DNA of 46,278 bases, from assembly GCA_950059285.1 (NCBI GenBank), contig CATLTV010000017.1, positions 1-46,278 on the forward strand, written 5' to 3'. The stretch's first letter is position 1. Each line of letters starts with the position of its first letter. This document shows positions 1-46,278 of this stretch, piece after piece. Both the position numbers and the translations under genes were made by a program. Under the pieces are notes generated by a model. That model had not been told where the DNA came from and made no database searches. It saw nothing but the letters and a program-made list of their open reading frames with translations. The DNA comes from an uncultured Pseudomonadota bacterium. GTDB lineage: Bacteria; Myxococcota_A; Bradymonadia; Bradymonadales; Bradymonadaceae.

Positions 1-42
1 CTGTTGCATCCGCAACAGGCCGCCCCTTGCCCCTTTGTCTGG

Positions 43-71
43 TTGCGACGACAGGCAAATCAAACTAGGAT
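43..71 (+). promoter_or_regulatory. Candidate sigma70-like promoter for the lipoprotein pair
   Basis: TTGCGA at 43-48 and TAGGAT at 66-71 are separated by 17 bases. Each matches 4 of 6 consensus positions. The pair lies 45 bases before the start of the first lipoprotein gene. A short hairpin at 1-18 (CTGTTGC/GCAACAG with a 4-base loop) precedes it and may be the tail of a terminator from outside the window. The promoter call rests on the match alone. Confidence 0.3.
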
Positions 72-116
72 GGCTCCTGGTTTATGACTATTACAATCAT
101 GTCAGGGAGAGTGTGA

Positions 117-563
117 ATGAAGAGCATTTGGGCAGGGTTGCTTGGGGTGATTCCCTTGTTACTTGTAACCACAGCATGTGGTCCACAGGCAGAGGACTTT
201 AGCGGTACATATCTTGGTACTCTGGAGCGTACAGAAACACGCGGAGCGCAGATCTTTATGCAGACCAGGGAGTCGTACCTTGTGTATATCGCACCAGGCG
301 AGCGTAAGGAGGCTCTGATTCAGTTTCGTAATGAGTGTGCTGTGCGCGCTCAGGTGGACAAGGATGGCACGTTTGAGATCAGTAATCAGGCGTGTAAGGA
401 GACACTTGATTCAAGTTCTCTTGATGCGACTGTCAACGGGAGCGGTACTCTTTCAGAGAGTGGAGAGCTGACATTGAATCTCACGCTTGAAGGCACAGCC
501 AGCTTAAACACCGATTCCTACGACTACACCTCAACAGAGAGCTTTACAGGAGGTCTCCAATGA
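117..563 (+). CDS. Small lipoprotein, first of a tandem paralogous pair
   Basis: A 148-residue protein with a lipoprotein signal: a basic/hydrophobic N-terminus, then lipobox VTTAC with the acylated cysteine near residue 21. The mature part begins CGPQAEDFSGTYLGT and carries two further cysteines (ECAVRAQ and NQACKET), which could form a disulfide. AGGGAG at 104-109 supports the ATG start. The next gene overlaps by 4 bases (ATGA) and encodes a clear relative: same length class, the same CGP..ED start, the same GxYxGTxER block and the same cysteine pair. I do not recognise the family. The likely location is the inner leaflet of the outer membrane or the periplasm. The predicted mature domain is small and probably beta-rich. 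Confidence 0.8.
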   Translation: MKSIWAGLLGVIPLLLVTTACGPQAEDFSGTYLGTLERTETRGAQIFMQTRESYLVYIAPGERKEALIQFRNECAVRAQVDKDGTFEISNQACKETLDSSSLDATVNGSGTLSESGELTLNLTLEGTASLNTDSYDYTSTESFTGGLQ

Positions 564-1021
564 TAAGAACGCCAGTGAAAGCGATGGCCGTCATGTGCGC
601 CTTGACCCTGTGTGCGTGTGGACCACTTGGAGAAGATCTCTGGGGGAGTTACGATGGCACAAGCGAGCGGTACAACGCGACAAACTTTGGGATGACCACA
701 CAAACTGTGGAGGATGTGATCTCGGTCACGCCCAAGTCAGGCAGTGAAGATGTTGTACTTGTTGGGCTTGAGTCAAACTGTGTAATTGAAGCGACGTTTT
801 CCAAGGATGGCGCGCTCTCCTTCACCAATCAAGTGTGTACTTTTGGTGCAACAAACAGCACGGACACCTGGGTGTATGAAGGGACAGGTCAGGTTGAGGA
901 CGATAAGCTCACGCTTGAACTCAAGGGGTCGTTTGAGCGCGTTTACAAGGCAGGACCTGCGATGTTGCCACCTCTTGAGGGAAATCATCGCCTGACGTTT
1001 AGCGGCACGCGTACATATTGA
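560..1021 (+). CDS. Small lipoprotein, second of a tandem paralogous pair
   Basis: A 153-residue lipoprotein with lipobox TLCAC and a mature N-terminus CGPLGEDLWGSYDGT. It aligns by eye with the preceding gene over most of its length: EDLWGSYDGTSER against EDFSGTYLGTLER, and FTNQVC against ISNQAC. This suggests a recent local duplication. The start ATG overlaps the upstream stop (ATGA at 560-563), so the two are probably translationally coupled. It ends 17 bases from the stop of the convergent surf1 gene, with no visible terminator between them. The function is unknown. The duplication is seen in the sequence; the location is inferred from the signal. Confidence 0.8.
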   Translation: MIRTPVKAMAVMCALTLCACGPLGEDLWGSYDGTSERYNATNFGMTTQTVEDVISVTPKSGSEDVVLVGLESNCVIEATFSKDGALSFTNQVCTFGATNSTDTWVYEGTGQVEDDKLTLELKGSFERVYKAGPAMLPPLEGNHRLTFSGTRTY

Positions 1022-1038
1022 TTGATATGTGGGGGGCG

Positions 1039-1836
1039 CTAGCTGTGTATTGTCTTTGGTTTGCGTTGAGCAAAGCTACCAATGACACCAAAAGATGCGC
1101 CAAGATAAAGCAGCAGCAGCGCCCCCGCTGTACTGTACCAAAAGAGATAATACCCCTGGTGACGCTCCGCAGTCATGTAGGGTTTGGTGATCGATGTATT
1201 GCTCGCCAGGGGGAAGGGTTTACCGCTGTGAGATTCATTGAGGACAAGCACCGCAGGTGTGTGTCCCATGGCGTAGGGAGTTTGTGTCAGGAGCTCTTGG
1301 ATGTCATAGGTGTACCACTGTGACAGGGAGTCCTTGATGGACAGCTCCTTGTTTTTGATCGCCAATCTGTTGCGAGTATCTGCAATGTTCTGGGGTAAGA
1401 TATAGAGCAGACCTGTGTAGGTTTGTGGCTGAGCATAGTTGGGTTTGATTTCTTGTGCGACCTCGGGACCGTTATCAAAAGGGACCCAACCAAGATTTGC
1501 CCAGATGGCGCGGTTATCACTGGTGACAAGAGGGGCTGCGAGCCAGAAGCCAGGGCGATGTTCGTACTGTCTGTGTTTGAACAACACCGCGTAATCCATG
1601 TCGAGTTTTCCAGAGATGGAGATGACACGGTAGCTCAAGTCACGCAGGTCTTTTGGCTCTTCAGGGAGCGCATCAATCGCCAGAGGGGGGAGGTCTGCTT
1701 TTTTGGCGAGTTGGTCTTCAATCTCTAGCTTTTCATAGTAGCGCTGTAGCTGCCATGTCCCGAGGCTGATCAGGATGATCAGCCCAACGATAGTGGCCAG
1801 AGTTGGGATAAGTTTTGGTCTGAATTTTTGAAGCAC
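1039..1836 (-). CDS. surf1: SURF1 family cytochrome oxidase biogenesis protein
   Basis: A 265-residue protein with the SURF1 layout: an N-terminal membrane helix (about residues 9-27) ending in the family motif LGTWQLQR, a periplasmic domain with GFWLAAPL and NLGWVPFD, and a C-terminal helix (about residues 231-253, YLFWYSTAGALLLLYLG). SURF1 proteins deliver or hold heme a during assembly of heme-copper oxidase subunit I. This is the last gene of the oxidase operon, which fits an assembly role. The start is GTG at 1836, ten bases after the small membrane protein. A 9-bp perfect inverted repeat with a GGA loop (1764-1784) lies in the codons of the first helix. Confidence 0.93.
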   Translation of the reverse strand: MLQKFRPKLIPTLATIVGLIILISLGTWQLQRYYEKLEIEDQLAKKADLPPLAIDALPEEPKDLRDLSYRVISISGKLDMDYAVLFKHRQYEHRPGFWLAAPLVTSDNRAIWANLGWVPFDNGPEVAQEIKPNYAQPQTYTGLLYILPQNIADTRNRLAIKNKELSIKDSLSQWYTYDIQELLTQTPYAMGHTPAVLVLNESHSGKPFPLASNTSITKPYMTAERHQGYYLFWYSTAGALLLLYLGASFGVIGSFAQRKPKTIHS

Positions 1837-1846
1837 AGAGCGTGGC

Positions 1847-1984
1847 TCAGGATGATGGGAGTGACGAGGAGATCGCGATAATAATAAGGGAGGTAAAGAA
1901 CAGGACCAGCAGAGCAGCCGTGATGAGGTTGCGTTTACGAATTGTGGCCTGATGTTGTTCGTGATCGTGTTGGGATGTCATCAT
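1847..1984 (-). CDS. 45-residue single-helix membrane protein in the oxidase operon
   Basis: A short ORF that starts with ATGATG, overlapping the ctaG stop as ATGA, and ends ten bases before surf1. The protein begins MMTSQHDHEQHQ, which is histidine/glutamine rich. It continues with a basic turn (IRKRN), a hydrophobic helix of about 19 residues (LITAALLVLFFTSLIIIA) and a short serine tail. The size, single helix and position between two oxidase assembly genes suggest a small oxidase subunit or assembly helper, like the tiny subunits of other heme-copper oxidases. I do not recognise a named family. The overlap and tight spacing are strong evidence that it is translated. Confidence 0.65.
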   Translation of the reverse strand: MMTSQHDHEQHQATIRKRNLITAALLVLFFTSLIIIAISSSLPSS

Positions 1985-2586
1985 TGACCCTGTTGTTTCT
2001 TACGTGCGCGCTCCTTGAGCGTGCGTTCAAAGGTGCTGTCCATATTGAAGAAGGTGTAGGCCAGAGTCACCTCGGTGATCTCTGCGGGCATGGCAGGATC
2101 GAACCAGAAGACAAGAGGCATCTCGACAGACTCACCCGCCTTGAGCTCTTGCTCTTGGAAGCAGAAGCATTCAATCTTTTTGAAGAACTCGCCAGCCTCT
2201 GGGGGGTTGATATCGTAGACAGCCTTACCTGTGATACTTCCCTGGACATCGAGGTTTTTGGCGTGGAACTTGACCATTTTGCGTTCGCCAGGGTGAATGC
2301 TGACATTGGGCTCAAGAGGTTTGAATTCCCAGGGGAGCTGGCGGTTGACGTTGGTCGTGAGTCTGACTCGAATGGTACGAGACGAGTCTACCTTGACATC
2401 AACGTAGGTGTCGGTGTCGCCAGCGGACCATGAGGAGCCGCCAGGATCGATGCTATCACAGACCATGCGATAGAGGGGAATGGAGACGATCGCAAAGATA
2501 AATGAGGCGATGATAATGCCGATCAGAAATTTGAGCGTGCGTCGGTTCTTTTCATCCAGAGAGTTGACGTGTGGTTCTGTTGCCAT
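1981..2586 (-). CDS. ctaG: Cytochrome c oxidase assembly protein CtaG/Cox11
   Basis: A 201-residue Cox11-type copper chaperone that inserts CuB into oxidase subunit I. One N-terminal membrane helix (about residues 18-39) is followed by PLYRMVC and an immunoglobulin-like periplasmic domain. The copper-binding motif CFCF is present in KIECFCFQEQ, followed by the family block MPLVFWFDP. The length is normal. It is encoded between ctaB and a small membrane protein in the oxidase operon. Its stop overlaps the next start (ATGA). Confidence 0.95.
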   Translation of the reverse strand: MATEPHVNSLDEKNRRTLKFLIGIIIASFIFAIVSIPLYRMVCDSIDPGGSSWSAGDTDTYVDVKVDSSRTIRVRLTTNVNRQLPWEFKPLEPNVSIHPGERKMVKFHAKNLDVQGSITGKAVYDINPPEAGEFFKKIECFCFQEQELKAGESVEMPLVFWFDPAMPAEITEVTLAYTFFNMDSTFERTLKERARKKQQGQ

Positions 2587-2628
2587 GTCGTCGAGATCCT
2601 TCAGGGGGATATGTGAGCGTCGTAGAAC

Positions 2629-3663
2629 TTACTTGGGGTTCACCGAGAGGTTTTGTTGTCTGAGCTCCTGGATATGTTTTTCAGTTTCCTGAGCGCGCAG
2701 ACGTTTGGCTTCAGCCTCAATGCTCATGAGGTAGCCTTCTTCAGTGAAGTGTGTGGTGTAGACCGCGTCCACGCTCATCGCACCAAAGATGAGCGCGAGG
2801 TAGAGGATGGAGTAGGCAAAGGTTTTCTTGGCCCACTTTTCGGTGTCCTTGGAGAACGCAAGTCGGATACAGAAGTAGGCAAAGCCAGCACCAAGAGCAA
2901 TTGAGGAGATAAGGTACACAAGGCCCATGGTGCTCATGACAGCGAGCAGAGTTGTACAACCAAGAAGCAGCATGGTGTAGACGAGCATCTGGAAGATGGT
3001 GGTGTGGTGTCCCTGTACGACAGGCATCATGGGGACGCCAGCTTTACCGTATTCAATGTCTTTGTAGAGCGCCAGAGCCCAGAAGTGTGGGGGGGTCCAG
3101 AGGAAGATGAGCGCAAAGATAAGCCATGCGGCAGCGCTGAGCTCACCTGTCACGGCAGCCCACCCGATGAGAGGAGGGAACGCACCAGCAGCGCCACCAA
3201 TGACAATATTTTGGGGCGTGCTACGCTTGAGCCACATGGTGTAGATCACCACATAAAACACGTGTCCACATACGCCCATGAGCGCAGCCAGAGGATTTGC
3301 AAAGTAGGTCAGGATGAGCACGCCAAGTAGGCCAATGCTTGCCGAGAAGATGAGCGCTTCTTTGGTGTTCAGGCGGCCAGTAACAAGTGGTCGGTGCGCT
3401 GTGCGGTTCATGATCTGATCGATGTCTTGATCCCACACCATGTTGATTGCGTTTGCGCTACCACACACCAGAGTTGTGCCAAGAAGGGTCCAGAGCATGA
3501 GGTCAAGCCGAGGCATGCCTTGAGATGCGACGACCATGGTACACACGGTGGTCAAGACAAGGAGTCGCAAGATACCAGGCTTCATCAACTCGTAGAATGC
3601 ACGAGCTTTGGAGGACAGGTTCAGGCTTTGTTCTGGCTGGGAGGGTAGAGTGGTTGATGACAT
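2629..3663 (-). CDS. ctaB: Protoheme IX farnesyltransferase (heme O synthase)
   Basis: A 344-residue UbiA-superfamily membrane prenyltransferase that farnesylates heme b to heme O, the precursor of heme a. The first aspartate motif is visible in NAINMVWDQDIDQIMNRT, followed by HRPL. The second conserved region is YKDIEYGKAGVPMMPV. Eight or nine hydrophobic helices follow one another. The C-terminus has a charged helical tail (about residues 312-344) rich in Glu, Lys and Arg that goes beyond the usual family end. It lies downstream of coxD, separated by a 13-bp hairpin. Confidence 0.95.
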   Translation of the reverse strand: MSSTTLPSQPEQSLNLSSKARAFYELMKPGILRLLVLTTVCTMVVASQGMPRLDLMLWTLLGTTLVCGSANAINMVWDQDIDQIMNRTAHRPLVTGRLNTKEALIFSASIGLLGVLILTYFANPLAALMGVCGHVFYVVIYTMWLKRSTPQNIVIGGAAGAFPPLIGWAAVTGELSAAAWLIFALIFLWTPPHFWALALYKDIEYGKAGVPMMPVVQGHHTTIFQMLVYTMLLLGCTTLLAVMSTMGLVYLISSIALGAGFAYFCIRLAFSKDTEKWAKKTFAYSILYLALIFGAMSVDAVYTTHFTEEGYLMSIEAEAKRLRAQETEKHIQELRQQNLSVNPK

Positions 3664-3769
3664 GATGCGTACTCGCTCAGGCTAGAGAGAAGCGCGATGC
3701 TTGTAGGTAGTATGTATCCAGGGGATGTGATGCAGCGAACATGCTGCAAGGTATCGACATAGATGCAGA

Positions 3770-3799
3770 AAGAGCCTGAGATTTGTATCTCAGGCTCTT
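3770..3799 (-). terminator. 13-bp perfect hairpin between coxD and ctaB
   Basis: AAGAGCCTGAGAT pairs perfectly with ATCTCAGGCTCTT around a 4-base loop. In the direction of transcription it lies 68 bases after the coxD stop and 106 bases before ctaB. Only a weak U-rich stretch (CTTTCT) follows. It could be a partial terminator that lowers expression of the assembly genes, or an RNA stabiliser or processing site. Confidence 0.55.
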
Positions 3800-3867
3800 A
3801 GAATGTCTAGTAGATTTGTCATTATGATGCAATGTCAAATTTACCAAAATCAGGTCAGTCCAAGTAC

Positions 3868-4200
3868 TTACCAGGGGAAGAGTCCGACGGTAAGGAAGAC
3901 CGAGAAGATGAAGGGTGTGCATCCGATCAGCACGATCAGAGGACGCTCGTCTACGAGGTGCATGTAGAACCAGGCCACACAGTATGTTTTGGCGATAGCG
4001 AGAGCTATGAGCAAAACGATAGAGAGGTTGCGGCTAAAGACTGGGTCAAAGATGCTGTTTTCGCGTGGGCCTGTAGGGCCATGAGCCATCTCAGGGATGA
4101 AGACCTCAACAAGAGTCAGTCCAAGAAGGACCGCCCAGATAATCATGTAGGAGACATTGAGTTCAATGCCACCAATTGTACGTGTTTTATCGTGAGCCAT
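3868..4200 (-). CDS. coxD: Cytochrome c oxidase subunit IV (prokaryotic type)
   Basis: A 110-residue membrane protein with three predicted helices (about residues 17-35, 60-80 and 86-106). It contains the family-like block IAKTYCVAWFYMHL, typical of the small fourth subunit of bacterial aa3/caa3 oxidases. It follows coxC with an 80-base gap that holds only a weak 5-bp hairpin (4225-4239). Its role in the enzyme is structural. The assignment rests on size, helix pattern, the motif and gene order. Confidence 0.85.
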   Translation of the reverse strand: MAHDKTRTIGGIELNVSYMIIWAVLLGLTLVEVFIPEMAHGPTGPRENSIFDPVFSRNLSIVLLIALAIAKTYCVAWFYMHLVDERPLIVLIGCTPFIFSVFLTVGLFPW

Positions 4201-4280
4201 GGCGTTGTTTTATCCTGTATCTTAAGGGCGCGAGGCCCTGAATCTATAAAATCAAAGCGAGTGATTACTTTGGCGTTGGT

Positions 4281-4913
4281 TCAGATGAGGTACACAAAGG
4301 TGAAGACCAGAATCCAGACCAAATCCACAAAGTGCCAGTAAAGACCTGCAATCTCGACCAGAGAAGCGTTCCCCTGGTGAATCTTGCCACTGCGCATGCC
4401 AAGGAACATGATGAGGTTGTAGATCACGCCAACTGCCACGTGACAGCCATGGAAGCCAGTCAAGCAGAAGAAGGTCGCTGCGAAGTTGACGTTCTTGATG
4501 TCGCCATTAAAGAAGATGTCTTTAATCAGGTGCGTCCATTCAAAGCCCTGGATACCGAGGAAGAAGAGTCCTCCGATGATGGTGGCGAGCATCCAGTTTT
4601 GTGCGGTCTTCATGTTGCCTTTGAGGGCAGCAGCAAGAGAGTGCACCATGGAGACGCTTGAGCACACGAGGATGAATGTGTTGAACGCGGTCAACTGAAT
4701 ACCAACTTGGCCAAATGTGTCGTAGGGGTAGGGCCAGGGGATATCTGCCCCTCCGCCAACGCCCCAGCGAAGTCGTGCGTAGCCTGCGAGGAAACCAGCG
4801 AAGGTCATCGCGTCCATCACGAGGAAGGTCCACATACCGAGTTTGCCGTGAACGACCCCGAGGGACTCTTCGCCAAGTGGGGGATGGAGTTCTTCAAGCG
4901 CTGTACTTGCCAT
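4281..4913 (-). CDS. coxC: Cytochrome c oxidase subunit III
   Basis: A 210-residue protein of the short, five-helix form of subunit III. The family signatures GMWTFLVMDAMTF, GIQGFEWTHL, FFCLTGFHGCHVAVG and the C-terminal GLYWHFVDLVWILVF are all visible. The glutamate in the FEW segment corresponds to the conserved lipid-pocket region. The protein supports subunit I stability and proton uptake. An 8-bp hairpin (CAAAGAAG/CTTCTTTG, 4937-4956) lies 23 bases upstream of the start codon, and AGGATC precedes the ATG. Confidence 0.95.
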   Translation of the reverse strand: MASTALEELHPPLGEESLGVVHGKLGMWTFLVMDAMTFAGFLAGYARLRWGVGGGADIPWPYPYDTFGQVGIQLTAFNTFILVCSSVSMVHSLAAALKGNMKTAQNWMLATIIGGLFFLGIQGFEWTHLIKDIFFNGDIKNVNFAATFFCLTGFHGCHVAVGVIYNLIMFLGMRSGKIHQGNASLVEIAGLYWHFVDLVWILVFTFVYLI

Positions 4914-5071
4914 GAGAAGTGATCCTGATAGTTGAACAAAGAAGAAGGCTTCTTTGGTTAGAGACTTGGTAAAAACAAAGAGCGCACCGTGTGGTGAGTT
5001 ATTCTCAGATTCAGGGGCTCTTAATGCGTTGTCTTACTTAATGTGAATTGACTTTGAATACAAGCAAAAGT

Positions 5072-5110
5072 CAGGCAGGAGCGCGTCCAGTGAGGTGATG
5101 CTCCTGCCTG
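5072..5110 (-). other. 11-bp intercistronic hairpin between coxA and coxC
   Basis: CAGGCAGGAGC (5072-5082) pairs with GCTCCTGCCTG (5100-5110) around a 17-base loop. It begins 18 bases after the coxA stop. No T-run follows on the coding strand, so it does not look like a standard intrinsic terminator. It is one of a series of hairpins in the junctions of this operon. Confidence 0.6.
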
Positions 5111-5127
5111 CCAGATGCTTTGATGTC

Positions 5128-6810
5128 TTACTCAGCAGGTTGAGGATGTGCATCGTGAGATGCAGGTCCGTGTCCTCGCTCCACAGGCTCCCAGACGGGA
5201 TCTTCATCAAAGTTATGATGGGGAGGAGGAGAGGAGAGTGCCCACTCAAGTGTCTTGGCATCCTTCCATGGGTTTGCTGTAGCAGCGACTTTACGCTTCA
5301 AGCTCAGTGCGATGTTTGCAAAGAGGATGAGCTGTGCAGCTGCCAGCGCGAAGGAACCAAGGCTGGAGACAAGGTTAAGGTCAGCAAAGGATGGATCGTA
5401 GTCGAAGTAACGACGAGGCATACCTTTGACACCCAGGTAGTGCTGAACAAAGAAGGTCACGTTGATGAAGATGGTGGTCAGCCAGAAGTGAATTCTGCCA
5501 AGACGCTCATCATACATAAGGCCTGTGATCTTTGGCCACCAGAAGTAGAAGCCAGCGAAGATGGTCATCAATGCACCAGCCACGAGCACGTAGTGAATGT
5601 GCGCGACGACGTAGTAGGTGTCGTGAAGCTCGATGTCGACGGGCACACTGGCGAGTGTCACACCAGAAAGACCACCGATGGTGAACATGATGAGGAAGCC
5701 TGTGGCAAACAACATGGGGGTATCAAACTTCAAGCTGCCGCCCCACATGGTGCCAAGCCAGCTGAAGATTTTGATGCCTGTAGGAACCGCAATAAGCATG
5801 GTCAAGAACATGAAGCCTGCGCGGACCTCGGTGGCGATACCAGAGGTGAACATGTGGTGAGCCCACACAACGAAGCCGAGGACAGCAATTGCGATCATGG
5901 ACCACACCATCACGCTGTAACCGAAGATAGGCTTACGTGAGAAGGTGGGGATGATTTCGCTGATGATACCAAAGCCAGGCATAATCATGATGTACACAGC
6001 AGGGTGTGAGTAGAACCAGAACAAGTGCTGGTAAAGGATGGGGTCACCACCACCTTGTGGTGAGAAGAAGCTAAACAGCTCGGGCATAGTACGCTCAAGC
6101 TGAAGCATCAACATGGCGCTAGAAAGCACAGGTGTGGATGCGAGGATGAGGAAACTTGTGACAACCAGAGCCCATGTGAACAGGGGAAGCTGGAAGAATG
6201 TCATATTCTTGCAGCGCATGTTAAACACGGTGGAGAGGAAGTTCACAGCACCCATGGTCGAGCTTGTTCCCACAAGGATAACGCCCATGATCCAGAGGTC
6301 AGCACCAATGTTGCTGTTATAAGCGGCTGTGGACAGTGGTGGGTATGCGGTCCAACCGAAGTCGGGAGGAACAACGAGGTCCACACCAAATACCTGGAAG
6401 AGAACGGAAGAGAATGTGATCAAGGCTGCGGGAGGAAGGATCCAGAACGCACACAGGTTAAGTTTTGGGAACGCCATATCAGGTGCGCCAATTTGAATGG
6501 GCACGAGGAAGTTCGCAAAGCCTGTGTAAAGCGGGATGATGAAGAAGAAGATCATCGCCGTCGCATGCATCCCAGGAAGGGTCATATAGGTTGCATCAGA
6601 TACGAATGTGGGTCCTGGTGCAGCCAACTCGATACGAATAGCGAGTGATTCGGCCAGTCCGACCAATCCCATAATAATGGAGAAGATGATGTACATGACA
6701 CCAATACGCTTGGCGTCAGTCGAACAGAACCACTCCTTGAGGTAGACCCACGTGGAGGTTTCTGCCTCTTTTGTCAGTGGGGCGAGGTATCCCTTTGCAG
6801 TAGTGCTCAT
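5128..6810 (-). CDS. coxA: Cytochrome c oxidase subunit I, A2-type
   Basis: A 560-residue heme-copper oxygen reductase subunit with 12 or more helices. The heme a ligand is in PGMHATAM. The CuB ligands are in YSHPAVY (residues 267-273) and WAHHMFT, and the heme ligands in VAHIHYV. The K-channel lysine is in PTGIKIFSW and the D-channel aspartate in GAPDMAFP. The D-channel glutamate of A1 enzymes (HPEVY) is Ala here, and Tyr-Ser precede the histidine. This YSHP pattern defines the A2 subtype, as in Rhodothermus and Thermus caa3 oxidases. I chose ATG at 6810 because AAGGAA precedes it and the 18 codons upstream are not conserved. Gene order coxB-A-C-D is standard. Confidence 0.97.
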
Positions 6811-6846
6811 GATGTTAGATTCCTTGAGGGGGACAGTGTATGACAG

Positions 6847-6878
6847 GGCAGGTCGTCCATTCACTGGCGAGACCTGCC
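6847..6878 (-). other. 8-bp intercistronic hairpin between coxB and coxA
   Basis: GGCAGGTC (6847-6854) pairs with GACCTGCC (6871-6878) around a 16-base loop. It lies between the coxB stop and the coxA ribosome binding site. No T-run follows. It belongs to the same set of junction hairpins as those at 3770, 5072, 8685, 10399, 11891 and 15031. Confidence 0.5.
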
Positions 6879-6901
6879 TCTCGTTATAATCTGACTAATC
6901 G

Positions 6902-8509
6902 TTACTTGGTGACTTCTTTGCGAATACGTGCGACCTCTGCAGGCTGCACTGCGCTGGCATCATTGCCAAATGACTTGCGGGTGTATGTGATGATTGCTGC
7001 GATCTCACGATCGGTCATGGACTGTCCCATGGCTGATTTTGCCTGGGTTCCATTGACGAGCATCGATACATAACCAGGAACGTCGCTCAGTGCCTTGGGG
7101 CTGTTGGCAAGTTTGGCAGAACCCTTCTTACCATCAGCGCCGTGACAGGTGACACATGCAGCGTAGATCTTCTCGCCTTCAGAAATGAGGTCTTGCTCGG
7201 GCACAGGGATTGCTCCGCCTGCCGAGAATGCAGGGTAGCCCAGAGATTCACGTACTTCAGCGACCAACTTGGAGTCGACTTCACCGCCAGCGTTACCCCA
7301 GCTTGTACGTTCGTGGTTCACCACAGCAGCAACTTCATCGTCGTTGAGGACGTTGAACCAGGGCTGCATTACACCGTTGTACTCAACACCCTTGACTGTG
7401 ACTGCTCCCTTGAGACCTTCCAGGACAACCTGAACGTGACGACGTTTGTTCTCATCGTTGTCTTCTGTGACCCATTCAGAGCCAGCAAGAGGGGGGAACT
7501 GTCCAGCGATACCAGCGCCTTCAAGGCCGTGACAGGATGCACACTTGGAGTCGTAGATCTCCTTGCCGTCCACTTCCTTGTCTCCGCCATTTTTCTGATC
7601 TTCAAGCCACTGTGCGAAGCTTGCAGGTGTCATGGCGACAACACGGAAGTACATGTCGTAGTGACCTTTACCACACAGCTCTGTACACATGCCGCGGTAT
7701 TCCACAGCGTCGTACTTGGCGTACTTGTCATCGACTTTACGGCTTGCAGCAAGATAGGTTACGCGCTGCTCAAGACCCGATGTGTTGGGGTGACGCTCTT
7801 CGGTCTGAACAAGGCTCAGCGCGTTGAGTGTTTGTCTGATGACTGTGTTATCGCTACGTGTTGTGCCAAGCTTGGCAGGTGTGTTGCCTTCAAGGTTGGG
7901 CTCGATGCCCACCTGGTTGACAGGACCATCAGCGTTGACCCACCAGTAGTTGAAGCGTCCAGGGACAGCATCCATCTTGATACCGAGCTCAGGCACAAAC
8001 AGTGAGTGGATGACATCTTTTGAGGTGATGTCCAATTTTACGTTTGTGTAAGCAGGGATCACAAGGTCTTCGGTGATGAACCCACCGTGGTCAGGGTAGC
8101 GGAACTGCCAGTCCCACTGGTATGCGATCGCTTCGACAGTCATTTTGGTTTCGGGAAGTTTCTCCACGTACCACATGGTGTCGATGGTTTTGATACCGAT
8201 GAAGACCTGGATCAAACTTGCAGCGAGCAAGAGTCCCATTTCTACCTTCATGTTACCATGAATTTGCTCGGGGTTTTCATCCTCGCTCTTACGTCGGAAA
8301 CGCAAGATGGCGCCAAAAAGTACGGCGCACACAAGGACGAAGATCACAAAACAGATCTTTGCAAGGATATTGTAAAGGTCTGCGATTTCCCTACCACTTG
8401 GAGACTCCAGGGAGGTGAAGTCACCTGCACCTGGAATTGCCATGGCGATTCCAGGAATAAGCAATGCGGTAAGCAAGGCGAGCACTGTTGTTATAGTGCA
8501 CTTGTTCAT
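6902..8509 (-). CDS. coxB: Cytochrome c oxidase subunit II with two fused cytochrome c domains
   Basis: About 535 residues. A signal peptide (MNKCTITTVLALL...GIAMA) is followed by two membrane helices and a CuA cupredoxin domain. CuA ligands are visible: His in DVIHSLF and the cluster C-TEL-C-GKG-H-YD-M. Two heme c sites follow, CASCH and CVTCH, about 130 residues apart, so this is a caa3-like subunit with a double cytochrome tail. An extra segment of about 70 residues sits inside the cupredoxin domain, between WWVNAD and the YRGMC strand, where most homologues have only a short turn. Starts further upstream (ATG 8539, GTG 8548) are possible; I chose 8509 because it gives a normal signal peptide. 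It is the first oxidase gene and follows the tri-heme cytochrome. Confidence 0.95.
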   Translation of the reverse strand: MNKCTITTVLALLTALLIPGIAMAIPGAGDFTSLESPSGREIADLYNILAKICFVIFVLVCAVLFGAILRFRRKSEDENPEQIHGNMKVEMGLLLAASLIQVFIGIKTIDTMWYVEKLPETKMTVEAIAYQWDWQFRYPDHGGFITEDLVIPAYTNVKLDITSKDVIHSLFVPELGIKMDAVPGRFNYWWVNADGPVNQVGIEPNLEGNTPAKLGTTRSDNTVIRQTLNALSLVQTEERHPNTSGLEQRVTYLAASRKVDDKYAKYDAVEYRGMCTELCGKGHYDMYFRVVAMTPASFAQWLEDQKNGGDKEVDGKEIYDSKCASCHGLEGAGIAGQFPPLAGSEWVTEDNDENKRRHVQVVLEGLKGAVTVKGVEYNGVMQPWFNVLNDDEVAAVVNHERTSWGNAGGEVDSKLVAEVRESLGYPAFSAGGAIPVPEQDLISEGEKIYAACVTCHGADGKKGSAKLANSPKALSDVPGYVSMLVNGTQAKSAMGQSMTDREIAAIITYTRKSFGNDASAVQPAEVARIRKEVTK

Positions 8510-8684
8510 ATGTTTTGAAAGGTGTCCAAGGACTGTCATGGTTATCACTTCTACTCTATGGCCATCTCTTGGGATCAGTTTGAGGTGGCGGTTCTAGACA
8601 CAAGCACACCTAAACTGGGCGGATGTTTCAATTAAAACGGCTAAACTTCGACTGATTGTGAAGAAAGCCGTGTACATTATGCTA

Positions 8685-8752
8685 AAATGGTGGAGTACAC
8701 AACAAGTCTTTGACGACTTCTCGTCAAAGGCGTGCCGTGTACTCCACCATTT
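8685..8752 (-). terminator. Nested long hairpin between the tri-heme cytochrome gene and coxB
   Basis: Outer arms of 16 bp (8685-8700 with 8737-8752; AAATGGTGGAGTACAC and its complement) enclose an inner 9-bp hairpin (CTTTGACGA/TCGTCAAAG, 8708-8729, loop CTTC). It begins six bases beyond the upstream stop codon and ends 175 bases before coxB. The stem is strong enough to be a terminator or partial terminator separating the complex III and oxidase halves of the operon. The T-content after it on the coding strand is modest (TTTAGCAT), so a processing or stabilising role is also possible. Confidence 0.6.
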
Positions 8753-8758
8753 GAAAGA

Positions 8759-10348
8759 CTATTGTTGGTTTTCAGATGCTGGAGCTTCCTGAGGCGCAGC
8801 CGCCTCAACTTCCATCACCATGTTGACCTCTTGTTCCTTGGCCGTGGTGACGATGGCCTGGACAGGTGCATTCTCTGGACCAGGAACAGCAACGATGTAG
8901 AACTGAGCGCGCTTTTTCTCTGTGTCGTAGGTGACCTGCTGGAGCTCTTTGAGCGCCTCAAGAGTGGTCTGCGTGGTGCTTCCGTCCTCATTGGTGATGA
9001 GGAGGTTGTTCTGCAAATCAAGCTTGATGCGGATGCGTTTGACAGGAGCGTCAAGGACAGCTGCCTGAGATGCTTCTACGAACTTGGCGCTACCATCCAT
9101 GAGTGCGACATAGGCCTGGACATCTTTCCAGTCTTGCTCGCTCATCACGGCTGCATCAGTCATATCAGGCAATGTGGCGTGAACACCCTCGCTTGCCCTC
9201 TGAGCAAATGCATCATAGCTACCAGCTGCATCGTTGTTCTGAAGCGCTGCAACTTTCAGGTAGAGGAAGGGAGGGGTTGCTCCGTATGGGCCTGAGGGAC
9301 GAGAGCCATCGCCTTTTGCACCGTGGCAAGATGCACAGTTCTGAGCAAAGAGGACCTCACCTTGTGTCGCATCAGAGTCAGCGTACTTGTACACAGGACC
9401 GAGCTTGGCTTGTGCAAGTGCACGTTGGTTAGGCACATCCTCAATGAGGAATTTCATGGCACGCTCAACAGGGATTGACTCGGGCTTGGCTGGAGCGCTC
9501 AATGAACGACACACCTCAAGGATCTGCTTCTCGGAGGAGGGCTCACGCTCAGCTTCGGGAATCCACTGACGCACGTAGTGTGTCAGTGCCCAGCGCTCAT
9601 CCTCTGTGAGGTTTGCGTAGGACGCCATGGATGTGCCTTCAATACCATTGCTGAGTGTACCAAAGATGCCAAGGGGGCTTGTGCCATTGGTCCACTCGGA
9701 CTTTTTGGCACCCACGAAGTTACGTGGTGGTGGCTGAAGCGCGGCAGCAGCAGCGCCATCGCCTTTACCTGCATCACCGTGACAGGACACGCAGTTTGTT
9801 GCGTACAACTTCTTGCCTTGCTCCAACTGCTCATCACCCTTGGGGGTCACGCGTGAGCCAATGGAGTTTTTGATCACAGTGTCACACACACCGTTGACCG
9901 CTTCATATTCGGCCTGTGCGATGACTGTCTGAGGATCAGCAGGGTTGCTTTTGGAGAGGCTACGTACGTAGTGAGCCACAGCCCAACGGTCCTGATAGGC
10001 AAGGTAGTTGTAGATGCTGTGCTCCACGCCTTCTTGCTTCTTCGAGATCAGGTTGTAGGTCTGAATCAGGCCACCACCAAGCTTGAACTCGTCATCAGCA
10101 AGACTTCCTGTCAGTCCCAGCTTCTTTGCCTCGGGAGTGTTGTTGCTCCCATCAGCGCCGTGGCAGGTGACACATTGACGCTCATACACGACCTTACCCC
10201 TGGCGATTTTCGCCTCTGATGGAGTGAGCATCTCGTCGAGCTTCTTCATGCCAATGCCCTGGCCATATACAGATGGAATCAAGGCGCAAAGCCCGCCAAG
10301 GACAAGGGCTCCTTTGATGCTTTTCTTTAGGATGATCTGTCTTCTCAT
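8759..10348 (-). CDS. Tri-heme cytochrome c with ExbD/TolR-like C-terminal domain
   Basis: About 529 residues from ATG 10348, with a signal peptide (MRRQIILKKSIKGALVLG...). Three heme c sites, CVTCH (59), CVSCH (186) and CASCH (338), mark three class I cytochrome c domains. The partner methionines are probably in the TSMASY and LPDM regions. Residues about 437-516 contain no heme site. They read as beta-alpha-beta: a strand (RIRIKLDLQNNLLIT), a T-x-L-E-A-L helix, a strand (FYIVAV), a helix (VQAIVTTAKEQ) and a strand (VNMVMEV). This resembles the periplasmic domain of ExbD/TolR. The gene lies between actF and coxB, so it probably carries electrons from ACIII to the oxidase. The tail ends in an Ala/Glu/Pro stretch. 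The cytochrome assignment is firm; the ExbD-like call is pattern recognition only. Confidence 0.85.
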   Translation of the reverse strand: MRRQIILKKSIKGALVLGGLCALIPSVYGQGIGMKKLDEMLTPSEAKIARGKVVYERQCVTCHGADGSNNTPEAKKLGLTGSLADDEFKLGGGLIQTYNLISKKQEGVEHSIYNYLAYQDRWAVAHYVRSLSKSNPADPQTVIAQAEYEAVNGVCDTVIKNSIGSRVTPKGDEQLEQGKKLYATNCVSCHGDAGKGDGAAAAALQPPPRNFVGAKKSEWTNGTSPLGIFGTLSNGIEGTSMASYANLTEDERWALTHYVRQWIPEAEREPSSEKQILEVCRSLSAPAKPESIPVERAMKFLIEDVPNQRALAQAKLGPVYKYADSDATQGEVLFAQNCASCHGAKGDGSRPSGPYGATPPFLYLKVAALQNNDAAGSYDAFAQRASEGVHATLPDMTDAAVMSEQDWKDVQAYVALMDGSAKFVEASQAAVLDAPVKRIRIKLDLQNNLLITNEDGSTTQTTLEALKELQQVTYDTEKKRAQFYIVAVPGPENAPVQAIVTTAKEQEVNMVMEVEAAAPQEAPASENQQ

Positions 10349-10398
10349 AATCTTGTGCTCTGTGCCGGTATGGTGAAACATCAATCCTTGTGCTGGTG

Positions 10399-10436
10399 AT
10401 TTGAGCGCCCGTATCTTGGCGAGCAGGCGCTCAAAT
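10399..10436 (-). other. 11-bp intercistronic hairpin after actF
   Basis: ATTTGAGCGCC (10399-10409) pairs with GGCGCTCAAAT (10426-10436) around a 16-base loop. It lies 74 bases after the actF stop and 50 bases before the cytochrome start. A T-run is not obvious on the coding strand. Confidence 0.55.
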
Positions 10437-10510
10437 AAACCTTATTACCTGATATGATGTGTGTTCCGGTGGATATAGTTCACGTTTATTTGTGTTGCGT
10501 TGTGCAAATT

Positions 10511-11809
10511 TTACAATGACTGGTCGTAGAGTCCGTCCATCAGAGGTTCTTCATGAGTGAACTCAGGAAGGGTCTCGTGAAGGTAGGGATCTTTGACGGG
10601 GATCAGGTTCTGTCCTGCAAGCGCTTTCCCTGCCACGAGAGCAAAGAGACCGATGAATCCAAAGGCGATACCAAACTCAAGGCCAGCGTTCAGAAGGCTA
10701 GGTCCGATGTGGTGTGCTGCATCGTGTGCTGCATGTGCACCGCCAGTGTTGATTCCATGGGGCTTGGGCTCAACCCAGTACCAGATTTCAAAGAGCTGTG
10801 TCGCGACAAGCCACATGCTGAGGTAGTACATGATGTTGCTTTTGTTCTTCTTGATCTTCTGTGGAAGCATGATGAAGAACGGCACGATGAACTTGATGAA
10901 TGGAAGGACGAGCGTGAAGGTCATCCAGCCATTTTGCATGCGCTGAAGGTACCAGACATCTTCCTCTGGAATGTTCGCGTACCAGATAAGAAGGAACTGA
11001 CAGAATGCGATATAGGCGTAAAAGACTGTGAAGCCAAAGACCATCTTGCCAAGGTCATGAACCTGACGTCCGCCCACAAAGCTACCAAAGTAGTTTTTAC
11101 GACCAAGGTAGATCATCAGCACATAGGTAAGTGCCAACCCACTCTGGAACAGTCCTGCAAAGGTGTACACGCTGAACATGGTCGAGAACCAGTTGGGCTC
11201 AAGGCTCATCAGGAAGTACCAAGCAAGGAAGGAGAGACCAATGGTGAACACAATGAGGTACACTGCCGAGGTCATCTTCAACTTGTTGCTAAGCTCATAC
11301 CCACCTTCCTCATCCTGTTTCAGAGAGAATGTACGCATGGCGTAGAAGATTGCGGAGAGGCCACCAAAGGTAGCAACAGTCGCAATGATGAAACCTGTTT
11401 GGTTCAGGAACCCAAGCTTCTTGACCAGGAAGGGGTCGTTAGCTGCATTGGGTTGCTTCCAGAGGTAAATTGAGTCAGGGATCATGAAAACAGCTACCAG
11501 CGCCAGTACGCCCGCGACGGGGATGTACCAGCCAAAGCTTTCCACGATGCGGCGCAATGATACGCTCCATCCTGAGCGAGGAAGGTGCTGAATTGAGGCA
11601 AAGAATGGTCCAAAGAGCCCCAAGCCCATGGTGAACCAAAAGCCAATTAAGTAACCTTTCCATGCGACGTCTGCGTCAACTGCAAGCAGAGTAATGGCGA
11701 AAAGTACCGCGCCAAGTACGGCAAGGACTCCCGCAGCCGTCATAAACTGACGGGGAAGTTCGAGCCTTTTGGGGGGCACGATTTCGTGGTGATGTCCGTG
11801 ATGTGCCAT
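10511..11809 (-). CDS. actF: Alternative complex III subunit ActF
   Basis: A 432-residue multi-spanning membrane protein with about ten helices, in the position where ACIII operons carry actF. The N-terminus is cytoplasmic and histidine-rich (MAHHGHHHEI). The helical core shows IGFWFTMGLGLFGPF and WYANIPEEDVWYL, in line with ActC/ActF quinol-site subunits related to NrfD. ActF is the second large membrane subunit of the quinol:electron acceptor oxidoreductase that replaces cytochrome bc1. GAGG precedes the ATG. The call depends on the neighbouring actA-E genes as well as the sequence. Confidence 0.92.
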   Translation of the reverse strand: MAHHGHHHEIVPPKRLELPRQFMTAAGVLAVLGAVLFAITLLAVDADVAWKGYLIGFWFTMGLGLFGPFFASIQHLPRSGWSVSLRRIVESFGWYIPVAGVLALVAVFMIPDSIYLWKQPNAANDPFLVKKLGFLNQTGFIIATVATFGGLSAIFYAMRTFSLKQDEEGGYELSNKLKMTSAVYLIVFTIGLSFLAWYFLMSLEPNWFSTMFSVYTFAGLFQSGLALTYVLMIYLGRKNYFGSFVGGRQVHDLGKMVFGFTVFYAYIAFCQFLLIWYANIPEEDVWYLQRMQNGWMTFTLVLPFIKFIVPFFIMLPQKIKKNKSNIMYYLSMWLVATQLFEIWYWVEPKPHGINTGGAHAAHDAAHHIGPSLLNAGLEFGIAFGFIGLFALVAGKALAGQNLIPVKDPYLHETLPEFTHEEPLMDGLYDQSL

Positions 11810-11890
11810 GAACGTTGCCTCAATCTATCTAGCTTGTGAGCGAGGGGCCAGAGGGCATCGCTCATCGTGAATTTAAAGAAGTGTTATAAC

Positions 11891-11931
11891 GGACACATTG
11901 CTCGGGTTTATGTGTGTAGAGCAATGTGTCC
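11891..11931 (-). other. 13-bp intercistronic hairpin between actE and actF
   Basis: GGACACATTGCTC (11891-11903) pairs perfectly with GAGCAATGTGTCC (11919-11931) around a 15-base loop. It lies 27 bases after the actE stop. No T-run follows on the coding strand. Confidence 0.6.
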
Positions 11932-11958
11932 TGGTGTGCTCTTGGATCCTGCTGGAAC

Positions 11959-12606
11959 CTACTCTTTTATCCTGTCTAGATCCTGTGGTTCAGGATAGTC
12001 AGCGCGCTGCAATGCTCTGACATAGTTCACCACAGCCCAACGCTCAACGGGGTACAGGTTGTTTTTGTAGGACCACATGCGTCCCTGACCATTTGTGATG
12101 ACATGGTAAATCTCACCATCTTCCCAGTTGCGTACGCGAGAGCTGGTCAGTGTGGGTGGTGTAGGATACTTTTCTTCTCCTACAACGTAACCATTGCCGT
12201 ATCCCTTGGGACCGTGACACACGATGCAGTTGGTCTCATACATGAGCTTGCCGTAGCGAAGGCTCTCCTCTGTGATCTCCACAGGGTTTTTGAGCACCTT
12301 GGCTTTCTCTGCATCGGCAGGGAAGGGGTAGGGCCTGTGATCATCGGGCACAGTCTTGGGAGCAGGGAGACGCATTCCACCTTTGACCCACTCTTTGTCT
12401 GTGGCGTTATAGTGGATTTGCTTTTCCTGATCCTTGAACGCTGGAGATGCGTGCATGCCTTGCACGGGGTTGAGCTCTGCAAAAGGTTTGTTGCCATCTG
12501 CAGGAATACCAACCTCTACGCAGGCTGCCTGACTGACCAGGATTCCCAGCAGTCCGAGCAGCATCCAGCTAGGGTGAGCAAGTTGTTGTTTGACGTGTAT
12601 AGTCAT
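11959..12606 (-). CDS. actE: Alternative complex III mono-heme cytochrome c lipoprotein ActE
   Basis: A 215-residue lipoprotein: a hydrophobic leader with lipobox SQAAC (cysteine near residue 29), then a cytochrome c domain with a single CIVCH site and a C-terminal helix (ERWAVVNYVRAL) typical of class I cytochromes. In ACIII the mono-heme ActE passes electrons from the pentaheme ActA toward the oxidase. GAGAG precedes the start. It sits directly downstream of actD with a 23-base gap, so there is no room for the kind of hairpin seen at other junctions. Confidence 0.93.
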   Translation of the reverse strand: MTIHVKQQLAHPSWMLLGLLGILVSQAACVEVGIPADGNKPFAELNPVQGMHASPAFKDQEKQIHYNATDKEWVKGGMRLPAPKTVPDDHRPYPFPADAEKAKVLKNPVEITEESLRYGKLMYETNCIVCHGPKGYGNGYVVGEEKYPTPPTLTSSRVRNWEDGEIYHVITNGQGRMWSYKNNLYPVERWAVVNYVRALQRADYPEPQDLDRIKE

Positions 12607-12629
12607 GATTCTCTCATGCTCCGTTATGC

Positions 12630-13505
12630 TTAAAATTTCACGGTGCGAATTTCAACAGGATCAAGAGTCTGCATGAACTCTCGCGCTTGGCCATACTGAG
12701 GATCTTTTGAGTCAATCCACAACACGAAGCGATCGTTGGTGATCTCTGTATCAATAATACGTGGCTTCCTGAAACAGCCCGAGGCAATGAACATCACCAG
12801 AGCGCTGGTAACGCCGCCGATGAGGACGGTAAGCTCGAACATGATTGGCACGAAGCTGGGCCATGGTGCGTGTGGCTTACCACCAATGATCATGGGCCAG
12901 TCGAATGTGAGCGTGCCAAACTGCAGGGCGTTTGCAAGAAGGAATCCTGTACCGCCAGCACCAAAGGTAACCCAGGGAAGCCAGGACCTTCCGATTCCCA
13001 TGGCATCCTCGATACCGTGGATAGGGAATGGGGAGAAGGCATCCCAGATCTCAAAACCCTTGTCGCGAGCTTTTTCTGCTGCGTGGAGCAACTCGTGGGG
13101 ATCATCAAAATATGCTGCCAGACCATCTGCGCTGCTGTCATCCATTGTGATGACAGCAGGTACGGGAGCTTCAACTTCTTCAGACTCATCGTCTGCGTCT
13201 GCGCTCTCTTCCTCAACGTCACTCTCTTCGGATGCTTCAGAAACTTCAGACACTTCTGAGGTCTCGGATGCTGCAGCTACGACGTCAGCGTCGTCCTCTG
13301 CATCATCATCCTCTGACTCGTCTTCCTCGGAAGACTCCTCTTCAACAGCGTCATCCTCTTCAGGCTCATCTGTTGTTGCGTCGCTCTCTTCAGAATCTTC
13401 AAGTCCAAGAGCGTCCGCCATGGAGCTCTCTTCCTCTTCACCAGAGGTTTCATCCTGGGTCTGATCCAATTCTTCTTCTGTTGTTTTCTTTGTATCATCA
13501 GCCAT
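12630..13505 (-). CDS. actD: Alternative complex III subunit ActD with long acidic N-terminal extension
   Basis: A 291-residue protein. The C-terminal ~175 residues are a normal Act[21 protein letters not shown], two membrane helices (about residues 180-197 and 222-246) and a C-terminal soluble block ending [10 protein letters not shown]. The first ~115 residues are low complexity, almost entirely Glu, Asp, Ser, Ala and Thr, and would carry a very strong negative charge. The start ATG lies in an 8-base overlap with the end of actC and is preceded by AAGGAG at a good distance, so the extension is translated from this codon. ActD lies at the membrane next to ActC/ActF. The extension is unlike other members I know of. 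Confidence 0.92.
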
Positions 13506-14937
13506 CAGCTAACTCCTTGCGTCGTGAGCGCACAGCTGTCTTGGGATCCATGACCGACTTGACCTCAAACATACAGATGGTCGGAAGGACACGTGCGAAC
13601 AGCAGGAACAGTGTCATGAACATTCCAAATGAACCGATTGTAAGGATCCAGTCCATGGGCTTGAAGTCGTAGTTACCCCAGGAGCTAGGGAGGAAGTCCC
13701 TGTGCAAACTGGTGACAACAATCACGTAGCGCTCAAACCACATACCGAGGTTCACAAACAGGGTCATCACGAAGATGACGGGCAAGTTGCGGCGGATAGA
13801 CTTGAACCAGAAGAGCTGAGGTACGACCATGTTACATCCGTACATGATCAATGCACTCCACCAGTAAGGGCCAAACAGACGGTTGGAGAAGTGGAAACGC
13901 TCGCCAGGCACACCCGAGTAGTATGCAATGAAGAATTCAACAAGGTATGCACTACCCACGACCATGGAGGTCGCCAACACAATCTTGGCCATCGCCTCAA
14001 TGTGGTTCATGGTGACATAGTCTTCCAGGCTGAACACATGGCGCATGATGATGAGCAAGGTGAGCACCATCGCGAATCCAGAGAAGATAGCGCCGCCGAC
14101 GAAGTAGGGTGGGAAGATGGTTGTGTGCCAACCAGGAATCACACTCACAGCAAAGTCGAAGGACACGATGGTGTGCACGGAGAGCACCAGAGGAGTCGCA
14201 AGGCCAGCAAGCAACATGTAAGCTGCTTCGTAGTGACGCCATGCTCTGGAGGATCCTGTCCAACCAAGGCTCAGGATGCCGTACACTGTGCGTCTCAAGG
14301 AGTGACGCGCACGGTCACGCACAGAGGCGATATCGGGAACAAGGCCCACATACCAGAACACGATGGAAATCGTGGCATAGGTCGACACAGCAAACACATC
14401 CCACAGCAGTGGGGAGTTGAAGTTGACCCACAGCGGACCCCTTCCATTTGGAAGTGGCACAAGCCAGTAAGCAAACCAGGGACGACCTGTGTGAAGCAAT
14501 GGGAAAAGACCCGCTGTCATCACGGCAAAGATTGTCATCGCCTCGGCAGAGCGGTTCACCGCCGTACGCCAGTTTTGCCTGAAGAGGAAAAGGATCGCGG
14601 AAATCAGAGTTCCCGCGTGACCAATACCAATCCAGAAGACGAAGTTAATAATGTAGACACCCCAACCCACAGGGTTGTTGATACCTACCAGACCTTGTCC
14701 AACGGTGATCTCAAGGCCGAGGCCTGTGAGGAACATCAACATCAAAAGGACGGATGGAATAAAGGCAAATACCCAAAGTTTAGTGGGCATCCTCTCTGTG
14801 TGGATGGCAATATCATCGTTGACATCCGAGTAGGACTTCCCGCCTGTAACCAAGGGCTCACGCACTGCGCGATCCCCTCCAAGTGGACCTTTACCGGTTA
14901 GTATTCCAGGATGTCCTGTCAACTCGCTACGCTTCAT
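13498..14937 (-). CDS. actC: Alternative complex III quinol-binding membrane subunit ActC (NrfD/PsrC family)
   Basis: About 479 residues with ten predicted helices. The NrfD-family blocks are clear: [52 protein letters not shown] and [11 protein letters not shown]. The histidine of GIGHAGT and the Asp of DVFAV match residues linked to quinone and proton chemistry in this family. I prefer ATG 14937 ([11 protein letters not shown]); the reading frame runs to a TTG at 14982. An 8-bp dyad (AGTGATCA/TGATCACT, 14982-14999) precedes the gene. The stop overlaps actD by 8 bases. Confidence 0.94.
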
Positions 14938-15030
14938 GACAGACTCGTTCGCGTTTGTATAATCTTTGTGACTCCCCAGCAAGTGATCACCTGATCACTA
15001 CTGAGCGCTCTTGCTTCTTTTTCTATTCTC

Positions 15031-15060
15031 CAGGGCACAGGGTGTGATGCCTGTGCCCTG
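15031..15060 (-). other. 11-bp intercistronic hairpin between actB and actC
   Basis: CAGGGCACAGG (15031-15041) pairs perfectly with CCTGTGCCCTG (15050-15060) around an 8-base loop. It starts ten bases after the actB stop. The coding strand after it reads GAGAATAG, with no T-run, so it is unlikely to be a simple terminator. It may protect or delimit the actB message. Confidence 0.6.
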
Positions 15061-15070
15061 CTAGAAACTG

Positions 15071-18000
15071 CTAGTGATGATCTCCACCAGTTGCAGCTTC
15101 CTTGTGCTCGTCTTTTGCACCGTGTGCATCGGCTGCGCCATGGTCATCATGACCGTGGTCGTCGCCATGGCCTGCACCATGATGGCCAAAGCCTTCTTCA
15201 TCGCGCAAATCAATCTTTGCAGTGTTCACCACGCGAGTGAGGTAAGCCACGGAGGACTCAACGCCGATCTCGTGAAGTGGTGTCATCGCTCTCTGCTTGG
15301 CGTGCATCTTGGACACAGCGCTCTCAGGGTCGGTGAGGTTACCAAAGGTAATTGCGTCTGCAGGACAGCTCTGTTGACATGCTGTGATCACGTCGCCATC
15401 ACGCATTGTTGTACGACCTTCTTTCTTTGCGTCCCACTTCGCGCGGCGAATTCTCTGTACACAGAATGTACATTTTTCCATCACACCACGAGAACGTACT
15501 GTGACTTCAGGGTTGTATCCCATCGCCAGTGGCTCGGCTGCGTTGTAGCGGCCATGTTTCTTGAGCTCTGGGTAGATGGATGCAAAGAAGGTGTCGCTGC
15601 GATCTTCTGAGTAGTTATACCAGTTGAAGCGGCGGACCTTGAAGGGGCAGTTGTTTGAACAGTAACGTGTACCCACACATCGGTTGTATGCCATCTGGTT
15701 GAGGCCATCTGTGGAGTGCATTGTCGCAAGGACAGGACACACTGTCTCACAGGGAGCGTTCTCACAGTGCTGACACATGATGGGCTGGAAGACCACGCGT
15801 GGGTTATCCAGATACTCACGCATCTCGACATAGGGCTCTTCAGCGAACATCGGGTCGTTGATGGGGTCACTACGCTTGTGATCAATCTCTGTGGTTTGAG
15901 GCAAGCGGTAGTAACGGTCGATACGCATCCAGTGCATCTCACGACCTTCGATCACGCCTTGACGACCGACAACAGCGGTGTTGTTCTCTTCCTGACAGGC
16001 GATCACGCATGCGTTACAGCCTGTACACTTGGAGAGATCCACGCTCATGCCCCACTTGAGGCTATACTTGTGGTCTTCCCAGAAGTCCTGAAGAGGTGGG
16101 TGTGCGTGAATGCCAGCCGAGGCATCCTTCTGGTAATCACTCAATGTGGTGATGGCCATCAGGTTGGAGCGCTTGTGCATATCAAGCAACTGTGAACCCT
16201 GAGGTACTGCGAGTGGCTCGTGCTTGTTTGTCTTCTCCATGGAGACAGCAAAACCAGCGAGAACCTTTGTGCCAAAATCTTTGGAGATGCTTGAGAACAT
16301 GAAGCCGTTTTCGCCAAGTTCGTTGGCAACTTCACCAGCTCGTGTGCGTCCGTATCCAAGAGGAATAGCCACCACATCATCATGCATGCCTGGCACCATG
16401 ATCACAGGGAACTGAAGTCCACGTTCGCCGCCTTCGGGACGAATCTCAACGTAGTCACCATTTTTTACGCCAGCCTCATCCATGCGTTTGGGGCTGAGCA
16501 TGAGGTAGGAGCCCCACACATGCTTTGTGATGGGGTCAGGGAGTTCCTGAAGGTGACCGTTGTTTGCGTGATCGCCATCACCCATGGGGATGGATGAGAA
16601 CATGACAAGCTCAATGCCTTTGACGGCAGAGGCTTGGTCGATGCTCTGAGGCAACAACGCCTTGGTGTTTGCAAGGTTGAACGCAGGAGCTTTACGCTTG
16701 GCTTCAGGAGAGATCCACACGCCTTTGCGGAGGACTGCTTCCCAGAATGCATCAAAGCCGTTGACTGCGTTTGCCTTGGGGTAGATTTCTTTTTCCCAGT
16801 GATTGCGCACAAAGCGGTACCAGGAACCTGTTTCGAAGACCACATTGCCAGCCTGGTTGCCGACGGGCTTTTCGTCCTTGGTCAGGAATGGAGCAAGTTC
16901 AGGTACAAGACCAGACTGTGCAAACCATACCAGGAGGCTCTCCTCAAATGGGCGAGTCTCGTACAGAGGACGAATCACGGGCTGCTGGATGGAGTAAATG
17001 CCATCGAAGGGGAGGGCGTCTCCCCAGCTCTCAAGGTAGTGAGATGAGGTGGCAAGGTAGTCTGCGAGCACCGCTGTCTCATCGAGACGATCCTGACAGC
17101 TGATGACCAGTGTAGCTTTCTTGAGTGCCTCGGCGAGACCAAGCTCTGGTGGTGCAGAGTAAACGGGGTTTGTTTGACCGATGATCAACGTGGAGATCTT
17201 GCCTGCGTTGAGGTCATCGACAAGCTGCTTGAGCTGACGGAACTCACCAAGGGACTGGCGAGACACAAGGTCGCGCTCAATGGTGTGTCCATCTGCGCCG
17301 AGTGCAGCGTTCAAAAGGTTGACTGCAGCTTCAAGGCGAACACCTCCGGGTGTGCTTGATGCAACGCCACCAGCGACGACGAGCGCCTTGTTGACGTGTC
17401 CAGCAAGTTCCTGTCCGATACGCTTGAGGTCTGCCTCTGGCACGCCTGTGCGTGCAGACACCAGTGCAGGTGTGAACTTGCCAAGGACTGCACCAAGGGA
17501 GCCTGCGAAGGTGCTGACCTTTTTGGTCACGATGACTTCATGTGCAAGTGCCATGGCGATGTAAGTGAGGTCGCTTGTGCGGACCCTGAATCGCTCATCT
17601 GCGTTTGCACCTGTGAGGGTCATCATCCCTTCAAAGGCGACCATACGGTTGAAGTTGCCTTCCGGGTTACGACGAGAGGAGAACTGCTTGGTGAACTCCA
17701 CGGAGGAGAACCAGTCACCAAGGAAGTCACTCTGGAGCGAGATGATCATGTCAGCCTTGTCAAAGCGGTAATGGGGCATTGCCCTTTCACCGTAGCTGGC
17801 CATGTTCGCTTCCAGGATGGACTCATCGCTGATCGCTTCGTAGGTGTAGTGCTTGAGGTTCGGGAATTTTTTACCAATGGTATTGATAAGTCCCTGCTGA
17901 GCGGATCCTGACATGCTGGCTGTCAAGATACCGATCTTACCGTTTGTGCCTGCTTCTTTGAGGCTATTAATGACGGCAAGGTCGAGCTCTTCAAAGCTTG

Positions 18001-18484
18001 TCACTTCGTAGCTGTCACCCTTGACGTTCAGAGGGGTATGCGCACGATCGGGATCATAGAGCTTCATGTAAGAGGACTGTGCTCTTGCGCTCAATGCTCC
18101 AAGGCTTGTGGGGTGGCTTGGGTTGCCCTCAAGTTTGACAGGTCGTCCGACACGGGTCTTGACCAAGACGCCCATGTGGTTCCACACCGTGGCGTAAGTG
18201 TTAAACTTACCAATGCGGATATCCTCTGGACGGTCAACGTAAGGGACGATCTTCTCAACAGGGTTGCGCATGGCATCGCATCCTGTGCCTGCCACAGCTG
18301 CTGCGGCGGCTGCCACACCCGAGATTCGCATGAATTCGCGGCGTGATACGCGCAGATCATCGGAGCCATCGGAGAAATTGACTGTCACGCCACCATCGGC
18401 CTGACGGGTCATCATGACCTCTGCACCCGGCTCGGCCTTGGCGTGCCTTGGAATATAGGATGCTTGATTCTTTGATTTCTTCAT
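15071..18484 (-). CDS. actB: Alternative complex III iron-sulfur subunit ActB (molybdopterin-like/FeS fusion)
   Basis: About 1137 residues. A Tat signal (SRREFMRISG, near residue 50) is followed by an Ala-rich helix and AGTGC, which could be a lipobox. A molybdopterin-oxidoreductase-like domain comes next; in this family it holds no cofactor. The C-terminal third has four cysteine groups for FeS clusters: CTGCNACVIAC; CQHCENAPCETVCP; CVGTRYCSNNCP; and CTFCVQRIRR with CQQSCP. The last ~42 residues form a tail with ten histidines among Gly, Asp and Ala. I prefer ATG 18484; GTG 18490 is two codons earlier. A wire of clusters in ActB links the quinol site of ActC to the hemes of ActA. Confidence 0.95.
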   Translation of the reverse strand: MKKSKNQASYIPRHAKAEPGAEVMMTRQADGGVTVNFSDGSDDLRVSRREFMRISGVAAAAAAVAGTGCDAMRNPVEKIVPYVDRPEDIRIGKFNTYATVWNHMGVLVKTRVGRPVKLEGNPSHPTSLGALSARAQSSYMKLYDPDRAHTPLNVKGDSYEVTSFEELDLAVINSLKEAGTNGKIGILTASMSGSAQQGLINTIGKKFPNLKHYTYEAISDESILEANMASYGERAMPHYRFDKADMIISLQSDFLGDWFSSVEFTKQFSSRRNPEGNFNRMVAFEGMMTLTGANADERFRVRTSDLTYIAMALAHEVIVTKKVSTFAGSLGAVLGKFTPALVSARTGVPEADLKRIGQELAGHVNKALVVAGGVASSTPGGVRLEAAVNLLNAALGADGHTIERDLVSRQSLGEFRQLKQLVDDLNAGKISTLIIGQTNPVYSAPPELGLAEALKKATLVISCQDRLDETAVLADYLATSSHYLESWGDALPFDGIYSIQQPVIRPLYETRPFEESLLVWFAQSGLVPELAPFLTKDEKPVGNQAGNVVFETGSWYRFVRNHWEKEIYPKANAVNGFDAFWEAVLRKGVWISPEAKRKAPAFNLANTKALLPQSIDQASAVKGIELVMFSSIPMGDGDHANNGHLQELPDPITKHVWGSYLMLSPKRMDEAGVKNGDYVEIRPEGGERGLQFPVIMVPGMHDDVVAIPLGYGRTRAGEVANELGENGFMFSSISKDFGTKVLAGFAVSMEKTNKHEPLAVPQGSQLLDMHKRSNLMAITTLSDYQKDASAGIHAHPPLQDFWEDHKYSLKWGMSVDLSKCTGCNACVIACQEENNTAVVGRQGVIEGREMHWMRIDRYYRLPQTTEIDHKRSDPINDPMFAEEPYVEMREYLDNPRVVFQPIMCQHCENAPCETVCPVLATMHSTDGLNQMAYNRCVGTRYCSNNCPFKVRRFNWYNYSEDRSDTFFASIYPELKKHGRYNAAEPLAMGYNPEVTVRSRGVMEKCTFCVQRIRRAKWDAKKEGRTTMRDGDVITACQQSCPADAITFGNLTDPESAVSKMHAKQRAMTPLHEIGVESSVAYLTRVVNTAKIDLRDEEGFGHHGAGHGDDHGHDDHGAADAHGAKDEHKEAATGGDHH

Positions 18485-18815
18485 CGTCACTATCGCCTGG
18501 TCACTTGCCTCATCTCAGTCTGGATGCACGTTCTGGGAAGATAGGTGGAGAAAGATCTCCGTATCTTGCCTATTTGGCATCTGTGATGAGAAGGGCTGTG
18601 TCTTCTGGTTAGTTGATGTTCATGGTGTTGAACATGAAATCCGTTAATTACCTTCGTCTAGCAAGGTCTGCCTGATCGAGCAGGCTTGCTACTATCATCT
18701 TCACCTCACCTAACCCAAGCGCACTTGGGGGTGGTGCGACATTTTGCCACACCGCAGTAAGGCTGCTCTGTCTGTTCAAGCCCGTGTCATCGTAAGGCAC
18801 GGGACTTGTTGGCCA
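18485..18815 (-). other. Leader/junction between actA and actB with several hairpins, no gene
   Basis: No convincing ORF lies in this 331-base stretch. In order of transcription it holds: CCCGTG/CACGGG with an 11-base loop (18781-18803); a stem with GCCTG/CAGGC inside TAGCAAG/CTTGCTA (18659-18691, a bulge on one side); and ATGTTCA/TGAACAT with a 6-base loop (18616-18635). It is the longest gap in the operon. It separates the heme subunit from the FeS subunit, so transcript processing or partial termination here would change subunit ratios. That role is inference. Confidence 0.45.
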
Positions 18816-19325
18816 TTAGTAGTGGCACGTCACACAGTCAACAGGTGCATTATACTCTGGTTGTCTGTGACAGTTCACACACCAGCCCATGTTGAATGGC
18901 TTGACCACCTCAACAACCTCCATGGTGTTGACCTGGCCGTGACATGCAACGCAGTCAACGCCTGCGTTGATGTGTGGCTGGTGGCTAAAGCGAGCGTGAT
19001 CGGGAAGGTCGTGGACCTTGACCCATTCAATAGGCTCACCTTCTTTCCATGCCTTGTGGATCTTCTGAATCTCAGGACTCTGAGTCTTTACCAGGCTATG
19101 GCAGTTCATACATGTGTTTACACTGGGAACCGAGGCATGTGGGCCTTCGCCAACACTGGTGTGGCAGTACCTACATGGGATCTGGTTTTGGCCAGCGTGC
19201 AACTGGTGACTGAACTTGATGGGTTGCTCTGGTGCATATCCTTCACGAGGATTGATACACGCGTTAAAACCAATCAGTCCCATCACTGTGGAAATTATGC
19301 TTATCTTCAGGAAACGATTACGCAT
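18816..19325 (-). CDS. actA: Alternative complex III pentaheme cytochrome c ActA
   Basis: A 169-residue protein with an N-terminal hydrophobic segment (residues 7-22) that may be a membrane anchor or a lipoprotein signal (GFNAC). Five heme c sites follow: CRYCH, CMNCH, CVACH, CVNCH and CVTCH, with extra histidines (FSHQLH, FSHQPH) as distal ligands. This is the cytochrome c7-like pentaheme subunit of ACIII and the first gene of the operon. GGAGA precedes the ATG by nine bases. ActA takes electrons from ActB and passes them to ActE. Confidence 0.95.
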   Translation of the reverse strand: MRNRFLKISIISTVMGLIGFNACINPREGYAPEQPIKFSHQLHAGQNQIPCRYCHTSVGEGPHASVPSVNTCMNCHSLVKTQSPEIQKIHKAWKEGEPIEWVKVHDLPDHARFSHQPHINAGVDCVACHGQVNTMEVVEVVKPFNMGWCVNCHRQPEYNAPVDCVTCHY

Positions 19326-19790
19326 CGTTTACGTCTCCATGGTCAAGTGGGTGCTTTAATTAGCTGTCAAGGTCGAGATGGCACACGCCACCAAGAGTAC
19401 AAAAACGTCGCTTCTATCCCACGTGTTTTTGGGCTGTGTCAACAAGTTTATGGTGAACTTTCGAGCCCATGTGAATTGGATATTTTGCGGCTGCTCATTG
19501 TGTTGTCTGTCAAGTTCCTTAAAACGCTTTGCTTTTGTTTTGAGTAGGGCACTGCATTGCGTTTCATGATCAGGTGTCTAGCTTTCCTGAGGCGCTGCAT
19601 TCTCGATGAAATATATCGGCGAGGATGGTTGTTTTGTGCTCCAGGTTGATCTGGTCTCGTTCGCGCATGTCGTCTCGTCGTGTGTTGTGTGACGCAAACA
19701 CATGCCGAAGAGTTTTCGACTCTGATCTGCGCGAATCTTAGCCGAAGATGTTAAATTGTGGGTGTGGTGTTTTGTCGCAGTTGGGGCGTG
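19326..19790. other. 465-base gap upstream of actA, no gene seen
   Basis: The MFS gene ends at 19791 and actA starts at 19325, both on the minus strand. Open frames here are short or antisense extensions with no ribosome site or family resemblance. A second TTGACA-like box lies at 19513-19508 without a well placed -10. A small dyad (AGAGT/ACTCT) lies around 19710-19724. I see no convincing intrinsic terminator for the MFS gene. This gap should hold the main promoter of the respiratory operon. Confidence 0.4.
19413..19442 (-). promoter_or_regulatory. Candidate promoter of the ACIII-oxidase operon
   Basis: On the minus strand TTGACA (19442-19437, perfect -35) is followed after 18 bases by GATAGA (a weak -10). 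The start of transcription would fall about 80-90 bases before actA. The -10 is poor, so this is a suggestion only. Confidence 0.3.
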
Positions 19791-21044
19791 TTATGCATTT
19801 TGTGCCTCTTTTGAGGTTGCAGATGCCTTCGCCCAGAACGCAATACTCAGCAGCATGACTACACCTGCTGCGATGAAGGGTGACTGTTTGGAGACCGAGT
19901 CAAATAGCCATCCTCCGACCAGTGGGCCAATAATTCGTCCCGCGCTGTTTGCGCTCTGCTGGATTCCCATCAGCGCGCCAGACTCATGAGGTCCTCTGGC
20001 CTGTGCGCTCATCATGGAAAGGCTCGCAGGTTGTGTCAGTGCTCGTCCGATCGCGGCGAGCGCCAACCAGGCAAGCAGGAACCATAGCACCTGATAGGTG
20101 GTTGCAAGGAGGAGACCTGTACCAAGGGCGATCCCTCCAAGGATCATCATCTTACGATCGCCGATCTTCCTTGAGATCCTTCCTACCGCACCTCCCTGCA
20201 CAAGAGATGCAAGCAGTCCCATGCTCGCAAAGATCATCCCCACCTGTCGCTCGTCGTACTGATAACGTGCGTTCATGTAATAGAAGAGTGTGGTTTCCAT
20301 GATGGTCACTGCAATGGAGTAACCCACGAGAAACCTTGTGAGGTGCGCGACTTCCTTGCGCTCAAGAAACTGTGAGGGCTTGATGTCTGCGGCCTGTCCC
20401 TTGAAGAGTTCGCGGCGTTTCTTGCGCTCTTCAGAGGATCGGGTGGGTTCTTTTAACAGGATGGAGCCCACGATAAGTGCGATGATGTTAAGCGCGCTGG
20501 AGACAATAAAGGGGAGGCCCACGCCAAGTGCCCCTGGCGTGTCCGGGGCGAGGTAGCTGATCATGGCGCCAAGTGCAGGTCCAAATGTAAACCCAAGACC
20601 AAAGCCAATGCCGATGACAGCCATTCCCTTGCTGCGATCCTTGATCGGTGTGACGTCTGCGATATATGCCGATGCTGTGGCGACATTGCCCGAGAAGATG
20701 CCTGCACAGAAGCGGATCACAAACAAGGCGATCAGCGTGGGGCTAAATGCAGTCAGGAGATCAATGATGGATGCAAACAATAGCGTCAGCAGCAAGGTCT
20801 TCTTGCGCCCGATGCGATCGGAGAGGCTGCCCCATCGAGGGGCCATGATGAACTGTCCGAGCGCTTGCAGTGTAAACAGCAGTCCAACAGAGAGGCCAGT
20901 GCCTCCCATATCCTTGCATAGTGCAGGCAGGATAGGGATGGCGATGCCAAAGGCGGTCAGGTTGATGAACAGAACCAGGAAGATCCTCAGAAGAGGGCGG
21001 CTTTGGCCTGTGACGGGGGTATCTGTGGGGTGTTGTGTGGTCAT
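19791..21044 (-). CDS. MFS transporter, probable drug or small-molecule exporter
   Basis: A 417-residue, 12-helix major facilitator from ATG 21044. The family loop motif is visible as RWGSLSDRIGRKK between helices 2 and 3, and the antiporter-type motif in helix 5 as GIGFGLGFTFGPALGAMI. This pattern is closest to the TetA/drug:H+ antiporter type. The substrate cannot be told from sequence. The reading frame continues 62 codons upstream (to 21230) with a hydrophilic, unconserved stretch, so I chose the ATG that starts MTTQHPTD; no strong ribosome site marks either start. It is monocistronic and divergent from the CorC-type gene. Confidence 0.9.
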   Translation of the reverse strand: MTTQHPTDTPVTGQSRPLLRIFLVLFINLTAFGIAIPILPALCKDMGGTGLSVGLLFTLQALGQFIMAPRWGSLSDRIGRKKTLLLTLLFASIIDLLTAFSPTLIALFVIRFCAGIFSGNVATASAYIADVTPIKDRSKGMAVIGIGFGLGFTFGPALGAMISYLAPDTPGALGVGLPFIVSSALNIIALIVGSILLKEPTRSSEERKKRRELFKGQAADIKPSQFLERKEVAHLTRFLVGYSIAVTIMETTLFYYMNARYQYDERQVGMIFASMGLLASLVQGGAVGRISRKIGDRKMMILGGIALGTGLLLATTYQVLWFLLAWLALAAIGRALTQPASLSMMSAQARGPHESGALMGIQQSANSAGRIIGPLVGGWLFDSVSKQSPFIAAGVVMLLSIAFWAKASATSKEAQNA

Positions 21045-21492
21045 TGCTCTACGGGGGTTGGAGTAAGGAACATCCAGTGGGATGTGTTCTATACTTGAAT
21101 TGTCGCGTGATTCAAGTGCGCAATTCCCCTCAGTTCGTGTGCCACATTGCTCTTGAACTGTAGGTGTTTGGCAATTCTTGACAGCCTTGTTATGTGTGCT
21201 CATACTCTGATTTTGGTGTGTGCATGTCATGCATCATGAATCAAGGTATGAAACTTGTTTGTAAACCTGTCGCTCTGTTGTATATGGAACCTGATACATT
21301 CATATGCCCGAGCGGACATGTGATCTTAGGTTTGGATGTGTTTGCATCATTCAACCCATTTTACCGACACTTTTTGAGTATATAGGATATGATGGACGTT
21401 CCTGAATCCTCGACAGAACCTCCCCCTTCGTGTTGTACACACATCTCACCATGCATTCTCAGTGAATCATCGTTACCGTGTCGAGGTTTAAG
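21045..21492. other. Divergent intergenic region between MFS and CorC-type genes
   Basis: About 450 bases. The minus-strand frame of the MFS gene stays open to 21230, but the encoded stretch looks non-conserved. A 63-codon plus-strand frame (21194-21385) has no ribosome site or family likeness. Promoters for both flanking genes must lie here; TATAGGATATGAT at 21381-21393 is AT-rich and -10-like, without a matched -35. Confidence 0.3.
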
Positions 21493-22818
21493 GTGAGCAT
21501 TGATTCAACTGTGTTATGGGAAGCCGCAGGTATTGTGGCGTGTTTGGTGGTGAGTGCGTTTTTCTCAAGTTCAGAGACAGCGCTTACGAGCTTGACCAGT
21601 CCTCAGGCTCACCAACTGATTGAAGAGAAGGGGGCAAACTCGCTGAAGCTCTGGGTGGAGAAGCCCATTCAAGTGCTTACGGCGATTTTGATTGGCAACA
21701 ACATTGTCAACATTACTGCATCGGCTCTGGCCACGGACCTTGCGAACCGTTTGCTTAGCAACACCAGCGCGAGTGACTGGGCGATCCCTGCTGCGGTGGG
21801 TATCATGACATTCTTGCTCCTTACATTTGGAGAGATCACCCCCAAGGCGATCGCGACCAAGATGTACAAGGAGCTTGCACCAGGCATGATGACGGTGTTG
21901 AGGCTCTTTCATGTCCTCTTCAAGCCCTTCACTGTGGTCTTTGTCAAGATGACGCGCACCACCATGGTGTGGCTTGGTAATGATCCCAATGAGGCGACGC
22001 CTTTTGTGACCGCAGAGGACATCGAATACATGATCGACCTTGGCTCACGTGAAGGCACCTTCTCTGAAGATCGCGAGCGTATGCTTCGCTCCGTGTTTGA
22101 GTTCAATGACACCTCCGTGCGAGAGGTCATGGTGCCAAGGACGGATGCTGTGTTCCTGAGCGTGGATATGGATCTGCAAGAGATCGTGGATACCGTTGAG
22201 GGATGTGGTCACAGTAGGCTCCCTGTATATGAGGAGATGGTGGATAACATTGTTGGCATTTTTTATGTCAAGGATATCATCCGTCTGATCGGTCATAACA
22301 AGGATGCCGAGAACTTCGATCTTCGTGGTGTGGTGCGCAAGCCTTTCTTTGTGCCCGAGTCCAAGGGGATTGCAGATCTCTTTAGTGAGTTTCAGCACAG
22401 CCACATTCATATGGCGATCGTTGTCGACGAGTTCGGCGGTACGTCAGGTCTGATCACGTTGGAGGACATCATTGAAGAGTTCTTTGGTGAGATTCAGGAT
22501 GAGTACGATCTTGAGCCCGAGCAAATTGTGCGGATCTCCGAGGAGGTGGTGAGGGCTGATGCTCGCGTCTCTATTTATGACATCGAACACTTCTTTGACG
22601 TCGAGTTCCCCGAGGATGGTGATTATGAGACGCTTGGAGGCTTTCTGATGACACAATCGGGTACGGTGCCTTCCTTGAATGATGAAATTCGCTGGAAGAG
22701 TCTCTTGTTCAAGGTTGTGGAAGCCGACGAGAAGAAGGTGATCTCTGTGGATATTGAGCAGGATTTGTCCTCATCAGAGCTTGGTCATGAAGAGAGCGAG
22801 AAGCAGCTTGTTGTCTAG
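21493..22818 (+). CDS. CNNM/CorC-HlyC family membrane protein (DUF21, CBS pair, CorC_HlyC domain)
   Basis: 441 residues from GTG 21493. An N-terminal DUF21 (CNNM) transmembrane region carries SAFFSSSETALTSL, with the glycine/asparagine block ILIGNNIVNITASALAT and the motif FGEITPKAIA. A CBS pair follows (VREVMVPRTDAVFL, then GHSRLPVYEE, NIVGIFYVKDII and HMAIVVDEFGGTSGLITLEDIIEE). The C-terminus is the transporter-associated CorC_HlyC domain (YETLGGFLM). Members are linked to magnesium/cobalt efflux or to membrane integrity. GTG 21493 is preceded by GAGG at six bases; a GTG at 21478 is also in frame. It is likely cotranscribed with the lolA-like gene 168 bases downstream. Confidence 0.92.
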   Translation: MSIDSTVLWEAAGIVACLVVSAFFSSSETALTSLTSPQAHQLIEEKGANSLKLWVEKPIQVLTAILIGNNIVNITASALATDLANRLLSNTSASDWAIPAAVGIMTFLLLTFGEITPKAIATKMYKELAPGMMTVLRLFHVLFKPFTVVFVKMTRTTMVWLGNDPNEATPFVTAEDIEYMIDLGSREGTFSEDRERMLRSVFEFNDTSVREVMVPRTDAVFLSVDMDLQEIVDTVEGCGHSRLPVYEEMVDNIVGIFYVKDIIRLIGHNKDAENFDLRGVVRKPFFVPESKGIADLFSEFQHSHIHMAIVVDEFGGTSGLITLEDIIEEFFGEIQDEYDLEPEQIVRISEEVVRADARVSIYDIEHFFDVEFPEDGDYETLGGFLMTQSGTVPSLNDEIRWKSLLFKVVEADEKKVISVDIEQDLSSSELGHEESEKQLVV

Positions 22819-22986
22819 ATGATGGCTTGCCTGGTGCTCTGACGCTTGCCAGAAAAAGAATGCTTGAATGCATAAAATCAGGATGGACGACGTCTAGACT
22901 GTTGGAGGGCCTCCGGGCTCTCTTTTATGATGTGGCAAGCAAAAGATTTCCGTCTCATGTTGGGGCGTGTCTTGAAGGAGATAAAG

Positions 22987-23700
22987 ATGAAGAAGTCAAA
23001 ATTATATATGAGCTCGATCGCATTGCTTTGTGTGATGTGTGGTGTGTTGCTTCCCTCGGCGCTTGTCGCGCAGGATGCTGAGAAGAAGGAACTCTCTCCT
23101 GAGGCTGTCGCTCAGAAGATGCAATCCTTTTATGATACGACCGCCGATTTTCAGGCGTCGTTCAAGCAGGTTTATACTGACCTTGCAGCAGGAGAGTCCA
23201 AGAAGAGCTATGGCAAGGTGTATATCAAGAAGCCTGGCAAGATGCGTTGGGACTACTACAAGGAGAGCAAGGGCAAGCAAAAGCCCGAGAAGGCGATGGT
23301 CAGCGATGGCAAGGTCTTCTGGGTGTATGAGTATGAGTTCAAGCAGGTCTTCAAGGAGTGTCTCGCTTCAAGCAAGCTCCCCACGTCGGTGACCTTTTTG
23401 ATGGGTGAGGGTAACCTCCTTGAGTCATTTGATGTCAGCTTTGAGAAGTCCTCCTCGGAGGCAAAGCCTGTGATCAAGCTTGTGCCCAAGAAGCCTACCT
23501 CTCAGTACAAGGAGCTTCACTTTGTGGTGGATGGCAAGACCTTCCAGGTGCTCAAGACCACCATCTTTGACCCTTATGGAAACACCAATGAGATCGTGTT
23601 TAGTAAGGTGAAGTTTGATCAGAACCTCCCTGATAAGGGCTTCTCGTTCAAGCCACCCAAGGATGCTCGTTTGCTTAACCCTCAGAAGGAGTGTCCTTGA
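22987..23700 (+). CDS. lolA: Outer-membrane lipoprotein carrier protein LolA
   Basis: A 237-residue periplasmic protein. The signal peptide (MKKSKLYMSSIALLCVMCG...) ends at ALVAQ. The mature part shows the LolA pattern: a helix with MQSFYDTTADFQASFKQ, the strand GKVYIKKPGKMRWDYY, SDGKVFWVYEYEFKQV and a C-terminal FSKVKFDQNLPDKGFSFKPP. LolA ferries lipoproteins across the periplasm to the outer membrane. AAGGAG six bases before ATG 22987 decides the start over an in-frame ATG 20 codons earlier. The stop overlaps the next start (TGATG). The many lipoproteins in this window would be its clients. Confidence 0.92.
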   Translation: MKKSKLYMSSIALLCVMCGVLLPSALVAQDAEKKELSPEAVAQKMQSFYDTTADFQASFKQVYTDLAAGESKKSYGKVYIKKPGKMRWDYYKESKGKQKPEKAMVSDGKVFWVYEYEFKQVFKECLASSKLPTSVTFLMGEGNLLESFDVSFEKSSSEAKPVIKLVPKKPTSQYKELHFVVDGKTFQVLKTTIFDPYGNTNEIVFSKVKFDQNLPDKGFSFKPPKDARLLNPQKECP

Positions 23701-24611
23701 TGTCTGCCCTGACAAAGGATCAGCACGAAGGGAGCTTGCGTGATTCACGAAAGCTCCCTCGTACGTTGTGCCAACCTCCAGGAGGCACAAAGAGCTGTGG
23801 TGCATGCTGTGGGATGTATAACCAGCGCGATGAGTCTTCTCATGTGGCGCTGTTATCTCGCCTTGTGCAACGCACGCACGCTTACCTCAATGAGGTTGAT
23901 ATTCACGAGACTTCCACATTGCAGGATTTTCGACAACGCCACGAGCCTGCGCCCGAAATGAAGCTCCTTGATGGTCTGCCTAGCTGTCCATTTTTGGGGC
24001 TGCTTGATGCCGATGATACAAGGCTTCAGGGGGAAGAGCCTGTCGCATATGCATCGACATTACGTGTGGGTTGTATGGTCCACCCGTTTCAGAATGATGG
24101 AGTGGATGGTCGTGACTGTGGTGTGTATGACCGCTTTATTTGCGAGGACTATCTTTGTGCGGCGCATGATGTGATGCGTCATGAAGAGAAGTGGCTAGTG
24201 TTGACTGCGGTTAAGGATAGCTATCTGTATGGGCTCGTGGTGACAGACACACGTTTTGTGCGTGAGTTGTTTGAGTGCACCGCAGACCTTAACGGGATGT
24301 ATCCACCTTTTCGCGTATTGACTCGTCTTGAATCAATAGAGGCGGCGAGCAGTTACTTTGAACTCAAGAGAGACTGGCCCTTTCGTGCTTCTGTGGATGG
24401 GATCTTTGGTCAAGTCGTGCCACTTCAGGATCTGGATACCGATCGGCGACCTGGTCCATCCGAGTCTCTTGGTGTTGAGCCTGATGAGACGGAGAGCATC
24501 TTGCGTTGTCTTGGGACGTCGGTCGATTCCCTTGAACAGTTGGAGCAGGCAAGGGCGCTTGTCCAGGAGAGGATTCAGGCCTTTGCTCGCGCCACTGAGC
24601 TTGAGGTCTAG
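23700..24611 (+). CDS. YkgJ-like cysteine-cluster protein, long form
   Basis: A 303-residue soluble protein with a CxxCC cluster near residue 30 (SCGACCGMYN) and later cysteines in SCPFLG, GCMVHPF, DCGVYDRFICEDYLC. This spacing resembles YkgJ/FliB-type zinc- or iron-chelating proteins. The rest of the protein is longer than usual, with an unrecognised C-terminal helical part. The start overlaps the lolA stop (TGATG), and AGAAGGAG lies upstream inside lolA, so the two are translationally coupled. The biochemical role is unknown. It faces a shorter cysteine-cluster gene on the other strand. Confidence 0.75.
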   Translation: MSALTKDQHEGSLRDSRKLPRTLCQPPGGTKSCGACCGMYNQRDESSHVALLSRLVQRTHAYLNEVDIHETSTLQDFRQRHEPAPEMKLLDGLPSCPFLGLLDADDTRLQGEEPVAYASTLRVGCMVHPFQNDGVDGRDCGVYDRFICEDYLCAAHDVMRHEEKWLVLTAVKDSYLYGLVVTDTRFVRELFECTADLNGMYPPFRVLTRLESIEAASSYFELKRDWPFRASVDGIFGQVVPLQDLDTDRRPGPSESLGVEPDETESILRCLGTSVDSLEQLEQARALVQERIQAFARATELEV

Positions 24612-24629
24612 CAGAAGGTTGACTCACTG

Positions 24630-24752
24630 ATGGAATTTGCCCTCAATAGTCAGGACTTTGATCCTACCTGTGTGCTGGTCAGTGCATGGCTCATCGTCGC
24701 GTTCGCGCTGGGCGTCTGGTATCTGACCTCGTCGCGCTCTAATCATCCATGA
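24630..24752 (+). CDS. Possible 40-residue single-helix membrane protein
   Basis: A short ORF (MEFALNSQDFDPTCVLVS..., ending SRSNHP) with one clear hydrophobic helix of about 20 residues (VLVSAWLIVAFALGVWYL). It follows the cysteine-cluster gene by 18 bases. Its last 14 bases overlap the 3' end of the convergent gene. GAAGG lies about 11 bases upstream, too far to be a strong ribosome site. The hydrophobic pattern is the only positive sign. Confidence 0.35.
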   Translation: MEFALNSQDFDPTCVLVSAWLIVAFALGVWYLTSSRSNHP

Positions 24753-25152
24753 AAGGATCGTCCTTCATCTGAGCTTCGATCTCGGATGAGGGGTGTTCCT
24801 TGCCTTGATTTATCCCCTCACAAAAGAGTCCTTCCTCGGTCCAGGTGTCCTTGCTCTGCATGACCTCTGGCCAGAATGGATATGCTCTGCACTGCCATGG
24901 TTTGACCTCATGGACTGTGCAGCGATCATCCTTGCCAAGGAGTGGACATGCCCCCTGTTCTGGAATGGGGATGGCCCACAGTCCTTCGTGCTCCTGTCTT
25001 ATATGCGTCAGGGGGTTGGTGATGTGGTGTGTATCCATGTAGTTGATGATCTCTGCGAGCTCCTTGTCAGTGACGTAAACCTCGCCATGACGTTTGCAGC
25101 AAGCTCCGCATCCTGTACATTCAAAGCATATTTTTTGCTGGTCATACCACAT
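24739..25152 (-). CDS. YkgJ family cysteine-cluster protein
   Basis: A 137-residue member of the YkgJ (CxxCxxCC) family, with all signature pieces: CTGCGACCKRHGEVYVTDKE, then GACPLL, DRCTVHEVKPWQCRAYPFWP and a late FCEG. Family members are thought to chelate zinc or iron; the function is not established. The length is normal. It converges on, and slightly overlaps, the small membrane ORF and the longer cysteine-cluster gene. The start at 25152 has no strong ribosome site. Confidence 0.88.
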   Translation of the reverse strand: MWYDQQKICFECTGCGACCKRHGEVYVTDKELAEIINYMDTHHITNPLTHIRQEHEGLWAIPIPEQGACPLLGKDDRCTVHEVKPWQCRAYPFWPEVMQSKDTWTEEGLFCEGINQGKEHPSSEIEAQMKDDPFMDD

Positions 25153-25230
25153 GTGAATCCTCTCATCTTTGATTGACAGATAATTCTGTTGTTCTGTCTT
25201 TGAACACAGGCTATGACTGAGGGCAAGTTG

Positions 25231-25264
25231 AAAGTAGAAGGAGCCACAGGCTCCGCTCTACTTT
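25231..25264. other. Hairpin between divergent genes, with a third copy of its 5' arm before the next start codon
   Basis: AAAGTAGA (25231-25238) pairs with TCTACTTT (25257-25264). An inner GGAGCC/GGCTCC stem has a 3-base loop. The 5' arm sequence AAAGTAGA occurs again at 25360-25367, nine bases before the ATG of the next plus-strand gene, so the 3' arm could pair with either copy. No gene end lies next to it, so it is not an obvious terminator. Confidence 0.45.
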
Positions 25265-25290
25265 GTGTTGGTGTGTGTTCTTGTGCTGTG

Positions 25291-25331
25291 AGGCGACCGT
25301 AAGGGAGTCGTTGAAGGCGACCGTAAGGGAG
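25291..25331. repeat. 17-bp direct repeat, 24-bp period
   Basis: AGGCGACCGTAAGGGAG occurs at 25291-25307 and again at 25315-25331, separated by TCGTTGA. It lies between the hairpin at 25231 and the start of the plus-strand gene at 25376. It could be a pair of protein binding sites or a small tandem duplication. Confidence 0.6.
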
Positions 25332-25375
25332 CTGGAAACACAAGAATGACAGTTCTTATAAAGTAGAGTCCTTGT

Positions 25376-26431
25376 ATGTCAGATCCCAGTATTCATGTTG
25401 CAACAGAGTCCTCCCATGAGGAGGAGTTGCAAGAGACCCCAATTACATCTCGGCCTGGGTTGGTTCCCCTTTTTATCCTGTGTGTGTTGACGATGGGGGT
25501 GGGATTTTTCTTTGCCATGCAACGCAACTCATCGCTCTCGGATATTGAGGTGCGTCAGGATGATGCCAGGGCTGATACAGTGTGGTCTGCAAAGGTGGCG
25601 CTTGAGAAGGGTGCTCCGTTGGAGTTGTCTTCTGTGCCTGTATCTGTACAGCAAAGTTTGGATCATGCTGTGTGGGGGGAGTACAGATTTGAGCAGTACA
25701 ACCAGATGACTTCGTCACAAGATGCACAGGCTGCGTCACAGGATGCCGTGCATACCACGCTCTCTTTTGGTGTTGACTGGAGAGAGTTCAAGTCAGGTGA
25801 GGGGCTACTTGGCATGATCAAGAACTCTCGCTTTCAGGTTGACTCGGGTAAGCAACATCTTAATGAGCAGTTGTTGCGTCAGGTGCAAGAACGCCTGAAC
25901 AAGGTGACCATGACGGCCACCTATCACTCTGCTGGCGTAGTGGATCGTCTCTCTTTTGATGCAGATGTGCCTCCAATGATGGCACCTGTGTTGAAGCTTG
26001 TGGAGGGTGGTGTGGTGTTGCTATCAACATCGCTTCCTGACAAGCCCGTGTTGCCTGGTGCGTCGTGGACGTACTCTGTGCCACTTGCTGGAATGGAAGT
26101 GGATACGATGACGATGACAGGGCAGGTCGATGTGACCGCGACATTCAAGGGTGTGTTGCGCAAGGATGATGGGCAAGAGATTCAGATCATCTCGCAGGTG
26201 TTGACCGTGTCACTCAGTGGAGCAACGCGCGATGCCAAAGTTCCCGAACAAACGTATTCGTTAACAGGTCAGGGCCATGGGTTATTGCAGCTTGATGTTG
26301 AGAGCAAGCTACCTCTGGAGCATGGCATGGTGTTGGACACTGTGCTTGTTGTTGAGCCTGAAGGTGGTGAGAGCTTTACGCAATCAAGTAAGCTTCAGTT
26401 GTCGTATCGCCAGGGGCAGCAAGGTTCCTGA
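25376..26431 (+). CDS. Membrane-anchored protein of unknown function
   Basis: A 351-residue protein. A hydrophilic N-terminus of about 28 residues precedes one membrane helix (LVPLFILCVLTMGVGFFFAM, about residues 29-48). The remaining ~300 residues are extracytoplasmic and look beta-rich, with many alternating hydrophobic/Thr/Val stretches (VTMTATYHSAGVV, TMTMTGQVDVTATF). No family is recognised. The start is ATG 25376, with only a weak AGAG upstream. It converges on trkH with 12 bases between stops and no visible terminator. Confidence 0.75.
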   Translation: MSDPSIHVATESSHEEELQETPITSRPGLVPLFILCVLTMGVGFFFAMQRNSSLSDIEVRQDDARADTVWSAKVALEKGAPLELSSVPVSVQQSLDHAVWGEYRFEQYNQMTSSQDAQAASQDAVHTTLSFGVDWREFKSGEGLLGMIKNSRFQVDSGKQHLNEQLLRQVQERLNKVTMTATYHSAGVVDRLSFDADVPPMMAPVLKLVEGGVVLLSTSLPDKPVLPGASWTYSVPLAGMEVDTMTMTGQVDVTATFKGVLRKDDGQEIQIISQVLTVSLSGATRDAKVPEQTYSLTGQGHGLLQLDVESKLPLEHGMVLDTVLVVEPEGGESFTQSSKLQLSYRQGQQGS

Positions 26432-26443
26432 TGAACATGTGTG

Positions 26444-27931
26444 TTAGCCTCTGCGCCAGAAGTCTGGGAGGAACAGGACCAGAATGGTCATGAACTCAAG
26501 TCGGCCAAGGATCATACAGAAGCTTAGGACCATCTTGCCCGAGGTGGGGATGAACGCGAAACTTTGTGTTGGACCAACTTTGGCCAGACCTGGCCCGATG
26601 TTAAAGAGGGTGGCTGCAACGCTGGTGACCGCTGAGACGATGTCGAGTCCAAGGTAGGTCATGTACAGACTAGCGCCGCCGAAGGTGATCATGGCAAGGG
26701 CAAAGAATCCCATGATGCCCGAGAGTACTTCGCGGGGAATAACCGAGCTTCCGATGCGAATGGCCATGACGCTCTGAGGTCGAAAGACCTTGTAGATCTC
26801 GGCGTAGATGACCTTGAAGACGACCATAAAACGAATGACCTTGATGCCACCTGCGGTGGAGCCCGCCATACCTCCTGAACACATCAGGAGCAGCAGGAGC
26901 AACTTTGAGAATGGGGGCCAGATGTCGAAGTCATCCGTGCCAAACCCTGTGGTGGTGATGACTCCAGCGACCTGAAAGAGTGAGTATCTCAGGCTATCAA
27001 AGACACTCTCATGTTTGGCATCAAGTCCCCTGATGTTCCAGGTGATGATGATGGTGACGATGGACACGACAAGCAGATAGACGTGAAGTTCCTTGTCCTT
27101 GAGAGCGCGCTTCCAGTTGCCACGAATCGCTTCAAAGTAGAGGCCAAAGTTGACGCCAGCAGCGATCATAAAGAAGGAGATCACAAAGTCGATGGCCGCC
27201 GAGTCAAACTCACCGACGCTTCCATTGCGCGTGGAGAAGCCACCTGTGGCCATGGTCGCAAATGAGTGCGTAATGGCCTCATGCATGGTCATGCCCAGTC
27301 CCCAGAGGATGATGGTTTCGACCACAGTAAACGCGACATAAATCCACCAGAGCGCAGCAGCAGTCTGTTTGATCTTGGGCTTGAGTCCTTCCGTAATAGG
27401 GCCTGGCACCTCAGATTTGAAGAGGAATTTGCCGCCCACGCCCAGTTGAGGAAAGATGGCCACGAACAACACAATGATGCCCATACCACCAAGCCAGTGT
27501 GTGAGTGTTCGCCACCAGTGGAGCGCATAGGAGTGCGTGGCGATCTCCGTCATCACCGTGGAGCCCGTGGTGGTGAACCCCGAGATGGTTTCAAAGTAAG
27601 CATCAGCGGGGTTTGTGAAGGCGCCATCAAACATGTAGGGGAGACCACCAAAGACGCCGAGCAAGAGCCAGCTGACGGCGACAAGAAAGATGGCATCTGC
27701 ACGAAAGATGGGTCCTGTCGCGTGACGTCCAAGCCACCAGAAGATGCCGCCACAAAGTGCGGTGACGCCAGAAGCGCTCAGGAACGCGTAAACCGTGCTC
27801 ATGGGATCGTAGAGCACAGCCCAGAAGAGGCTTGATGCGATACAGAGCGCGAGTGTCAGGAGCAGGATGCCCAGTTGTCTTGATATGCTTTCGTAATGCA
27901 CGGTGAGTAGAACCTCGGGTTGTCGTCGCAT
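26444..27931 (-). CDS. trkH: Trk potassium uptake system membrane subunit TrkH
   Basis: A 495-residue potassium channel-like transporter. The four pore segments carry the selectivity-filter sequences TTTGST, ATGGFST, TTTGFGT and NIGPGL. Conserved loops [10 protein letters not shown] and [15 protein letters not shown] are present, and the C-terminus is normal (FLPDFWRRG). It imports K+ together with the TrkA ring encoded 39 bases upstream. I chose ATG 27931; a TTG precedes it. Gene order trkA-trkH indicates one transcript. Confidence 0.97.
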
Positions 27932-27970
27932 CAAGTGGTTGTGATGACACGTGTTTTTGATGCGTTGACT

Positions 27971-29314
27971 TTATTTTGCCTTGAAGAATGCTTCCACTTT
28001 CTGGCGATGTTCGGGGGTGGTGAAGACAATAACACGGTCATTGGGTTCAATGATATCGTCGCCTCGAGGGACAAAGGCGCCCGAGGCATCAACCACACCA
28101 CAGATGTTTGCGTCGGAGGGGAAGCCAACCTGTTTGATGGGTTTACCAACAATGGGGCTGTTTTCTGGAGTCAGGAACTCAAGGAACTCACCCTGTCCCT
28201 CAAGGATGGGGGCGATGCTGAGGATCTGGCCAGCGCGTGCATATTTAAGGACCTGTTTGGCGACCTCAATACGTGGAGAAAGCGGCGCATCGATACCAAG
28301 TCGTTCACAGATCGGAGAGTAGTCGGGTTTGTGTACCAGGGCGAGCACGCGAGGTGCGCCGAGATCGCGAGCGAGCAAGCTTGCCATGAGGTTGACTTCA
28401 TCTTCCTGACTGGCTGCGACAAAGGCATTGGTAGAAGGGATGTTCTCTTCCTCAAGGACATGTGCATTGGTGCCATCCGCGTTGATGATGGCGACGTGAT
28501 GGAGTTCACGAGCCATGGCGCGGCAGCGTTCTCTGTCACGTTCAATGATGATGACTTCGATGTGGTCACGTGAGAGCGCAGCCGCAAGAGAGATGGCCAC
28601 ATCGCTCCCTCCCACGATGATGACACGACGTGTGTAGCGTCGTCGTTCTCGTTTGAAGATCTTTTCGACCTTGGGGATTTGCTCGATACGTCCGACGATG
28701 AGGAGCTCATCGCCATCGCGGATAATGTCATTACCACCAGGGACAAGCACGGTGTTGTCGCGCACAAGCGCGGCGATGAGCGTGTTGCTTGGGAGGCGTA
28801 CATCTTTGATCATGCGATCGATGACGCTTGTGGAGCTATCCACGTGAAGTTGGATCATTTCAATACGATTATCCGCAAAGTCTTCCACGGCGATAGCGTG
28901 TGCGGAGCGAATGATCTTGTGCATCTCCAGCGCGATGAGTGCATTGGGGTTGATAATCAGATCGATACCAAAGGTGCCTGTGACCATGCCACGTTCGTTT
29001 TCAAAGTAGGCTTCTTCGCTGACACGAGCGATGGTTTTTTTTGCGCCCATTTCTTTGGCGCGTATGGCTGCGAGCAAGTTGGTTTCGCAGTGATTGGTGA
29101 CGGCGATAAAGAGATCTGCTTCATCAGCCTTGGCTTGTTTCAGGGTGTTGAGGTTGGCACCGTGACCCTTGAGTACCATGGCATCGAGGGTTTCCTCTGC
29201 ATGTGTCAAGGCGTTGATATCACTGTCGATAATGACAACATTGTGGTGTTCTTTGACGAGCACATCCGAGATGTAGCGGCCGACTTCACCCATGCCAACA
29301 ATGACAATATTCAT
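27971..29314 (-). CDS. trkA: Trk potassium uptake regulatory subunit TrkA
   Basis: A 447-residue cytoplasmic protein with two RCK_N/RCK_C units. The first Rossmann motif is MNIVIVGMGEVGRYIS with DSD at the end of strand 2. The second is RVIIVGGSDVAISLA with ERD, suggesting nucleotide binding in both. RCK_C domains lie near residues 135-220 and 360-447. TrkA gates TrkH in response to NAD(H)/ATP and, in some bacteria, c-di-AMP through RCK_C. The diadenylate cyclase gene lies about 8 kb away. A structured leader lies upstream (29373-29425). Confidence 0.97.
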   Translation of the reverse strand: MNIVIVGMGEVGRYISDVLVKEHHNVVIIDSDINALTHAEETLDAMVLKGHGANLNTLKQAKADEADLFIAVTNHCETNLLAAIRAKEMGAKKTIARVSEEAYFENERGMVTGTFGIDLIINPNALIALEMHKIIRSAHAIAVEDFADNRIEMIQLHVDSSTSVIDRMIKDVRLPSNTLIAALVRDNTVLVPGGNDIIRDGDELLIVGRIEQIPKVEKIFKRERRRYTRRVIIVGGSDVAISLAAALSRDHIEVIIIERDRERCRAMARELHHVAIINADGTNAHVLEEENIPSTNAFVAASQEDEVNLMASLLARDLGAPRVLALVHKPDYSPICERLGIDAPLSPRIEVAKQVLKYARAGQILSIAPILEGQGEFLEFLTPENSPIVGKPIKQVGFPSDANICGVVDASGAFVPRGDDIIEPNDRVIVFTTPEHRQKVEAFFKAK

Positions 29315-29734
29315 GAGGTTCTGCTCAGTTTGAGGTTTTGTGTCCCATATAACTGTGGGAAATATGTGATGTTTCCTGGTATATTTTGAGGGCGTGATGA
29401 ACGCATCTCAAAAGTTGACCAGGAATCGACTCAATGTCTACCCACGTCAGGGCAGAGAAATCAAGTCGTGATGTATATGAATATGCGAAGTTTTGCGCGT
29501 GCAAAAGCGTGACTATCTCTTTGTTGTTGTTGCTGCTATCATCGCGATATAGAGTTGATGCTGGGATGTCGATAGAGCGCAGAAATAGAAACTTTTCTCT
29601 CGCGCGATAAAGTGCTAAGGAGACATCCTTTGGCGGCATTTGCTGCTTATTGTATGAGTGCACGTGTGCATTCACTATGGAGTGGTGAGTGATAGTGTGT
29701 GTGATCAAAAACTCCTCAAGATGAGATATCTACA
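29315..29734. other. 420-base divergent region with a structured trkA leader
   Basis: The region contains a nested inverted repeat at 29373-29425: TTCCTGGT/ACCAGGAA outside, TTTTGAG/CTCAAAA in the middle, GCGT/ACGC inside, with small internal loops. A smaller TCCCA/TGGGA stem lies at 29343-29360. Both would lie in the 5' leader of trkA if transcription starts upstream. A minus-strand frame of 127 codons (29325-29708) covers most of the gap, but has no ribosome site or family likeness, and I do not call it. The promoters of trkA and the plus-strand gene must lie here. Confidence 0.45.
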
Positions 29735-30886
29735 ATGGATCGACGACTTATAGAGCACTTTGTGAATGCCAACTTGCTCTCCCGTCAAGATATGCAGCGA
29801 GTGATTTTGCGTGCGTCCAAGGCCAAGACTGGTTTGGTCTCCCAAATTCTGGACATGGGTGTGATTGATGAGGACTCCTTAGCCAAGCATATCGCATCGT
29901 TCTATCACTATGAACCACTCGATAATTCGTCGTTCTTTATGGATGACTCTGTATTGGGAATGTTAGATCAAGAGACGGCAACTCAACAAGGTGCGCTGCC
30001 CTTTGGTTATGAACCAGGAAGTGCACGTGTTTATGTCGCGGTGTACGAACCAGACCGTTGTAAAGAAGCCCTCGCCAAGGTCGAAGCAACATCAGGACAG
30101 GCTCCTGTTGTGCGCATCGCGACCAAGAGCTGGTTAGACAAGGCAATTCCTTTTTATTATGGCTCGGACAGAGGTGGTGCACAGCTTCCTTCTGGTGCCA
30201 GTCAAAACAACAGTCGTGTGCAAAACTCTTGGACACAAAGACCCCGCAGCTCGGGGCGAATTCCTCCGATTGCATCACAGTCCCCCAACAGAGAAGGTGA
30301 CTTTGGCTCAGATATGCCCATGGTCAGTGGCATGCACCGTATTTCATCTCGTGTGTCACAATCTCCTCGCACCGCTACTCCCCGTACAACTCCTCGCCCA
30401 ATACAGTCTCGTTCCATGACGGAACCTAACGATGACTTCGACGAGTTTGAAGCGTTACTTCGCGATGAAGGTCCAGACCTGTCTCCGCGCGCCAGCGTGA
30501 TTGGTCGTCCCCGCATCTCTCGTCGTAATGATGAATCAAGCTTTGGTGACTTCTCAGGTCAGAACTCAATGTGGGATCAGGTCAGCCGACATCCTGCGTT
30601 GAACTCACCGCCACCATCTTCAGGGTGGAATCATCAGGAGCCCCAACCTCATGCAGAACCATCAGGTTCCTTTTCTCTGTTTGATGAACCTTCCGAGGTT
30701 CAGAGTAGAAATGAGCTGACACTCCAAGATGTAGTGGAGAAGCAACATCAGCAGATCAACAAGCTGAAGTCCGAGGCGCAACGGCAGCGCGAAGTCATTC
30801 AGGCTCTCGCAGATCTTCTGATCGAGGCCCGCGTGATTTCACGACGTGACCTCACGCGAAAGCTTCAGTCCTTGCGCAGTAAGTAG
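29735..30886 (+). CDS. GspE/MshE N-terminal domain protein with disordered middle and coiled-coil end
   Basis: A 383-residue protein. Residues 1-150 resemble the N-terminal domain of type II secretion/type IV pilus ATPases (MshEN/GspE_N type): NANLLSRQDMQRVILRASK, MGVIDEDSLAKHIASFY and PFGYEPGSARVYVAV. No Walker motifs follow. The middle (150-310) is rich in Ser, Pro, Arg and Gln and is probably disordered. The C-terminus (about 325-380) is a charged helix likely to form a coiled coil. Stand-alone domains of this kind may bind cyclic di-GMP or partner proteins; that is inference. A 30-bp hairpin terminator follows its stop. Confidence 0.75.
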   Translation: MDRRLIEHFVNANLLSRQDMQRVILRASKAKTGLVSQILDMGVIDEDSLAKHIASFYHYEPLDNSSFFMDDSVLGMLDQETATQQGALPFGYEPGSARVYVAVYEPDRCKEALAKVEATSGQAPVVRIATKSWLDKAIPFYYGSDRGGAQLPSGASQNNSRVQNSWTQRPRSSGRIPPIASQSPNREGDFGSDMPMVSGMHRISSRVSQSPRTATPRTTPRPIQSRSMTEPNDDFDEFEALLRDEGPDLSPRASVIGRPRISRRNDESSFGDFSGQNSMWDQVSRHPALNSPPPSSGWNHQEPQPHAEPSGSFSLFDEPSEVQSRNELTLQDVVEKQHQQINKLKSEAQRQREVIQALADLLIEARVISRRDLTRKLQSLRSK

Positions 30887-30912
30887 AGCGCGAATACATG
30901 GACTCTGTTCTC

Positions 30913-30974
30913 AGAGCAAAACAAATTAGGCGACCCTTTGCCCAGGCAAAGGGTCGCCTAATTTGTTTTGCTCT
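30913..30974. terminator. Bidirectional terminator with 30-bp perfect arms and a 2-base loop
   Basis: Positions 30913-30942 are the exact reverse complement of 30945-30974, with only CA between. The outer part is AT-rich (CAAAACAAATT) and gives U-rich ends on both strands; the inner part is GC-rich (GGCGACCC). It lies 26 bases after the stop of the plus gene. It also contains the last codons and stop of the minus gene (stop at 30958-30960), so both converging transcripts can use it. Confidence 0.88.
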
Positions 30975-32319
30975 CCTTGTTGCTGACGCCGAGTCTGAAT
31001 GTAATACCCCAGATGCCGCTGTTGAGCGTGGGTAGCATGGTGTAAGCACTCCCAATTTCAAGGATGAGAGGTTCAAAGTTGTAACCTGCTCTCAGTGAGA
31101 GGCTGCCACCATGTAAGGTGCGATCCAGACCCGTTTGCTTGAACAGCGCGTCTCCACCAATTCCCATCCTCGCATAATCCACCGAGAACTTGCCATAGAT
31201 TGCACGCCAGAGCTGTTGGCGAACTCTCAACCCCACACGGAGCGGATAGTTTTGATGAAGCTTATTAAGTGGTGTGGTGTTTTCTGAATCCTGCCTTGCC
31301 ACAAATGAGGACGCCCCCAGTGTGATTCCCATGCCCAGCGATGGCGTGTACGGGTTGGCAAACCATCGCGATGGTTTGAGCCTCTCAAAGTAAAGCTCTT
31401 GCTCTAACTCAAAGCCCAGCCCTGGTTGGAGGGTTTGATTTGACTCGCCTGTCCATCTCCTGTGGCCTGCGCCAAAGGTAAACTCGGCGACCACGGATTG
31501 TTGTGCGAGAGCAAGAGAGGGGGCGGCAAAAAGGAGAAGGCACGATGTCAGTATAATCCCGAGCACCTTTTTGCCGCCCCCTCTCTTGCGGGTTTTGCAC
31601 AAGAGCGCGGTGATGAGCACGAGCAGCATCAAGAATGGTGCGCTGGGTTTTGACGGTGTTGTGGTGCAGGAAGATTGTTGTGGTGGAGTGCAGCGACCAA
31701 GCTCACAGGTCTGTGTCTCTGCACATGAACCATCACCTTCAACGCATTCAAGACATTTGCCTCGGGCAGTGTCGCATTGCCAACCCGAGAGGCAGTCTTC
31801 CTTGCTACTGCACTCCAGAGGATCAAGTAGCAGGATGTAGTCAGCATCAAGAAGACATGGTGACTCATCTGTGGCGCACTCCAGTGATATCCAGATGCGA
31901 GCATCACGACCAAGTTCATCAGCAGTGAGACGATCAAGTGTGTTCTCTCCTGATTGCAGCGAGATGGTGTGCTGAACATAGAGGTCTGCGCTTTGAAGTG
32001 TTTCTTCCTGTTCCTCATCCCATGACAGCGGTAGTGCGGTGGGTTCAAGCTCACCCTGGATCTCTTCAAAGATCGCCGCTGGACCTGCGCGTACAATCAC
32101 CTGTTGTGTGGTGGTTGATACGTTGGTCAGGCTGTAGTCAATCGCATTTCTGCCCTGCGTGCTACCACGCTCAAGAATATCAAAGGATGAACAGGTCATG
32201 CTCTGTGCTTGTGAATCATCACGCACGCAGAGCTCTCCTTGATAGACGGGATCAGAGACAGGTTGGCAACCTGTGAGCAGCAACACCAGGAAGAGAAGAG
32301 TACATGCTCTTGTGTTCAT
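30958..32319 (-). CDS. Composite lipoprotein: Cys-rich domain, membrane anchor, second signal-like segment, beta-barrel
   Basis: About 453 residues from ATG 32319. The N-terminus is a lipoprotein signal with lipobox LTGC. A globular part follows, then a cysteine-rich stretch (CSSKEDCLSGWQCD..., CTPPQQSSC), then a helix plus basic tail (FLMLLVLITALLCKTRKR) that looks like a C-terminal sorting anchor of myxobacterial type. In the same frame comes VLGIILTSCLLLFAAPSLALAQQ-like sequence, a normal signal peptide ending ALA-QQ. About 170 residues of outer-membrane beta-barrel-like sequence follow. It reads as two secreted proteins joined in frame. A GTG at the second signal could be a separate start (GAGGGGG upstream). 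A 24-bp inverted repeat (31511-31589) spans the joint. It is the last gene of the operon. Confidence 0.7.
   Translation of the reverse strand: MNTRACTLLFLVLLLTGCQPVSDPVYQGELCVRDDSQAQSMTCSSFDILERGSTQGRNAIDYSLTNVSTTTQQVIVRAGPAAIFEEIQGELEPTALPLSWDEEQEETLQSADLYVQHTISLQSGENTLDRLTADELGRDARIWISLECATDESPCLLDADYILLLDPLECSSKEDCLSGWQCDTARGKCLECVEGDGSCAETQTCELGRCTPPQQSSCTTTPSKPSAPFLMLLVLITALLCKTRKRGGGKKVLGIILTSCLLLFAAPSLALAQQSVVAEFTFGAGHRRWTGESNQTLQPGLGFELEQELYFERLKPSRWFANPYTPSLGMGITLGASSFVARQDSENTTPLNKLHQNYPLRVGLRVRQQLWRAIYGKFSVDYARMGIGGDALFKQTGLDRTLHGGSLSLRAGYNFEPLILEIGSAYTMLPTLNSGIWGITFRLGVSNKESKTN
31511..31589 (-). repeat. 24-bp perfect inverted repeat inside a coding sequence
   Basis: 31511-31534 is the exact reverse complement of 31566-31589, with 31 bases between. 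Each arm contains GAGAGGGGGCGGCAAAAAGG or its complement. It spans the joint between the first anchor-like tail and the second signal peptide of the composite lipoprotein ORF. Confidence 0.9.
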
Positions 32320-32359
32320 GTGTTGGGCGATGGGAGGTGCAGGTGTCATGGCAAGTCAA

Positions 32360-33910
32360 TTAACCCATACGGACGAGGGCTTTCCCAAGGAAGTCCACGA
32401 CCAGAGATGCGCTTGTGGTGAGCTCGCCATGGACCTCACAGCAAAGGTCGCCCGCAGCACCATGGAGCCAGACTGCAATACATGCGGCGACAAAGTGATC
32501 GGGGTGACTGGCAAGTTGTGCGGCGAGTACACCTGTGAGCACATCGCCCATGCCGCCACTTGCCATGCCTGGGTTGCCCGAGGTGTTGATGGCAACGCGT
32601 CCATCAGGAGATGCGATGACAGTGCTCGCAATCTTCAGCACTACAATACACTGAGAAACCTGTGCCAGAGTGCGCGCATGCTCGATGGGATCGCTCAAGA
32701 TCTCATCGATAGATGTATTGGTAAGCTTTGCCATTTCTCCAGGATGCGGTGTGAGCACAATGGTGCGCTGGAGTGATGCTCGTCGCAAGACATCAAGCAA
32801 CCTGTGTTCAGCAATGAGTGATAATGCATCGGCATCAAGTACAAGATCCTGTCGAGGATCAAGCAAGATGTGTTGGAGCACATCACGCAAGCTCTCCTGT
32901 GTGCCCATACCTGGCCCCATGGCGATGATCTGAGCACGATCAAGATACTGTTGCAGGAGTAATCGTTGTCGATCCTTGTATATATCTTGTGTGAGTAGTG
33001 GGGCGCTCATTGCTTCGGGGACACCGAGGCTGATTCTTGGCACCACATCGTCATATGTGCCCACGGTGACAAGCCCTGCGCCACCATGAATTGCGCCACG
33101 TGCGCACAGGATCGCAGCACCGCTCATGGTGTTTGAGCCGGCCAGAATAAGGAGTTTGCCTGCGTCGCCTTTGTGGGTCATGGGTGAGCGTGTGCGGATT
33201 TGTGACTTTGCCCACGATGCGGTCAACGCAATGGTCTTGATGTCACATTGATCAATCACTCTCTCGGGGATGCCAATATCAATGCATTGTGTTTCACCGC
33301 AGAGGTGACGACCAGGTAGAAGGACCTGACCCGTTTTGAGCATGCCAAAACTGGCGCAGTAGCTTGCGCGCACACAACTTCCCATCGGTTGACCCGTCAA
33401 CGAGTCCAGCCCACTGGGGATATCCACGGCAAGGACGCAGGGTTGTCGGTTGAGAAAGTCGATGGCGACGGCGTAGCGTCCTCGAGCAGGACGGGAGAGT
33501 CCAGTGCCAAAGAGCGCATCACACCAGAGGTCGCAATGGGGGAGTGTTTCAAGTCGATGGGCGACCTGTTCCTCGGTCATGGTGAAGAGGAAGTGGTAGG
33601 AGAGCTCAAGGTTTTGAACAATCTTCCAGTTCAGCGCAGCTTCTGCACGAAATCCTTCAGGATTGCTGAGCAGGACGATTGTGACATGAATGCCTTCCGC
33701 CTCAAGGAGCCTGGCCATGGCGAGTCCATCGCCACCATTGTTGCCGCCACCACACAAGATACCTACATGTTGAACGTGAGGTAGCTTGTCGAGCAACATT
33801 CGGGTCGCGCCCAGAGCGGCACGTTCCATCAAGATCTCACCAGGGATGCCGATCTCGGTGATGGTCGTGGAGTCCATCTGTCTCATCTGCGCTGGGGTTG
33901 CGATGCGCAT
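32360..33910 (-). CDS. nnr: Bifunctional NAD(P)H-hydrate epimerase / ADP-dependent dehydratase
   Basis: A 516-residue fusion. The N-terminal YjeF_N epimerase part has ILCGGGNNGGDGLAMA. The C-terminal ribokinase-like dehydratase has LAGSNTMSGAAILCARGA, MGPGMGT, LDADAL, LTPHPGEMAKL and NPGMASGGMGDVLTG. It repairs hydrated NADH/NADPH; the epimerase and dehydratase parts are in the usual order and full length. AAGGAG precedes ATG 33910. It follows glmM by 24 bases and precedes the composite lipoprotein. Confidence 0.96.
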   Translation of the reverse strand: MRIATPAQMRQMDSTTITEIGIPGEILMERAALGATRMLLDKLPHVQHVGILCGGGNNGGDGLAMARLLEAEGIHVTIVLLSNPEGFRAEAALNWKIVQNLELSYHFLFTMTEEQVAHRLETLPHCDLWCDALFGTGLSRPARGRYAVAIDFLNRQPCVLAVDIPSGLDSLTGQPMGSCVRASYCASFGMLKTGQVLLPGRHLCGETQCIDIGIPERVIDQCDIKTIALTASWAKSQIRTRSPMTHKGDAGKLLILAGSNTMSGAAILCARGAIHGGAGLVTVGTYDDVVPRISLGVPEAMSAPLLTQDIYKDRQRLLLQQYLDRAQIIAMGPGMGTQESLRDVLQHILLDPRQDLVLDADALSLIAEHRLLDVLRRASLQRTIVLTPHPGEMAKLTNTSIDEILSDPIEHARTLAQVSQCIVVLKIASTVIASPDGRVAINTSGNPGMASGGMGDVLTGVLAAQLASHPDHFVAACIAVWLHGAAGDLCCEVHGELTTSASLVVDFLGKALVRMG

Positions 33911-33934
33911 GGCTTGCTCCTTGAGGTTGTGCGT

Positions 33935-35302
33935 TTAGCTGTTGATCTCTCGTTGCAGGACATCAGCGAGGTGTTCCGCGATGGTGTGGATCTGCTCCTC
34001 GTTGGGGCCTTCGACCATGACGCGAGCCTTGGGCTCTGTGCCCGAGTAACGCACAAGGATTCTGCCTCTGTCCTTGAGTTTCTTCTCGGCAGCTTTGACC
34101 TCTTTCTGGAACTCTTCAAGCTCTTCAAGCGGAGGCTTGCTTTTGACTTTGATGTTCACCAGCGTTTGTGGGTAAAGCTTGATCTCCTTGGCAAGATCAC
34201 TAAGTCGCTTCTTGGATCGCTGCATGATCGCCAGGACCTGAAGTGCAGCAATAAGGCCATCGCCTGTCAGCGCATGATCAAGGAAGATCAGGTGTCCAGA
34301 CTGCTCGCCGCCAAAGTTAATATCGTGATCGCGCATGGCTCCCACCACGTAACGATCGCCAACCTTGGCACGCACAAGCTCAATGCCTTCTTTACGAAGT
34401 GCCATCTCAAGACCAATGTTGCTCATGACGGTCGCCACGATCGCTGGTTTACGCAGCATGTTATTGCGCTTGAGGTAGGTCGCGACAAGGCCAATAATGG
34501 TGTCGCCATTGAGGACTTCACCACGCTCATCGATCAGGACAACGCGGTCCGCGTCGCCATCAAGGGTGATGCCAATGTCTGCGCGTGTTTCATGTACACG
34601 TCGTGCGGCTCCTCCAGGGAACAAGCTACCACATTCAGCGTTGATGTTTGTGCCATCGGGATCGACGCCCAGAGTAAAGACCTCGGCGCCAAGCTCACGA
34701 AGCACAGCGGGGGCTACTTTGTAACCTGCGCCGTTGGCACAATCGAGCACGATGCGAAGACCATCCAGAGATAGGTCTCGTGGGAATGTGTTTTTGACAA
34801 AGACAATATATCTGCCAGCGGCATCGTCAATGCGGCGCACGCGGCCAATGTTTTTGCCATGAACCTTGTCGAGCTGATCGACTGTGAAGAACAATTCTTC
34901 AATGGCGAGCTCGGCTTCATCAGGAAGTTTAAACCCGTCGGGGCCAAAGATCTTGATGCCATTATCTTCAAAGGAGTTGTGTGATGCCGAGATGACAATC
35001 CCTGCATCGGCGCGCATACCTTCAGTGATAAAAGAGATACCTGGCGTGGGAAGAGGTCCAACAAGCTGAACATCTGCACCCATGCTGGCGATGCCTGCGG
35101 CCAGTCCACACTCGATCATGTAGCAGGACAGACGAGTGTCTTTGCCGATCAGGATGCGTGGTCGTTGATTGGTGTAGCTTCTCTTTTGAGTGTTGAGAAA
35201 GTAGTGGGCTACGGCCTGTCCCAATCGGACAGCAACATCTGCTGTGATGGGATACTGGTTTGCAACACCCCTTACTCCGTCTGTGCCAAAGAGTTTACGC
35301 AT
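33935..35302 (-). CDS. glmM: Phosphoglucosamine mutase
   Basis: A 455-residue alpha-D-phosphohexomutase that interconverts glucosamine-6- and -1-phosphate for peptidoglycan and LPS. The start MRKLFGTDGVRG, active-site serine loop ISASHNSFEDNGIK, metal loop LDGDADRV, sugar loop GGEQSGH and phosphate loop RYSGTEPKARVM are all present. The length is normal. It follows ybbR, as in cdaA-cdaR-glmM clusters, where GlmM and YbbR can act on the c-di-AMP cyclase. A small imperfect stem (35349-35378) lies in the gap to ybbR. Confidence 0.98.
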   Translation of the reverse strand: MRKLFGTDGVRGVANQYPITADVAVRLGQAVAHYFLNTQKRSYTNQRPRILIGKDTRLSCYMIECGLAAGIASMGADVQLVGPLPTPGISFITEGMRADAGIVISASHNSFEDNGIKIFGPDGFKLPDEAELAIEELFFTVDQLDKVHGKNIGRVRRIDDAAGRYIVFVKNTFPRDLSLDGLRIVLDCANGAGYKVAPAVLRELGAEVFTLGVDPDGTNINAECGSLFPGGAARRVHETRADIGITLDGDADRVVLIDERGEVLNGDTIIGLVATYLKRNNMLRKPAIVATVMSNIGLEMALRKEGIELVRAKVGDRYVVGAMRDHDINFGGEQSGHLIFLDHALTGDGLIAALQVLAIMQRSKKRLSDLAKEIKLYPQTLVNIKVKSKPPLEELEEFQKEVKAAEKKLKDRGRILVRYSGTEPKARVMVEGPNEEQIHTIAEHLADVLQREINS

Positions 35303-35413
35303 ATCTATCTCTCGTGCTGGATGTGGTGGAAGGCGTACTCAATTCGCGCTTCATGATGAGTGGACACACTCAATGAAGGTGCTCGCGCTGTCAACCCCTA
35401 ACCGTGACTTGTG

Positions 35414-36373
35414 CTACTGACCTGAACCTGTGGCAGGTCGACTGGTCTTGACCATAAAGTCTGTGGGGTAATGATTCACGAGCTTGATGTCTCGTGGGAG
35501 GTTACTGATCACGACAGGTTTTTTGAAGAGTCCATCAGGCTGATTCTCCTCCTTGCTCATGTCCACACTGATCAGCAACCCGGATGGGTTGAAGTTTTCA
35601 ATGAGCTTCTTTGGCCCCTTGAGCGTGATGTCTACCGTGGATGGCGTAACCGTCGTTTTGAGTGTGGTGTTAAGAGCCATGACAGGAAGGTTCTTGAATG
35701 TCTTCTCCTGCTCAAGGCTGTTCACCTCAACTGTAACCTGGACCATGTCCTGAAGATCATCTCGTACCAGTGAAGATGAGTGCTGCAACCTGACCTGAGT
35801 GGCGAAGTCCTGTCGATGCGAAGAGAGATCAATCGCCTCGGTTTGAATGGTGTTCAGTTTGGCGATCGCCTCGCTTGGACCATTGATACTTGTAGTGGAC
35901 GGCGTAATTTTGATCTGACCAAGTTGATAGCCTTGTGGCAACTCTCCAATGAAGCGTGGTGTGATGGAGACGCGCTTCTCCTGACGAGGTTGCATGTTAA
36001 TGCTAATAAATGAAGGTCGGATCGATTTGACACGTAGAGTGGGGGGGAGCTGGATCATGGACTCGTTGAGTCTCAAGATCTCTTCGCCCTGTCGACCATC
36101 CAACTCCACAAGCATGGGAGGAATATTGTTGGATGCGGTCAGGCGTTCGAGCGCTGTCCATCGTCCACTGAGTGTGAGTTCAACTTCGCTTTTGGGTTGA
36201 TTGACCAGCACCATGTTTTCAGGGATGGCAAGTCGGAGCGATGTGTTGAGCGTGACGTCCGAGTCCCTGTCTCCAAGAACCCAGATATACAGAAGCACAG
36301 TCAGCGCCAGTGAGAAGAACTTGTAATAGGCGTTCTCTACAAAAATGCGGTGCAAGAGGTTTGAGATGTTCAT
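35414..36373 (-). CDS. ybbR: YbbR/CdaR domain protein, regulator of the diadenylate cyclase
   Basis: A 319-residue protein with one N-terminal membrane helix (FFSLALTVLLYIWVLG, about residues 19-34), then about three YbbR-type beta-rich repeats facing out (for example TPRFIGELPQGYQLGQIKITPSTTSINGPSEAI split into short strands). The C-terminus is short. CdaR proteins bind and tune CdaA. Its start overlaps the cdaA stop as ATGA (36370-36373), indicating coupled translation and a stoichiometric complex. Confidence 0.92.
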   Translation of the reverse strand: MNISNLLHRIFVENAYYKFFSLALTVLLYIWVLGDRDSDVTLNTSLRLAIPENMVLVNQPKSEVELTLSGRWTALERLTASNNIPPMLVELDGRQGEEILRLNESMIQLPPTLRVKSIRPSFISINMQPRQEKRVSITPRFIGELPQGYQLGQIKITPSTTSINGPSEAIAKLNTIQTEAIDLSSHRQDFATQVRLQHSSSLVRDDLQDMVQVTVEVNSLEQEKTFKNLPVMALNTTLKTTVTPSTVDITLKGPKKLIENFNPSGLLISVDMSKEENQPDGLFKKPVVISNLPRDIKLVNHYPTDFMVKTSRPATGSGQ

Positions 36374-37311
36374 TTGGAACGACCTCCCGATTTTGATGTA
36401 CTGACATCTTCAGTGTCATACTTGAGGTTCGAGCTTTTTCCCTGAGAGGACAGCTTGCTCAAGATCTCTTTGAGGGATGCTCTCTCGTCGGCTGTGGCCT
36501 TGGTCAGGTAAATATTCTGGAGCAGCTCACGTACTTCTGTGGCTTCAAGGTCGCGGTAGAGTTCTCCATGGTAGGCCACAGAGACAATGCCTGTCTCTTC
36601 ACTGACTACCAGAATCGCGGCATCATAATCTTCTGACAAACCGATGGCTGCGCGGTGTCGCGTGCCAAGGCTTTTTTCCACGCGGGGATTTTGGGTCAGA
36701 GGTAACACACAGCCAGCAGCAGAGAGTCGACCTTTCTGAACAATGACCGCGCCATCGTGCAATGGGTTCTGGTGTTCGGGCAAGAAGACGCTGAACAGCA
36801 AGTCCTTGGAGATCTCGGCATCAAGTTGAATCCCTTCTTCAATGAAGTCCAACAAACTTGCTTCGCGCTCCAGTACAATCAATGCCCCGAGCTGTCGCTT
36901 GGATAACATGGTGCTGGCCTTGATGACCTCTTCCAGAACGTAGGATTCCTGAAGTGAGCGCTGGCGAGAGAAGAAGGATGTCCTGCTGCCAGCCTGAGCT
37001 AACACTCTACGGATATCATCCTGAAAGACCACCACCACAATAAGAATGAAGTTTGCGATGAACTTATCCAGCAGCCAGTTGGTGATCTGAAGATCAAGAA
37101 GGCTCTGGCCCGAGATAAAGAAGAAGAGCAGAACAAGCAAAAGTCCTAACAGCATTTGAGCTGCGCGCGTGCCTTTCACAAGTAACAAGATGCGATAGAT
37201 AATATAATACGTGATCGCTACGTCGAGTACGAGTAGCGGCACTTCTCGCCAACTTCCAATTTGTAAGATGTTAAGCAAGCTCTCCAAAATCGCTATCCAA
37301 ACTGCACACAA
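36370..37311 (-). CDS. cdaA: Diadenylate cyclase CdaA (c-di-AMP synthase)
   Basis: A membrane-bound c-di-AMP synthase of up to 313 residues. Three N-terminal helices (about residues 25-95) lead to the DAC domain. The catalytic motifs are intact: HDGAVIV (DGA) and GTRHRAAIG (RHR), with IVVVVFQDDIRR before them. The start is uncertain: the frame opens at TTG 37311 with no ribosome site, and other TTG codons follow within 15 residues. The C-terminal tail (KSSNLKYDTEDVSTSKSGGRSK region) is hydrophilic. The cluster cdaA-ybbR-glmM is classical. Confidence 0.95.
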   Translation of the reverse strand: MCAVWIAILESLLNILQIGSWREVPLLVLDVAITYYIIYRILLLVKGTRAAQMLLGLLLVLLFFFISGQSLLDLQITNWLLDKFIANFILIVVVVFQDDIRRVLAQAGSRTSFFSRQRSLQESYVLEEVIKASTMLSKRQLGALIVLEREASLLDFIEEGIQLDAEISKDLLFSVFLPEHQNPLHDGAVIVQKGRLSAAGCVLPLTQNPRVEKSLGTRHRAAIGLSEDYDAAILVVSEETGIVSVAYHGELYRDLEATEVRELLQNIYLTKATADERASLKEILSKLSSQGKSSNLKYDTEDVSTSKSGGRSK

Positions 37312-37374
37312 ATAATCAAATCAAATTACCTCATCATACGGCGGACCAACCTAACATGAATTAAGTCAGGTGGG

Positions 37375-37396
37375 AAAGATTTGGCCCAAAATCTTT
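37375..37396 (-). terminator. Weak hairpin at the end of folP
   Basis: AAAGATTT (37375-37382) pairs with AAATCTTT (37389-37396) around GGCCCA, overlapping the folP stop codon by two bases. It is small and AT-rich, and may be a weak terminator or chance. Confidence 0.3.
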
Positions 37397-38264
37397 ATGG
37401 CAAATGCGACGCCTGTTCTGGATGTGTAAGCATCCGCGCCACGTGAGCAACATCTCGCATCTGCGCGACATCGTGAACGCGCAAAATGTGTGCACCGTTC
37501 ATGACGCCAATCGCCACGCTCGCCGCTGTACCCCAGGCGCGTTCATCTGTGGGCTTGCCCAGAATATGGCCGATGAATGACTTGCGTGAGGTGCCAAGTA
37601 AGAGCATTAGACCAAATATGCTGAACTCATCAAGTCTTTGAATAAGCTCACAGTTTTGAGTCGTGCTTTTCCCAAATCCAATGCCAGGATCAAGTATGAT
37701 GTGTTCGTGTCGCACGCCATGTGCCACGGCATAATCGATACGCTCCCTGAAGTAGTCAAGCTGTTCACCCATTAAATCACTGTAATGTGTGTCCTGTTGC
37801 ATTGTCTTTGGTGTACCGCGCATATGCATGAGTACAATGGGAGCACTGGTGTCTGCTGCGCAGTGCACCATGTCCGCATCCTTGAGCATGGCGCTGACAT
37901 CATTAATGATGTCAGCGCCATGCTCAAGTGACTGTCTTGCAACTTCTGCCTTGGTTGTATCAATCGAGATGAGCGTGTCTGGACGCGCGTCGAGAATGCC
38001 GTCAATGACAGGTAACACACGCGCAAGTTCATCCTTGAGGCTAACTGGTTCTGCACCAGGGCGAGTGGACTCGCCGCCGATATCAAGAATGTCAGCGCCT
38101 TCATCAAGGAGCGTCAGGGCATGTGCAATCGCTCGCTGAGGATCGAGGTAGTTACCTCCATCCGAGAATGAGTCTGGTGTTACATTGACAATGCCCATGA
38201 TGTATGGCGCATCCTGGGCATTGAGGCTTCTCTGCTTTGCAGGGAAATTAAGGTTTTGAATCAT
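37395..38264 (-). CDS. folP: Dihydropteroate synthase
   Basis: A 289-residue TIM-barrel enzyme that joins pterin pyrophosphate to p-aminobenzoate in folate synthesis. The pterin/phosphate motifs are complete: MGIVNVTPDSFSDGG, DIGGESTRPGAEPV, ISIDTTKAEVA, GADIINDVSAM, MHMRGTPKTMQ, DPGIGFGKST and the end HDVAQMRDV. The central GADIINDVSA block is encoded inside a perfect 48-bp palindrome (37881-37928). The start is ATG 38264, 21 bases after the ftsH stop. Confidence 0.97.
   Translation of the reverse strand: MIQNLNFPAKQRSLNAQDAPYIMGIVNVTPDSFSDGGNYLDPQRAIAHALTLLDEGADILDIGGESTRPGAEPVSLKDELARVLPVIDGILDARPDTLISIDTTKAEVARQSLEHGADIINDVSAMLKDADMVHCAADTSAPIVLMHMRGTPKTMQQDTHYSDLMGEQLDYFRERIDYAVAHGVRHEHIILDPGIGFGKSTTQNCELIQRLDEFSIFGLMLLLGTSRKSFIGHILGKPTDERAWGTAASVAIGVMNGAHILRVHDVAQMRDVAHVARMLTHPEQASHLP
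37881..37928 (-). repeat. 48-bp perfect palindrome in the folP coding sequence
   Basis: 37881-37904 is the exact reverse complement of 37905-37928, with no spacer; the centre is ATTAAT. The arms read CTTGAGCATGGCGCTGACAT+CATT. The coding strand translates as LEHGADII followed by NDVSAMLK, the conserved pterin-binding block of dihydropteroate synthase, so both arms are coding and in frame. Confidence 0.95.
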
Positions 38265-38285
38265 AAGATATGTGTACGTACCGTT

Positions 38286-40271
38286 CTAGGTTGGGTCTCC
38301 TGCCAGAGGAGGGGCTGGGGCGAGGTCATCAAGTTGATCCTTGAGCTTGGAGCTAAACTTGGACTTGGGTGCAACCTCTTTGTCTTTGTTGTCAGGCCCG
38401 TTATCACTCGAGGATCTTGCTCGAAGTCTGCGGATGGCGCCCATGTCGTTGTACTTGAAGAGTAGTTCAATCTCGTTTGCATCAAGGACTTCAAACTCAA
38501 GTAACGCTTCGGAGAGCAAGATCAACTGGTCCTGGTTTTCGGTCAGGATGTCGATGGCGTTCTGGTACTGCTCGGAGACGATCCTGTGAAGTTCGGAGTC
38601 GATCTTGCGTGCGATCTCTTCGGAGTAAGGAGCGCCCTGGCCTGATGAGCCACCACCAAGGAACGGGTTGGTGTCTCCACCTGCAAAACGAAGCGGTCCA
38701 ATGGTGTCGCTCATACCCCACTCGCATACCATGCGACGAGCGGTTTCGGTGGCCACCTGAATGTCGTTACCTGCACCACTTGTGATCTCTCCAAAGGTGA
38801 GTTCTTCTGCGGCGCGACCACCCATGAGGACTGCGATTCTGTGGATCGCATAACGTCGTGTCATGGTGTAACGATCTTCACTTGGAAGTTGTTGTGTGAC
38901 ACCAAGTGCGCGGCCACGAGGTACGATAGTGACCTTGTGAAGTGGGTCTGTTTCTTCAAGCTTGAGGGCAACCAGCGCGTGGCCTGCTTCGTGGTATGCC
39001 GTGAGTTTGCGTTCTTTGGGGCCAATGATCGCGCTCTTGCGCTCGGCTCCCATCAGGACCTTATCTTTGGCCTCTTCAAAGTCGCTTAACTCAACGCGGT
39101 CCTTGTCTTTTCTTGCGGCAAGGAGCGCAGCTTCGTTGACGAGGTTCTCAAGGTCTGCACCCGAAAATCCAGGTGTGCCGCGTGCGATTTGGCTAAGATC
39201 CACGTGCTTTGCAAGTGGAGTCCTGCGTGTGTGAATCTTGAGGATCTGCTCACGACCTCTCACGTCAGGTGCGCCCACAACCACTCGCCTGTCAAAACGA
39301 CCTGGGCGAAGGAGCGCCTTGTCGAGCACATCGGGACGGTTTGTGGCTGCCACAAGGATCACGCCTTCGTTGGCTTCAAAGCCGTCCATCTCCACGAGGA
39401 GCTGGTTGAGTGTTTGTTCGCGCTCATCGTGTCCGCCGCCCATGCCTGCGCCACGATGACGACCCACTGCGTCGATCTCATCAATGAAGATAATACAGGG
39501 GGCTTGCTTTTTGGCCTGTTCAAACAGGTCACGTACACGTGACGCACCCACACCTACAAACATCTCCACAAAGTCAGAGCCAGAGATGGAGTAGAAGGGA
39601 ACGCCCGCTTCACCCGCAACACCACGAGCGAGCAAGGTCTTACCTGTACCAGGAGGTCCCATCAGCAACACGCCCTTGGGAATACGACCACCAAGACGTG
39701 TGAACTTTTTGGGGTTCTTGAGGAACTCAACGACCTCTTCCAACTCTTCTTTGGCTTCGTCGATGCCTGCGATGTCGCTGAACGTGACCTTGTTTTGGTT
39801 CTCGTTGAGCAGTCGCGCGCGCGACTTACCAAAGCTCATCGCCTTGCCAGAGTTGTTCTGGAATTGACGCATCATGAACATGACCGAGAGTACAATGAGA
39901 ATGATCATGACGATCATCATGATCGTCATGCCTCCCATGGAGTTGTCATCTTCGGCAGGAGCAAAGGTAAACGCCACGTCCTGTGCAAGGAGGATGTCCT
40001 GAAGATCTTCTCCCACAGGTCCTGTGGTCTTGAAGTCCTTGTTACCCTTGTACTTCTTTGTCGCCCAGTCCTTCTCAAACTCGCCTTTAATCTCAAGACC
40101 TTTGATATCCACACTCTGTACGTGGCCCTGTTCGACGGCCTGGCGGAATTCACTGAATTTGAGCGCGGACTTGCTCTCTCCTTGATCACTCATGATGTAG
40201 ACAATTGCGCCAATCAGGAGCAAGAATCCAAACCATAAGATCCAGGAGCGTGGTGGTATTTTATTGAACAC
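38286..40271 (-). CDS. ftsH: ATP-dependent zinc metalloprotease FtsH
   Basis: A 661-residue AAA+ membrane protease. Two membrane helices (about residues 10-26 and 113-133) flank a periplasmic domain. Walker A GPPGTGKT, Walker [12 protein letters not shown], the pore motif FVGVGAS, the SRH region [20 protein letters not shown] and the zinc motif HEAGH (with a downstream Asp) are intact. The start is GTG 40271. It degrades misassembled membrane and some soluble proteins. The second helix is encoded in part by a 25-base perfect odd palindrome (39906-39930). Confidence 0.98.
39906..39930 (-). repeat. 12-bp perfect inverted repeat in the ftsH second helix
   Basis: CATGACGATCAT (39906-39917), one base (C), then ATGATCGTCATG (39919-39930). 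The coding strand reads MTIMMIVM in the membrane helix. Repeated ATG/ATC codons make such symmetry easier, but the match is perfect over 25 bases. Confidence 0.8.
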
Positions 40272-40400
40272 GTGACTTGTACCTTTGTCTCATGTAAGTG
40301 AGGTCTTTCATCATGCCGATGATCCTCACAAGAATGGTGGTGATGTGATGTGTATCCGTGTACGTGTACTTCAATGCTATCATTGACCTTGCCCGGATAC

Positions 40401-40416
40401 GAGAACAACAGTTCTC
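40401..40416. other. Small dyad between tilS and ftsH
   Basis: GAGAAC-AACA-GTTCTC lies in the 224-base gap between the tilS stop (40496) and the ftsH start (40271). A wider GTATCCG/CGGATAC pair encloses AT-rich sequence just downstream on the minus strand. It may be part of a leader or a separate ftsH promoter region. I see no -35/-10 pair I trust. Confidence 0.3.
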
Positions 40417-40495
40417 AAGGATGTGCTATTTCCTTTGGTTGCAAGGCATACACTGCTTCTTATAACGTACCTTGTCTGAAAACAAGAAGCGAGCA

Positions 40496-42034
40496 TCAGA
40501 GTTCCGATGTGGGGACTTTCCGTGTGGATGGACTCCAGATGGAGTCAAACACAAGTTCTATCCACAAGTTCGACGTTGGCAACCTTTGGCTGCTTACATG
40601 AATGTGCTCAATCCCCGCGCTGGCTATGATGTGTTCCTCGTCATGACCGTCCTTTCTCTTCACAATGCATGGCCACAGATGTCTTCTCCAGGGAGGGATC
40701 TGGTGTGCCCGTAGCAGTTCTTTGAGTCGTTTTGAGTGAGGCTTCTCTTGTCCAGGGTAGCATGTGCGAACCTGATCGCCAGGTCTGGCTCCTCTTATAT
40801 AAAGTGATGCATCCTGATGTGTATCGACACATATATAATACGTGTGCGCATCGGGATGTGTACTTTTTAACTCCGACTCACTGATGCGCCTCCAGTGGAT
40901 CATGTGAGTGAACCAGTGCATGTGTAATGTCTCTCCTGCCTGTGGTAGCGCAAGCTCGACCTCTTCTGGGCTCTCGTCGAACCAGCCACGCGCTCCCCGT
41001 ATTGGGGTAGGCAGTACAACAATCCTTTCATGCTCAAACTCAACGCGACACCCAGGTAGAACCTGTGTGGTGAATGTGGCGTGCTCATCTTCAAGCGCTA
41101 GCTCCAGTGCTTCAAGTTGCATGAGTGATGGTGACTTGCTGTGTGGGGCAGTGCGCGCGTGAGTATGAAGAAATGTTTTTCTTATCAGATAGTTGTGGTT
41201 TTCTTTCAGTGAGGTCTTACACAAACTGACTGCACCCTGGATGGGGGTGTCTATCATGGCCACCTTGTGCCATAGCTTCTGCTGTATATCGTGCAGAAAT
41301 GTGGCCTCCTGGCGCAAGATGTCGAGTGTGCGTTGCCATCCACGAGCGCCATTGCCATGTATCTGCTTGAGATCGGGGATGACGTGATGTCGTATCGTGT
41401 TGCGCGTGTATTTATCTGTGGCGTTGGTGGGATCTTCTATCCATGTGATGTGATGTGCTTGGGCAAACGCTTCGATTTCAGCGCGCTCATGTTCAATCAA
41501 AGGTCGATGAAGTTTGCGCGTCTGAGGCCAATCATCAGGGGTGTAGGGTGGTGTGACCTGGTGATTGTAGAGCGAAGAGAGCCCATGTGCGCCTGAACCT
41601 CTTGCCGCATGCATGAGCATGGTTTCAAGGGCGTCATCAAGGTGGTGTCCTGTGAGTATGGCGTCCACGTGATGATGCGCTGCGATTGCACAGAGTTTTT
41701 TGTAGCGTGCTTCTCTGGCTGACTCCTGGTTCTTGTGTGGCAGGTCTTCAAGGTGGAGTGTGTAGTGGGCCTTGATGAGCGCGGATGAGGACGCGAGCTT
41801 TTTGCAAAAGCTCGCGTCCTCATCCGCGCTCGCCCTCATATGATGGTGCACATGTGCTGTGATGATGTGAAGGTGTGGGTTGTGTGAGGCGAGTGTGGTG
41901 CACAGGTGCAGAACCACAGACGAGTCACACCCTCCGCTTAATGCGACAAGCCACGTGACCTGACGCTCTGGTTCGGAGGTTGTGCTTTCAAGCAGATGTG
42001 CAAGATAGTGTGTGGCCTTGTGAAGATCGCTCAT
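40496..42034 (-). CDS. tilS: tRNA(Ile)-lysidine synthase
   Basis: A 512-residue enzyme that changes C34 of the CAU anticodon of tRNA-Ile to lysidine. The PP-loop ATP motif is VALSGGCDSSVVLHL; HVHHHMRASADEDASFC and LTGHHLDDALETMLMHAARGSG are typical for the family. The C-terminal substrate-binding domains follow, with KRLKELLRAHQIPPWRR. Its start overlaps the upstream stop as ATGA (42031-42034). The segment coding for SADEDASFCKKLASSSAL lies in an inverted repeat with 26-bp perfect arms. Confidence 0.95.
   Translation of the reverse strand: MSDLHKATHYLAHLLESTTSEPERQVTWLVALSGGCDSSVVLHLCTTLASHNPHLHIITAHVHHHMRASADEDASFCKKLASSSALIKAHYTLHLEDLPHKNQESAREARYKKLCAIAAHHHVDAILTGHHLDDALETMLMHAARGSGAHGLSSLYNHQVTPPYTPDDWPQTRKLHRPLIEHERAEIEAFAQAHHITWIEDPTNATDKYTRNTIRHHVIPDLKQIHGNGARGWQRTLDILRQEATFLHDIQQKLWHKVAMIDTPIQGAVSLCKTSLKENHNYLIRKTFLHTHARTAPHSKSPSLMQLEALELALEDEHATFTTQVLPGCRVEFEHERIVVLPTPIRGARGWFDESPEEVELALPQAGETLHMHWFTHMIHWRRISESELKSTHPDAHTYYICVDTHQDASLYIRGARPGDQVRTCYPGQEKPHSKRLKELLRAHQIPPWRRHLWPCIVKRKDGHDEEHIIASAGIEHIHVSSQRLPTSNLWIELVFDSIWSPSTRKVPTSEL
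41777..41831 (-). repeat. 26-bp perfect inverted repeat with 3-base loop in the tilS coding sequence
   Basis: 41777-41802 is the exact reverse complement of 41806-41831; the loop is TGC. The GC-rich arms would form a very stable hairpin in DNA and in mRNA. The coding strand gives ASADEDASF in one arm and KLASSSAL in the other. There is no gene boundary here: the ORF continues on both sides with normal TilS sequence. Confidence 0.95.
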
Positions 42035-42963
42035 GGGGAAGGGGTGTCTTTGAGGGACATCAGGAAGTTTTGAATGGCGCCTGGTGGGATTGCCAGAGAG
42101 ATCTCTGGTGTGAGCGGGTGACGAATGGCATTCAGCACCACAACGTGAGCCTCTTCATCGATCAGCGGTGCGCCAAGAATGCCTTGATAGTTGGTTTGAA
42201 AGAAGAAGGTGTACTCCTCTTCCTTTGCTTTTTGAGGGAGCAGGCCTGATGGCGTGAGCGCGTCGGGATATTCTGTGGAGTAACCAAACAGGTAGGTAAA
42301 TCCCTTGTGTGCTTTGGGGAGGACGAGCAAGCCCGTGGGGGGCGTGTAGTTTTTTTTCGTCTTCTTTGGCAAGGAGAGCGCAATCAGTCCACGCATGGGG
42401 TCGGTGGTGAGGACATCGAGTTTGATGAGGTTCTTCTTTTCTTTGTTGAATGCTCTGAGTGCGGATCGCCCTGTGGAGAGATCGGCCAGTGTGGATGTGT
42501 GCGCCGAGTGAGCCTGTGTTTTTTTGGATGGTGTGGTGGTTGGCGCGAGGTAAATCTCCTTGGCGTCCTTGAGCCAGGAGAGGGTGGAGACAAGGACAGG
42601 CGCACTTTTGGCGTCTTTTCTGATCCATACTCCATGGCCTCGATAGATCATGGGTGTTTGTTCGTAAGGCTCGGGAGGCATGTAGAGCGCTACGATCTGT
42701 ACGACGTGAGCGCGCATTTTTTTGGTGAGCGCGGCTTGCTCATCCTCGGAGATCTCCACGCGCGCTTGCTCGGGGTTGACCTTGAGGAGATCGGCAGGGT
42801 TCTCAAGGTCAACACCACCACCGAGGTCTTCAGGTTTTACTTCTTTGATGCTGAGCTGATCAAACTGTCGTACGCCTTGTTGAGCGAGACTGTGTGATGG
42901 AACAAGCGTGTTTACAGCAAAGAGTAGTGTACAGATTATATATAAGGTGTGTGTGTGGTTCAT
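42031..42963 (-). CDS. Secreted trypsin-like protease homologue, probably inactive
   Basis: A 310-residue protein with a signal peptide (MNHTHTLYIICTLLF... cleaved after HSLAQ). The layout suggests a chymotrypsin/HtrA fold: HVVQIVALY, YRGHGVWIR where proteases have SGSGF, then VLVSTLSWLKDA where the catalytic TNAHVV is expected, and YQGILGAPLIDEEAHVVVLNAI where GNSGGPLVD..G.VVGI is expected. In this reading the catalytic His and Ser are replaced (by Ser/Leu and Leu), so it would be a binding or scaffold pseudoenzyme. The family call is inference. The gene starts the operon and overlaps tilS. Confidence 0.6.
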   Translation of the reverse strand: MNHTHTLYIICTLLFAVNTLVPSHSLAQQGVRQFDQLSIKEVKPEDLGGGVDLENPADLLKVNPEQARVEISEDEQAALTKKMRAHVVQIVALYMPPEPYEQTPMIYRGHGVWIRKDAKSAPVLVSTLSWLKDAKEIYLAPTTTPSKKTQAHSAHTSTLADLSTGRSALRAFNKEKKNLIKLDVLTTDPMRGLIALSLPKKTKKNYTPPTGLLVLPKAHKGFTYLFGYSTEYPDALTPSGLLPQKAKEEEYTFFFQTNYQGILGAPLIDEEAHVVVLNAIRHPLTPEISLAIPPGAIQNFLMSLKDTPSP

Positions 42964-43067
42964 GGGTCACAAGATAAAGGAGGCATGGATGCGTGCTGTG
43001 CACATGTACAAAGCATGACGCCTCTTCCCTCTTCTTGCAAGTTTCTTTGGGTTCTCGTTGGCGTGAG

Positions 43068-43121
43068 CCATCAACACACAGGGGCTGAACCTTTTGAGGT
43101 TCAGCCCCTGTGTGTTGATGG
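43068..43121. repeat. 25-bp perfect inverted repeat with 4-base loop, not next to a gene end
   Basis: 43068-43092 is the exact reverse complement of 43097-43121; the loop is TTTG. The core is CAGGGGCTGAACC. It lies 105 bases upstream of the minus-strand gene start and about 500 bases upstream of the plus-strand gene, so neither neighbour ends here. No T-run follows on either strand. Confidence 0.9.
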
Positions 43122-43383
43122 GTGTGATGTATGTAGGAGGATCGGTAGTAGGTTTCATCACACCGCATGTTGTACATACTGATGTGATGGTATCTGGAAT
43201 TCGATGACAAAAATTTCACCCCTTGTGGTGTGTCATGAGCGTGACACATCATTGTATAAAATTTTTTATTCAGAGTGGAACTTTTGGGTTCAATGCTTGT
43301 CTATACAGGGTGTGCGCAGCATGGAAATGATGAAAAAATCGTCTGATAAATGCATGTTGTGCCATGAACAGCTAGCTAAACGC

Positions 43384-43412
43384 TTGACGAGCACCCAGTG
43401 GATAAGTATCTT
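43384..43412 (+). promoter_or_regulatory. Candidate promoter for the AgmX/PglI-type gene
   Basis: TTGACG (43384-43389, 5 of 6) and TATCTT (43407-43412, 4 of 6) are separated by exactly 17 bases. The 5' leader would be about 200 bases. This is based on the match only. Confidence 0.35.
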
Positions 43413-43617
43413 GCGTTGTCCAATTGATGATTTGACAAAAAATTCACACATCAAGACGACTTCAAGAGAATAGTAAATGCTCTTCCACAAGGAACACCTC
43501 GTCGATACAAGTAGTCACCATAAATTAAGGTAGTTCCACGTATTTCATCACCTCATTGTGAGCTTTTTATTCATAATCAGGGTCAATACGAAAAGGGAAG
43601 TTAAAGGGAGCAAAAAC

Positions 43618-44994
43618 GTGAGTATAAATCAAAGTTTACGAATAGCGCTGGTATGGAACGGCACTGTAGTTCAAGAGCGCACCTTCACCGCCATGAGTGA
43701 TCCTATCGTCACGCTTGGTGAAAAAGAAACAAATATGTTTATTGCTCCGGCACCTGGTTTGCCCGAGTCCTTCAACATGTTTGAGCGCCTTAAAGATGGC
43801 ACCTACGTCGTCCGCTACACCGATAAAGTCAATGGTAGCATGGAGATTCGCGATGAGGACTTCGAGCTTGATGAGCTTGAAGGTAAAGCCTCCAAGGTTG
43901 ACTCTGCTTCTACAGAAAAAGGTTCTGCGAACGTCTATCAGGTTGAGCTTGCAAGCGGCGACTGGGGTATCATTCACCTCAGCGACACAAACCAGGTCTT
44001 CTTCCAACTCTTTGACAACGTCCCCGTGGCTCCTCGTCGTAGCCTGCTTGCTGCCGTCACAGGTCTGTCCGCAGTGCTCGCTGGATTCATCGCCCTCAGC
44101 GGTGTTGCACACGGTGCGTTCCTCCTTGCTGCATTCCTCTCCTATGATCCCCAGGCCGAGCTTAACCCTCTGCTTGCTGAGGACCGCTTCGTGGAATTCC
44201 TTGTGGATGATCTCAACGATCCTCTCGAGGAAGAAGAAGAGATGGACGAGCCCGAAGAAGACACCACAGGTAAGAAAGCTGGTGGTGAAGAAGGTAAGTT
44301 CGGCGCAGAAGACTCCGAAATTCCTGAGTCCAAAATTCCCAAGGTCGACGGTGAGATGGTCGACGAGGTTGATGTCAAGCAGCTTGGTGTGAACAAGGCT
44401 CTTGGTTCAAAACTCCTCGGCGCTGGTCCTCTCAAGAGCATCTTCGGTAACCAGGAAGGCTTCGACGCCAAAATAAACATCGGCATGAGCGGTGAAGGCG
44501 GAGAACTTGTCGTGGGTCGTGGTGCTGGCGGTATGGGTATGCGCGGTACTGGTAGCGGCGGTGGCGGCGAAGGCTTCGGTCGTGTCGGTGGCCTCGGTAA
44601 AGTCGACACTGGTGGCGGTAAAGGTGCCAGCGGTAAGATCGGCAAAGGTAAGAAGAAGAAGGTCAAGGTCAAGATGGCCAAAGGCGCTCCTAAAATCGGT
44701 GACTTCTGCGACAAGAACAACATCCGTCGCGTCGTCGGTGCAAAGAGCAACGCCATCAAGTACTGCTTCGAGAAAGAACTTCAGGCTAACCCCAAGCTCT
44801 CTGGTAAGATTATCGCTCAGTGGAAAGTCGGCCTCGATGGTTCTGTGATGGACTCCTCCGTCGCTTCCTCCACCATGGGTAACTCCAAGGTCGAAGGCTG
44901 CATCACCCGCGTGGTCAAGCGTATGCGCTTCCAGCCACCAAACGGCGGTATCTGCATCATTAACTACCCATTCATCTTCAGTGGTCTTGAGTAA
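43618..44994 (+). CDS. AgmX/PglI C-terminal domain protein, TonB-like periplasm-spanning
   Basis: 458 residues from GTG 43618. An N-terminal domain of about 130 residues looks like a small beta-rich signalling fold (GTVVQERTF, PIVTLGEKETN). One or two membrane segments follow (LLAAVTGLSAVLAGFIALSG). A long linker comes next: acidic first, then Gly-rich (GGMGMRGTGSGGGGEGFG), then Lys-rich (GKGKKKKVKVKM). The last ~95 residues match the AgmX/PglI domain: IKYCFEKEL, LSGKIIAQWKVGLDGSV, VEGCITRVVKRMRFQPP. Such proteins occur in myxobacterial motility or TonB-like energy transfer. AAGGGAG precedes the GTG by seven bases. A 25-bp terminator follows. Confidence 0.85.
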   Translation: MSINQSLRIALVWNGTVVQERTFTAMSDPIVTLGEKETNMFIAPAPGLPESFNMFERLKDGTYVVRYTDKVNGSMEIRDEDFELDELEGKASKVDSASTEKGSANVYQVELASGDWGIIHLSDTNQVFFQLFDNVPVAPRRSLLAAVTGLSAVLAGFIALSGVAHGAFLLAAFLSYDPQAELNPLLAEDRFVEFLVDDLNDPLEEEEEMDEPEEDTTGKKAGGEEGKFGAEDSEIPESKIPKVDGEMVDEVDVKQLGVNKALGSKLLGAGPLKSIFGNQEGFDAKINIGMSGEGGELVVGRGAGGMGMRGTGSGGGGEGFGRVGGLGKVDTGGGKGASGKIGKGKKKKVKVKMAKGAPKIGDFCDKNNIRRVVGAKSNAIKYCFEKELQANPKLSGKIIAQWKVGLDGSVMDSSVASSTMGNSKVEGCITRVVKRMRFQPPNGGICIINYPFIFSGLE

Positions 44995-45011
44995 GCTTGA
45001 GTCCTTGATAT

Positions 45012-45061
45012 GAAAAAGAGAAGGGGCGCGCTGGCTAGCCAGCGCGCCCCTTCTCTTTTTC
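45012..45061 (+). terminator. Terminator with 25-bp perfect arms and no spacer
   Basis: 45012-45036 is the exact reverse complement of 45037-45061. The GC core (GGGGCGCGCTGGCTAGCCAGC) is flanked by A5 on the left and T5 on the right, so it works in both directions. It lies 17 bases after the stop of the AgmX/PglI-type gene. Confidence 0.92.
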
Positions 45062-45067
45062 TGCTGC

Positions 45068-45113
45068 AAAGAAGGATGCGGCCATTGCCAAAGCAATGGC
45101 CGCATCCTTCTTT
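45068..45113 (-). terminator. Second terminator, 21-bp perfect arms, for the GNAT gene
   Basis: 45068-45088 is the exact reverse complement of 45093-45113; the loop is CAAA. The core is GATGCGGCCATTGC, and the ends are AAAGAAG/CTTCTTT. It lies eight bases after the stop of the minus-strand gene and only six bases from the neighbouring terminator, which has a different sequence. Each converging gene thus has its own hairpin. Confidence 0.9.
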
Positions 45114-45121
45114 CTTGCTAA

Positions 45122-45811
45122 CTAAAACTCAAAGACAACCTTGTCATTATCTTCAGGACCTTTTGTGGGTTCGTTTCTAGTGCGTTGAACTTGCTTTGTT
45201 TTTTGTGGTGTGTGCTGTGCTTTGCTAGCTGTAGGGTACGGTGTCAGCGCGGCCTGAGAGAGCGTCTTTGCCAGGATTAATTTGTGCTCTCCTGGTCTGA
45301 AGTAATCACGCAACCTCGCCTCTTCAATAAAGCCGCACTTGTTGTAAAACCCCACCGCGCCCTGATACTTCTCAAGGCTTGATGTCGAGAGGTACAGTTT
45401 CCTTGCGCGCATAAAAAGCAACCTCTCCTCCACGTGGCGCATTAACACCTTGCCATATCCTCGCCCGCGAAAAAATGGGTTCACATACGTCCACCCCAGC
45501 CAGTAAATACCTTGCGCTTCATCGTCATCAATAAAGTACCCCGAGACTGCCACCACGCGCTGTTCCTGTGGATCTTCAAGGACAAAGTGCTGGGTCACAT
45601 CCTCGGGCATTGAGAATCGCTCTGGAGCAAAGGCATGTCGGGCGCTCTGATAATCGTCGGAGTCATGGAGCCTGATAATGCGTAAGACCTCGTCGAGATC
45701 AGACCGTCTCATGGGTCGAACATGGGGGAGATCTGATGACGATGAGTTTTGAGGATCAAGGAGCTGCTTTGCTGCATCCTGAATCTTGCGTCCAAATTGA
45801 TCAAAGTCCAT
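45122..45811 (-). CDS. GNAT family N-acetyltransferase
   Basis: A 229-residue protein. Residues about 30-180 form a GNAT domain: RPMRRSDLDEVLRII, the acetyl-CoA loop VNPFFRGRGYGKVLMRHVEE (R-G-x-G-x-G type) and LYLSTSSLEKYQGAVGFYNKCGFIEEARLRDYF. An N-terminal amphipathic helix (FGRKIQDAAKQLL) and a basic, polar C-terminal tail of about 45 residues are extra. The acceptor substrate is unknown. AGGAAC precedes ATG 45811. It is divergent from grxC. Confidence 0.92.
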   Translation of the reverse strand: MDFDQFGRKIQDAAKQLLDPQNSSSSDLPHVRPMRRSDLDEVLRIIRLHDSDDYQSARHAFAPERFSMPEDVTQHFVLEDPQEQRVVAVSGYFIDDDEAQGIYWLGWTYVNPFFRGRGYGKVLMRHVEERLLFMRARKLYLSTSSLEKYQGAVGFYNKCGFIEEARLRDYFRPGEHKLILAKTLSQAALTPYPTASKAQHTPQKTKQVQRTRNEPTKGPEDNDKVVFEF

Positions 45812-45933
45812 GGTGTGTTCCTGAGAGAGGGTGAGGATAAATGGTTAACCTTGCATCTGGCCTCGTTGTGATCATATTACGAGCCGAGGACTTAATGCTT
45901 CAATCCATTTAACCATTATAGATTACGCTTGCG

Positions 45934-45949
45934 CAGGTAACTTTACCTG
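45934..45949. other. 7-bp dyad upstream of grxC
   Basis: CAGGTAA-CT-TTACCTG lies 30 bases before the grxC start and close to the likely promoter region (AACCATTATAGATTACG). It could be an operator or a small leader hairpin. Confidence 0.4.
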
Positions 45950-45978
45950 TAGTTCTGAACATTATTAAGGAGTAAGTC

Positions 45979-46233
45979 ATGGCTGAGGTCAAAATCTATC
46001 GAACAAAATACTGCCCATACTGTGATATGGCCGAGCGGTTGTTCTCATCTCTTGGTGTGACGGTCCAGAAGATCGATGTCACCAATGATCCTGATGAGCG
46101 CGCGCGCCTGGTCAAAGAAACAGGACAGAGGACCGTGCCTCAAATCTTTATCGATGGCCAATCCATCGGTGGCTTTAGTGATGCCAACGCATTGCATATG
46201 CGTGGAGAGCTGGCCAAGATGCTTGGCCAGTGA
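45979..46233 (+). CDS. grxC: Glutaredoxin 3
   Basis: An 84-residue thioredoxin-fold redox protein. The active site is CPYC at residues 12-15 (TKYCPYCDMAERLF), the cis-proline is in RTVPQIFIDG, and the glutathione-binding loop IGGFSDANAL is present. It reduces disulfides with glutathione. AAGGAG lies six bases before ATG 45979. The last codons (ELAKMLGQ) form a 9-bp perfect inverted repeat with an ATG loop (46210-46230), immediately before the stop. The next start may overlap the stop (TGATG). Confidence 0.96.
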   Translation: MAEVKIYRTKYCPYCDMAERLFSSLGVTVQKIDVTNDPDERARLVKETGQRTVPQIFIDGQSIGGFSDANALHMRGELAKMLGQ

Positions 46234-46278
46234 TGAGGACTCCATGGGAGATGCACAAAGGGGCGTGCCGTTGCGGAA
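46233..46278 (+). CDS. Possible start of the next gene, cut by the window edge
   Basis: An ATG overlapping the grxC stop (TGATG) opens a frame MRTPWEMHKGACRCG that runs off the window. The HKGACRCG end resembles the N-terminus of GFA (CENP-V type) zinc proteins, where the motif is H-x-G-x-C-x-C-G; this fits the glutathione context, but 15 residues are too few to be sure. Another ATG at 46244 in a different frame (MGDAQRGVPLR) cannot be excluded. Confidence 0.35.
   Translation, partial: MRTPWEMHKGACRCG

Follow-up and report, generated by a model that had tools for sequence, protein, structure and literature searches.

What is a long perfect inverted repeat doing inside the coding sequence of a conserved enzyme, and how did it get there? 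The question is raised by tilS (40496..42034, minus strand), an essential tRNA-modification gene of an uncultured bacterium, which encodes a tRNA(Ile)-lysidine synthetase of 512 aa and lies in the window, as we call the whole stretch of 46,278 nucleotides that was analysed. From the comparisons set out below, we infer that the tilS hairpin is probably the product of a fold-back template switch (quasipalindrome correction) and one case of a lineage-wide process.

A perfect hairpin within an intact tilS gene

The two arms of the repeat (41777-41802 and 41806-41831) are 26 bp long, 100% complementary and separated by a 3-nt spacer, just as a preliminary description of the locus had it. For repeats with arms of at least 26 bp and loops of 0-8 nt, the chance expectation in the whole window is about 9e-11. 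The same description held that the ORF is open and TilS-like on both sides of the repeat. This is borne out: the 512-aa frame is intact and open throughout, scores above the cut-off for Pfam ATP_bind_3 and NCBIfam TilS_N and TilS_C, matches the solved TilS structures 1wy5, 1ni5 and 3a2k, and can be aligned with 29 homologues. Also confirmed is the coding assignment of the arms, one to an ADEDASF stretch and the other to KLASSSAL. Read along the minus strand, the gene-5' arm (41831-41806) codes for SADEDASF and the gene-3' arm (41802-41777) for KLASSSAL, and the loop between them (41803..41805; TGC on the plus strand, GCA on the gene strand) falls within the codons of Cys77 and Lys78.

As RNA, the hairpin has a fold energy of -59.5 kcal/mol (z = -10.5), and the preliminary description predicted that the stem would affect translation. 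The stem lies inside the ORF and is followed by ATCAAG, with no U-tract, so that it does not qualify as an intrinsic terminator. Nor did Rfam, at the gathering threshold, match any structured RNA in the window. There is no second copy of the hairpin in the genome. Most probably the hairpin is carried along in tilS as a passenger that the gene tolerates, presumably without a function at this site.

Comparison of the tilS arms with homologues

Nearly all of the 29 homologues, drawn from within the family, the order and the class, are equal in length to our TilS across the arms, and the Aquifex protein (1wy5) aligns ungapped over both. Since the segment has the length seen in homologues, existing sequence was replaced where it stood and no insertion took place. 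The two arms differ in how well they fit the family: measured against the 29 homologues, the gene-5' arm scores 11.7 bits and the gene-3' arm 0.6 bits, where the mean for the TilS domain is 8.6 per 8 residues. The off-consensus residues of the gene-3' arm are S82, S83, S84 and A85, and over its columns our TilS ranks second worst of 30. The homologous DNA is not palindromic, with a mean of 7.7/26 pairs and a maximum of 16 (random, about 6.5). The pairing is missing in these family-level homologues; a search for close relatives with TilS peptides in GTDB genomes found none.

This asymmetry fits copying from the gene-5' arm, the probable template, onto the gene-3' arm, the probable copy. However, the residues just past the gene-3' arm (I, K, H and Y) are equally atypical. 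The poor fit is therefore not confined to the arm, and the asymmetry gives only moderate support to this direction of copying. The earlier suggestion that the second arm was copied from the first stands in part: the unchanged length, the difference in fit, the lack of pairing in homologues and a parallel in folP favour it, while the divergence downstream weakens it. The tilS deviations that complete the mirror are consistent with template switching, although less strongly so than those in folP.

An independent case in folP

The gene for dihydropteroate synthase, folP (289 aa; 37395..38264, minus strand), belongs to the same gene cluster as tilS and carries a coding palindrome of its own (37881..37928, minus strand), with perfect 24-bp arms and no spacer, coding for LEHGADIINDVSAMLK. 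Thirteen of its 16 residues are family-typical. The three exceptions are H115, L127 and K128, which are found in 0/109, 2/109 and 3/109 homologues, respectively. Their codons mirror those for M126, E114 and L113, and are required for the CAT/ATG, GAG/CTC and CTT/AAG pairing. The folP homologues already hold a partial palindrome (mean 10.1/24 pairs), and for this reason the folP case resembles classical quasipalindrome correction. The region is ungapped against close-family homologues, with no residues added. Judged from the sequence, folP is a cleaner case than tilS, and an independent one, of substitutions that complete pairing.

Perfect repeats elsewhere in the window

Besides that in tilS, five further perfect repeats occur in the window, their arms 21-30 bp long and their loops at most 4 nt, one of them being that in folP. 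The others are unstranded. One (30913..30974; arms 30 bp, loop 2) marks the end of ORF 30958-32349 (-) and follows ORF 29735-30886 (+), is terminator-like and has a family composition score of 9.2. Another (43068..43121; arms 25 bp, loop 4) lies between divergent genes. The palindrome at 45012..45061 (arms 25 bp, no spacer) comes just after ORF 43558-44994 (+) and is likewise terminator-like, with a score of 14.3, and that at 45068..45113 (arms 21 bp, loop 4) lies between the same ORF and the convergent ORF 45122-45811 (-).

We also noted a perfect 24-bp inverted repeat with a 31-nt spacer at 31511-31589, within ORF 30958-32349 (-), which contains the family core GGGGGCGGC. It may mark either an earlier gene end or a further coding hairpin. 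Scans restricted to spacers of at most 8 nt, as in the counts below, overlook repeats of this kind.

A genome-wide excess of perfect repeats

The preliminary description had treated the tilS repeat as a matter of a single gene, a view that does not survive a wider scan. A scan of 1.59 Mb of the 6.65-Mb draft yielded 242 perfect repeats, their arms 20-41 bp long and their spacers at most 8 nt, or 15 per 100 kb. This is about one perfect long hairpin per 7,000 bases, which extrapolates to about 1,000 per genome. The density in the first 846 kb was 15.8 per 100 kb, compared with 2 repeats in 752 kb from eight genomes of the same family. As a control, 80 stretches from diverse bacteria (856 kb in all) held 4 perfect repeats; these stretches were drawn from the folP scan, the matches listed there being from distant genomes. 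E. coli, too, is described as poor in repeats with arms of at least 13 bp and spacers of at most 8 nt (PMC6060812).

Arm lengths peak near 33-36 bp and none exceeds 41 bp, a ceiling that may be a limit of the assembly. Perfection is close to all-or-none: among 279 stems of at least 20 pairs, 232 show no mismatch, 31 a single one and 16 more than one, and only 0.85% of pairs are mismatched. Stems broken by indels are not in excess (5/284, against 4 in the control). An enrichment of G.U pairs was considered as a sign of selection at the RNA level and set aside: transitions make up 51/73 mismatches (G/T 31, A/C 20), for which ordinary transition bias suffices.

Placement, composition and shared cores

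The repeats favour the ends of genes. With a simple gene caller applied to the first 846 kb, a repeat was found in 46/88 convergent, 66/380 tandem and 10/92 divergent gaps, at a median distance from the stop codon of 11.5 nt (convergent) or 27 nt (tandem). Across the 1.59 Mb there are 166 convergent gaps: 87 with an arm of at least 20 bp, 17 with one of 8-19 bp, and 62 with none. In the 5' arm, A predominates on the outside, G in the middle and T at the apex, which matches the expectation for bidirectional intrinsic terminators. By position and composition, the intergenic hairpins at gene ends are most likely terminators of this type. Like known intrinsic (Rho-independent) bidirectional terminators, they follow stop codons, are chiefly convergent and have an A-rich 5' arm and a T-rich 3' arm; in contrast to the usual examples, the stems are far longer and more perfect, and the tilS and folP copies are intragenic.

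About ten repeats lie within genes, mostly in linkers or at gene ends, and only those in tilS and folP fall within conserved enzyme domains. These coding counts are approximate, since the simple gene caller took a downstream start in tilS and so missed that case. A further coding palindrome (locus L039) was tried as a test case and proved uninformative, being in a linker of variable length. The protein concerned belongs to an uncharacterised family and is ~22 residues longer than most homologues, the extra length (13964-14032) lying away from the palindrome.

A core, GGGGCGGCC, is common to 27 hairpins whose outer arms are unrelated, yet each is perfectly paired. Two particular pairs of hairpins are worth recording. 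Within 4 kb of one another in L114 (4524-4595 and 8571-8642) are two copies of a 72-bp hairpin with unrelated flanks, identical except for one pair that is changed on both sides; this suggests that copying of a hairpin as a whole can occur as well. Separately, the hairpins at L038 17743-17811 and L112 10904-10980 have a 37-bp core in common, with GCA as the loop of the first and TGC as that of the second (an inverted centre); their outer arms are unrelated and perfect in both.

A proposed template-switch model

Template switching is an established mechanism, known from reporters in E. coli (PMC7202029), from coding genes of yeast (PMC8604942) and as the source of stems in RNA genes (PMC8794818). 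At tilS, the nascent strand (or the polymerase) would fold back during DNA synthesis on a short stretch of complementarity close to codon 77. The gene-5' arm would then be copied as its reverse complement over the gene-3' arm before synthesis returned to the proper template. About 8 tilS codons would be replaced in a tolerant stretch, with the length unchanged. The features expected of such an event are seen here: a perfect repeat with a short spacer, a region of unaltered length and, in folP, deviations that exactly complete the pairing. The near all-or-none perfection of the stems, the unrelated yet perfectly paired outer arms of hairpins with one core, and the pair altered on both sides in the 72-bp hairpin likewise favour copying. 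In this lineage the process would be unusually active, or unusually weakly opposed, and would have converted most gene-end hairpin terminators to perfect palindromes of 20-41 bp. The stems would stay perfect because template switching erases mismatches.

We are evenly divided on the broader proposition that inverted repeats are being perfected throughout this genome, by hyperactive fold-back template switching or by arm-to-arm conversion, to the extent that more than half of convergent gene ends are palindromic and that the process spills into conserved genes and rewrites protein. One point against template switching as the cause of the excess is that we saw no defect in repair genes by which hairpins and template switches are kept in check. 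The genes for SbcC and SbcD lie side by side, those for XseA (ExoVII) and MutS are present, and RecJ is visible in part, perhaps at the end of a contig. Loss of SbcCD, ExoVII, RecJ or MutS was accordingly rejected as a cause, all four being present, and a simple repair defect does not account for the excess.

Alternative explanations

Much of the distribution is also what selection on RNA structure would produce, if the long perfect stems serve as terminators, the tilS hairpin controls how the mRNA of the tilS-folP operon is translated or degraded, and the stems are built by point mutation and compensation. The placement at gene 3' ends (convergent > tandem > divergent), the A-rich, G-rich and T-apex composition of the arms and the great stability of the tilS stem all agree with this, and strong selection for long terminators could alone keep the intergenic stems perfect. 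We nevertheless think it unlikely. The arms run to 41 bp, well past the needs of termination; stems that are imperfect or of intermediate length are rare; the tilS stem is without a U-tract; and relatives do without such hairpins. Furthermore, the folP and tilS palindromes alter family-typical residues and not silent sites, and selection for terminators cannot explain coding copies of that kind. A family of mobile palindromic elements, with hairpins spreading as units (REP-like or via hairpin ssDNA) and a copy replacing the native tilS sequence, seems to us less likely again. The REP tyrosine transposase (NF047646) is absent from this 95% complete genome (E. coli was among the positive controls), the composition of the flanks reveals no fixed motif or bases, TilS and FolP contain no insertion, and the tilS hairpin is single-copy. 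Shared cores such as that of the 27 hairpins, and the 72-bp hairpin at two places with unrelated flanks, do point to spreading units, but most hairpins share a core only, and their differing outer arms pair perfectly. The tilS arm fits the composition of the family, at the 39th percentile among intergenic hairpins and in the top 0.5% of random 24-mers. Because it resembles the intergenic hairpins, as the folP arm does not, there is room for its replacement by a copied family hairpin. Transposition of the REP type was itself rejected: both the transposase and a GTAG-type motif beside the palindromes are missing.

It is highly improbable that the repeats are an artefact of library or assembly, in which fold-back chimeras or read correction yield false perfect repeats. 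The draft is in 441 contigs, these often end in such hairpins, and one end carries Illumina adapter. However, breaks at hairpins are to be expected if the hairpins are real, and TilS and FolP continue in frame and in register beyond the repeat, whereas fold-back chimeras do not rejoin the downstream sequence. The hairpins also occupy specific biological sites, and are nearly absent from the family's other draft genomes.

Counted by eye, roughly 15 of 53 contig termini (contigs C1-C36 and C248) break off within a terminator-like hairpin, and the start of the window (1-45) is one of them. At one terminus (L184, contig C28), bases 1-22 are the Illumina adapter AGATCGGAAGAGCGTCGTGTAG, read outward, directly after the hairpin arm GGGGCGGCCATT; this is assembly contamination at a hairpin stop. 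Such ends suggest that sequencing halts at real hairpins and that our count of repeats is an underestimate.

Relation to known systems

Quasipalindrome correction, as known from the E. coli thyA and lacZ QP reporters, T4 rII and yeast CYC1, copies one arm from the other to give a perfect inverted repeat, through multi-base changes that are length-neutral or tract-like, as here (PMC7202029, PMC8604942). It usually makes short fixes to near-palindromes, whereas here whole arms of 24-26 bp are affected in conserved genes, and the repeats number about a thousand by extrapolation. The coding palindromes of Nematomorpha mitochondria (PMC6649704) share with ours perfect repeats within genes, a binary pattern of perfect or absent, and no known function, and it was from the binary pattern that repeat conversion was proposed there. 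The present repeats differ in being on a bacterial chromosome, in having shorter arms (at most 41 bp) and in lying mostly at gene ends.

The REP/BIME palindromes, with TnpA-REP, are likewise numerous, dispersed and extragenic with a partly common core; here, in contrast, there is no TnpA-REP gene and no fixed flank motif, and the arms are mostly unique. Rickettsia palindromic elements, like the tilS and folP repeats, are palindromes inside ORFs. Those elements are in-frame insertions, whereas TilS and FolP have no added residues. They also lose arm identity over time (PMC6649704), while here it is perfect.

If inverted repeats are indeed perfected throughout this genome, it would parallel, on the chromosome of a bacterium that still has SbcCD, the palindromes of Nematomorpha mitochondria. 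Reporters and comparative genomics have revealed template switching, but how much it contributes to real genomes is difficult to measure. Roughly a thousand long perfect palindromes in one genome (extrapolated), nearly absent from its family, would allow arm-to-arm correction to be measured against point mutation, and would let one study what ordinarily keeps palindromes from growing, given that SbcCD is present here. It would also show how fold-back copying alters conserved enzymes, with the warning that where an essential enzyme of such a genome departs from its family, the residues concerned may be scars of mutation rather than adaptations.

Among the relatives, one genome (G013, genus g13, with congeners G016 and G018) is the only one in which long perfect repeats occur (L070-L074; 2 in 100 kb). 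It has a hairpin in 7/12 convergent gaps, and may show an intermediate state.
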